The position numbers and the translations under genes were made by a program. This document shows, in pieces, positions 1 to 64,000 of a stretch of 64,000 nt of DNA. Under the pieces are notes generated by a model. The model was not told where the DNA came from. It ran no database searches and saw only the letters and a list, made by a program, of their open reading frames with translations. This DNA comes from Chromera velia. Its lineage: Eukaryota > Sar > Chromeraceae. Numbering within the stretch: the first letter of the stretch is position 1; the number at the start of each line of letters is the position of its first letter. Location of the stretch: positions 1 through 64,000 of the forward strand of contig JAHBMJ010005310.1 of the NCBI GenBank assembly GCA_018398765.1, read 5' to 3'.

Positions 1-1175
1 ATTTCGCATCGGCAAGTGGGATGACTCTTAGTAGTAGCTTGTTGAGTGTTTGTATACAGGGAGGGAGGGGGGGAGGATGCATTGGTTTCTGTGTGGATGT
101 CTGTCTGTTTTGGGGGCTGGCTTTCAGCACGTTCATCCAGGCTGGTGCATTTGCCTTCGTTCATTCGTGAGTGTCTGTCCTCGCGTGCAGTCGTCTTTTT
201 GAGATTTTGCAATCAAGGGGGGTCGCGTGCATGATTGTTTAGTTTCCCTTTAGCTCCTGCCGATCACAGTTCAGAAGACTACAGCCGGCGGCCGTCAAAT
301 TTTCTATTGAAATCTTTTTTATCCTCTTTCTTTTTATTTGAAAATGTCTCAATGACGCGTCATTTCCATACTTCATTTCAGAAGGTAGCTCACATTCGAA
401 CCTACTATCAGAACGTTTGATGCATGGATCTAACACTAGATCTAGCACTAGATACATTATTATCGACTGATCGCATTTACTAGCGCATTCATCTATTAAT
501 TCTAGCTTTCATCTAATTTAGGCTATTACGCCTTTAGAACGGTTTTCTTAGCTAGCCCATTGAAGAAACAAACCTACGTAGTCAGGTAAGTTCCTCCTCG
601 TGATCTCCCAAGGAAAGCTCCTATCAATCAATCAATCTAACTTATTATCTAAGTCAGTCAATCAGTCAGAAGTTCGGTTTTTCCTACGGAAAGAAGAAGA
701 AGACTGAAAGCTAGATGAAACCTGATTTACTTCTCGATCAATCTTTCTGGAGCCATTTCACTTGGTCTTCGAATATTTACCCAAATATTCAGTCTGGATA
801 TCGTACTTGGCGTGGTCGGTCTTTATACGCGATTCCCTGTTTCCTGGGGCCTCTGTGGTCGGTGCATCGGATGGCAGGACGGGTACATCGTCACCCGCTT
901 GAGAAGAAGGTTAATTTAATGGATTGAAAGTATCTGATTTAGACTGGGGCTTAGATTTATTATAGACGTAGCATAGCTAAAGATATAGGTTTCTTACTAG
1001 GTTTTTTATATCAAATTTAGTGTCGCCATATAGCCATCGCAAATATATGAAGCAACTTATAGTTTTTTGCTCTAGGTTCTTGAAACACCAGGAAAACGGT
1101 GTAGTGCTAGTATAAAATCATTATTAAGCGACTCTAGAAGCGTTTTAACCTAGGTTTTAACCAGCACTGGCTATA
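1..1175. other. Intergenic, no gene recognised
   Basis: AT-rich sequence with short ORFs that show no recognisable protein, splice or repeat pattern. I see nothing definable here before the small TIR element that begins at 1176. Confidence 0.5.
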
Positions 1176-1456
1176 GGTGTGATCTGTAAAGTTTTAAAGT
1201 GAAATAAAGTTTAAAGTCTCGTTATAACGTTTGAGTTTATGTACTCTAAAATATAACTTTTGAAACGTACTATAAGTCGCACTTTAAAAGTTTTTTTCTC
1301 ATACATTCAAAAATGTTTTAAAAGGCTAAACAATCCTGAATAATGCGTCAATGTGTTTAAGCTTTTCATTCTTAAAGTTTTAAAACCAAAGAAGTTTTAA
1401 AGTCTATAAAGTCTGTGGTCAGACTTTAATATAAAAAAAACTTTACAGATCACACC
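1176..1456. mobile_element. MITE with GGTGTGATCTGTAAAG termini
   Basis: The two ends are perfect inverted copies (GGTGTGATCTGTAAAGTTT at the left and its complement at the right), and both are flanked by TA (1174-1175 and 1457-1458). A TA target duplication with TIRs and no coding capacity over 281 bp fits a non-autonomous Tc1/mariner-type element. The interior is rich in AAAGTTTTAAAG-like words and could fold into a long hairpin. Family assignment is inference; the termini and flanking TA are seen directly. Confidence 0.7.
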
Positions 1457-2161
1457 TAGGGCACTGGTCTGGCAGTTGTCGTGCACCAACGGGCCACAGC
1501 GAATTAATGGTAGTTAAAACGTATTATGTTACGTATACAATATACTAGATACAATAAGCCTAGATTTAATAATAATCATTCAATACTAAATTCAATAATT
1601 AATAAAATTATAAGACCTACAGAAATAATTAAACGGTTCTCATTTCTTTATACTATATCGTTGTGGCTTAAAGGTAAACCCACAGTAGATCACAGCCGGA
1701 ATGCCAGTGCATGATACGATGTAGGGAAATCTTTGGACAGGTATTGTGATGCAGCCTATAAGCTAGCCTATAAGTTCAAAACGGACGTATATAAGAGCGA
1801 CCAAGTCGTGTACCTCACGGAATCCAGGCCTTTTCACTCTTTTTTTGTTGCCAATCTAATTAAACGATACTGGATGTCAAACGGATTCCTGACATTTTTC
1901 CTGTGTTATCAGTGTACACCTCACAATTTGTGACATTCAAAGTGACGCGATGTTCCGTCCCAAACGATCGATCAAGCCATGCACGCACGTTTTGATTCAT
2001 CACAGACCATGCAACCGTGAATCAGATCCACACAATGACAGCACACGACAGATCTGCATGGCAGGATGTTCGGACTGCACCATCGGGCACAGATCGAGCC
2101 AGAGCAGAGTCTCAACACAAATACAATCATACGCACACACACACATACACACACATACACA

Positions 2162-2197
<36 letters not shown>

Positions 2198-3424
2198 CAG
2201 AGAGAGAGAGAGGTACGGTTCTTCATGCCAATCGATGGCTGAAGAGCGTCGGGGAAAGCTGAATGAAGGAAAATGTCGAAGCATGTGGTTGTGAAAGCGG
2301 TCGGGAGGGTTTGAGTCGATGCAGGAACCGAAAGAGAGAGCAAAAAGAAAGGACCGGATTCGACGGTGGAGGCGAAGACGAAACGCGAACAGTGAACAAC
2401 AAAGATGGAAACGAAACACGATTATGCGATGACGGAACAACAGAGAAAATGACAAACGCGCACGAGACGACCGACAAAATACAAAAAGGACAAAAACGAG
2501 AAGAGTATCTTTCTCTTCTTTTTTGCTTCGTATACAGAGCCGCACTGACTTCTCTCTCTTCTTTCCAATGGCTGGTCACGGAGATGGGAAGAAAAACCTT
2601 CAAATGAACTAACTCGCTGTTGCGATTTGTTCCGGCCGTTGGTGTCGCACTTGTTGGATGAACACACTGAGGACAGAATCAAACCTGCCTCAAAAGGTTG
2701 GTCGCACAAACAGAATGCCAACAAGCGCGGATTGAGAAGAGAAAGGACGGAGAGTCGATCAGGAACTTGAAGGGAACTTCTTGACGTCATGCCGTCGGGA
2801 TGGAGCGGAGAAAAAGGTCAAAGGAACGAAAAAGCAAACACGCAAATGTTGAATAGATCCATCGTATTGTTTTCTTGTTTTTCTTCTTTCTCGCTTTCTT
2901 TTTTTCTTTCCTTCTTTCTTTCGTCTCAATGAGAAATCTGTACATACTCTCTTCCCCGACCCCTCACGAATTCACAAAACGGCCCCACTTTAGGCCAGTC
3001 GTGCAGTCCACATTCTTTACATTCAAAATTGCCCAGCAGGAAACCAAAGAAAGAAAGCGCGTAATCCCATTTTCAAGCGCCAGCAACACCCAATGCTCAC
3101 ACGTGAACGAAGCAAGATTCTACACAAGATGCATTTGAGATGATTGTCTCCCTTCCCCCCATGCATAACACTTCAGCCTTAAGACATTCATGGATTCCCT
3201 CTGAATTATACACAGCCTCTCCAAACGAATCTGCAGGCTCCATCTACTTCCCTATGGGCTCAACTCGAGCCCTCATGAGACTCGCTCGGTCACTCATCTG
3301 TCAACTCACACACGCCCCAACAAAGCTGAGTCAGAGGAGAAAGAATAAATCCATGAGCATGCATTCACGCATTCATTCCCCCCATTGGTACATGCATGCA
3401 CGATCCGGCTTGGTGCTCCATCCA
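1457..3424. other. Intergenic region downstream of the quinone reductase gene
   Basis: No exon with protein-like composition or matching splice phases was found. It holds a compound microsatellite at 2133-2212. The open frames over 2000-2600 are generated by that microsatellite and by purine-rich sequence. Confidence 0.45.
2133..2212. repeat. Compound (AC)n(AG)n microsatellite
   Basis: About 45 bp of AC dinucleotides followed by about 35 bp of AG on the plus strand, which is (CT)n(GT)n on the minus strand. It lies outside any gene I could define. Confidence 0.95.
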
Positions 3425-3622
3425 TCAGAAGAACATGTTCTTTTGCACTTTCTTTTTTCCCAATGTTTTTCTCTTGGCCGCTTCCCTGCCTGCCATTCGA
3501 CGCTCCTGACTGCCCTGTTCCCTCCAGAGACCGATGTCCTCAAGAGATGGTCCTGTTGAGAGACAGACAGGCGAGGGGTTGAGAGAAAGCAACAGAAGAC
3601 ATGCATGCACATATTCAACTCC

Positions 3623-3713
<91 letters not shown>

Positions 3714-5489
3714 CAAGGGACAGGAAGCAGACCCCCCACAACCAAACCCGCTCCAAGAGGGGCAAATCAAAGAATCACCCTACGACCGGGATGAATCGGG
3801 AAGAAAAAGCAAGAGATCAGCTTGCGAATACAGCAGGGTTGTGTGAGGCCCAGCCCAGAGAATGCGACGGAAATTTCCAATGAAGCAAGCAAAAGAAGAA
3901 AAAAGGAAAAAATGAAAACAAACAGACAAACAGACCGTTTGGGATGATTCCTGAGGGGTTCAGAGGAAAGAGGTTCCGGAAGTAAGACTGGATTGCGAGG
4001 TCGACTTCGAATGTTCTCCGCACTTCTTCCTTCTCCCAGAGATCCTGGGCCCACGCGAGAACGTGCGGGAAGTCAGACTTAATTTTCTTCCCCCCACACT
4101 TGAACAGAGACGAGTAGACACCATCGAACCTCACCACAGTAGGGAACAGCCACACGTCTAGAGCGGACGGCTGTTGGCTGCCCTTGCTGTTGCTGTTGGA
4201 GGTTCCTTTCGCACCTGCACCCCCCCACCCCTGCCTGGGGAGATACCTGAGGAAAGGTCAGACAGGTCCACCACGAGAAGAAAGTGAACAGTAGATCGGT
4301 GATAGAACAAAACGAAATTGCTGGAAGGAACACGAACACGAAGCCGTCGTTGTGTGATTGGACCTCCTTCGAAGGCCAGAATTAAGGTGTAGTTAGCGAG
4401 GAAAGAAAAAAGGCCGAAGGAAAATCATTCAAGAAAAAAAGACCAAAGGAGGGGACGACGAGAGAATCGTCCCATTCTTATTCAGAGAGCCTCCCAATGC
4501 ACCCTTGTCTGAAAAAAAAAGGACATACCCACAGACAGATACGCAGAGACAGCTGTACACGCCAGATCGCGTCGACATTTATTGTGACGAAGGGATTCAT
4601 TTGCTCTCCGTACAGAAACCAAAAAACGAATGATTCGCCATTTTTCTATCCCAACGCATCGCGGATGCAAGCACGCCCTCAAGAGATCTCTTCGTGTCTT
4701 CAGCCAGCTAAGCGCGGCAAGATGGGTCACAATCGTCATTGTTCCTTCAAAACTTGATTCACTCAGGAAGATGAGACCAAAAAACCCAATCCCAAACCCG
4801 GCAACAGGAACACACAAAACGTTGAGATTGAAAGACTCTGCAAGTGATTGAGGGCAGGAAAGGAGAGGACAGGAAATTGGTGAAAGGAGCAAAGACCGAC
4901 CTTGAAGAGGAAAGGAGACCATCGACCCTCGCGAGCCCTTCAAACACATCCGAGTGAGCACGCCTGTATGCTTCTTGAGAAGTCGAAAACCCACAACGGT
5001 ACACGCCGTTGTTGATCTGCACTCAGCACGAACAGACAGACGAACATTCATTCGAGGAGGGAATCAAAGGATCGAGAGACTTTCAGAAAAGGGGGCAGGA
5101 AATCATGACTGGTCCTGCCTCCAGTTGCCTCTAGCTAGCTCTTGAGTTTAGGATCGAATCCACGTGGACTCATCAACTCATTCACGTATAAGTACCATCA
5201 CCCTTTTGTTTTGAGCCCCCACACCCATGCATTCAATATTTTCCAAATTGACTTGAGAGTCCCTGCGGCGAGCGCCATCCAAAAATATTCCCCTCTCCTC
5301 TCCTCGCATGCACGGCTCCCCTTGCTGAATGAATGCCTCCACACTCCCTCCCATGCACCCATGCACTCATTCCCTTCTGCTGACCTTCGTGTAGATCTCC
5401 TCCAACCCCTCTGAGTCCACACCGCCAAAAAGAGACCCCCCACCCAGACGGTCAATCATCTTCACAATGTCCTCAGACTCGTTGCTTAC

Positions 5490-5525
<36 letters not shown>

Positions 5526-8500
5526 GCGCACAGAGAGTAAGGGAGTCACACAGAAAGGAACACCAGAGAGCGGAAGGGGCACTCGGTCTTAAAGAACGAA
5601 CACAAACAAACGAGTGGGTCATGAGGAGGTGAGAAGAGACCGTTGGGCCCTGCAGTCAGCCGCAGAAAAAGTCAGAAAGAAAGCCTCCCCCCCCTTCCCC
5701 CCAACCCAGCTGACTGACTGACAATAGTTCCTGTCTCCGAGTCCACCAGCAACGGAGCAGTGCACCTTCCTCTAAACCTCCCGCCGTCGCTGCACCTGTC
5801 GTACACCTGTCGGAGGTCCCTGGCCCCGAAAAGCGGGTCTGGAGACCCCTTCAAGTGCCCCAATTCCGCCTCCCCTTCCTCTCCGTCCCCAGCGGTGTCC
5901 GTGAAAGCCCAGCCGCCCCTGGACGCTCTCTCGGGATCATCGGTCATGTACGAGACAGTCACAGGGCTTTTGCCCTCACCTCTTCCCTTTCCCTCTCCGT
6001 CCACCTTGAGGCTCTCCGAGTACAGACCCTGAAGGGCCAGGCTTAACGCGACTCGGTGACACCAAGGACAGGCGTGACCTAAGTACCTGCACTCAACCAA
6101 CCCGCCAAGCAAGCAAAAAAGCAAGCACCGGGCAGACAGGCAGGCACATCGGCACATCACATCATGAGAAAAGAGGTGAGGCAGCATTGGGCGACACTAG
6201 TCGCTCGATCGAAGCAAACCCCCGCCAGTTGCACCCGTACCCGCGACAATGCCGCACGGCTGCTGACGAACACGCAGAAAAAGGAAAGACTGCCGGCGCG
6301 ACCGATGAAGAAGATGAAGTGAAAAGAAAAAACCAAAAAGACCACAGAGAAGCCACCGAGTTTGCCTGCCTGCACTACGGATTTTTCCTCATTTGTTTCG
6401 TCCTGCTCATTCATCGAAGAAGGAAGGACCCACAGATGAAAACCCCCCCTGGACAAGTCAGCGTCTCCTCGAATTCCATAGGAAGGCCGGATGTACTCTG
6501 CAGGAGAAATCAAAACACATCAGCCAACATGCACACGAATCAACAGAGATCCATGCATATCGACATACATTTACATGCATTCTCATCGAAGCTTTTCGAT
6601 AATCCACCAAGAAGGACGACATCGGCTTCAACGAAGAGACAGACGTCTCCTTATCTAAATTCATCAGATTGATTGAATTCATTTCTTTCTTCAACGGCAC
6701 AGACTCCAGAGACCCTCTATCCCCCTCTCAAAAGGAGGTAGATCACCTCCCTTCATCCTCTTTCTCGTTTCATCAATGATCAAGCGGATTTGAATGATTA
6801 AATTCCAAACAACTGACGGACAATGAGGTCAGTCAAACTGCAAGAAAGAAAAAGAAAAGCCCCCTTCCTGCTTCTACTTCTACCTCCTCCTGACTGACTG
6901 CCTCACCTCCTTCTGCCGACTGTGGTGCTAACTCCTTTAGCATTTGTTTCCACGCCTCACGCCACCCCGTCCGGGCAACGCTCACGACCGCCCCCTGCGG
7001 AACGACTGCGCCAGCCCACTCAAGAATCCTCAGACCACCTGCTTGAATTTACGCATTCTCATGCCAGAAGGAAGAAGGAAAGAAAACAAGGAAGAAGGAG
7101 AGAAGCAAAGGCGTACCAGACAGGTGAAGACAAAACAAAAAAAGGGAATTCAGTGCATACAACAACAAAAAAAGGGAATTCAGTGCATACAACAACAAAA
7201 AAAGGGAATTCAGTGCATACAACAACAAAAAAAGGGAATTCAGTGCATACAACAACTCGCACAGAGTAGCAAAGCACTCACCCTTCATTCATACGGCATA
7301 CCATCGACAATTGATGTAGAGAGAATTTCTATCTTGAAAGTTGACGCATCTCCACTGTCACACACGTATACCGCGCATTCATGCACACACACGTGAACGC
7401 AGGCACACACGCACAGAGAGAGAGGGAGAGGAGGGGGAGAAGACGCGGGAGAAGAACAGAGTATCAACGAACACCCATAGTAGCAGAGAAGGGCAGAGAC
7501 ATGAATGAGAAGAGAAAATTGCACTTTGAGATTCGACCAGAAGGCTAGCACAGGACAGAACAGGACTGTACGAAGGGAACTTGCACCACCTCATATAAGA
7601 AGAAATGCAACCCCACCCCATTCCCCAACGCTTTTTACTCCCGAAACTACACAACAGCGCTATCGCAGACAAAAAAGTTGGCTCTGTCTTTTTCTCACTC
7701 CTGCAGAAAGAAATTTGAGGCCCTGAATTCCATTCTAGTCCGCGCAGGAAGGAAGAGGGACAGAGATAAGAAGGAAGAGAGAAAAGAACTAGCGGGAATG
7801 AAGAAAGTGCAACTTACCTACCGTCTGTTTTCTGTCGAATCTTCTGGTCCTTCACCGATTGGCTTGCCCCCCCACCAGTTTGCATCCCGATACCCTCGCC
7901 GACTGGCTTCTGCTTCTTCTCCTCTGTGTCCTTCGGCTTCTGGCTCTCGTTGCTGCTGTCTGGTGTCCGTTTGTCTCCTACATCCACTGCCCCAATGAAC
8001 TCCCCCTCGTTTTTCTTGGCCTTCCGTGTGAGCAGCAGCTCAAACCCTCCTGCAGCACGAAAAAGCAGACGAAACAAACAGAGACGAAAACGATTCTGCA
8101 TTCACGCCTTCGCACTCACTCTGCATGCATGGGGTCGCTGGAGAGTGCCACGAAGATTTCGTTATGACTCTAAAATAAGAAGAGGTAGTCAGTGTGGCTT
8201 TTGTGTGCCTCGGTGAGGCCCCATGAAACTAATGCGGATCGATCTGGCGTCGATGCATGAGGTCTCCTTTCCCGCGAAAAAATGCAGACCAGAAAGGAGA
8301 AGCATGAGGGGAGGAAGAGCGTCCAGAGAGACAGGAAGAAATGCAATGAGTTCCCGGATGTTTTTGTTTTCGTATTTACTTTCCTTGTTCGCCCTGCTTG
8401 AATCATTGCTCTGTCCTTCCAACTGTTCTTCAGACAAAGACTGTGTCCCAAAAACAAAGAAAAGAAAAGTGCAGACATATATGCAGTGACAGGAGTCACG

Positions 8501-11500
8501 ACGGACGGACAAACAGACCGTCAGCCCTCGCTTTTGCTTTCTTGGCCGGGGATGCGGATGTCGGTGGGGGTGCGACGAAGGTCGTTTGGTCTTTTTGTTG
8601 TTCTTTTTGAACCATCCGTTTTTTTGACTCTGCCTGCTCTCTTGATTTTCTCTGTGCTTCTTCTTTTTCTTTGATCTGCCTGGCAGTTTTCTCTGCCTCT
8701 TCTTTGGCTTTTTTCGCTGCCTCTTCCTTTGCTTTTCTGTCTGCCTCTTGCTTTGCTTTTCTCTCTGCCTCTTGCTGTGCTTTTCTCTCTGCCTCTTCTT
8801 TTGCTTTTTTCTGCGCCTCTTCCCTCACTTTTCTCAGAGACTCTTCCTTTGCTTTTCTCTGCGCTTCTTGCTTTGCTTTTTTCGCTGCCTCTTCTTTTGC
8901 TTCTTTCTCCACGGCTTCTTTCACCTTTCTGAGCGCTTCCTCCTTCGTCATCTTCTCTGATTGGTCCTGCCCCTTTTCTTCTTCCCCCTGAACTGCTGCT
9001 TTCTCTGCCGCTTCCTGTTCTCCCTTTTGTACCTCTTCCGCCACCTTTCTCTCTGCCTGCTCTTCTGCTTTTCTCTCTGCGCCTTTCTTCGCGTCCTTCT
9101 TCACTGCAGGGGGTGATCTGGAGGTTCCAGAGAGCAGCTCAAAAAGCTCAAATCCACCTCCTGCATGCATGCATGCGTGCAGCAAGACCAAGGCAGTCGA
9201 TGAGTCAAGGACGCAACAAGGCAGGCAGGCAGGCAGACCGACAGGCACATTCACGCACCCACACACACACACACACACGCGCGCGCGAACGAAACGGAAA
9301 AGATGGTGACAGGGGCACCAGGAAGAGCGTGAATGGTTAAACCGGCAAAGAGATTCTCTCCGGGACACACATAGACGGACAAACACACACATCCTTACAC
9401 CCACAAGAGACGGCAAGCAAGTGGAGTTGAGAAAAAAGAGACACAGAGAGAGAGGGAAGGGCAGAAACAGACGTACGTACCCACCGCTCTTCTGCTGACG
9501 CTTCTTGCTCTTCTCTGGTTTGGGAGTCTGCGTTTGCGTTGTTTCGAGCGTCTCGGACTCCTTCGCGTTCTCAATCTCTTCTGCGGCGTCAACCTGCGTC
9601 GTCCTTTCCCCCCCCAGCGTATCTTTCTCCTCATCCCCTTGTTTTACTTCTTCCCCTCTTGCGGTCATCTTCCGGTCCCTGTAGTCCCCGATTGTCCCCG
9701 CTGTGGGTTCCTTCTCCTCCACGCCTTCTCCAGGCCCCACTGTCTTCGGGGTCTCTATGGCAAACATGTCGGAGAAGAAACCCCCTGAGGGAGACAAAAA
9801 AATAGGAGGGAAGAAAAGTCTGCGGCAGTCTTCAGATGCGACTTGCATAACGGCAGAGAGCATTCAGGTCTCTGCAGGAAAAGGAACTGAAATGGAAGAA
9901 AAATGAGGGGGTGCATGGGGTGCTTCTGTCTGACCTGAATTGCAAAGGTGGAAGGAGAAGGTGAGAACAGAAAACAAGAGAAAGAGAAGGGAAGACTTTT
10001 ACTTACAATCATTTTTCTTCTCTTTTACTCTTTGGTCTTTTTCCAGAGATGGTTCTACAGGCGGTTGCGTCGCTTTGGTTTCCACCCCGAGATCCTCTTG
10101 GTCTTTTTTTGGCGGCACTTTCTTCTTCTCCTCCTCACCCCCTTCATCCTTTGCTGCCCTGGATGCACCCATTCCCTCCCCCACCTGTCCCTCCCCGTCT
10201 CCCGTCTCTTCCTCTTTCTCCCCATCAGAAGAGATCCCCCCCCCCTTTTCCTTTCCCCTCTCCTTTTCCTTCTCTTTCCCCTCTTTCAACACGACACCCG
10301 ATGGGGCTTCAGTCTTCGTCCCCGCCTCCTTTCCCGACAACCAGTCGAGAAAGTCAAAACCCCCTGCGGACATGCACACACGCATGCAGGTCTCTGGTCA
10401 GATACACACAGCGAAGACTGACGCTGCTAACACACATGCAGGAAGCCTGTCTGATCTTCTCCCCGAAACAACTTTTCTTTTCAATTGACCTACAAAATTA
10501 CTAAGGTTCGAGCCCCCCCCTTTGCTCTTTCTTTCGGTCAGAGAAGGAGACGGAGACGGAAGACAAGGGGCGGGAGAAGATGAAAGAGAAGAAAATCACA
10601 TCCAGACCACTAACCTGTACTGTTGGGTTTGGGCTTTTCTCCAACGGCTTTGGCAGTCGGCGCGCTCTTTTTTTCTGTTCCTGAAAAGGCCATGCTGTTG
10701 GTCTCAACTTCCGTCTCTTTTGCTATAGAGCCCGTGTCCTGCTTGTCCTCCTCTACGCCTGCGCCTTCTGTAAGCGAAGTTATTTCCTTTACCTCAACCG
10801 CCGTTTCATTTCCAGAAGAACTCTTCTGATTTGTCTTTGCGGCCCTCTCTTCTTCTTCTTCTTCTTGTGATAATGAAATCCTTTTGTCTTCTTCTGCTTC
10901 TGCTTGTGCGGGAGGACGCGTGGCGGTCTTCTTTTCGGCTGCAGGGGGTACGTTCTTCTCCTTGCCAGACAACCACTCCATGAAATTGAATTCAAAAGGC
11001 CCTGCAAGAGGAAGAAGAAGCATTGGGAAGAGATGGACGGGAATCGAGAAAAGAAAAATTGGGGAGGGAGGGAGGGAGGGAGGGAAGGAATGAAGAAAGA
11101 AGGAAAGAAGAATCAAAGGAACAAAGAAATAAGAAAAGAAAGAGAGAACGAAGGAAGGAGAGATCGAAGGAAAGAAGAACAATACGAAAGGAGGGCGGAA
11201 GTAGAGAAGGAGACAAAGAAGCAGAGCAGAAAGAAAGAAAGGATGGAAGGAGGGAGGGAGAGAAGAATGGAGGGGGGGGAGAAAGAAAGAAGGCAGACCA
11301 ATACAAGTGAGAAAGCACATCACGAACTGAATTCATTCCAGTGTGTCTAGCAGACAGAGAAAATGTGGGAGCCCATCTCCGTCTCCCTTCATATGCAGCT
11401 TCCATGCAAATCAGACACAACAGAAGAGAGAATGAGCACATACCATTGCCTTTGGGCTCTGGCTTTTTGTGTGGAACGGAGCTTGCACTAACATTCCCCG

Positions 11501-11768
11501 CCGAAGAAGAAGCGGTCTCTTCCACCATCGTCTCCTCGATCGCCGTCTCCTCTTCGATCAAGGGCGTCTCTTCTCCAGGTACGACGGCATCCTCGGAGAC
11601 TATCTCTTTCTCGACCACGACTGCTCCCTTTTCTACTCGGAGGACCGCAGCTCTCCCCCGTCGGCCCGCCAGTGCGTGCGTCGGGGGCAATCGAGTGAAG
11701 CTGCTCGCGGGCCAGACGAGCAAGACAGCGAAAAGGACGACAAAGAGCATCGAGAGACAATACCGCAT
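3425..11768 (-). CDS. Plastid-targeted glutathionyl-hydroquinone reductase with N-terminal repeats
   Basis: Predicted Xi-class GST that reduces glutathionyl-hydroquinones; about 1152 aa. Exons in order: 11444-11768, 10615-11001, 10007-10363, 9485-9784, 8519-9160, 7822-8049, 6907-7038, 6434-6497, 5723-6086, 5385-5489, 4901-5016, 3936-4246, 3425-3552; all junction phases agree. Residues 1-24 form a signal peptide ending Trp-Pro-Ala-Ser-Ser-Phe, then a basic transit-like stretch. Exons 2-7 each begin with a GGFxFxxWLSGKE-like motif followed by charged low complexity. The enzyme domain starts at LAPQ-EYIRPSYG, with catalytic Cys818 in ACPWCHR, then GTIVSNESEDIVKMI, INNGVYRCGF, the all-helical part (LFPTVVRFD, FKCGG) and NPSGIIPNGP near the end. 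ATG at 11768 was chosen because the next upstream in-frame triplet is TTG. The exon 5 and 12 donors (GTCTGT) are weak. The domain call is firm; plastid location is inference; exact ends of the low-complexity exons are less sure. Confidence 0.85.
3626..3713. repeat. Compound microsatellite in the last intron of the quinone reductase gene
   Basis: Plus-strand (AC)n(AG)n, so the sense strand of the minus gene reads (CT)n(GT)n. It lies inside intron 12 (3553-3935), upstream of the terminal-exon acceptor. Confidence 0.95.
7137..7256. repeat. Minisatellite, four copies of a 30-bp unit
   Basis: Four essentially identical 30-bp units containing GGGAATTCAGTGCATAC and A-rich spacers, inside intron 6 (7039-7821) of the quinone reductase gene. 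The units are adjacent with no spacers, so this is an ordinary tandem repeat. Confidence 0.97.
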
Positions 11769-12201
11769 CCACGGGGTGTGCAAGAGAGGATCCAGACGAG
11801 CTAGCTCACCAAATCTGCTGCCAGCTGTCCCTTAACTTTCTTTGACCGCGCCGATCTCTTCGAACGTAGATCTGGGGACGTCTGTCTCTTTGGCTGCATG
11901 AGTGGGGCGGCGCGGCGCCCGCGGGGCCGGCCATATATATGCAGGATTATGCAGGTCCAATCCTCGCGAGCGCGCGCCACATGCACATGCAGATGCTGTG
12001 CTGCTTGCATGTCATGATGATCTGCAAAGAGAGCGATCATCTGGAACACTTTTGCATCATTGCACCGCCTGGACACCCGTCTCAGTGCTTCCCTGCAAAG
12101 AACACTCTTCGTTACGACGCAGCAGACGCGCTCACCGACTCAGTTTTCATCTCTTGCTGTCAGGTGCCGCTGAAGTAGGCCGAGTGACTCCGGATTTCAA
12201 G
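11769..12201. promoter_or_regulatory. Shared divergent promoter region
   Basis: These 433 bp separate the start codons of the quinone reductase (minus) and the amino acid transporter (plus), so both promoters and 5' UTRs must lie here unless untranslated exons exist. It contains a GC-rich block near 11905-11935 next to TATATAT at 11934-11940. No specific factor site can be proven. Confidence 0.5.
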
Positions 12202-15200
12202 ATGTCGGACTCTTTGTTGAAGCCAGAAACCCCTCTGGGCGTCGATCCAGAAGCCCTCATCCCAGCGGTGGACGAGGTCAGACCAGAGGCGGACAGAGTC
12301 TGGCTGGAGTCGCCTGCAGGAGATATGATTCGGGATGTGGTCAGAGCCATCGATGTATCGACTCAGCAGAATCCGGAGGGAGCCTCCACCACTGAGAACA
12401 GCGTATTCCCTAGGAGGAGCAACTCCTTAACTCTCACACGACCAGGAATGGTGGACGAAACCACCGCGCTTCAGGCCACAGACATTGCGCAGGTCAGTCA
12501 TTTTGGTTGGTGCCGTCTCTGTATGCGCATGTCTGTGCGGGTGCCCGTCTCTGTATGCGCGTTTGTGCAGATGAGGCCCTACCCTTTCTTGCAAACCGCT
12601 TCGCCTTCCTGCCGCTCTTGCGTCGTGCTCATTTTTGACGCACCCCCTTACTTGTGTGCGTGGGTGGATCAACTAAGCCGTCTCCTTTCCTCTCCCGTCG
12701 CTCTTCTCCGCTCTGTATTTCCCCTCTCCCCTCCCGCCTGTCTGACACTTGTAGCCTGGAGGATTCAGACGTCACCATCTATACGGAACAGAGGTAGTCG
12801 GGGTCCTGAGACCAGGGGGGGGGGGAGAGACGGCTACAGCGGATCCCTCCAGCTCCTCAGCAGAGGGGTCACCCGCCACCACGACGGCTGGATTCGTGGA
12901 CCTTTTCGGTGACCCGTTCTTCTACACACGGTGGGGGNNNNNNNNGGGGGATCCGGTGCATGTCGGGGCATGCATTTATTTTTATACAGATTTCTTTGTC
13001 ATACAGATGAAAGTAAATGGATGACCCCTTCTTCGACACGCGGTGGGTGGGTGACTCGGTGTCGGGGGTGTGACTGGTCTGACTGGCTCACTCACTCACT
13101 CACTTTCACTCCGCCTGTCACAGCAGCTCGATCCTTCATTATTTCCACATCAGTACCCATTCATTTCGTCCGTTCACATATGGTGTGTACACACGTCTCG
13201 TGTCCTTGTCTTTCTCCACAGATCGTCTTTCTGTCTTTCTTTCTTTCTTTCTTCTGACGTCCAATCGCTTGTTTCTTCTACTCCATTTCAAGCCGTTCTC
13301 TCGAGCGTCTGTTCTTTTCGTCTTTTCTAGTCGATCAGCAGCTACAGTCCCTCCCGCCTTCCGGGCATCCCTGCCATCTGTCGACGTGTGTTCTGTCAAT
13401 GGATCGAGATCAAACGCAGTTTTCGCTTCCTTTCTGCATCCTGCAGAATGATGCTGTACGATGAGGAGGACACGAAAGATTCAGATTACGTGGCCGAGTT
13501 CGCGACCAGAAGGTTGGAGGTCTCCCGGGCTCTCCGCAACGCCCACCAAGAACTTCTACGGGCCCATCCGGAAAGAAGGAAAAGAGCCAACGTGACACAC
13601 ACGATTTTGTCCATCATGAAGTCCTTCATCGGCGCTGCATTTCTTTTCCTCCCTTCAGCTTTCAGAGACGGCGGAATGCTTTTCTCGAACGTGATCATGA
13701 CTCTCAGGTGCGTTGTGTTGCATGCTTTCTTTCTGCTTCCACCTTCTATGTCGGTGTCTCCTTCTCTGTCTGTGCGACTCCAAGAATGAAAAATGCCAGG
13801 CGGCTTTACAAACACAGACTGACTGACTGACTGCCCATCGTCTGTGCGGAGTTGACGGCCAACTCCTTTAAAAGACTGTGTGCAAAACTGTCTTTCCTTG
13901 CAAGTACCTCACGCATGCATGCAGACTGCAAGCACTGTCGCGCCGCTCTATTCATATATCTCTCAGTCAGCCAGAAGGATAATGGACAGAGGAACTCGCG
14001 GAATGGGGATCCGAGTCCATCCAGTTGTGTGCGTGTCTACGCGATTCATTGCCTGCCTGCATGCAGGACATTAGGTATGTGAAGGTGCCCCCGTGTGTGA
14101 GACAGGGTGCGTTTGTGCATTCGTTCGTGCAACAAGAAATATTCGTTGGTGGCGATGTGTCTGCAGTCTTGTGATTAACGTGATTGGCATCTTTCGGCTG
14201 GTCGACATCACCCGGATAGGCCGGGAGAGCTACGGAGACATTGCAGAAGACGCTATGGGTTGGAGGGGACGCGCGCTGGTAAGTGAGTATGCTGCGCTGC
14301 TACTCTGCTACTGGCTTGCGTGGTTTGCGGCGTTTGGTTGCTTACTCGCTTGCTCGCTTGCTTGCTTGCTTGCTTGGTTTGTTGATTCAAGTCGAAAGGG
14401 GTGCAACACCACAAGTGAAACCGGACAAGCGAGCGTGAAGAAGGAGGGGACGACAAAGAGATCCCCCCAAAACAATCAGCCGATGTTTAAGGGAAGAAAA
14501 TGAACAGAGCAGGAAAGGAATGAGAGCATTTTTACCTGAAGGAAGGAAAGTGTACAGGGGGAGAGGAAAGGTGAGGAGGGGAGAGAGCAGACGACGAAGG
14601 CTTAGATTGGCCCCCTTTTTAGCTCCCACGAATTTGCTTTTCCCTCCCTCCCCCGCCAAATTGACGCATCTCAGAAAATGCTTGCACGAAGAGACTGTCG
14701 ATGTTCAAAATGCCTTTGTGCCTTTATTGTGGATGGCCTCCCCCTCCCTCAGTCGGGTGCAAAATCAAAAAGGTCCCTCTTTGCTGATGTGTGTACATGC
14801 AGGTGAACTTCAGCATCTGGTTATCCCAGATTGCGTTCTTCGCTGTCTTTCTGATCTTTGCTGCCACGAACACAGCCGACCTTCTCGAGTCTGTTGCTGG
14901 GTGCTCAATCCGGGTCTATCCCTCTCATGTCCTCTTCGCAATGGTCCCATTTCAGGTGAGATCCTTTGTTTTCTGTTTTCCTTCCAGAGGCATACGCACT
15001 CCAGTTATGTGTCTTTCTGAGAGACTGTCCCAGGCCTCCTCTGCTTCTCTCTTTCATTTGGGTTTCTGGCCCCTTTGTCTGCCTCGTATTGTTTGTGCTG
15101 CCTCTCCTAGCTCGGCATGTTGCAAAAGAAACGTCGCCCGCTCATTCTTTTTGCCGGTCTGTTTGTCCTGCTTTCTTTCTGGAATCTTCTCTAAGTTTCT

Positions 15201-17032
15201 CTTTCTCCTGATCGGTTCTCATATTCCTCTCGGCGCGGATAGGGCACAAAACTGCATTTGAAAGAAAACTCTGTCTGTCTGTCTGTCTGTCTGTCTGTGC
15301 GTCTATCTGTGCGGTTGCATCTTTCATGCTTTGCTTTCCTTTGTCTCTGCCTGTGCGAACTGCAGATCGCTCTGTCGTGTGTACGTCGTATCAAGCACTT
15401 CGGGCCCGTGATCGCCCTTGCGGATCTTTGCGTGGTTGCCGCTCTTGTCCTTATCTACGGTCTTGTCATCGGCAAAATCATCAAAGATGGCCCCGCAAAA
15501 GTGGAAGCGTTCAATGAGAAGAGCTACCCACTGTTTCTCGGGGCCGCAGCGTACGCTTGGGAGGGCGTTGGGATGATTCTGCCTGTGCGTGCTGCAATGC
15601 AGGAACACATCAAACACAAATTTAAATGGGTCGGTTAATTGGTCGGTAGGAAACTTCAGAGGGAGAGAGGCATCCAGAGATGGCGCAGCAATTCTCTGTC
15701 TTTTTCTCTTCTTTTGTCTCTCCCTTCTGTGTCACCGGGCTCCGCTCCCTCTCCTTTCCACGTCAAACCCCTAAAGCCCTGCGCGAAACAGTCTCTCTCC
15801 ACTCGTTGTCGCTGTCTCGTCTCTCGGCCTCTGCGTACTTTTCCTTCCCCTCAAAGTTCGTGCACTGATAAGTTCCTTTACCTGCGACAGCGCATCTCTC
15901 ATCTCGACCTTTGTTCTGTCTGTTACGTTTGAATTCAATCAACCACTCCCTCCTGCCCTGTCCCCCCCGCACTGTCTGTATCGATGCAGCTGATGGCCCT
16001 GACTCTGTCGGTGGTCTGTCTGATCTTCCTTTCCTACAGCTCTCTGTCCTATCTGGCCTATGGGGCAGAGACCAAGACGGTAATCTTATCGAATCTCGAG
16101 GAGGGGGTCCTGGGGTTCACAGTCCAGGCAAGTCTTTCTTTCGTCAATGCATCCATCCATCCATCCATCCGTCAGCAGTTTAGCATCGTTTGCGTATTCG
16201 CGTTGATACACGTTGGTGGGTATTGATTCTTTCCATGTAGCCGGAATGAGGGTAGGCTTGTCGGAGTTGCACTTCGTCGGTAGAAGTCAAAGAATGAGGA
16301 GGCCACAGACTGATTTCTTCTTTTTTTGGTACAGTCTACCTGGCACGGCACAGACTCTCCGCTTTAATCAATGAGTGAAGGAGAGGCGGGGCAGCCGATT
16401 GAAAGACACTGAGCGAGACAGCCTTTGCAAGTCGTGGTTGTGTTTTTGCCGGTTTACTTTCCTGTCTGTCTTCCCTTTCTCGATCGATCGAAGCTGGACT
16501 GAGATCCGGCGTCCGCGGGGGGTGACTTCTGGTAGACCTAATTTTACTGAATGGAACCTAACTCGCTGCTCCTCGATTTTTGTGGATTTGTTTGCTTCTC
16601 TCCCCTCCTCTGTGTGTGTGTTTGTGTGTGTTTGAGTGAGTGAGTGAGTGAGTGAGTGAGTGAGTGACTGAGTGAGTCAGTGAGTGAGTGAGTGAGTGAG
16701 TGAGTGTGCATTTCTCGGACTTCCATTTGCGCTTCCCCGGTTTTTTTCTTGTTCTGTCTCTGCAGGGAATGTATGTGCTCTCTCTGATTGGCTCGGCGCC
16801 GCTGGTGATCTTCCCGGCCCTGAAGGTGGTGGATGCGCTGATGTACCCAGACCCACATGCGCCTCCCTCTAGAGTTCGAAAGTGAGTGCGTGGGTGCGTC
16901 GCTGTGTGGTTCTGTTCTTGGAATGGGCGTGTGCTTGTGAATCGCATCAGAGAGGCACATGGGTGTTTGAGTGAGATGAATTTATTCCTTCCTTCCTTCC
17001 TTCCTTCCTTCCTTCCTTCCCTTCCTTCCTTC

Positions 17033-17063
<31 letters not shown>

Positions 17064-17664
17064 TTCGTCTTTGCATTCTTCTCTTTTTCGTAGCTGTTGG
17101 AGACGAACTCGTGTCCTTCTCTCTTTGTCTGTCTGTTTCTGCCTCCCTCTCGTACGGACTGTTGGACTGTCGGCTACTCTGCTCTGCTCTCTCTCTTTCG
17201 GAATTGCGAGTGGTCGTTTGTTCTGTGATGCTTTCGGTGTGCTTCCGCCTGTATGCAGATGTGTGAAGCATTGGGAAGCGTGTTTCGATTTGTCTCTCTC
17301 TGTTTATGTGCTCGTCCCTTGCTGCCTTAATTTCCTTCTTCTGTGATATGCGTCCATCAATGCACGCAGGTGGGTGAAGAATTTTAGTCGCGCGCTTCAA
17401 ATTTTTTTCGTGGCCGTCATCTCCGTTCTCTGCCTGGAGCAGCTGGACAACTTCATCGCCCTGATCGGGTCCTTTGCTGCCGTCCCCGTGGCTTACATTT
17501 ACCCTCCCTTGTTCCACCTTCTCCTCGCTCCCCAGGCCTCCATTGGCACCAAGGCGGTGAACGTGGGAATCATCACCCTCGGTCTAGCTTTGATGGTCTT
17601 CACGGCGTACAGCGCGATCGACGAATGGCACGAGACAGAGACGCCAAGAAGGTGCAGCAACTGA
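12202..17664 (+). CDS. AAAP-family (SLC36/38-like) amino acid transporter
   Basis: Predicted proton- or sodium-coupled amino acid permease of about 602 aa. Exons: 12202-12492, 12755-12930, 13447-13707, 14167-14278, 14803-14955, 15366-15629, 15990-16127, 16766-16881, 17370-17664; reading phases agree throughout. The first two exons encode a hydrophilic N-terminal tail. Exon 3 carries the family hallmark first helix (ILSIMKSFIGAAFLFLPSAF, then RDGGM). Later exons give about ten more hydrophobic helices, including VNFSIWLSQIAFFAVFLIFA, LGAAAYAWEGVGMILPV and the C-terminal pair around GIITLGLALMVFTAY. The 5' end of intron 7 is GC rather than GT. Eight unknown bases at 12939-12946 fall just after the exon 2 donor, so that exon's end is less certain. 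A duplicated donor segment lies in intron 2. Substrate cannot be read from sequence. Confidence 0.88.
12908..13050 (+). repeat. Duplicated exon-2 end of the transporter gene
   Basis: The end of exon 2 (encoding GDPFFYTR followed by GTGGGG) is echoed about 110 bp downstream by a copy encoding DDPFFDTR followed by GTGGGT. The second copy is preceded by an in-frame ATG at 13017. Eight N bases lie between the copies, so an assembly problem is possible. Confidence 0.6.
16613..16709 (+). repeat. (GT)n and (TGAG)n tract in transporter intron 7
   Basis: GT dinucleotides pass into many head-to-tail TGAG units. On the sense strand this repeats GTGAGT, a strong 5' splice-site word, about 55 bp ahead of the exon 8 acceptor. 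Confidence 0.9.
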
Positions 17665-18828
17665 GGAGAAGAACAGAAAAGAAAAGAAAAGAAAAGAAGT
17701 GACCAGGCAGGATCAACAAAGACGACGACCTTATTCGAAGAGACAGCTGTTTGAGGGGAAAGACAAAGGAAAGCAGAGTCGCGGCATCCGGGGGCTGGAT
17801 TGTTTGTTGAGAGTCATGGTGAGGTGACAGAGTGCAGCCGTCGGAAAGGTTTGGTCGTTTCGTCGCTGCCCTCCACTGCCCTCTTGCCCAAAACTCTCTC
17901 CAGAATCACTGGGGGGGCATGCACCCGTCATTCCATTCATGCGTTCGTTCGTCTGTCGGGTCAAGAATTGAGGGGAGGAGAAAAAGGAAAGTCAGATGAG
18001 AGGATCTGTCTGAAAGCGAAGAGCTTGACTGTCGAGATGGAGGTGGAGGGTCAGTTCAGTAAACGAGCAAACAGGCAAACCAAAGCTGCCTAGAGGGAAT
18101 CGAATGAAGTAAGAAAGAAGCTTCCCAGTCTGTCTGTCAGGCTGGCAGGCAGGCAATTGGAGATCACCTGCATCGATGGGTTTTTCCCTCCTTTATTATT
18201 TCCTGGCCTCCCGCAAATAAATGCACGGGCGTGTGTTTGTTTAAATTTAAGGCTTCTCTCGAAGCTGCCCGGAGCCTCTAAAAAGCAACAGTCTGTAGAA
18301 GTAGAGCATAGGAAAGAAGAAGAGCTGGCGGGGCATGAGCAGTTCCTTCATTCCACTTTCTGCACCAGTCAGGCAGTCAATCTGTCAACGCGTTCATGTA
18401 GGAGTTCACTCCACAGTTGTGTGAACAAAACATGGGGGGGTTGCATGAAAAGTGCATGTCGACCTACCTTTTTCAAAGAAAATAAACGAGGTCTGCATGG
18501 GGAAAGAATGTACAGGGGAGGGGATTAATACTTGGTGTGGGTAAAATATTCGATCAGATGTACGTGTGACTGCGTCAATGGACCACTCAATGGGCGTGTC
18601 CGTGAGCAACTCAGCGAGTAAGCAGGTGTAAGAGTCGCCACTCAGCATGGAAGACCTTTGTATGAGAATGACGAAGTTTGAGTTGAAGTAAGACTGGAGG
18701 CCTGCAGGAAGGGATCGAGTAAAGTCTGTTGTCTGTCCACCCTTTCTCTTGGGTACGCAAGTGCGTTGTGCAGTGAGCGGCATTTTTCTTCTCATTCTCT
18801 GTCTCCCCCTCCCAGGCCTCCTCCTCGC

Positions 18829-18913
<85 letters not shown>

Positions 18914-20109
18914 TGTGTGTGCACGTAATCCATAGACCAGAAACAGTAGTCACAAAGGCAGTTTCAAGAGAAGTTGTAGGTGGTTGTCGCAGATGGAAAC
19001 AAATCGACAGAGACTGGCTGCAATTTCGTTGTATGGATCGAAACTTAGCACCAACCTTTATGAAAACACTGTGCAATTCCGGCCTGACTGGCAAGACGCC
19101 GCACACGAAGTTTCGTCCAAGCAAATGTTGCCTGCAGCAGGCAGCAGTAAAAAACATTAGTCTATAAAGCATGCAAAAACTTTTGAATTCTACAAACTCG
19201 AAGAATCAAAGAAAGACCATTTTTAAAATGGAACTACTAGTAGAAATAGAAGTTAAATAATTTAATTAAGGGACAATGGGGCATAAAAAAATAAGTAAAT
19301 AATTATGCTCGAGATGTTAATGGAATCTAGGAGTAATGGACATCTCACATGCATGTATATGACCTAGTATATGGCTAGAAATATGACATATCCCTAGACC
19401 TATCCGTATCTATCATCCATGCACTTGCGAATAGTAGTCGAATAATTCAAACGTATTCAAACCGAATCAAACATTAGACAAGGAAATGTTTGTATTCAGT
19501 CTTAGAATTAAAAGGGAAAAGAAAATAGAAAAAAAAAAGAGATCTGTGATCATCTGTCAGTCAATTAATTCTGAATCAACTTCAATCTGAATCAATCAAG
19601 TGCTTCTTTTTTCAAACAATGTTTGGATTTGTCTGACATCTATATTTTAGCCTAGATTTTAGTATCTGTGTATGCTATCTTAGCTAGTATCTTAGTTAAG
19701 TTGTATATATGCTGAGATTATATACTCACTAAAAAATAGTAAAAATTGATTAACGAATAGTGATCTTCCATATAAAAACTGACTGTTAAAATTACTAGGG
19801 CCCATTGTGCAAGAACCACTAATTCAATGACTGTAGTACTGTACAGCATCATTATTATTATATTAGGTTCTGCCTAGGGTTCTGCTTTCAAGCCTCATGC
19901 TGTCAATCACGCGAGAGCTTAAGCCTGGCTGTTTGCAGCTGTCGGCGACCGTGTGCAATGTCTTCATCAAACTGTTGCCTGGATCAAGCAAGCACCGCCT
20001 GGCAAAGCACGACTACATGATATGTCCATTGAACAATGTGCAGATGCGTCCTCTCCAGTCCTGGCTTGCAAGTCGCGACTGTCGGCTTATCGCGTGTCAG
20101 ACCAGAAAG
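17665..20109. other. Convergent intergenic region between transporter and IFT57
   Basis: The two flanking genes point at each other, so this stretch must hold both 3' UTRs. I recognise no gene. It has a compound microsatellite at 18835-18922 and a strongly AT-rich part from about 19190 to 19890. Confidence 0.5.
18835..18922 (+). repeat. Compound (CT)n(GT)n microsatellite
   Basis: CT dinucleotides followed by GT dinucleotides on the plus strand, in the region downstream of the transporter. Confidence 0.95.
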
Positions 20110-20927
20110 TCACCAGTTATCCTCCTCAGCATCAAACGCCGCATCTGCAGTCTGTCGCAAGCCCGGAGGGGGCTTGGATCTCATGCGGGCCTGCAGGAGG
20201 GAGTGGCTGACGACTCCCGTCCTCAGTTCCATCAACTTGATCTCGGCCTTCAGTTGCTTCACCGCGTCCTTCACCTGAACGCACGAATATTCGTTCATTC
20301 ACAGTCATTCATTGGCGTGTAGACACATAACCAACTCGGGAACAAAAAGTAAAAGCAGCAGGCAGGGAATGACGACATGAAGTGCGTAAACAGACCGGTC
20401 TGTGAATTCCAATCGGCAACAATTTGACGCGATACCCCCAAAAAAGCGGTTGCGTGGATGGAGAATCGACCGCAAGCGTTTCCATGCACAGCTTCCCTCC
20501 TGTCTAATATGAGATATGAGAAGAGAAAGAAGCAACTGACTGACCTTTACAAGTGGGGCCGTGTCCGTGACGGCCGAGGACTTCTCCTCGGTCTCCTGCT
20601 GTACCTGTTCGAGTCTGTCACTCAACACCTTCAACTCCGTCTGCAGGCAGGCCGGTACACAGGGAGAGGTCAAAAGCCACATAAAATAGAGAGAATTCTG
20701 TCAATGGACACATGTGGAAAGAGGAAGAGAGGGACAGGGAACAAAAGCGAAAGAAGAAAGAACAGCACATCCATTCTCTCCATACGTGCACCAGCATGCC
20801 CAGCCACGGACCCACTTACCTGTAGAGAGGTGATCATGTCAGAGAAGTCAGTGTGCTTCTTCGAGAGGTCCGACAGCTCACTCTTCGTTCCTTGATGCTC
20901 CAGGATCTTCGACTCAAACTGCACACA

Positions 20928-20975
<48 letters not shown>

Positions 20976-21833
20976 CCTGCGTCAAAATGCAGAAATAAAT
21001 TGTTGACTTGTCGATTCTGCAAGACTTCCGTGACCTCGAGGTGGTAACAAAAACGTTTGCACCTCCCTACCTACCCAATCCCTGACCTCCCCCCCCCCCA
21101 CTGACTCACTCACTCACCTACCTGTGCGTTGATCCAGACCTCCTTCGTCCTGATGCGCTCGAGGACTTGCTGGACCTCAGACCTGATCTGGTTCAATGTC
21201 CTCTTCGTCTGCGGCAGCCATACGTGCACACACACATACAGGCATTATTGTGCACATACATCGACTCATTCGTTCCGCCCATCCATTCATTGATTCACGC
21301 ACTCATTCACACATCCATGGACATCTCTCTGTGCACGAACACATGACTCATTTACTCAACGCTTAGTCAGCGGTTCCGCGTCCCCGTCCCTTCGGAACTC
21401 TCCGAATCAGGCAGATGGGCACGCAAATCTGACCAGTCGGTGAAGAAATGGCCGGGGAAGTCCAGCAGCAAGAAAGGAAACATGCGCAGCTCTGCTTCTT
21501 CTCCCTCCCGTAGACGAGAAGACGGCAGCGGAACAGAGCAGAAGACCAGACAGCAGAGAGAGAACACAAGAGACAAAAAAGGATGGATGGACGGACCTAT
21601 GCAACTGCTAACAGAACATTCAAGAAGGAAAGCATTTCTTTCACCGCCTTCACTGAATTCCTTCTCTTCTCTCTCGATTTTCATTATCGACTGTCCGTCA
21701 CTTCACTTTACTCCCTCTTGATGAATTCCCTCCGGCTCGACTGGCCACACACCGCACTTCCAGGCCCATCCAATCCATCCACACACACACAGAGGGAGAG
21801 AGAGAGAGAGACCGACAGAGAGACAGACACACA

Positions 21834-21885
<52 letters not shown>

Positions 21886-24261
21886 TAGAGAGAGAGACGG
21901 CCTACCTGCGGAAAGAGGTCGTCAAGTGTTTTCTTGAAGTGACGCGACTGTTCTTGGTGGGCTCTCCACTCCTTTGAGTCAGAGGGAACCTGGAGGGACG
22001 CAGGCAGGGAGGTAGACAGACATCTAGGCAGGCATCCAGATAGACCGGCGGACAGATAGATGGTCAGACTACACGACTTTTCCCCCCCGAATACCCTGTG
22101 CAGTTCTCTGTGTCTTTTTCTTTTCTTTCGTACTGCCTTTGTGACATTTCTTTTGGCGCGCATTCTGTAGAGAAACACAGATAGGCAGACAGACCAAGGG
22201 ACAGGCAGAAAGGCAAGCAGCCACGCAGGCAGAACCGCGCACTGCTCCTTTCAACATTCGGGTTGGGCACTGCAATCTGCAGACCGTAACGTCAAATCGC
22301 CTCTTTACCTTGCTTCCCTCCCTCCTGTCGAAATGACGGACCAAATGGACACTTGAGCGTTCATTCTTTCTTTCAATGCACCTACTGACTGACTGAAAGG
22401 AAGCGCGGAATGAAGCCTTCCTCTCTCTCAACTGGCTGCTGATCGACTGACGTGTACTTTCAGTTTCGGCGTTGCCCTCTCGACCTCCAGGGCCCACTCA
22501 TTGGGGTCCACCTGAGCGTCCATCAAACCCTCCTCGTCCTCTCCCTCTCCCCCCGCACCATCTCCCGTCCCCATCCCGTCTCCACCCGCCTTCTGAGCCC
22601 GCTTTGTGCCTCCAAGAATGGCGCCCTCCTGCCCGTAGATTCCGTCCTCCTCCTCCCCTTCTGCCATCTCGTCCTCCATGATCTGCCATCTCACTCATTC
22701 AATCAATTATCAAATGCGAATTGATTCAGAGATAGATATACACAGGCAGGCTTTCTTTTTTTTTCAGCTTTCGAATTCTCTCCTCAGCGATCTGGTCACC
22801 AGATGCTCAAGTCACAAACACGCAAAAAAAAACAAAAACAGATTGGCAAATGGACAGGCTGTCTACGTCTCCCCTCACTCTTTTCAGAAGGATCCCTGCC
22901 CTCTCCACAATTCACATTTCACGTGAGATACACAGGGAGGGTACAAAATGCCTGCTTGGCCGACCCGTCCCTGCCTCTCTGAGTTGTCTGTCCCTTTCCA
23001 CTCCCACTCCCGGATCCCCCCTCCCCCACAGGCCGCTGCTCCCTCTCTTCCACACGCAAACAAAAAGAAAAAGAAAAAGAACACAAACAAACAAAGAATG
23101 AATGGATGACTCCCCGACGCACGCACCTCTGCCTGAAGTTCCGCGTCGTCATCGACCTCTGCCTCCTCTGCAAATCCGTCGTCTGGAAAGACGGGCTGGT
23201 GGAAGCGGAACCCCTCCTCTTGGAGGACCTGCTCAACGAATTAACGAAGACACGGAAACAAGTAAATATGCTTTCTTTGTGTCTCGCCCTGCGCGACTCC
23301 CGATCGGTGCAAAAGAACATGAACGAAATACTGGTACAAACGGGAATGAGCATGCCCAGACAGTAGATACTGAGAAAGCAAAGCAACCGATCGAGCAGAT
23401 TTTCCACCCTGGTTGCTTGGCCTCATCAGTGCAACCAGTCGAGAGATTGAGTCATCGGAGCCTTCATTGAATCGGAGGATGTCTGTATTACTTATCTAGA
23501 GAGCGCCGTCGTATCTGATTTCAAACTGATCGATCGACATATTCACACGCCGACCTGACCTACCTTTCTCAGTAAAGCGACGAGGAGGCCGCACACGACC
23601 TCTCCGTGCCCTTGTTTCAACTTGGCAGGCGAGACCTCGACACCCAGTCGCATCTCGTCCAGGATCACAGACATGCTCGTTGCCACAGTGCCTGGGTCGT
23701 CCCACTTGCCCCAGGAAGGTTTTTTGTCCAGACGTTTCAGCAACCAGTGAACAAGAGCCTGGAAGTATCTGCACCCATCAATGCAATTTCGTCGAGGAGC
23801 AAGAAGAGAACATCAGTGAACACAGTGAAGAAGAAGAGAACATCAGTGAACACAGTGAAGAAGAAGAGAACATCAGTGCACACGGTGAAAAAGAAGAGAA
23901 CATCAGAAGAGGTCACAACGTACACGGAAAATTTGCAGCAGAGGTGGAGGGGAGCTAGAAGCAGCCTGGCAGAGCAAAAATAATACATAAAGATTGGTTA
24001 CAGTTACCTGAGTTGAAGCGCAGGATTCGCTGCTGGGTACGCGAAATAACAAGGGGGTACGGGTTGCAGCTCTCTGTCGCAGAAGGTCTTCTCATAATCC
24101 AGAATCTTGAGAAGATCATAGACTTCTTCGTTCAAAAAGAGGACGTCTGCTTCTAGAGAGGGTCCCAGCTGTTCCTGCTTCCTTTTTTCCCTCGGCTGCT
24201 GACTAGCAGAGGCACCGGCTTCTCCCCCGCTATCATCGATCTTCGACATTCGCCGAGACAT
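20110..24261 (-). CDS. IFT57: Intraflagellar transport protein 57 (IFT-B complex)
   Basis: IFT57/Hippi homologue of about 440 aa, a peripheral subunit of the IFT-B train that carries cargo along the axoneme. Exons: 24008-24261, 23564-23768, 23127-23228, 22452-22682, 21906-21989, 21122-21208, 20820-20918, 20545-20640, 20110-20274; every junction phase agrees. The N-terminal calponin-like region shows [26 protein letters not shown] and [16 protein letters not shown]. It is followed by the acidic [11 protein letters not shown] segment, [19 protein letters not shown] and [11 protein letters not shown], all family landmarks. The C-terminal third is coiled coil ending [32 protein letters not shown] and a short acidic tail. 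For exon 4 the GTCAGT donor was chosen over an earlier GT because it restores the family spacing between LKV and the DSKEW motif. Presence implies a flagellate stage. Confidence 0.92.
20922..20973. repeat. Compound microsatellite next to an IFT57 acceptor
   Basis: Plus-strand (AC)n(AG)n, so the sense strand reads (CT)n(GT)n and ends directly in GCAG at the acceptor of exon 7. It appears to serve as the pyrimidine-rich stretch of that 3' splice site. Confidence 0.95.
21779..21881. repeat. Double compound microsatellite in IFT57 intron 5
   Basis: Two successive (AC)n(AG)n blocks on the plus strand, reading (CT)n(GT)n twice on the sense strand, close to the donor side of intron 5 (21209-21905). 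Confidence 0.95.
23801..23909. repeat. Minisatellite of 30-bp units in IFT57 intron 1
   Basis: Three full units and one partial unit containing AAGAAGAGAACATCAGTG. They lie in intron 1 (23769-24007), are adjacent to one another and diverge slightly in the last units. Confidence 0.95.
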
Positions 24262-24840
24262 CTTGACTTCCTTTGAGAATCTCCGTGTACTTTGTCTGGG
24301 CCAATCAGGGAGAACTAATCTTTCTGCTTTGCTCTTGCGCGAAAAATCAAATGCTTCTGGCCACTCACGACAATCTGCTGAGACAATTCAGCACGAGTGA
24401 CCGGTCAAAGTCCGACAGGGTCCGTTGCCGGTGAATCAGACAGGAACTCAGGCTGCTTTTCACTCTATTCGAGCGGTGCCACAACGCTATGAATTCCACC
24501 TGGGGATTTCAGCCAGGCAGGTGTTGTCGTCTATCTGCAAGTTGGAGGAGTCTGTTACTTGGCTGAATTGGCAGTCTTGGCTTGCCCAATCCATTGGATT
24601 TCTAGCTCGGTGGGTCAGAAATGGTCACAATGGTCGACTAGCTATGACTAGCTTGCGTCGCTTTGGCCAATCTTTGGCCATGTGTTGTTCGGGGAAACTG
24701 CGGCGCCGCGCAAGATGTGGCGGCGCCAAAAATTATGGCACGGCCCGGCCCATATCCCGGCCGGCGCATGCCGGCACGCCGCGCCCATGCATACATGGCC
24801 CCGGAAAGCGAAGCGGGGGGCACTTACAAAACAAAAATAC
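24262..24840. other. Region upstream of IFT57
   Basis: Contains the presumed IFT57 promoter just above 24261 and then moderately GC-rich sequence. No other gene is recognised. From about 24700 it becomes rich in GGCGGCGCC-type words shared with the repeats further right. Confidence 0.4.
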
Positions 24841-25019
24841 CCCAGCCCATCGCCTCGGGGGGCAGCTCAGCTCTGCTGAGATCAGCCGAGAGGCCCTGAG
24901 ATCGCACGCACTCACATAACGCATTTTTTCATTTTGGGGGGGGGGGTTGCTTCTATTTCTGTCCATCACGGTATCACCCGAATTCCAAAATATACCCCTC
25001 AAGCAACTCGTACGGAGCT
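24841..25019. repeat. Interspersed repeat, inverted relative to 33780-34010
   Basis: The block with CGCCTCGGGGGGCAG, CTCTGCTGAGATCAGCCGAG, a CATTTTTTCATTTTGGGG run and CCTCAAGCAACTCG recurs in reverse complement near 33780-34010. This places an inverted pair about 9 kb apart around the mobile-element cluster. Its class is unknown. Confidence 0.7.
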
Positions 25020-25365
25020 GCTATGATCTAATTTGGAGTCGCTGACGTGTGAGTGGCGTGGCCCCAGAAAAATATAAAGCGCGCAGCAGGGCGTGCACAC
25101 GCGAATTGCGGCGGCGCGGTACGCGGTAGCTCCTAGGTGGCGGCGCACATATTATCGCGGCCCCAGAAATTGACTCTTCCTATATTCCACCGGCATTAAG
25201 TTTGACACGCGGCAAGCTACACGCAGAAATTAAGCTTAGCCGATTATGCGACAGTCCACACGCTGATTTTGACCGCGCTTTTTTATAAAAATTCAAAATC
25301 AAAAGACTTTTGGAAGACTTGAAATTTCAGAAAGTCTTTCGACAACTCAAAATTCAAAATCTTAC
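25020..25365 (+). repeat. Older, diverged copy of the 910-bp repeat core
   Basis: From GATCTAATTTGGAGT through GCGACAGTCCACACGCTGA to CAACTCAAAATTCAAAATC this aligns with 25560-25912 and 31370-31725 but with many substitutions. It abuts the younger copy head to tail. Confidence 0.8.
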
Positions 25366-26275
25366 CGGGACTATTGCTGCGGTACCTACGTAAACCCTTA
25401 GAAGCCTATAAATTAATTTTTTTTATATAGGTAGTGTATTACAGTACGGTGTTTTTTCATTTTTTTAAAAAATTGTACGAGACGGCGTGATACTGCGTAG
25501 TACGGTGTTCTTTAGATGCCTTGCATGGAAGCTCATACCGACGAAGGGAGACGTGCTATGATCTAATTTGGAGTTGCTGACGCATAAGCTAGCACGTGAG
25601 CGGCACGGCCCCAGAAAACTACAAACGTGCAGCAGGGCGCGCGTACGCAAATTGCGGCGGCGTGGCACGTGGCGGCTCTTAGGCGGCGGTACGCATATTA
25701 TCATGGCCCCGAAAATTGACCCTTCCTATATTCTACTAGCATTGAGTTTGATACGTGGTAAGCTATGCGCAGAAATTAAGTTTAGCCGATTATGTGACAG
25801 TCCACATGCTGATTTTAACTACGGTTTTCCACAGAAATTCAAAATTATTGAAAGACTTTTGGAAAACTTGAAATTTTAAGAAATCTTTCGACAACTCAAA
25901 ATTTAAAATCTCACCGCAACACCTTGAGGATCCAATACTTACAGAATTGAACCTTTGAGTTGAACTTCGAACAGTTTAACCTTTATGAACTTTCTAACAG
26001 CTTCCAAGCCTCTACCAGCTTACTTCCTTCACACTTCTGCTTACGGAAAGCATCAGTATGCATACCTAGCCTCACTTTCCTTACTCTGGCCAACTTGCAT
26101 CACTGCCATCCACTCCTGGCAGTCCAAACCACGACTTCACTTAGCTATCACTTAGCCGTCTCTTTTCTAGGACAGCTAGTAACAGTCACTCTCTCTAGCC
26201 TCACTCTACTCCCAGACATCTGAGAGCCACAGAGGAGCTACTGGCTATGTTCTTGCGCCAACCCAGCCTGTAGCA
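25364..26275 (+). repeat. 910-bp interspersed repeat, copy 1
   Basis: Begins CCGGGACTATTGCTGCGGTACC and ends near AACCCAGCCTGTAG; nearly the same sequence recurs at 31174-32083. No long ORF, TIR or protein similarity is seen, so the element is non-coding. A lone terminal repeat or a non-autonomous element are both possible. The close match of the two copies suggests a recent insertion or duplication. Confidence 0.8.
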
Positions 26276-26589
26276 CATGGTGATGCCAGCGAGAATGCTG
26301 TGATCTGACTGGGCATGGAAGCAGGGCAACCAAAAGACGGTACTGTCTTTTTTTATTTTTTCAGCGAAAGACGGTACGATTACAGTATAATAGCCCCCCA
26401 AGACCATCTTAAGAAAATCTATACACTTAAACTAAAGTCTCAAAGAAAAAAGAATCAAATCCTAGAATTAAAGCCTAGAAAGTCTAATAATCTAATATCC
26501 ATGAGCTGCTCTCTCTTGAGACGTGGCTTCACAATGTCCTAAAACCTAGAGAGGAGGGCTCTACAGGCTATAAAGCTTTCAATTGATGA

Positions 26590-26736
26590 GATGTGAAGCA
26601 AACATACTTCAAAGTGTTGAAAAAACTGAAACTAGACGCGGACACGGCTGAGTACCGAGATGAGCTCATCGCTTATTTCGACAAGTTAGTGGGGAGACGT
26701 CCTCTGATAATACGCTTCTCTCTCTTTCTCTCTCCT

Positions 26737-26806
<70 letters not shown>

Positions 26807-27332
26807 CCCTCTCTTTCTCTCTTTCTCTCTCACATACACATGTGTGTATCTATGTATATGTGCTGCAGGGCAGGAGACCTGACAGACCCCAAGCTGCTTG
26901 AGCAGCTCGAGAAGGTGGCAGGTTTCATCTGTCCGCTCTCCTAGGGGGGCATATATCAGGTCGAGAGGGTCGCCCCACTGAACGCCGAGGTGGCTCCCTA
27001 CATTTTTCAGTCCACCAATGCCGCAGGTGCAAGCGAACGCGCCTGGTCCGCCTACGAGTTCATTTTCAACAAAAAGAGGAACAGCCTGAAGCAGGAGTAT
27101 GAAGACACTCTGGTGAGCGTCTACACAAACATAAAGCTGGTGAGGACGTACAGGAAGGAGGAGAGGGTAAGGAGAGGGGGTGTTAAACTTTGGAGGGGGG
27201 AGGCAGAGGGCCTCGGAGTCCCGATGTGCGGTCGTCGAGGAGGTTGGGGGGGATGAAGTCCTTGCTGAGCGTCTGGCTGCTCTTGGGCTTGAGCCTGTGG
27301 AGCCTTTCTCCGACTCTGACGAGGAGAGTTGA
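26590..27332 (+). pseudogene. hAT-like transposase C-terminal relic with introns
   Basis: Three exon-like pieces with matching phases: 26590-26684, 26869-27166 and 27207-27332. The hAT dimerisation region is recognisable: VAPLNAEVAPYIFQS, SERAWSAYEFIFNKKRNSL and VSVYTNIKLVRTYRK. A short acidic tail, FSDSDEES, precedes the stop. One in-frame TAG (26942-26944) lies between VAGFICPLS and GGIYQVER. The N-terminal DNA-binding and catalytic parts are missing. The first intron (26685-26868) uses a GTTAGT donor and is almost entirely (CT)n, like the host introns around it. It may be a decayed transposon or a former host gene derived from one. Confidence 0.6.
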
Positions 27333-28704
27333 AGGGAAGCAGTGGGAAAGGGAAGGGAGACAGTGGCTAACATGCTGACCTGACCAGTAAAAAGAAGCCT
27401 TGAATCGTTTATCATTCTGGGGCCACCGTTGCATTGCCCCTGCTTGTTTGTTTTATATTTTCTCCTTCCTTTTGAACGTCCAACTAACCTCCAGCACAGA
27501 CAAGCTGCTAGTCTTTAGGTTGGGCAATCATAAATGGTTTATATTATAATTCTAGTGTTTAGTTATGCTTACACGATACTATGTTAGCCTGTGTAAACCC
27601 CTAGGGTCTGACACTTTATAATGGTACCCTAGGTTTGAAGTTAGGTTTTTCAATAAAAACTTAAATTTTTAATGTTTAAAAAGAGATTTCTGGAGCTCAA
27701 TTTTCTAGAAAAGCCTAAAAAACGCTAAAATAGGGTCAAGTGGCTAAGGTTAGGGTAAGTTAGGGTAGGTTTTGATGAGTTTAAAACCCATTCGCTACGC
27801 CAAGTTTAGAATTGGTTTGGAAACTATGGTCATACCAGACTCAAACCTTCTAAACCTCTTCAAACCTGTCCAAACCTGGTCAAACTTCTGAAATCTGTAT
27901 GTGAATAATCTGTTAAAAGCATATTTTATATGTTTTTGCCAGTAAGACCACGTCTGTGACACTCTGTGCATGAGCATTTCAGGAAGAGGATACAGCCTCG
28001 CTTGCATCAGCATTCACAGTAACCACTGTATTCTCCTTATCCTGCCTCCCTCCCTTTTCCCCTCTCTTCTTTCCTGGTACGATATGGCACGATCTTTGTT
28101 TGTTTGATCGCCTCTCCGTAGAAACCACACACATGATTAAAGAATTTAGAAACTCACTGTACTAAACATTGATGGCGGCTTACGAATTGAATATAGAGAA
28201 TTGGAGTAAGTTGACCAGGCATTTGAAAAGGAAATTACACCTCTGGAGAAATTACACCTCTGGAGAAGTGACTCAGAAGTCTGTTGAAGTGTGAAAGAAT
28301 GAAGGCAGCTTTTGTATTCTTGACTTTATCCTACATTCGTTGAATGATCGGTTTGTTTGATGTTTCCTGGTAAAATGCCAGGTTGTGTTTGCTTTTCATC
28401 TTCTCTGTGTTCATGTAAAAGCCATTTAGAACCAGGTTTAGACAGGTTTGGTTAGGTTGGGGGATTAGGTTTGCAAACCGACATCATGAGCGTTTGCGAA
28501 CCTCAGAGGGCGAATTAACTTTCCTATATATAAAAGGTCATAAGATTTAATTTGAAAAGTTGTGTTATCGTAGGAATAAGGTCAGTTCATCCTAAAAACC
28601 TTAAAAAACCACTTTTTAGAGTTATAGCTAATCAGAGTAACACATACCCCTAGGGTTTGTAATTAAATTATATTTATTTCTTTTTTAGTTGTTATACCCT
28701 AGCA
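27333..28704. other. AT-rich intergenic DNA between transposon remnants
   Basis: No gene is seen. It holds short imperfect repeats such as the CCAAACCTG words near 27860 and a doubled CTCTGGAGAAATTACAC at about 28240. Two TTAGGGT words near 27750 are too few to be telomeric. Confidence 0.45.
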
Positions 28705-30735
28705 GACAGCATAGTAGCAGAGCAGCTGAAGGCAGGTGGGGAAGCGATGATCAGCAGGCTCCTGGACGTCTTTAGGGCAGTGTGGAAGGAAAGGGGGGTG
28801 CCGAAGGCATTCAGAGACGCAGTGATGGTCCCTGTCCCCAAGAAAAGCGACCGTCTGCTCTGTGACAACTGGAGAGGGATCGCCCTGCTGATCGTTGCAG
28901 GTAAAGTGCTTGCAAAGATTGTGGGGGGTCACATCCAGAAACGAAACAAGAAGAAAATAGGTGAGTCACAGGCGGGATTCAGGGAGGGGAGGGGGACAAT
29001 AGACATGCTCTTTACAGCAAGGCAGATCATGGAGAAGGCACGGGAGAGGCAGATTCGTCTGTTCTGGCTGTTTGTTGACCTGACAAAGGCCTTCGACACA
29101 GTTAACCGTGTCGCCCTCCGTGCTTTGCTTTTGAAGGTGGGCATTCCCCCCCTCCTGACAGACATCATCATGTCGTTCATGCAAGACATGGAGGCGTGTG
29201 TAGAGGTGAATGGAGAGAGAACAGAGCCGTTTGCAGTTGAGAATGGGGTCAGACAGGGATGTGTGATCGGGCCTCTCCTTTTCCTTATCCTTTTCGAAGC
29301 AGTTGTGCAGGAGGCCTTGCAGGGCTGGGATGGGGGGGTAGAGGTGGAGGTGGATTTTGCAGAGCCTTTTACGAGCAAGAAGGCAGGGCGGTCCGCCTTC
29401 AAGATCAGTGTCACTGATCTGAAGTTTGCAGACGACCTGGCCGCACCCGAGACGCGAGAGCGTCGCATGCAGGAGTTTGCACATCGTCTGCAGGCAGCGT
29501 GCGACAGGTGGGGATTGAAAATCTCCATCAAGAAGACAGAGATGATGGTGCAGCCGGGGAGAGGGGAGGAAAAGCACACAGGAGAGCCACGTCAGTCCAC
29601 CATTGCCATCAAGGGACAGCCCCTGCAGGAGGTAGAGCAGTTCCGGTACCTGGGGTGTGTGATGTCGAATGACGGGTCTCTCAATGGAGAGATCTATCAC
29701 CGCATTCAGAAAGCAGGGATGGTGTGGGGAAAGTTGCAAGGGGAGGTGTGGAAGCGGGCAGGGCTCACAACAAAGACAAAAATGCACATGTTCAGAGGTG
29801 CAGTCCTCCCCGCCCTCCTCTATGGGGCAGAGACGTGGGCAGCCCGAAAAGACCAGATCGGGAAGTTGGAGTCATGGTGTATGGCGCGTGTGAGGCAGGT
29901 GACGAACCAGCCTCGTCAGGAGCGTACTCCTGACGCCGCCCTCCGCCGTGCATTTGGATTGCGCACGATTGAGAGCACCATCCGACTTGCCAGACTCCGG
30001 TGGCTGGGGCATGTTGGGAGAATGGGGGGAGAGCGTCTTCCCCGTCAGTTGTTGTTTGGGCATCTCCAAGGAGAGCGCCCCCTTGGTCGACCCCTCCTTC
30101 GTTGGAGCGACTGTGTCCTCTCTGATTTCCGCCTTCTGGAAATCAATGAGGCCGAGTGGCAGACACTTGCCTCTCATAGAGGCAGGTGGAGGGCGTTAAT
30201 TCAAGATGGGGTGAAAAAGGTAGAGGAGAGAGCAGCGGAGGAAAAGGAAAAGAAAAGGGAATTGGGAAAGGGGCAGAGAGATGGAGATGCGAAGTGTGAG
30301 GCATGTGGACGAACGTTTTCCACCCCCGGGGGGCTTCACATTCACACAAGCAAAGCACATAAGGACCTCGCCCCCAGACAGCCAGAGCAGCCGAAGAAGG
30401 CAGTCAAAGAAAAGAAGAGAAGCTGGGTTCAGGGCTGTCAGGTGAAGGAAATTCTTAGGAAGTATAAGCAGGGAAGAGGATAGCGTTATGAGGTGGTATG
30501 GCATGGCTGGCAGTCAACATCACATGAAGCAGCCTCGCTTATATGCAAGCACGCCCTGCCAAAAGTGGAAGAGTTTGAGAAAAAATACAGCTGTTAAGCT
30601 ATTTGCTAAAGGTTGCGAAATAAGGGTCTATCATTTAATAATCTGCCTTGCGTGTTGTGACTTACCGAATGCTAGACGCCTATTATGGGCCGATAGCGAT
30701 GGCGTATGATGACGATGATGATGATGATTTATTAG
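28705..30735 (+). mobile_element. 5'-truncated non-LTR retrotransposon (LINE)
   Basis: Coding sequence starts abruptly within the reverse transcriptase region, and there is no upstream endonuclease, so the copy is 5'-truncated. After the stop codon a 3' UTR of about 220 bp ends in GATGATGACGATGATGATGATGATT, a short-repeat tail that replaces poly(A). The last 55 bp are shared, inverted, with 53256-53311. No clear target-site duplication was found. Confidence 0.88.
28747..30483 (+). CDS. LINE reverse transcriptase, uninterrupted 578-codon frame
   Basis: Reverse transcriptase of a jockey/RTE-like non-LTR element. Visible blocks: AVMVPVPKKSDRLLCDNWRG, QAGFREGRGTIDML, DLTKAFDTVNR, NGVRQGCVIGPLLF and the catalytic FADD at residues 227-230 (29425-29436), with Phe where Tyr is commoner. 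Then come KTEMMV, FRYLGCVMSNDG, LLYGAETWAA and RLRWLGHVGRM of the thumb/connection region. The C-terminus carries a C2H2-like finger (CEACGRTF, Cys at residues 517 and 520, then HIHTSKAHK) expected to bind nucleic acid. The frame is open for several codons upstream of this ATG (ADSIVAEQLKAGGEA), so this Met is only the first in the truncated copy. It has no stop or frameshift, suggesting a young insertion; it lacks its endonuclease. Confidence 0.93.
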   Translation: MISRLLDVFRAVWKERGVPKAFRDAVMVPVPKKSDRLLCDNWRGIALLIVAGKVLAKIVGGHIQKRNKKKIGESQAGFREGRGTIDMLFTARQIMEKARERQIRLFWLFVDLTKAFDTVNRVALRALLLKVGIPPLLTDIIMSFMQDMEACVEVNGERTEPFAVENGVRQGCVIGPLLFLILFEAVVQEALQGWDGGVEVEVDFAEPFTSKKAGRSAFKISVTDLKFADDLAAPETRERRMQEFAHRLQAACDRWGLKISIKKTEMMVQPGRGEEKHTGEPRQSTIAIKGQPLQEVEQFRYLGCVMSNDGSLNGEIYHRIQKAGMVWGKLQGEVWKRAGLTTKTKMHMFRGAVLPALLYGAETWAARKDQIGKLESWCMARVRQVTNQPRQERTPDAALRRAFGLRTIESTIRLARLRWLGHVGRMGGERLPRQLLFGHLQGERPLGRPLLRWSDCVLSDFRLLEINEAEWQTLASHRGRWRALIQDGVKKVEERAAEEKEKKRELGKGQRDGDAKCEACGRTFSTPGGLHIHTSKAHKDLAPRQPEQPKKAVKEKKRSWVQGCQVKEILRKYKQGRG

Positions 30736-30832
30736 ATTAAAATTAATACCACGCCCGCCCATTTCTCTCCACTTTCTTTTTTTTTTTTGCCCACTTTTCT
30801 GTCATAATTTGGTGAAAACCAGAATTCAACTA

Positions 30833-31063
30833 ACCCCCCTGACACTCCAGTAAACTTGAAACGCCGCGCCATAGGCATGACCAGACTTGAAACGTCTGTG
30901 CCGCAGGCGCGGCTTGACTTGAAGGTAGTGCGCCAAAGGCGTTACCAAAATAATGTACACTTAAAATTTTTTGTAGAAGGCACACACACTCTTGAAAGAA
31001 GCGCGCCAGCATTAAAAATAATTGAAAAATCCATTTCAAGACAGATTGGAGTGTCAGGGGGGT
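30833..31063. mobile_element. MITE with ACCCCCCTGACACTCCA termini
   Basis: Perfect terminal inverted repeats (ACCCCCCTGACACTCCA and its complement) flanked by TA on both sides (30831-30832 and 31064-31065). 231 bp, non-coding. The interior alternates words such as CTTGAAAC and GCGCC. The terminal CCCCTGACACT is shared with the element at 62917-63045. Confidence 0.75.
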
Positions 31064-31173
31064 TATTCAATTTGTAGTGATCAGAGCTTTGGTCTACTGT
31101 ATGAGGGGGGACCTGGGTCGGAGAGAAAGCTAAGAAAGCAACCACGTAGACAGTGTATATTCCTTTGCCAGTG

Positions 31174-32083
31174 CCGGGACTATTGCTGCGGTACCTAGGT
31201 AAACCCTTAGAAGCCTATAAATTAATTTTTTTTATATAGGTAATGTATTACAGTACGGTGTTTTTTCATTTTTTTTAAAAATTGTACGAGACGGCGTGAT
31301 ACTGCGTAGTACGGTGTTCTTTGGATGCTCTGCATGGAAGCTCATACCGACGAAGGGAGACGTGCTATAATCTAATTTGGAGTTGCTGACGCATAAGCTA
31401 GCACGTGAGTGGCACGGCCCCAGAAAACTACAAACGTGCAGCAGGGCGCGCGTGCGCAAATTGCGGCGGCGTAGCACATGGCGGCTCTTAGGCGGCGGCA
31501 CGCATATTATCATGGCCCCGAAAATTGACCCTTCCTATATTCTACTAGCATTGAGTTTGATACGCGGTAAGCTATGCGCAGAAATTAAGTTTAGCCGATT
31601 ATGTGACAGTCCACATGCTGATTTTAACTACGGTTTTCCACAGAAATTCAAAATTATTGAAAGACTTTTGGAAGACTTGAAATTTCAAGGAATCTTTCGA
31701 CAACTCAAAATTCAAAATCTCACCGCAACACCTTAAGGATCCAATACTCACAGAATTGAACCTTTGAGTTGAACTTCGAACAGTCTGACCTTTGTGAACC
31801 TTCTGACAGCTTCAAAGCCTCTACCAGCTTACTTGCTTTACACTTCTACTTATGGAAAGCATCAGTACGTATACCTAGCCTCACCTTCCTTACTTTAGCC
31901 AACTTGCATCACTGCTACCCACTCCTAGCAGTCCAAACCATAACTTCACCTAGTAGCTGTCACTTAGCCGTCTCTTTTCTAGGACAGCTAGTAACAGTCA
32001 CTCTCTCTAGCCTCACTCTACTCCCAGACATCCAAGAGCCACAGAGGAGCTACTGGCTGTGTTCTAGCGCTAACCTAGCCTGT
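31174..32083 (+). repeat. 910-bp interspersed repeat, copy 2
   Basis: Second copy of the repeat at 25364-26275, same orientation, about 5.8 kb downstream, with scattered substitutions and a few small indels. Its core (31370-31725) is also related to 25020-25365. Confidence 0.82.
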
Positions 32084-33492
32084 AGTAGAGCCGCGATCGC
32101 ACATACCTTAATTACTTCGCACCTGCGTGCCCCTCAAGTAACTCGCACAGAGTTGCAAGTGCATGCTTGCGTGGTCCCGAAAAGCATACTTCGTATGCGT
32201 TGCCTTGGCTCCCGCGCCATATATGCATGCACCTACATAAGATATGTGAGGGCGGCGGATGTCCAGAAAGGTGGCCATGCGGCCGACGCCCGGCTACGCC
32301 CCGTGGCGGCGCTAACCCTTTCGCACCCCCCTCATCTGACGCACTCAGTTCTCTCTTCTTCCCTGTTCTTTTTGCTTCTCTTTCTATCTCTCTCTGTCTC
32401 TTTCTCCATCTACAAGCTTTCTACGCGAGTCTGTCGAAGTCTTTGCTGGCTATGAGACTAGGCTATGAGAGGTTTCAGTCGCCCGTGTACTCTATAACTG
32501 CAGGGTGGACCCTTTTGTGTCCTTTGTTTCTTTTCCACTTGGCTTGTAATCAAGGAGTCCCTGCATTCACTCCCTACCCGCCTTGCTTTCTTCAGACCCA
32601 CTTTACTCCATCATCCCTGTCTTCATGAGTCCCTTCAATAGCTATGCATGACTTCAACCCAATCGCCTGCCAGTTCCTGCCTTCGGCTTTTAACGATTGG
32701 TGAAATACAGCCTCCTCGGGCCTGCACCCGCTGCTCTCCATTTCCTTGGCATCGTGTGCTCTCCCCCAAGTTCTGAGCACGGAGAACCGGTCAACTCTCC
32801 ATCCCACCATCCGTTCTCTCTTCTCCCAGGGCTTTCAGTTCTCGTTGGGTCTCTTGCTTCTCTTTGGCTCCTTGCTTCTCTGCATGCCCGCTTTGCCTTC
32901 TCCAGTCTCTTCCGTAGAACGTATGTATACAATTCACTCAATTTGACATCACGAAGGTAAAAAACCAACCAGAAGCCAAACTCTCTGCTCCCCCTTGCTG
33001 CAGTAGCTCAAGCAATCACAGACTGTCTAACAACTGAAGGAACGGAGGAGCCCGATATCGCAAGCACCACCAAAAGCTTTGGTAGGTGGAGGCTGAGCGG
33101 CCCCTCCAACCACAACCTTCATTCGCTAAATCTAATCATATATATATACTCACACAATACCATACATCTACTCATCTGATTCATTGTAACACAATGTAGG
33201 TCGTTTCCTTACTTCCTACCGTACACACAGTCTTGTCGGTTCACGCAGCATCTCTTGCTAACTCTATCTTGTAAGTCATTTACTGTATTGATTTCACTTA
33301 ACATATCGATTGTATAGGCCGTGTATAACCGTGTACGTATTATTTCTGCATGTATGCGACTTTATGTGAGGGCGGCGGATATCCAGAAAGGTGGCCACGC
33401 GGCCAACGCCCCGCTGTGCCCTAGGCTGCGCCCCATCACCCCCGTGGCGGCGCCAACCCTTTCGCACATGCCCGAGGCTCAGCTCCCGATGG
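32084..33492. other. Repeat-rich intergenic region
   Basis: No gene is recognised. A block of about 85 bp beginning GTGAGGGCGGCGGATGTCC (32248-32335) recurs with changes at 33367-33470. A segment near 32130-32200 with CAAGTAACTCGCACAGAGTT recurs inverted near 33700-33790. The part from 32340 to 33000 has pyrimidine-rich open frames without protein-like features. Confidence 0.5.
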
Positions 33493-33644
33493 TGTGCATC
33501 AATCAAATTTGCGGACCCCCTAAATGGCCCCCCGAGGCACTCACCCACAAGTTGGGTGTATCTCGTATATGGGATACACCCAGTGAGTTGGGTAAGTGCC
33601 TCGGGGGGCTAATTAGGGGGTTCATAAATTTGATTGATGCACAC
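33493..33644. repeat. 152-bp near-perfect palindrome
   Basis: Starts GTGTGCATCAATCAAATTT and ends with its exact complement AAATTTGATTGATGCACAC. The arms continue inward through CCCCCTAA, GGCCCCCCGAGGCACT and GGGTGTATC to a centre near 33568, so a single strand would form a hairpin with arms of about 70 bp. There is no coding capacity. It may be a foldback MITE or the joined ends of a larger element. Confidence 0.85.
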
Positions 33645-34616
33645 TATTGGGGGTTTGGGCATGTTTTGTGTGCTGTAATGGGGCGGGGACCATGGTAACA
33701 CGCGCAAAATATGCTTTTCGGGACTGCGCGTGTATTATATATATGAAGTAACTCTGTGCGAGTTACTTGAGAGGCACGTATGCACAAAGTATAATTATAA
33801 GGCATATGTGATTACAGCAGCTCCGTGCGAGTTGCTTGAGGGGCATATTTTGGAACTTAGGTAATACCGTGATAGAGACAGAGCCGACCCCCCCCAAAAA
33901 AATGAAAAAATACATTATGCGAGTGCGTATAATCTCAGGGCCTCTCGGCTAATCTCAGCAGAGCTGATTTCAGCAGAGCTAACCTGCCCCCCGAGGCGAT
34001 GCACGCTAGTCTTTCGCCAAAAACCCGGCCCCGAAAGGCTGAATTTGCGCCATGCGTACGTCAGATGGGTTCCAGATCCGCTTAACCCCGGGCTTTTTTC
34101 CCGCGGGGGGGGGGTTCCGCGCTGCTTTTTTCCCGCGGGGNGGGGGGGGGGGGGGTCGGCGCTACCATGCATGCACCAATACAGCACGTCCCACCCACGT
34201 CACGTCACCACGTGCGTCAATCGTGCAGTTCAGAGTGCCAGTTCTCATTTTTCTTGCTTTCCGGGGCCGTTCGCAAGCTTGCTTGCGTCAGATGCAATTG
34301 TTGTTGTAGGAGCTCTGTCTGCCCTTTGTCTGCCTTGCGTTCGTTCTTGAACCAGCTTTCGCCTGTTTTTCTGGCAGCGTCACGGACAAAGATCTCAACG
34401 CAGTGCGTAACGTGACAGCTGTGAGTGTGTTGAGGTCAAGCAAACGGTTTGTAGCAGAAGAATTCCGCCCAACAACAGCTATCGGTGTGCAACCACCTCT
34501 TCAGAAGATAATGGTGCACTCGAGCTGTTTGTCGTGAGAAAGCCACCCGGGCTCCCTTCTGTTCCATTACTCTGACTCTGCCCAGTTGCTTCCACAAGTC
34601 CAGTCTTAACGATCGA
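33645..34616. other. Repeat-rich region and promoter of the WLR-repeat gene
   Basis: The first 370 bp contain the inverted partner of 24841-25019. One unknown base sits in a G homopolymer at 34141. From about 34200 to 34616 the sequence is unique and should hold the promoter and 5' UTR of the plus-strand gene starting at 34617. Confidence 0.45.
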
Positions 34617-36676
34617 ATGGGTGAGAAATTTGACAACAGCCAGGATCCTTTCATCCCAACGAAGGATCCCAGGGTTCCTATCGCCCCCGTCCTTCCTCCA
34701 CCTCCTCCTTTCATCCCAACCCCCGGGGGCCAGTTGGTGTGGAACCCCGCCTTCGCTCCCCAGGTGTATCCTCCTCCGTTCCAGACACCCAACGGGCCCC
34801 TGGCACACCCGCTAGCGGCCGCCGTTGCTAACATGGTGAAGCAGGAACTTGAGACTGAGGACTACGATGACGTTGAGCTCCACCCTCTCGAGATGAGACC
34901 CCCTCCTGAGGGTATGAAGATCCAGCGTGCAGTCCCCAAGTACAAGAAGATGTTCGTGTCAACGAAACGGTCCAAGATGTACGAAGATGCAATGGAGAGA
35001 TCCAAACTCGACGACCTCTGGAGAGCTCCGTGCGAACAGAACCTCCGTGCTCTCGAGGGAGCCAAAGACAAGATCCTGTCTTTCTTCCCCGAAAGAAACT
35101 ACATCGCTCCGAGGATGACGTGCCGCACGATGCGAGATATGATCGACAAAAACCCGAACTTCAATCCCGAATTTCCGACCAATGAGACCTTCATTCCCGG
35201 ATTCCTCCAATACGCCACGCCCGAAATCCTCAAGTGGCTCTCCAGTGATCGAGTTCTCTGCCCCCCCGAGAGGTTTGTGTACATCGCAGGGTATCTGGGT
35301 AATCCAAACCTTCTGAAGGCTCAGGAGGAGGACGAAGATGAGGACATGATACCCAACGCATTCGAAGGTGAGGGGGAGGAGGGCGCTTCTGCCAAGGTTG
35401 CGCCTGCTCACAAGCGCCACGAACTTCCCGAGAGTGCAGATGAGTTCGACATCGACCTGGAGGCTGACGTCAAGGAACTTCCCATGAACGTGCAAAGGGT
35501 CGGTCGGTCGGTAAATGATTTTTGTCCTTTCTCGGCGTAGCTGTCTTGGACACCATCAATTCAAAGAGTCATTGCCTCAGGAAATCTGTCTGCACTGAGA
35601 AGAAAATGAAAGGGCGAATGTGAAGCAAAATCGATCGATCACCATCCAGAAAGAGAAAAATGTCGACGGGTCGGTCGGTTCTTCAAGAAGGAAGACGCCA
35701 TCACTGGCCATGTATTGCATCCCTTTTTTTGTGTGTCAGGGGTCAGCCTCATTTGTCCTGTTCAACGTCAGGACCTGGGTGTGTGCGTGTGCGTGCTCGC
35801 TGTAGTGTTGCGTGAGTTGAATGCTTCATCCTTCTTTCCTGGCTGTGGCTTGCCTTCAGATCCGGCGGCTGACGAACCTCATCTCTTTCTGCAAAGGCGC
35901 CATCTCGGGAGAACAAGCTGAACTCCTCAAGAAGTCAGTAAGTCAGAAGGAGTCGAAAGAGACGAGATTTGCTTTTCTCTTTGAATTTTCCGTTTTGATT
36001 CACTTAAGTGTCTGGTTCGGTGGTTCACTTCTTCATCTCTTGATTTTGATCTCCTCACTTTCCCTCTTCTCTTTTCTGTTCGGTTCTGTTCTTCTCACCT
36101 CTCCAAAGATCGTATGAACGAGTGAAGCTTCGAGAGAATGAAGAGACAGAGGGGCTCCCCGCCCTGTTCCTGTGCCTTCCGCACATGTCCCCTCTGCCTT
36201 CCACATCTTCTCCAGAGAAGCCCAAACAAACACGGACACACTCACTCCCATCCTCTCTGTATGAATACTTGTCACGCTAGCTCCCCCCCCGTCTGCAGAG
36301 ACCTCCAACGTTTGCCCAGGGAGATCTGCCGGAACGGGCATTTATTTTCATGCGAATATATTTATGTATTTAATTCTTTTATATGAAAATAAATGCAGAT
36401 ACCTCCCACGTCTGCCCAGGGAGATCTGCCGGAACGAAATTATGGAGGCCCTTGGGGTGAAGGCTCTGGAGGCGCAGGCAAGTGTGGAGATCCTGAAGCT
36501 TCTCATTGCGCACGGGTGGGAGGGGATTCGGAAGAGACACCTCCCTCTGCTCTCCAAGACAGCCAGGGTCCGTCCGTATGTCTCTCTGTTTGTCTGTCTG
36601 TCCGTCCGTATGTCTCTCTCTCCGTTTGTCTGTCCGTCCGTCCGTATGTCTCTCTCTCTGTCTGTCCGTCCGTCCG

Positions 36677-36713
<37 letters not shown>

Positions 36714-39700
36714 CTGTCTGTCTGTCTGTCTGTTTGTTTGTCTTTGTTCTTTCTTTCTTTTTGTCTGTTGTGTTCATGAAGAAAAGGAGGGAGAAGAAGA
36801 AACATATAGTCTGCTTTGTCTGAAGAAGAGAAAGGCTGACCGACACAGGCTCTCTGCGTGAGTGAGAAGAAAGCATGGATGCATCAAATCAAAAGTCTGC
36901 CTTCTGCCTCCTGGCTACTCTTCTTTTCTCTTCTCGGCTGCCGGTCCGCTTGCAATCATTTGTCTGATGGTCTGTCTTTCGCTCTGTCGGTCGCTCGGTC
37001 TGTCCACCTGTTTTAGTTAGTGCCCGCCTGACTTGTTGCCTGCCTGCTTTGGCAGTCTGTAGGTCGAAAGGATCCTTTTTGATTTTTTTGGTAAGGGATG
37101 CGTACGCGAATCTTCTGATTCCCAGCCGTGCAAATCAAGCAAGACAATTGGTATGTTTCTTTCTTTCTTTGTTGATACTTGTGATGCGAATGAGCGGGCA
37201 TCCGTCTGCCTGTCTGTCTGTCTGTCTGCTTATCTGTCTGCACATGCAGAACGACATCGGGTTGCGGTTTACCCAGTGGAGCGACGCGAAGCTGCTGGAG
37301 GAGATCAGAAGCCCCGACGGAGGCAGAATCCATCCCCGAACTACGAAGGCGATGTTCTTCGCACTCCGCGGCGACATCGAGGCGATCATACGAAGCGGGT
37401 GGGTGGGGGGAAGCGGCTTTTTGACTGTTGGCTCATTTGAACGTCCGTATGCCTGTTTGCCTGCTTTCCTGTCTGTCTGAGAGGAAAAGAAGAAGCGAAG
37501 GAACAACCAATGGATGAATCGTGTAGTCCCCCCTCGTGTCCGTCGGTCTCCGTCTCTGTGCCTCTTCCAATTAGAGGTGCGTGTGTCTCTTTTTCTCTTT
37601 AAGTGTGTTTGTGTCCAATTACCTTGGGTGCGTCTGAAGCCATGCAATCTTGATCTTGATCGCCTATGTTCGTGTGTGTAAGGGGGGCAGGTTCGAGGAG
37701 GCTGCGAACGACCCGACGATCTGTCTGCTGATCTCTGAGGCGTTCCTGGTCTCTAACTTCGACATGCTCGCTATCGAGTTCATCAAGTTAGTGCAATAGA
37801 TAGAGGGAAGCGTAGACCTCGAGGCTTGGATGAGATATGGAGAGGGAGGGGGGGGGATAAGTTGATGAAAGATGGCATGAACAGATGCCTCTATAAGCAG
37901 ACAGGCAGGCAGAAGAGAGAGAGGCAGGAAAAGTCCGGGGAAAAAAGCGTGCCGATGTATCGATTTGCTTTTCTTTTTTGTTTGTGACAGACAGATTCTT
38001 TCTTTCTGTTGAAGATCCTCGAATGAAGTGAGGGTGGAACGGAGGAAAGTAAGAAAAGTAACAAGGGAACCCAAGCGTACTTCTTGGACAGGGACCATGT
38101 GTGTGAGTATCTGCTTTTGTTTGACTGACAGTCTCAGAGTGGCTTTCGTTTCCTGCTTTCTTGCTGCCTGCCTGTCTACTTGCAGGTCCGAGGAAGGCAA
38201 AGCTTTTCGTCGCCAGGGTGGGGCAACGTACATGCAGACGATGCAGGAGCAGTGCCACAGTTTGATGCAGTGCGCTGTGCGGATGGGCAAGATGAACTTC
38301 CTGACCTGGATGCGCGGACAGTGAGTCAGCAAAAAAAAATCGCTGGCTGATTGGTTTGTGTCTCTTGAAAGGAGAATTTGAAACAGATGCTTCTTCGAAC
38401 TTTTTCTTTCTCCATGATTCTGAATCCATCTGAGAGGAACACTTTTCTTCCGTTTTTTGGGGCCTTCTTCTGAAGTAATTCAAAACCCTGTCTGCCTGGC
38501 TTTTTCTTCCTATCTGCTTGCCTGGTGAAGACACTAGGTGAAGCTGCCTGCCCGGGTTTCGGAATGACGTAGCGAGAGGCACTGGCGCTCGACTCTCTTC
38601 ACTTTGTGATGCTCTGAATCAAACCGGAAGCGCATTGAATTTTCGTGTCAGATGTTGCTGCATTGATTTTTCTGTTCGGCGTTGGCGATTTCTCCTGAAC
38701 GTGCCCCCCTCTTTTCTCCTCTCTCTCTGCAGGAAGGCTTACAGTCAAATGGGCCACGCACCTCCTTTTCCGTCAGTCAGTGATTGCCCTCTTTTGTTTT
38801 TTTTCTTCCTCGATGTTCTTAATTTTTTTTGCTTTGGGTTTGGTGTAATTTGCACACTTGCGTTGTTTCGTGATCTCTCCTCTTCACTTCTTCTGTTCTG
38901 GTTCTCCCTTCTTTTCGTCTCTTCAGGCCCCTATGAATTTTTTCTTGTTGAGGGGCGGGCAGCGGGTCATCTGGAGCGGACAGCGACACGGAAAAGGAAG
39001 CGCATATTGCAGAAAGAGAGAGACAGAGATCGATCAGCAAAGAGAAAAAAAGCTCAAGAAAAGGAAGGGGGGGGCATGCCAGAAAAGAAAGATTTCAGAC
39101 TGGTTGGGGTTGAGGAGGGGGGCCCAAATTTAAAGAGTGCAAAACGGAAGGGACGAGAAGCGAAACTGACCCCAGACAGAAAGAAAACCGAAGGGAAGAA
39201 AATGTCTCGAGGCCGCGGGAGAATCCACCTCTCGAGGACGTGTGGAAGGAAGGCTGCATGGCCTTTCTCTTCCTCCGTCTCTGATCTTCTTTGACCTTTT
39301 CTCCGTTCCTTCCTCTGCTCTGTTCTCTTCTGCGTGTTTGTGTGCAGGTGGTGCAGGGAGTTCGTGAAGACTGCAATCACCGCGAAGAATGCAGACATGC
39401 TTCGGTGAGTGCACGAGACCTGCTCGCCCAGTCTGTCTTTCATTTTCATCAAACAAAACAAAACAGGGGATGGGATGAACGGTGGCCGGGAAGGGAAGGG
39501 AAGGGAAATTCACGCGGAAGAGCCGAGCCGAGCGCTGTGGTCGACAGACAGAAGTGACTCCGTTGATTTCCTTTTCTTGTCTGTTCGTCTCTCTGTCTGT
39601 CCCTGACCGATCCTTTTCTCTTCATTCACCACCTGAACCGTCTCCTCGTCCCCTCTCTGTGTGTCTCCACAGACCTCTCTGAACCTTCAGGTTTTCCCAT

Positions 39701-40315
39701 TCTCTCCGTGTGTGCGTGTGCGTTTGTGTGCGAACGTACGATTGGATCCGGTCACTTCAGGTTTGCGTGTGGAGGGACGGAGGCGACCGAGAACCCACCT
39801 ACGTTCTGCAAGTTCGAGATGAGGGTCCTTGCAGCGAAGGTCAGTCAGTCAGTCAGTGTTGGATTGTGCACAGAACCCGCGACTCCCTCGATCGATGCGG
39901 GGAGGTCTCTCTGTAATGAAGCGGATAGAGAGAGAAGCGTGCAGACGGCTGTCGAGGGTGTGTTTGCGGATCTGAAGTCTCCGAAGAGGAACAATTCATT
40001 CAAAGGCCCGTCTGACGATTTCATTATGCAGGGGCTCAACAAAGAGACTTGGCAGACGCTACTCTACACGAATTAACATATGCATGTATGGGTGGATGGG
40101 TGCATGCAGGTGGGGGACGTGCCCTGTCTGGAGTGGTTGAGGGACCGCACGGGCAGCATGGACAAATGGGACGCCACCGTCTGCAAGACCGCTGTCGAGA
40201 ATGAATCCTGGGCCGCTCTCAAATGGCTGCGCACTCAGGTTGGTTGGTCATTTTGGGTCGGTCCGTCTGTTTTGGGTGTCGGGGGGTTGTGGCCCTCTCA
40301 TTGTTCCCCTGTTTG

Positions 40316-40347
<32 letters not shown>

Positions 40348-43343
40348 CTGCGCCGTTTTCATTTTTTCTAGAGACATGATAGCAGTCGTAGGCGGGACAT
40401 TGAAAGGGATTTTGGGGGGGCGATCGGTTCTTTTAGTACAGTTTTCAAGTCTGTGCAGCTCTACTCCTTACGTTGCTTCTCCTTTCCTCTCCTGTCCTGT
40501 CCTTCTCTCAGCAGTTCATCTCTCAGTCTGTCTTTTTGGAGAAAGTAGGAAGAGACGCAAACGCACACAGGGTCACTCTCTCATCTCATGTCCATAAGAA
40601 GAAAGTCCGGCCCAATCAATCTTGTTTGACTGTCGTTGTCTTTCTTTTTACTGTTCCTCTTCTGCAGACGCCCCCGGCCCCCTGGAAGATCGCCTGGTCC
40701 CTCTCTCACGACCCGATCCCCCAGAGAGAGTACGACACGGAAGTCATCAAGGTTGCCACTCGATGGCAGGACGCACACCCGCCCCCTCCCCCGTACCCTC
40801 TACACAGTGTGAGTGCGTCAGTCAGTCAGTCAGTCAGCCAGTCGGTCTTTCAGGTAGCGTCCTTTGAATTTGTCCCTTTGCCTAGTGTCTTTGTTACTCC
40901 GTCAGACTGTGTGTCTTTGTGTGTTCGTAGAGACTGCTTTCGTCTTCTCTGCATTCCTAACTTTCCTGCCCGCCTATCTTGCTTGTGATGATCTTCGTAT
41001 GTTCCCCCTTCCCTCCTTCCTGCTGCTTGCAGTACCTCTCCAAACACATCATCGAGAACATTACCTCGAGGAACTCTCTCTTCGCATGCCGGTGGGTGGG
41101 TCTCGATCGATCCTCGTCTGCTTGCATGGGTAGGGTTGCGAGGGGCAGGTAGACAGACAGACGGTGCGCTTCCTCCATTCCCCCCCACACACTGTGTGTG
41201 TGACAGAGTGCTTGTGTGTGCGCGCTCGTGTCTGAAACCTTTCACCTGTTCCATGCATGTTCCTTGAAGAAAGAAGAGAGAGAATAAACGAAGGAAGGAA
41301 GAGTCTTGCTGATCGAGGGACTCTTCCCCTGCAGGGGCTGGAGGGAGGCGTACACACACACACACACACAGCCACTCCCTCCCTCCCTTTCACCTGCATG
41401 TATGGGCCTGCCTTGCGCTCTCTCTCATCATAGAATAGATAGACCCTTGCTTGCGTCACGTTGTCCCTTTTCTTTCTTTCTTCTGAAATTCATCTGTGCT
41501 TCTTGTATTTTCTCTGCAGACGTGCCCTGGACAGTCGCAATTGGATATTCTTCACCTGGCTCGTCAATGTCAGTCAGTCAGCCAGTCATTCAGTCATTTC
41601 ATCAAATGGTGCACTCCTGTAGCGAGCCAGCCACATGGATGCATCCATCATGAATTCGGTTCTTCTACATTTTTCCTTTCTCTTTTATGCTGGTCTCTCC
41701 GTTCCCCTCTTTTTTTGGTTCCTCGCCACACACATGAGTGACCCAGTCACAACCCTCCTCTCCGTTCGTGTCGCCCTGCCACACACGTTCATGCACTCTG
41801 CCTGTCTCTCTCTTGATGGATCTATGTGCAGCTGGGCGGTTCCACCATGGGGGACCTCTGCAAGTCCAAACTGACCTCCTCCATGATCGACACCATCGGT
41901 CTGTCTGTCCATCCGTTGTTTTTGTCTCCCTGCCTGTGCGTGCCTGTTGCATAGTGGGGGAATAAGAATGAGTGTGTCAATCATCCTTCTTTTGCGCAAG
42001 TGAAAGGGAGCAGCGGGCACACGTGATTTGAAGCAAGCAAATGCATGCTTGCTTGCATCCCGAGTCGCTTAGCCTTCTCTTCTTCGTCCTGCTCCACCTT
42101 CTGCGTGACTTTTGATGTCTCTTGGTTGGCTGGCTTGCTGGCTCGGGGAGTTTATTTTGTTTCGTTCTCTTATTTTCTGTTTATCTCCCCTCTTTCCTTC
42201 TTTCTCTCGCGTCAGGACCGTGCGCAGAGTTGAAGAGAAGCGCTGTCGGCATGCTCATCTGAATCCCGCCCTTCTGCAATGTTCTTTCTGTGCTGTATTG
42301 TGCGGCCTGCCTGACTGATTGATTGTTGGCTTCACTCGGTGTGTGCAGTCCAGAACTGGATCAACGTCCTCTACGAGAAGGTCAGGGAGGGGGGGGAAAC
42401 TGAGAGGGGAGGGGAGACTGCGTGAGATGATGGAGATAGCTGGGGGAAGGGACTGGAGTAGGGGGGGTGAAAAGAAAGCAGGCTCACGTATCCTTGAATG
42501 TATGTTAGCAGGGAGAAATCTGAATGGTCGAGGCCTCCCTCCTTTTTTTTTCCTGTTCTTCGTTCTGGCTTGGTGTCAGCCTCTGTGTCTACAAACAAAC
42601 GACGAGTCGATCTTCCTCTGCCCCTCCTTACTTACCCTTTTTTTGTTTGTCAGCTTTTGAATTTAGTTGTTTCCGCCCTTTCCTTCCGTGTGCCCTTCCT
42701 CCTTGACTGACTGACTGCCTGACTGCAGGCCAGCACGAACAGCGTGGAGCTTCTGACGAGGGCGTTTGAGTGTGGACAGGCGGACAAGGTTCTGGGTGAA
42801 ATCTACCGTGAGATGAAGGGGCTGGTGGATTGCCTCATTTGGGTCAAGAGAGGGGCTCTCCAGGTCAGTCAGTCTGTCGGCATGTATGTATGTGTGTCCC
42901 TCTGTCTATCTGCATGTCCATCTGTGTGTGCGTCTCTGTTCGAACCTCCTATCTCTCTCTTTGGAACTCCAGTCGATGAGCAGAGCTGGTGTTTGTTTTT
43001 TTTGCTTTTATTTTTTCTCTCAAAATCGCCTCATATATTCACAGTCTGTGAAGGTCCCCAAAGGAGCACCTCTGCTTCTTTCTGTCGGTTGGCCCTAGCT
43101 CTGTGCTGCTCCTCTTCCAATTGAGAAAAGGGTGCCTGCAAGATAAGAGAGATGCATACCCCCATGGATGCAGATTCCGATCCAGAAGGAACACCTGAAG
43201 TTCCTCGGCAGACTGGCAGACGCCCTCGAGGAGGCTGGTGTAGAGGGGGCATCGTTCACCCACATCTCCCTGAAGGGAATTGAAGACGTTAGTCGTCGGC
43301 GTGAGGGAATGTGTGTGAGTGAGTGAGTCTCTCCTTCTCATTC

Positions 43344-43392
<49 letters not shown>

Positions 43393-43671
43393 TGTGTGCT
43401 GGATGGTTGAGGATCATATTTTTCTCTCTATGGCTACTCTGCCTCCCGCACGCAAAACTCTCCTTCTCTCTGGATGCCTGCAACAATTGATCGAAACAGA
43501 GCAGGAAGATATCTCAACAAAAAGGCATGGATGTGATGTTCGAAGCAAGCCCTCCATGTTCTATCCGTTCTCCCTCTGATGCCTTCCTTGCCTGGCTGCT
43601 GGATGGATGGATGGACCTCTTCCTACCTCCCTCCCTCCCTCCCTCCCTCACTGCAGATTCCCAAGAAGTGA
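34617..43671 (+). CDS. Large protein with degenerate ankyrin-like WLR motifs, function unknown
   Basis: 18 exons with consistent phases, about 806 aa: 34617-35498 (or to 35510), 35860-35933, 36399-36567, 37250-37398, 37691-37786, 38186-38320, 38733-38771, 39348-39404, 39761-39839, 40110-40238, 40668-40808, 41033-41091, 41520-41568, 41832-41898, 42349-42380, 42729-42863, 43174-43287, 43657-43671. The N-terminus is proline-rich (PVLPPPPPFIPTPGG), followed by an acidic patch. Motifs such as TPEILKWLSSDRV, VPCLEWLRDRTGSMDKWD, AALKWLRTQ and RNWIFFTWLVN resemble the loose ankyrin-like repeats of algae and large DNA viruses, suggesting a protein-binding scaffold. No catalytic domain, signal peptide or membrane helix is seen. 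The last exon encodes only IPKK and the stop, so the 3' end is tentative. Function is not recognised. Confidence 0.72.
36292..36437 (+). repeat. Tandem copy of the exon 3 start with its splice acceptor
   Basis: About 40 bp covering the 3' splice site and start of exon 3 (36393-36437, ...GCAG then CTCCCACGTCTGCCC) is duplicated 98 bp upstream (36294-36338). Between the copies sits a hairpin, GCATTTATTTTCAT and its complement. Entering at the upstream acceptor keeps the frame but meets a stop at about 36386. Confidence 0.75.
43345..43399 (+). repeat. Compound (CT)n(GT)n microsatellite in the last intron of the WLR gene
   Basis: CT then GT dinucleotides on the sense strand inside intron 17 (43288-43656). 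Confidence 0.95.
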
Positions 43672-45291
43672 GTGAGTGAGGGAGCTGGTGCATCGACCTG
43701 GACGGATGGATGGACTGCTTGCATGGATGGGGCCGGGGAGATTGAAGGGGCCCAAGGGGAGGGGTGCGGTGATGGGTGGTTGGTTGGTTGGCGTAAGGGA
43801 CGAGCGATGCGCTCTCGTGGGTGTGTGTGTGTGTCGGTTGGTTGATGGAATGAATGCCAGAAGATGCATGACCGATCGAGAAGCAGGGGGGGGAGCTGTG
43901 TGCATGGTTTCAACATTTCTTGACGGCACTGCAGCCTGCCTCTAACTGATCGCTGGATCGAACGATGAAGGGTCGGCGGATTGAGGAGGTAAGGGAATTC
44001 CTAGCTCGATCCTTCGATGTCCATGCAGCGAGCTGGGTGGATGTATGGATCGTCATTTCCTGAATTCCAGCAGAAGTCCCAAAGGAGGGCATGTGCAGGA
44101 AGTACTTCCAAAAGAAAGAAACGAGAGGTGGCGCTGTACTTCATTCTCAGAGAAAGAAGATCGAGGGACCTCATTCCAAAAGATGGATGCGGTCTTTTCC
44201 TGCCCCTGTATTCAACACTGCATTGCACACATTCATGCATGGATAGTTCACCGAATGATTAGCTTTTTAGACAAGCTCAATCGGGCAGAGGTCACACAAA
44301 CAATCTTAAAAACTTGAATGCTGCCCCTCTATATGTCTTACGACTCGCCTTAATAAAATTTTTACGATCTTGTATATATAAACAAAAGTGAATGAAAGAT
44401 ATATTTCATTGAAGCTACAACTAGAATTAGACGCGTTAGTATAGTCGCTATTGGATATTAAACATTTTTATACACATAAAATTATTAATTTGTAGTAAAT
44501 TCTTCAATATACTTCAGTAACTTCAATTAATATTTAAATTTTAAAGTTCAAGTTAGTTTTTAACTAAGTCTAAAAATAAACTGTTTATACGTTAAATTAA
44601 CTGTTTTTATAGGGTGTTCATTGTCTACATGTTGCCCAGAGTGTTCCAGAATGTTGCTTGAAGAACAACAATTGTTGTTTCATTAATAATTATAGAAAAA
44701 AAGAATATTAACAGTGCATCATACTGTGCATGTTTCTAGGCATGTTTGTTTTGAAATTTGATTTTTTTCTCTTTTATTCTTTTAAAAATCGAGTGCACAT
44801 GCATGCAGCCTAGGTGAAGATCCGAGTCGAACTCAGAATTCATTGAATTTAATTGAAGTGTGGATCTACTGTGCGATTGTCTGATCATTGTCACTGGCAT
44901 ATACATGCACCTGGACATGCACTGTCAAAGTCTAGCTGTCATGCAGTGCAACATCATACAAGATGCAAACATGAATGGATCGGCCTAGGAATCGGCCAGG
45001 ATCGCTCAGACTGTATGCGTGGCACCCAGGGGACGTAGCAACTGGCTCACCCTCAGGCTGGCAGTAATGGTCCCACTTGACTAGGCAATTGATCATGCAG
45101 GCCAGGCGAAAAGACAAAAGTTTGAACAAGCTGCCACTACACCAGTCAGTACAGCCTCATGCGGCATATGTATGCACAAAACACGCAAAAGAGAGATCCG
45201 GCCGGCAGACTTCTTTCTTTTCCCGCCCTCTCCTCGCTCTGTTGTTCACAGTTGTTACCTCACCTGATCCCTCTGGTTGAATTCATTCCCC
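43672..45291. other. Intergenic, partly AT-rich
   Basis: Presumed 3' UTR of the WLR gene, then very AT-rich DNA at 44300-44800. No gene recognised before the gap. Confidence 0.5.
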
Positions 45292-46168
45292 NNNNNNNNN
45301 NNNNNNNNNNNNNNNNNNNNNNNNNNNNNNNNNNNNNNNNNNNNNNNNNNNNNNNNNNNNNNNNNNNNNNNNNNNNNNNNNNNNNNNNNNNNNNNNNNNN
45401 NNNNNNNNNNNNNNNNNNNNNNNNNNNNNNNNNNNNNNNNNNNNNNNNNNNNNNNNNNNNNNNNNNNNNNNNNNNNNNNNNNNNNNNNNNNNNNNNNNNN
45501 NNNNNNNNNNNNNNNNNNNNNNNNNNNNNNNNNNNNNNNNNNNNNNNNNNNNNNNNNNNNNNNNNNNNNNNNNNNNNNNNNNNNNNNNNNNNNNNNNNNN
45601 NNNNNNNNNNNNNNNNNNNNNNNNNNNNNNNNNNNNNNNNNNNNNNNNNNNNNNNNNNNNNNNNNNNNNNNNNNNNNNNNNNNNNNNNNNNNNNNNNNNN
45701 NNNNNNNNNNNNNNNNNNNNNNNNNNNNNNNNNNNNNNNNNNNNNNNNNNNNNNNNNNNNNNNNNNNNNNNNNNNNNNNNNNNNNNNNNNNNNNNNNNNN
45801 NNNNNNNNNNNNNNNNNNNNNNNNNNNNNNNNNNNNNNNNNNNNNNNNNNNNNNNNNNNNNNNNNNNNNNNNNNNNNNNNNNNNNNNNNNNNNNNNNNNN
45901 NNNNNNNNNNNNNNNNNNNNNNNNNNNNNNNNNNNNNNNNNNNNNNNNNNNNNNNNNNNNNNNNNNNNNNNNNNNNNNNNNNNNNNNNNNNNNNNNNNNN
46001 NNNNNNNNNNNNNNNNNNNNNNNNNNNNNNNNNNNNNNNNNNNNNNNNNNNNNNNNNNNNNNNNNNNNNNNNNNNNNNNNNNNNNNNNNNNNNNNNNNNN
46101 NNNNNNNNNNNNNNNNNNNNNNNNNNNNNNNNNNNNNNNNNNNNNNNNNNNNNNNNNNNNNNNNNNNN
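45292..46168. other. Assembly gap (877 N)
   Basis: A run of unknown bases. Similar CATTCCCC sequence lies on both edges, so the gap probably spans a homopolymer-rich stretch. It hides the 3' end of the Pch2/TRIP13 gene. Confidence 1.
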
Positions 46169-48296
46169 CATTCCCCCCCCCCACTCTGTCGTCTCCTCGG
46201 CAGTACTACAAACCGCAGAACTGCTTCCCTCTCCCTGTGCGACCCCTGCGTTCATTTCCTCCCTAGCTCTTCTCTCGGCGTCTACAGCCACGAGAAGATG
46301 AAAAAGGAAGGCCCCGACAGGCAGGGTGTGCATTCCAGGCGACATCTCAAATTTGGCTCCCAATGGAAGTTTTCGGAGTGCCCTTCCCGAGAACCCCTCT
46401 GCCGCGACTGCGACGAGACGGAGAAGGCATGGCAAGGGGTTCAGGGCCCTTTCAGAAATTCGGGTGAGTGCCTTCTTCCATAAACACGCTAGAGTCTCGG
46501 CACGGGACTGTCTGTTCCCCCCCGCCTTCCCGAGCCTGGCCCAGAAATCAGGAAGGAGCGTCTCGGCAGGAAGCTCGACTGACTCCTCAAACATCCCCAC
46601 CCCCTGGCAATCCCCCCCCTGTGTCCCTGTTTCTATCTCTGTCCCTGTGTTGGATGCTGAATGAGGGCGCACAGACAATTTCCGTGAGAGCACACCCACA
46701 GCCATGAGATGGTCCACACACGATTTCAAAATTTCAAATCGAGCTGCGACCCCCGGGTTCCCCACGTACTGCTTGATGTCCGCCCTATCGATGAAGGCAA
46801 CGTCAATCTTTCCTGTGATGTTGCTGGTGGTCACCACCATGCTGTTGGGGAAGAACCTCAACGCATCGACCTGAGAGAACGGACAGACAAGAAGATATAG
46901 ACCAGAGAAGAGAAGAGAGAAGAGACAAAAGAAGGGTCAAAAGGGAAAAAACCACAGGTGACGGACACCCAAAAGAAACTCCGAGTGATCCGATCCACCT
47001 TCATCGATTCTTTTCAGAAACCCGTGCGGCTGTTTGTCGCCATGCTTTACTGAGTGCATCCGACGAGGGAGTAAGAGAATTCTTTTAAGTTACACAACCC
47101 GCCCTCGCAAAACAACAGCAGAATATCTTTCGCCCCCCCCTCCCCCCCCAAAAAGAAAAAAACAGTCACTTCACACCCCACCACCTTCCAATACATCAAA
47201 TCAAGAGCCACCCCCCCCCTCTAACCTCGTCCCGATCCGAAAGGACTGACCTACCGACCTGTGTGAGGAGTGCATTGACTGCCCTGATCGAGTCAGTCGG
47301 TTCGTTGGACGCTGCCTGTCGGGAGGCACTGAGCGACTCGACCTCATCAATCAGCACCACCACAAAACTCTCTGTGTCCTCCAACTTCTCTCGAATCTGT
47401 CCAAATAATTTCATCACCATCTTTCCGGACTCCGAAAACCATTTCGAGAACAGACTGTGGGCGTTGATTTCCAACAGCTGCCCCCCTGCTGGATACCTAG
47501 CACCCAGGCGGATCGACAGTTTGTGTGCTACGGCTTTGGCCAGGGTTGTTTTTCCTGTTCCAGGGGGACCGTGGAGGAGCACCACGCGATTCCATGTGAT
47601 GACTTTCGGGTCTACCCCCACCTCTGCAAATGCCATTGCGGCCTCGGCGTAGTCCAACAACCTCTGTTTGATTCGTGTTTCGAAGTGTAGTGTCTCCCAG
47701 ACACCAGAGAACTCTCTGTTGGGCAACTGCCACTGTTTACACACAGGGACAGAGTCGTCCTCCGCGTCCTCTGCCTCCTCCTCCATTCCTGGTTCGTCAT
47801 TCAATCGGAAACAGAAAAAACGACACTCACAGTCGTCAAACAAAAACGAATTTCCCGTCTCAGTCTCTTCTGTCTGACCCGTTTCAAGGCTCTCATCCGT
47901 CATTGAGGCGTCAACGCCTTCCCTCTCTTCTCTGTCCAACCCAAGAATACTAGGGTCCAGAAACAAACATTCAGGCAGGGGGGGAGGAGACGGTCTCTCA
48001 ATTGTGACAAATTCCAGGTGCTTGCCCAATTTCGGGTCGGAACTTTCAATCTCTTTTGATGTGATGGTGCCAAGTGTGATGAAAATATTTTTAGAAAAGA
48101 AAGATGTCAGTCTCTTGCAAATGGACTGGTTTTCTGCAGTGGAAGAGGCTTTGATTGCCACCTCAACGCACAGTTTCACCCGCTTGCTCGACCCTTGAAG
48201 ATCATCCGCAGAGTTGGTGGACACCTCCGCTACCCTCTGCCCGGTGCCGAGCTGCCCCCCCCCGTTGCGCTCCAGGGGGTCTCTCTCACACGACAT
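46169..48296 (-). CDS. TRIP13: Pch2/TRIP13 AAA+ ATPase (3' end in gap)
   Basis: Hexameric AAA+ remodeller that opens HORMA-domain proteins (HORMAD/Hop1, MAD2) in meiosis and the spindle checkpoint. Exon 1 is 47259-48296 (346 codons, ATG at 48296). Exon 2 begins at 46870 and runs into the gap. The N-terminal domain is divergent and acidic. The family block [18 protein letters not shown] leads into the ATPase: Walker A GPPGTGKT at residues 243-250, then [16 protein letters not shown], Walker [11 protein letters not shown] at about 312-321 and [12 protein letters not shown]. Exon 2 supplies sensor-1 [10 protein letters not shown], then [15 protein letters not shown] and SGRALRKLP near the C-terminus. 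A low-complexity insert follows the [13 protein letters not shown] segment. The intron is 388 bp with donor GTCGGT. The last residues and the stop are not visible. Confidence 0.93.
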
Positions 48297-49305
48297 TGCG
48301 CGGAGACTTGGCGTGTCTCTCAGATGAAAAAGAACCCAGACAAATTGATTCTTGTGCAGGCAGCTGCCTCTTCCTCCTCGAGGATAAGATCACAAACTCT
48401 TTCCTCGCAGGAAGCTGAGTTGAGAGGCACCACCAAAACGGCTGGGGAAAAAGCGCTACGTCTCCCCGCTGCCGGAAGGACCGACGTGGAAATGCAAAGA
48501 AGGAAGGAAGGACCTTAGTCAAGCTGATGAAACGAAAGATAAACTGGAAACCCACGCAGAGACGGGGGGAGGGACGGACTTGGAAGTGTTGAGAATCCTT
48601 CCCCGGCGTCACATCAACGTACAGCGAAACACGGTCACCTAGAGGCACTCGAGCAGTGTTTTTTCAGAGACCGACTTCAGAGCTGGAGAAACGACACCCA
48701 ACTGAATCCCAACCGGACTTCAAGATTCCATTTTCAGTCCGATGTGTCAGGAATTGATTCAGACTGACGCGATGACTGACGCACGCGCATTTCCGCGGGT
48801 CCCGGAAAGCGAAAAAGTGCATACAGCGCGCCTGCATGTACGTACTGTTGCACAACAATCACGATACCGATATGCGACGATGTCACTGCATGGTCCGGCC
48901 GTAAAGTCTTTCAGGAGTTCTCCGATGTCGCCAGTCCACGGCCTGTAATCCAACGGTCTTCATGGGAAGCCCATCCTACCATACTCGAGGACTCGAGGTG
49001 CGTGGTTGCGTGGTTTAAAGAGTCTTCAGCCAGACTCAAGCCTATGACGTCAGTCCGCCAAAGTCTCTCCCTGCAGACCTCTGCCTGACAATAAGATCTT
49101 TTCCCGTCACCCTGGTGCTTTTGCCGCTCGCAACCCAGTCACCAGGTGTGAAAGACCTGAAGTGTGGGGGTGTATTATAAAGGCTGGAAGGAAAGCGTAA
49201 CCTAAAGGACGCTTTATTGCCGTCTCAGTCCGCTCCTGTCACTGTGACAGCAGTCTTTTCGTATTGCGTTGTTTCTGAGTTTGCTTAGCTCGGTTAGATC
49301 GATCA
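48297..49305. promoter_or_regulatory. Divergent intergenic region, Pch2/TRIP13 and cytochrome b561
   Basis: About 1 kb between two start codons on opposite strands; both promoters should lie here. It includes GCATGTACGTAC at 48834-48845 and a TATTATAAAGG word at 49173-49183 about 120 bp ahead of the b561 ATG. No gene is recognised inside. Confidence 0.45.
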
Positions 49306-50661
49306 ATGCCGCGGCTCTCTGAGGGCAGTGGCCTGTTGCGAAGGTTCCTGTTGGGGGGACTGTTTGTCCTTTTTGGCTGTCTGTTGAACAGTGTGTCTGC
49401 ACAGGATGTTTGCGTCAATGGATTCATTATGGACACCTACTGCGCAGACAGGGGGACGCTCCTTGACAATCCCACTGTGCAGAGTCTGATAAATCCCGAG
49501 AAACACACCCTCCACTGCCTCGTGGACGTCTCGAGGTGTATCAATGGGGGGTTTGAGGTTCTCGAGGCCCCCCTAGAAGGCTCAGACACGTATTGCCGAG
49601 TCTTCAAGTTAGATTCAAGGGGAAATGAGTTGGTTTTGGCATTAGCTCGGCAGACAGGGAGCAGGAGTCTCGGGTGCACGACATGCGGTACTACAGGAGC
49701 TCTCCGCGAGGGTTTCAAATGTTCCGTTGTGGGCACTCCAGAGGGGAGTGATGCCCCCCGGACGTTAAATGTGAAATCTGTGCATATAGAGTCGTGTGAC
49801 GATGTGATTGCCCAAAACTCCGGGGTGACAAACGCAGTCATCACCGACGATATGCGATTCTGTGAGACCAACGACGGGTGGATTATTGCCCACGGTGCGT
49901 TGATGTTGGCCTCTTGGGGGTTCCTTCTCCCTCTCGGGATTGCTATGGCAATCTCGGGACGGAAACGCGACCCTTTGTGGTTCAAACTTCACGTCGGTCT
50001 GCAGGTGACTGGACTGATCCTTGCGATTGCGGGGTGGGCCACTGCACTTGTGCAAAGCCAAGTTTTGGACTCGGGGGGAGGAATTTTGTTGACCCATGCA
50101 GCCATGGGGTGCGTAGTCATGGGTTTGGGTATTCTACAGCCTGTGAATGCCCTCTTTCGCCCCCATAAGCCGCAGCCAGGGGAGCGAAAGAGTCTTGGTC
50201 GGCTCGTGTGGGAATTGGCCCACAAAATTTTGGGCAACGCCGCCCTTGGCCTTGCACTGGCCACCATTGTGTTGGGAGCATTGCAGACACAATACTTTGT
50301 CGAGTTCCTCTCTGCTCTCGGAGCTGCCCTGTTTGTTGTGATCGTTTCCGGGGTCCTGATGTGGTGCACGTCCCCCAAAACGACCTCTTCCGAGGAGACG
50401 CATGAAAGTGTGTCGTTCAAAGGCAAGGGGGGATCTGTAGAGAAGGGCGTAGAGAACGAAAACAACAACCCGTCAGCAGCGGCTTTCGGGCGCTCGACTG
50501 AGCAGAGAAAGGGAAATGGACAGGCTGCTGCTGTTGTGTCGGTTGAGGCGGAGCACCAGCGAGTGCTTGCCTCGGAAGAGGGTCGGGAGGAGAGAGCAGA
50601 ATCCGAAGAAGTGTCGAGGGTGGAGGAGGAAGGAGAGGGGAGGCGGAACTGGAGCGGGTAG
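49306..50661 (+). CDS. Cytochrome b561 membrane protein with cysteine-rich N-terminal domain
   Basis: Single-exon gene, 451 aa. Residues 1-32 are a signal peptide (LLGGLFVLFGCLL, cleavage after SVSA). The next 150 residues form a cysteine-rich extracellular or lumenal domain with CVNGFIMDTYCADRGTLLDN, HTLHCLVDVSRC and CTTCG. It is not a DOMON or DOMON-like domain that I recognise, but I recall similar N-termini in other algal b561 proteins. The b561 core has five to six helices and four histidines placed as in the di-haem family: IIAHGALML, FKLHVGLQ, LTHAAMG and ELAHKILG. The GILQPVNALFRP motif is typical of this group. Electron transfer across a membrane, such as ferric reduction or ascorbate cycling, is inference. 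The C-terminal 90 residues are charged and low in complexity. Confidence 0.9.
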   Translation: MPRLSEGSGLLRRFLLGGLFVLFGCLLNSVSAQDVCVNGFIMDTYCADRGTLLDNPTVQSLINPEKHTLHCLVDVSRCINGGFEVLEAPLEGSDTYCRVFKLDSRGNELVLALARQTGSRSLGCTTCGTTGALREGFKCSVVGTPEGSDAPRTLNVKSVHIESCDDVIAQNSGVTNAVITDDMRFCETNDGWIIAHGALMLASWGFLLPLGIAMAISGRKRDPLWFKLHVGLQVTGLILAIAGWATALVQSQVLDSGGGILLTHAAMGCVVMGLGILQPVNALFRPHKPQPGERKSLGRLVWELAHKILGNAALGLALATIVLGALQTQYFVEFLSALGAALFVVIVSGVLMWCTSPKTTSSEETHESVSFKGKGGSVEKGVENENNNPSAAAFGRSTEQRKGNGQAAAVVSVEAEHQRVLASEEGREERAESEEVSRVEEEGEGRRNWSG

Positions 50662-51340
50662 ATAGACAGACGGGTCGATGATCCTTGGAGTCGTGTCCGA
50701 GGGGTGAGTGAGTAAGCAACTGAGGAAGTGCGTGAGGTGAAAAATGAGAGAGAGAGAGAGGGAGGGAGAGAGCCTTAGTGAGTGATTGAGTGAGCGAGCA
50801 CGGAGATGAATGATGGATGAAAAGCAAGCCAAGCTTGGGAAGTTCGAAGGAAGGAATCTCTCAGCAGGTTGACATACATGGGATTGCAAAGGTCAATGGA
50901 CTTTTTTTCTGAACGAACGTCAACTTTATTGAAGGGGGGTTTGTTTGATCTAGAGCTAAAGACAAGAGACAGAATTCAGGGCCAGCAGATTGACATGAAA
51001 GATTCATTCTCTCTGTTCTGATAATTTGAAGGGAACGAATGACATCACGCAGTTATCTATCCCGTGGTTGCCTAGTCCTTGAATGATTGATCACTCGAGT
51101 AAATCAGCGGACCGAAAGAGTTACTAAGGACGTGAAAGGCTAGTTGTTGCCTGAGAAAGGAGGAAAGAGGTAAATCTGTCTGTGTGTCAATAGAAGCTAA
51201 CTGCTTGGCGATGCACAGAATTGAAGAGAGCAATGAAGGAGGAAAGGCAGTCAGCAGGTGAATTTCAAAGTAAATAAACAAAGAAAGGCAGGAAAGCAGA
51301 AGAAGGATCGTATGAAAGGAAAGGCACTTGTGTCGGAGAA

Positions 51341-51372
<32 letters not shown>

Positions 51373-51479
51373 AGTGATTCGGGTTGGAGAGTTCTTCGAT
51401 CCAGTTTTGTCAGGAAGTTGGTGGGAGGAGGCGGGGCACTTAGAGGCCTAGCCGCAAAGTACACGTCAGAAAACAAAAT
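50662..51479. other. Intergenic, 3' flank of the b561 gene
   Basis: Contains short GA-rich tracts (50747-50770) and a (CT)n run (51345-51373). No gene recognised. Confidence 0.5.
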
Positions 51480-51533
51480 ATGAAACCTCTTTCTTTTTTC
51501 CCTTGCGTCCTTTCTTCCTTTTTTTTTTTTTTT

Positions 51534-51569
<36 letters not shown>

Positions 51570-51960
51570 TTCTTTCTTTCTTTCTTTCTTTCTTTCTTTC
51601 CTTCCTTCCTTCCTTTCTTTTCTTTCTTTCTTTTCTTTCTTTTTTTTCTTTCCGTCCTTTCTTTTTTTCCTTTCTTCCTTCCGTTTTTCCTTCAGTCTTT
51701 CTTTCTTTGTTTCCTTCCTTCCTTGCTTTCTTCCTTTTTTCTTTTCTTCCTTTCTTCCTTCCTTCTTCGTTTTTCTTTTTTCTTCTTCCTCACTTTCTCC
51801 CTTCTTTCTTTTTTTCCTTTTTCTTTTCTTCGTTTCTTCCTTTTTTCTTCCTTGCTTCCTTCCTTCCTTCCTTCTTTCTTTCTTTCTTTCTGTTTTTCCT
51901 TTCTTCCTTCTTTCCTTTCTTCATTCATTCTTTTTTTCTTCCTTCTTTCCTTTCATGCTC
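51480..51960 (+). repeat. Long pyrimidine tract, mainly (CTTT)n and (CCTT)n
   Basis: Almost pure C/T for about 480 bp with repeated CTTT, CCTT and poly-T segments. Open frames through it encode only Phe, Leu and Ser and are artefacts of composition. Confidence 0.97.
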
Positions 51961-53255
51961 TCTCTCTTTCTCTCTCTCTTTGACTCTCTGATTTTCTCTT
52001 TCTCCCCTCTCTCTCTATGCAGGTGCGTGTTAACGGATTCGACGATCCGAGTACATGATTCGATGCCCTCTCTTTCAGTCGCATTCAGGAGAGGAGAAGA
52101 AAGGAGCGGAGAGGAGAAGAAGAGGGAACCTTCGGCGAGCAGGACCCTGAGAGAGAGCTCTTGGGGGGGGGGTGCATGCACGTGTCTGCTCCTGCCGGGG
52201 GTAGAGGAGAGGAGAGGTCCGGGAGGACTCCAGCCAGCGGCTGTAAATTCGAATTCATCGTTTCCTTCCTTCCGTACTTACTGCCTTCTTTTTTTGGGCA
52301 TTTGCTTCAATTGCTCTTGCGTCCCTTTGTCGCTGTCGTGACTGCATTTTTTTTTCTTTTGCAGATTGACAGTGACCGGATCCGGAAACCGTTCCCGGTT
52401 TGAGGTCTTGGTGTTTTTTTTTTGTTGCTCCAAACTCAGCTTCAAGACCCGATCAAGAGCCTTCTAGGAGGCTTGCAACTGTAGAATTAAAGAAACAGGA
52501 CTGGACCGCGGGTGGTGACGTGCTGCAGCATAGTGCCAGTCTCGCAGGCTGCACTTCATGCTGCATCGTCGCAGCATCGATCCTTAATTGCTGTACATAA
52601 GTAGGGTCCTAGTAAGGAGCTGGACGAAAAATCGCTTCCTCCACCCCTTGCTGGTTGTACCCCAAACTGAACCCCAAAATACATCTCTCATATCGTTATT
52701 ATGAAACTGTTAAAACTGCTTCTCTATTTCCTTTCAGTGCCGAATCTGCCGATACTCAAGAATCTACTATTCAATCTAGAAATAAACTGATGTATAGAAA
52801 TAATTTTAAATAAAAAAATGAATTTAAGGCGGCTAATAGGGCCTAAGGCTAGGCCTAAAGCAGAGAATAATTGACTGGTAATGATTGCCGGTCTAGTAAC
52901 TCTAGTTGCCGATCTACTTTCTTGATATCTGATAACCTTATTACTATTGTCCTGATAACCTAAAATTTCAAATAATTTACTGGATAATTTATGATAATTT
53001 GAAAGCTAAACACTACTACTAGGCTAGATACTGTCAGACTGCATAAAAATATGTTTAGGGAGTAAAAGTTAGGATTAGCCCTAGCCTATAGACCCCTGTA
53101 GGATTAGGTTCCGATAAGCCTCAAAGTAGGATCCATGACACCTACAAATCACACAAAAATTATAAAAATATATGTGCTAGCAGCCGCGAGTCCCCGTGAC
53201 TCGGAGCATAGATAAATTCTACTAGTAGTAGCATACTAAGCATAGTATAATTAAT
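51961..53255. other. Intergenic, AT-rich from 52700
   Basis: No supported gene. From about 52700 the DNA is AT-rich and unlike the coding regions. Confidence 0.45.
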
Positions 53256-53311
53256 CATCATCATCATCATCATACGCCATTGCTATCGGCCCATAATAGA
53301 CGTCTAGTATG
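53256..53311 (-). mobile_element. 3'-end fragment of the LINE family at 28.7 kb
   Basis: Reverse complement of the last bases of the LINE at about 30674-30730, including GGGCCGATAGC and the (GAT)n tail. It is flanked by a 6-bp direct repeat ATTAAT (53250-53255 and 53312-53317), as expected for a severely 5'-truncated insertion. Confidence 0.8.
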
Positions 53312-53950
53312 ATTAATATGAACCGATAATAAACAATGAAATTATGCTAGTATGACATATACTAGAACATATACCGCGTGTCTCTCTAAGTGTTTCTCTG
53401 TTTATGTATTTGAACATTTTGTCATAGACTCTTATATATTGCATGGCTCCTATATAATAATAGAGTCGGATAGAATAGAAGTGTCAGATTCTATCTTCAA
53501 TAGATAGTTATTTAATACTTAAATTGATATATAACAAAAAATCTTTGATAAAATTGGATGCTCTTCACTCAGAGCTTACAAAATTTTGTGATTGATTGAA
53601 CGTATAATTGAAAAAAAAAGCAACAACAATGAATACAAACTTTTTTTCCCATCGGAGGGCGCCGGCCTACAGAAACGCCTCTGGAACTCGTTTCCGGATC
53701 TCTTCGTTGGACAGGTAGACTGGTTTGTTTTTCTCGCTTTTGTCAAATGTTTTCTGGAAATGCGGAGAGCTCCATGACGTAGGGTGAGTCTGCAGACAGG
53801 GGGATTGAGGGCAGCTAGGATGGGGTGGATTTCGCACAGAAAAACGAAAGGAACAGCCGATGACAAAAAGAGGACAAGGCGAAGAAACATACTATGAAGT
53901 CATACGTCAAGCAACATGAGAAAAACACAGATTGGTAGTCTGCCACACTG
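53312..53950. other. Intergenic, possible coding scrap
   Basis: A GC-richer island at 53645-53775 has open frames on both strands, but no conserved motif and no partner exon could be found. Confidence 0.3.
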
Positions 53951-54209
53951 ACTTCAGATAGGCCGATAGAGATGCAGGCAAATGCATTGGTGGACAGAGA
54001 AACAATGACAGACAGTCAGGCAGACACGCAGCTGGACAGACAGACACTTAAGTTTTTCATTTCTTTTTCCCTCTCTTCTTTCTGTGCAGACAGAGTTACC
54101 GACAGACAAACAGATTCTATGCTCCTTTCATTTCTCCTCTCTTCTCCTTTTCAAGTATACACAGGCAGGGAGACAGGATGTACTGCTCTTCATTTCTCTT
54201 CTGCAATTC

Positions 54210-54501
54210 TTTTCGTTTTCCGACTTTCTTTTTTTTTTTTTTTTTTCTTTCTTTCTTTCTTTCTTTCCTTCCTTCTATCTGTCTGTCTGTCTGTTTGTTT
54301 ATCTGTATATTTTTGTTTGTTTCTTTGTTCGTTCGTTCGTTCGTTTGTTTGTTTGTTTATTCGTTTGGTTGTTTGTTCGTTTGTTTGTTTGTTTCTTTCT
54401 TTCTTTCATTCATTCATTCTTTCTTTCTTTCTTTCTTTCTTTTCTTTGTCTCTTTCTTTTCTTTCTTTCATTCTTTCATTCTTTCATTCTTTCATTCTTT
54501 C

Positions 54502-54549
<48 letters not shown>

Positions 54550-55325
54550 CTTCTGTCTGTCTGTCTGTCTGTCTGTTTGTTTATCTGTATATTTTTGTTT
54601 GTTTCTTTGTTCGTTCGTTCGTTTGTTTGTTTGTTTATTCGTTTGGTTGTTTGTTCGTTTGTTTGTTTCTTTCTTTCTTTCTTTCTTTCATTCATTCTTT
54701 CTTTTCTTTGTCTCTTTCTTGTCTTTCTTTCTTTCTTTCTTTCTTTCTTTGTTTCTTCCGTTCATTAATTCGTTCGATCGATCGTCTTCCTGCGTCTAAT
54801 CGTTCTTTCTTTAGGGCGCACTCTCTCGCATTTCTCCTCAGACAGACAAACAGACAGAGAGACAGACAGACAGACAGACAGACTATATCGTCTTTTCTTC
54901 ACATCAGACAGATAGGCAGACAGACAGACAGACTATATGTTTTTTCTTCGCCCTTCTTTTCACAGACAGAGAGACAGGTTTTCACAGAGAGACAGGCAGA
55001 CAGACAGACAGACAGACAGTCTATATGTTTCGTCTTCTTCTCCCTCCTTTTCTTCATGAACACAACAGACAGACAGACAGACTATATCGTCTTTTCTTCA
55101 CATCAGACAGATAGGCCGACAGACAGACAGACTATATGTTTTTTCTTCGCCCTTCTTTTCACAGACAGAGAGACAGGCAGGCAGGCAGGCAGGCAGACAG
55201 ATAGACAGACAAACAGGCATGCATGCATGCGGGCAGACAGACAGGCAGTCAGGCAGGCAGGCACGCTGACAGGCAGACAAACAGAAGGACAGACAGACAG
55301 ACAGACACGTAAAGAGACAGACGTC
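54210..55325. repeat. Tetranucleotide array with internal segment duplications
   Basis: (CTTT)n, (GTTT)n, (GTTC)n and (CTGT)n in the left half and (GACA)n in the right half. A segment with ATCTGTATATTTTTG recurs with a 282-bp period (54301 and 54583). A block of about 100 bp beginning CTATATCGTCTTTTC recurs with a 199-bp period (54883 and 55082). Long open frames here reflect repeats only. Confidence 0.93.
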
Positions 55326-55467
55326 CCTTAATGATCTGAATCAGCGAACCAGATATATGTAGTCTAGTCTGGAAGAAGGAAGTGGAGTTGCATGCCTTTG
55401 TGTGTTGCTCGTTCCTCACACTCACTTTCCCCTTCCCCGATTTGCGATGCTTCTCAATGTCACTTAC

Positions 55468-55614
55468 CGTTGTTCCTGTGCATTCAGAGTCTTCCTTGCA
55501 CGCTCCACAGCAGGACCAGCAGGACCCGTTTCTGTTGCAGTGATTCCCTCCCCTGGGGCACATGCAGTCGTCGTCGTGGAAAGTCCACGTGCCCTTGTGC
55601 GCGCGTTCAGACAT
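55468..55614 (-). CDS. Small cysteine-rich exon, gene incomplete
   Basis: Open from ATG at 55614 to a good donor (GTAAGT at 55467-55462), 49 codons. It encodes GTWTFHDDDCMCPRGG, then HCNRNGSCWSCCGACKEDS and ECT, a dense and regular cysteine pattern that looks like a metal-binding or disulfide module. No following exon could be identified within the tetranucleotide array downstream, so the gene may be longer, broken or non-functional. I do not know its function; similar WSCCGA motifs are, to my recollection, found in other alveolate proteins. Confidence 0.4.
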
Positions 55615-56480
55615 GTGTGCGTGTTTATATATTCACCTTGCAGAACGCCTCCCTGTCCTAATTAAGGGTCTCGGAGCCTAGCCGAGCTCACTACTACAGA
55701 CTGTCAGAGACTGTGAATTTGACTCGATAATCGATCAAACAACACAATATGTATATACCTGTGGTAAAGACAAAACCTGTTGCTTTCATTCAGAGCTGAG
55801 ACAGTTGGCTTTTCCTTTCAAAGATGCGACAGGAAACTGCCCAGAAGGACGACGGAGAAATTTCAGATGTAAACGTGCCGCTTCGCGTATTAATGAATCT
55901 AAAGCTGCTCAGCCTGATGGAAATGGATGGATTCCTGCGGATGTCGATCCGACGGTCGGAGTGTGTACAGTTGATGAAGTTACTCTCTGCATGCATGTTA
56001 CCGTTTCTTCAACGTTGGCTGTTGCACAACTGTTGTTTGAATGATCGCTGTTGCAGAGCTGTTGCTTGAGTGTTGCTCGAGTGTTGTTCACGAGTCAAAC
56101 CGATACAGATTTCTGCATGCATGCATGCATGCATGCATCATTGCATGAATGAAATACGTATATATAGCGCCATGCATGCATGCATATGGACTGCATGGAT
56201 GCAAAGTCGACACATGACACCATGCAGCTGCATGCATATGCATGGTGCTATCATTGCGAAAGGAAAACCCAGAATAAAGAAACAGCCAGGAGGAGTGAAG
56301 TTTGGTGACTGCATGTTCCCTGGAGAGCTCGGAAATGTCAAAAAATTCTCGTCTCTCCCTCAGTATCTACCTTTGCGTGCCTTTGTCTGCCTGACAAATT
56401 GTGACTACAGGAGAGCACACGCACAAACATACTGAATCCGTCAACTGATCGTCCGCACCCGAGCTTTAACCATCTGCAAC
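55615..56480 (+). promoter_or_regulatory. Upstream region of chitin synthase with TGCATGCA cluster
   Basis: Three groups of overlapping TGCATGCA/GCATGCAT words occur at about 56114-56139, 56171-56187 and 56224-56244, some 240-370 bp before the start codon. TGCATGCA is a known binding word of apicomplexan AP2-domain factors; use here is inference. A short open frame at 55824-56069 has no supporting features. Confidence 0.5.
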
Positions 56481-62811
<6,331 letters not shown>

Positions 62812-64000
62812 TGAAGATATCATTACAGCCAACAATTGAGTCTGACGGCGTACAAGTCGAGTTAATTGTTATGAATCATAAAATAGTGTTAATTCATCGC
62901 AAGTTTAGTTCGAGTTACCCCCCTGACACTATGGACTGTGTTTTTAAAAATCTTGAAGTTTAGATTTTTTTTGGCCTGGACTTTAAAGTAGCTCTAAGTA
63001 GCACTAGCATACTCAGGCTAGCTACTAGCTCATAGTGTCAGGGGCGCAAACTTGGATAATTAGACTTAGTAAACAACTTAATCATATAGTTTATTTTTTT
63101 AAATCAACTTTTTTTTCGTTTTTGAATGGAAAAGCGGCCACTTAGTGAAGAATGGGCTTAGGAACCGGCTTTGTGAGAGCCTTTGTCTCTATTAGTTATA
63201 TTTTCTAGTACATGTGGCAACTTTTGAATAAAGTATGTATTTAGGCTAAGTATTTAGGTATGTATCTTCATTAATTAACCTAGTGGCCAATCATTAATCC
63301 GCGAACACCGTAATACATAAAAAAGCTGTGCATCCCGCTAGACATCCCACCGCTGGGACGCATCAATGATATTATAGCTCCAGTATTCAAATTTAAACAA
63401 AAAATCTCAAATTTATGCACTAGTTTAATTATGCAGCTAGAATTATCATCAATGATTCATCACCGTGACGGCATTCATGCTTAATTCATATCCTACCGCT
63501 TGATACCCAATCAGTGCAATCACGTACAGCAGTGCCATGCAGTGCCGATAGACTCAATCTCTGTTGGCTGATGCACCAGTTAGTGCACAAGCTGAATCAT
63601 TGATGGCAAATCTAGTGGCAAATTTGATGCATGCAGCATCGATGGCAGTCAGCTGTGAGCAACACAGCAACAATGCGAAGTATAGTACGCAACAGCAACT
63701 TTTGAATAAACTCTCTTATACAGGACTTGAACACCGGCTTCTCGATCCACATTGAAACGCTCTCTCGATCTTGCTCTCTTGGTCCCTTCCCCGGAGTCTT
63801 GTTTTTTCTCTCCACTCCCTCTCAGCATGAGCGGGAATTAAAGTCACGGTGGACGTTCAGTTGCGATTCCTCGGACTTGCGTGGGCGCTTGAATAGTCAC
63901 GTTGAAGCCTTGCGAGCTGGTGTATCGATCGGAAAGTCAGTCTCAATTCCGTTTAATTGGTTGATTCATCGAATTTGCTGTTTGTTTACCTTGTACACCA
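62812..64000. other. Intergenic, downstream of chitin synthase
   Basis: AT-rich DNA with a small TIR element at 62917-63045. No gene is recognised; a short open frame at 63564-63755 lacks an ATG and any protein motif. Confidence 0.5.
62917..63045. mobile_element. Small TIR element sharing CCCCTGACACT termini
   Basis: Ends in CCCCTGACACTATG and its exact complement CATAGTGTCAGGGG, about 129 bp apart, with no coding capacity. The outer 11 bases match the termini of the MITE at 30833-31063, suggesting one family. The flanking duplication is not clear because the right edge has changed. Confidence 0.6.

Follow-up and report, generated by a model that had tools for sequence, protein, structure and literature searches.

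Introduction

Glutathionyl-hydroquinone reductases, the Xi-class glutathione S-transferases (GSTs) that include E. coli YqjG, yeast ECM4 and poplar GHR1, reduce glutathionyl-hydroquinones and dimerize through their C-terminal domain. Hydrophobic glutathionyl-hydroquinones are described as the substrates of the family, and the CPWA active-site motif as strictly conserved in the class (PMC5063366); most algae are reported to have CPWC in one of their isoforms (PMC4138524). A second point of comparison is provided by the Rubisco linkers EPYC1 and PYCO1, the latter of which is reported to carry six stickers with uneven spacing and to be Trp-dependent (PMC10288592).

Here we describe a gene on the reverse strand of a 64,000-nucleotide stretch of Chromera velia DNA (the window; all features below lie on its minus strand) that would place a long tail of short aromatic motifs and charged spacers in front of such a reductase. 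Among the titles and abstract openings retrieved on glutathionyl-hydroquinone reductases and on exon duplication, none described an extension of this kind.

Results

A 13-exon frame with six symmetric exons

The gene (3425–11768) reads as 13 exons that join into one closed frame, a predicted 1152-residue glutathionyl-hydroquinone reductase with an N-terminal extension, and GT and AG are present at 12 of 12 introns. Introns 1 to 7 all lie in phase 1 (introns 8 to 12 are in phases 2, 0, 0, 2 and 1), a run of seven with odds of 4.6e-4 if the phases are taken as equally frequent, and exons 2 to 7, of 387, 357, 300, 642, 228 and 132 nt, are symmetric and phase 1-1 in 6 of 6 cases. The sizes and phase-1 borders given in an earlier, sequence-only reading of this DNA are confirmed. 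Exons 2–6 together contain no stop in the coding frame and 17 in each of the other two sense frames; several antisense frames are open too (3/3 in exon 3, 2/3 in exon 4 and 2/3 in exon 6), so that frame openness alone is weak evidence, and codon-usage scoring did not separate the frames.

The extension comprises the 638 residues of exons 2–6, which follow a leader exon of 108 residues, with 746 residues preceding exon 7. Exon 1 (11444–11768) consists of a hydrophobic leader, then SSF-TRLPP and an acidic tail, and looks like a bipartite plastid leader, a type that occurs in chromerids (PMC6668581). Since exon 1 is already leader-like, a second targeting role for the extension, which had been suggested to be a plastid assembly signal, is not needed. 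Exon 2 (10615–11001, 129 residues) opens with the motif GPFEFNFMEWLSGKE (11001–10958), exon 3 (10007–10363, 119 residues) with GGFDFLDWLSGKE (10363–10326) and exon 5 (8519–9160, 214 residues) with GGGFELFELLSG (9160–9126); exon 4 (9485–9784, 100 residues) has the aromatic start WGFFSDMFAI, and exon 6 (7822–8049, 76 residues) the borderline start GGFELLL. In exon 7 (6907–7038, 44 residues) the motif GGLRILEWAG (7038–7010) is followed by a cyanobacterial-type N-terminal segment, AVVPQG...ELAPQS. Exons 8–13 (3425–6497; borders 6497–6434, 6086–5723, 5489–5385, 5016–4901, 4246–3936 and 3552–3425) encode a GST-fold enzyme domain with a CPWC active site.

Four of six exon starts share an aromatic motif

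The summed likeness of the six 16-residue exon starts exceeded that of 5000/5000 shuffles in which residues 1 and 2 were held. Pairwise tests, expressed as the fraction of 5000 shuffles that reached the score (15 pairs, uncorrected), gave 0 for exons 2 and 3, 0.0004 for 3 and 5, 0.003 for 3 and 7, 0.012 for 2 and 5, 0.026 for 2 and 7, 0.032 for 5 and 6, 0.045 for 5 and 7, 0.063 for 3 and 6, 0.065 for 6 and 7, and 0.36 for 2 and 6; the start of exon 4 showed no significant likeness to any other (0.21–0.69). By these shuffles the motif is clearly common to four of the six starts (exons 2, 3, 5 and 7), and the claim that all six begin with a variant of GGFxFxxWLSGKE holds for those four, is borderline for exon 6 and fails for exon 4. 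The status of exons 4 and 6 counts against a motif-bearing tail. After the Gly, the good copies follow roughly [FL]-x-[FIL]-[FLM]-[DE]-[WL]-[LA]-(S)-G, the leading Gly itself being partly dictated by the AG|G consensus of phase-1 splice sites.

Between exons 2 and 3, four motif codons are the same, four are synonymous and three non-synonymous, and the differences fall mainly at third positions (2/0/7 by codon position). Aromatic residues are largely confined to exon starts: 14 of the 18 in exons 2–6 occur among the ten residues with which an exon opens, and these openings make up 50 of the 638 residues (hypergeometric 1e-13). The hydrophobic moment of the motifs in exons 2 and 3 is low (0.12 and 0.18), so these two are not clear amphipathic helices, an observation that also counts against the tail reading developed in the Discussion. 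The motifs could conceivably insert in a plastid membrane (thylakoid or envelope), which would keep the enzyme close to lipid-soluble quinones, as every good copy has a hydrophobic F/W/L core and the family's substrates are hydrophobic glutathionyl-hydroquinones (PMC5063366), but the low moment in exons 2 and 3 and the Asp/Glu that breaks the core make membrane insertion quite improbable.

The motifs also bear on whether this is one gene. Exons 1–6 might instead encode a separate charged protein that stops after the exon-6 donor, the enzyme having an unseen first exon of its own; the unspliced frame past exon 6 indeed reads DGR and then a stop, and the contrast between the low-complexity and enzyme parts is sharp. 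However, phase 1 continues unbroken across intron 6 into exon 7, the exon-7 motif is the same as that of exons 2, 3 and 5, and the open frame around exon 7 (6833–7048) has no ATG upstream of the motif, all of which make a pair of joined genes improbable.

Spacers are predicted to be disordered, one with a lone helix

Likeness beyond composition was seen in 0 of 10 spacer pairs (the lowest reached 33 of 200 shuffles). The charge-hydropathy boundary places the spacers among disordered chains, and they have an FCR of 0.45 and a net charge of -0.02. In exon 5, AlphaFold2 run on the single sequence predicts a lone charged helix of 127 residues (helix 67–193; 8580–8960) with a pLDDT >90 over most of its length, a salt-bridge score of 47 (0.6 +/- 8.9 when shuffled) and a predicted length of ~19 nm; a 24-nt DNA repeat array (8690–8909) underlies part of it. 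The suggestion that the extension is a stalk thus fits exon 5, one spacer of five, and does not extend to the others.

A segment of the gene is duplicated elsewhere in the genome

A DNA search revealed that the stretch comprising the exon-2 spacer, intron 2 and the start of exon 3 (10313–10947) is duplicated on contig C1838 (1363–1988). Gaps aside, the copy is 92.3% identical in the exon-2 spacer and 93.9% in the intron, with the splice donor, acceptor and phase kept, which indicates that exon-bounded duplication happens in this genome. In the spacer, dN is 0.094 and dS 0.042 (2 synonymous and 21 non-synonymous of 107 codons); these counts, together with the intron-like identity, give no sign of constraint on the exon-2 spacer in the C1838 copy, an observation that weighs against a functional tail. 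Two further exon-2 matches, of about 60 bp each, lie on contigs C1105 and C1533. Searches with 7290–10312 and 10940–11780 returned 63 and 77 matches, self included, and by query coordinates the non-self matches of both fell in the exon-5 repeat, short repeats and the purine run of intron 1.

Collectively, the uniform 1-1 phases, the starts shared by four (perhaps five) of the six exons and the C1838 copy support the view that repeated exon duplication built the extension. The earlier proposal that one exon had been duplicated repeatedly survives in this form, with the spacers unlike one another and the evidence extending to exon duplication in general but not to duplication of the enzyme's native first exon in particular. 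The extension could nevertheless be mostly tolerated baggage, an unconstrained linker lengthened by exon duplication and by slippage of purine-rich repeats, in which motif likeness reflects ancestry without function. Spacers without mutual likeness beyond composition, the slippage-type 24-nt array within exon 5, the absence of constraint in the C1838 copy and motifs in exons 4 and 6 that decayed or never existed would all fit; yet most differences between the exon 2 and 3 motifs are third-position changes, the motifs of exons 2, 3, 5 and 7 remained alike when their spacers did not, and outside the first ten exon residues there are only 4 of the 18 aromatics of exons 2–6. On balance we consider baggage rather unlikely.

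The enzyme is a glutathionyl-hydroquinone reductase of cyanobacterial type

The enzyme part is, by its sequence, a glutathionyl-hydroquinone reductase (Xi-class GST): it matches Pfam GST_N_2 (27.3 bits, cut-off 25), GST_C_2 (25.0, cut-off 24.9) and the YqjG structure 3r3e (E 7.6e-32). The catalytic Cys and 46 other columns are invariant in 7 alignment rows, and Y228, Y305, Y349, N190, S192 and W125 of the domain are invariant in 7/7 rows, query included; from their position, the three Tyr would correspond to the published Tyr triad. The active site keeps the Cys and CPW, reading CPWC versus CPWA. An NCBIfam scan of the enzyme domain returned no family, and the viral contigs searched held no relative. 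A search of the same genome for the Rubisco family gave 0 matches.

In a tree of 31 rows, built from 26 of the best 80 genome loci together with 4 of 5 plasmid loci and two rows from the alga's own genome (one locus, L124, was left out for a stop, and 2 of 14 type-A cyanobacterial loci are also absent), the enzyme groups with cyanobacterial relatives (98/98), including 12 of 12 given rows that have the N-terminal segment SLPP...W..MW..MMS.LAP. A single-exon paralogue from the same genome, on contig C3872, falls outside this branch, and both own-genome rows are long branches. For another own-genome paralogue, on contig C750, the evidence consists of open frames that were not assembled into a gene model.

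The SLPP...W..MW..MMS.LAP segment aligns with cyanobacterial homologues. Among 14 of the same N-terminal type, ten match exon 7 from residue 10–13 and four from residues 2, 2, 3 and 5, and GGLRILEW has no conserved counterpart in the 14. Since most of these relatives begin after the motif, the exon-7 motif is probably an add-on, which does not bear out the claim that the enzyme domain natively begins with this last copy. The claim that ordinary members lack the extension holds for five plasmid-borne bacterial and archaeal proteins, for 18 of the best 80 genome loci, whose frame starts were read, and for the C3872 paralogue.

Motif-like runs elsewhere in the assembly

The motif was sought across the 177.8-Mb assembly with four DNA patterns, the reversed patterns serving as controls. 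WLSGKE gave 17 matches (36 reversed), with an aromatic run after an acceptor only in the two of this gene (17/17 contexts). F-x-[FL]-x-[DE]-[WL]-L, in which Leu at the W position was allowed as TTG only and exon 5 was thus missed, gave 38 (15 reversed), two of them in this gene; among 32 of the 36 other matches there was no exon start with GG. Two of its contexts are apparent coding frames: at L019, VSFDFFEWLRLRK is a motif-like run inside a charged frame, and at L041, VKGFELFELLSAEPERALKLKG, nine residues of which are as in exon 5, is followed by a stop and is possibly a last exon. Motif-like runs are therefore not unique to this gene. An acceptor followed by GGF[DE][FL][FL] gave 8 matches (3 reversed), of which only exons 3 and 6 enter a long charged frame (8/8 contexts), and an acceptor followed by GG[FL]x(FILV)[FL][DE]W gave 3 (1 reversed), namely exons 3 and 7 and a third, on contig C33, that soon hits a stop. 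As the exact DNA patterns tried revealed no other motif-started exon with a long charged frame, they point neither to a partner nor to an address shared with other proteins, which weighs against the tether reading.

Discussion

The frame, the phases, the motif in exons 2, 3, 5 and 7, the confinement of aromatics and the segment duplicated elsewhere can all be read directly from the DNA. Building on them, we propose, with evenly balanced confidence, that the tail of this plastid enzyme is a sticker-and-spacer tether grown by reiterated phase 1-1 exons, which would attach the enzyme either to itself or to some partner in the plastid. The reductase, encoded in the nucleus and working in the plastid, would have gained an N-terminal tail by reiterating symmetric exons. 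In each good copy an aromatic motif at the exon start (the sticker) would precede a charge-balanced spacer without fixed structure, and one of these spacers holds the predicted ~19 nm lone helix (the stalk). Inside the plastid the mature protein would retain the tail, and its several stickers would form a multivalent tether, clustering the dimeric enzyme with itself or anchoring it to a single partner complex; such tethering could concentrate quinone repair at that place. The partner-binding array put forward by the sequence-only reading is plausible.

It is unlikely, though conceivable, that the tail forms a condensate or polymeric scaffold of its own, in which at least four motifs per chain, doubled by dimerization, would cross-link the quinone-repair enzyme into a plastid assembly; exon duplication would then have put sticker-and-spacer chemistry directly on a redox enzyme and not on a dedicated linker protein. 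As for the sticker-and-spacer tether, if the transcript holds, the gene would be a clean example of how such a tail originates, with phase 1-1 exons that keep the motif while the spacers drift and with exon duplication of this sort seen directly in the C1838 segment. It would also allow one to test whether an otherwise ordinary detoxifying enzyme is tethered or clustered inside a complex plastid.

The tail might also be a linker for Rubisco or the pyrenoid like EPYC1 or PYCO1, whose layout is similar, with a few short aromatic stickers unevenly spaced along a disordered chain. However, C. velia is reported to be without the large pyrenoid of V. brassicaformis (PMC6379472; direct evidence is described as lacking in PMC3468483), the tail has no KWSPR-like motif and it is fused to an oxidoreductase, so that this role appears very improbable.

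Compared with Xi-class GSTs such as YqjG, ECM4 and GHR1, the protein is alike in its enzyme domain, its catalytic Cys and further conserved positions, Tyr among them, and unlike in its length, 1152 residues here against a reported class average of 330 (PMC4138524). It also differs in having CPWC where they have CPWA, and in a 638-residue motif-and-spacer extension that is absent in the relatives looked at; the cyanobacterial-type N-terminal segment is shared with cyanobacterial glutathionyl-hydroquinone reductases. Like EPYC1 and PYCO1 it would combine several short aromatic motifs, at exon starts 76–214 residues apart, with a mostly disordered charged chain, whereas its motif is unrelated, its tail is fused to an enzyme and its host is reported to be without a pyrenoid. 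As in titin PEVK and elastin, the exon would be the repeat unit, the phase is uniformly 1 and the product is predicted to be disordered; here, in contrast, only the exon starts are kept, the spacers are unrelated, and the organism is an alga, not an animal. Finally, the KAKEEAER repeat of exon 5, with opposite charges at i,i+4 and a predicted 127-residue lone helix, resembles single alpha-helix (ER/K) stalks, although its unit is eight residues long and alanine-rich and occurs in one of five spacers.

Gene model and phase of the extension

The glutathionyl-hydroquinone reductase gene spans 11768–3425 on the minus strand and, with borders set by GT/AG and the reading frame, comprises 13 exons (E1, 11768–11444; E2, 11001–10615; E3, 10363–10007; E4, 9784–9485; E5, 9160–8519; E6, 8049–7822; E7, 7038–6907; E8, 6497–6434; E9, 6086–5723; E10, 5489–5385; E11, 5016–4901; E12, 4246–3936; E13, 3552–3425), whose spliced frame of 3459 nt encodes 1152 residues and a stop. 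Introns 1–7 are all phase 1 in this model, confirming the sequence-only reading that E2–E7 are bounded by phase-1 introns, while introns 8–12 have phases 2, 0, 0, 2 and 1. Because purine-rich sequence may be open by chance, stops were counted per frame: over E2–E6 as placed, the coding frame contains 0 and the two other sense frames 17 each, and several antisense frames are likewise open. Codon usage scoring of the frames was uninformative; GC content of the window is ~48%. Searching the genome for the Rubisco family gave no match. In intron 6, a 30-bp unit that includes GAATTCAGTGCAT is repeated 4.3 times, almost perfectly (7130–7256). The divergent neighbour (12202–14956, plus strand) is an amino-acid transporter (Pfam Aa_trans, 7e-18, joined exon pieces) that starts ~430 bp from the reductase start codon.

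A recurrent aromatic motif at exon starts

Exons 2 to 7 begin with GPFEFNFMEWLSGKE, GGFDFLDWLSGKE, WGFFSDMFAIETPKT, GGGFELFELLSGTSR, GGFELLLTRKAKKNE and GGLRILEWAGAVVPQ, respectively. The summed similarity of the six starts was reached by 0 of 5000 shuffles (first two residues held), and likewise by 0 of 5000 samples in which 16-mers were taken from elsewhere in these exons. A variant of one motif had been proposed at every one of these starts; pairwise (5000 shuffles), E2, E3, E5 and E7 are indeed alike, E6 is borderline and E4 resembles none. Across 11 motif codons of E2 and E3, 4 are identical, 4 synonymous and 3 changed, with 2, 0 and 7 differences at codon positions 1, 2 and 3, a pattern that suggests constraint at the protein level. 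Of the 18 aromatics in the tail (E2–E6, 638 residues), 14 occupy one of the first ten positions of their exon, which together make up 50 residues. Four DNA patterns run over the whole assembly (all but 4 matches of one pattern read) returned no other motif-starting exon continuing into a long charged frame. Motif-like runs occur away from exon starts in two other apparent coding frames, L019 (about 1410–1680; VSFDFFEWL, run VSFDFFEWLRLRK) and L041 (about 1457–1560; VKGFELFELLSAEPER, near a stop, nine residues common with E5), which we treat as leads, not as evidence of a family.

Contrary to the sequence-only reading, the last motif copy does not appear to be the native start of the enzyme. 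Fourteen cyanobacterial loci share this N-terminal segment. Ten of them begin matching only at E7 residue 10–13, where GKSLPP-like residues align opposite AGAVVPQG; the others match from residue 2 (L090, L099), 3 (L103) or 5 (L110), and in L090 and L099 the early matching residues, LRW in both, lie upstream of the frame's first ATG as read. GGLRILEW therefore has no conserved counterpart among these 14 loci. AlphaFold2 predicts for the cyanobacterial type a helix (6–28) within the N-terminal segment (pLDDT 65–67), followed by a mostly confident fold. Alignment and model thus indicate that E7 is the motif plus a conserved segment.

Charged spacers and a predicted stalk

The spacers have a high density of charges (FCR 0.45) that balance one another, and similarity beyond composition is seen in 0 of 10 pairs. 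E5 contains a 24-nt DNA repeat encoding KAKEEAER-like units, and its opposite charges at i+3/i+4 score 47 versus 0.6 ± 8.9 when shuffled. Single-sequence AlphaFold2 predicts one helix (residues 67–193, mostly pLDDT >90), which would be ~19 nm long at 1.5 Å per residue. Elsewhere in the genome, C3892:45618–48519 holds a dense array, 65–74% similar to E5 DNA, that probably encodes a large charged-helix protein.

A duplicated copy on a second contig

E2 DNA also matches contig C1838 (1659–1988, 88%). The match covers 10947–10313 of the window, that is, the E2 spacer (25 differences in 324 aligned positions), all of intron 2 (15 in 247) and the first bases of E3 (9 in 48). The copy retains donor, acceptor and phase, with indels of 6 and 9 nt in the exon-2 part and 3 and 1 nt in the exon-3 start; the E3 counterpart reads GGVDFLVRLGQEEGEE and possibly ends at a phase-1 donor. 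A 45-bp tandem repeat, resembling VRLGQEEEEEEEEGS in the copy's frame, adjoins it on both sides (3.9 copies on one by TRF, ~1.5 on the other by eye; tandem array at 1993–2167 of L173, the C1838 locus), placing the break inside motif DNA. This position suggests that motif-like repeats may be sites of recombination. No enzyme match was among those listed for C1838 (9.9 of 25.5 kb read), and the array is possibly motif-derived sequence in another gene, or the copy may be dead. Between the two copies the spacer has dN 0.094 and dS 0.042, so no constraint is seen on it, as would be expected if the tail were an unconstrained linker lengthened through duplication and slippage, the main rival explanation; we regard it as possible, if rather doubtful.

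The enzyme and its relatives

Pfam detects GST_N_2 and GST_C_2, both barely above cut-offs; the closest solved structures belong to glutathionyl-hydroquinone reductases and related proteins (best, E. coli YqjG, 7.6e-32). All 7 aligned rows have the catalytic Cys, and 46 further columns do not vary among them. The active site is CPWC; in the available parts of the sources, CPWA is called strictly conserved in the class (PMC5063366) and CPWC is described in one isoform of most algae (PMC4138524). The genome encodes at least two more members, single-exon on C3872 and multi-exon on C750. The former (L067, 2683–4047) also has CPWC, lacks the extension and has a very long branch. In a 31-row tree, in which both own-genome rows are long branches, the window enzyme groups with 12 cyanobacterial proteins at 98/98 and the C3872 paralogue falls outside. 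A contig titled Gracilibacteria (L097) ranks 9 among otherwise cyanobacterial best matches, perhaps a binning error. A C. velia transcript for an enzyme of this class has been measured, the gene being unspecified in the passage available (PMC6920818). The enzyme family is known and the architecture new: we did not find it described in literature on glutathionyl-hydroquinone reductase (Chromera velia, chloroplast, N-terminal extension) or on symmetric exons and exon duplication.

A possible tether

Enzymes of this class are dimers. Exon 1 would direct the protein to the plastid and the tail would stay on the mature enzyme. Each chain would then bring several aromatic motifs, and the dimer twice as many, which could give the enzyme a multivalent hold on further molecules of its own kind or on a single partner. 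We consider such a tether the likeliest reading, if evenly poised between right and wrong, and rechecking the L019 and L041 matches shifted the standing of neither this reading nor the unconstrained linker. That the tail links Rubisco seems unlikely. C. velia is reported, in the part of the source available, to lack a large pyrenoid like the one in V. brassicaformis (PMC6379472), which speaks against such a role; in its favour, the layout of the reductase tail resembles that of PYCO1, as far as the available part of PMC10288592 describes it.
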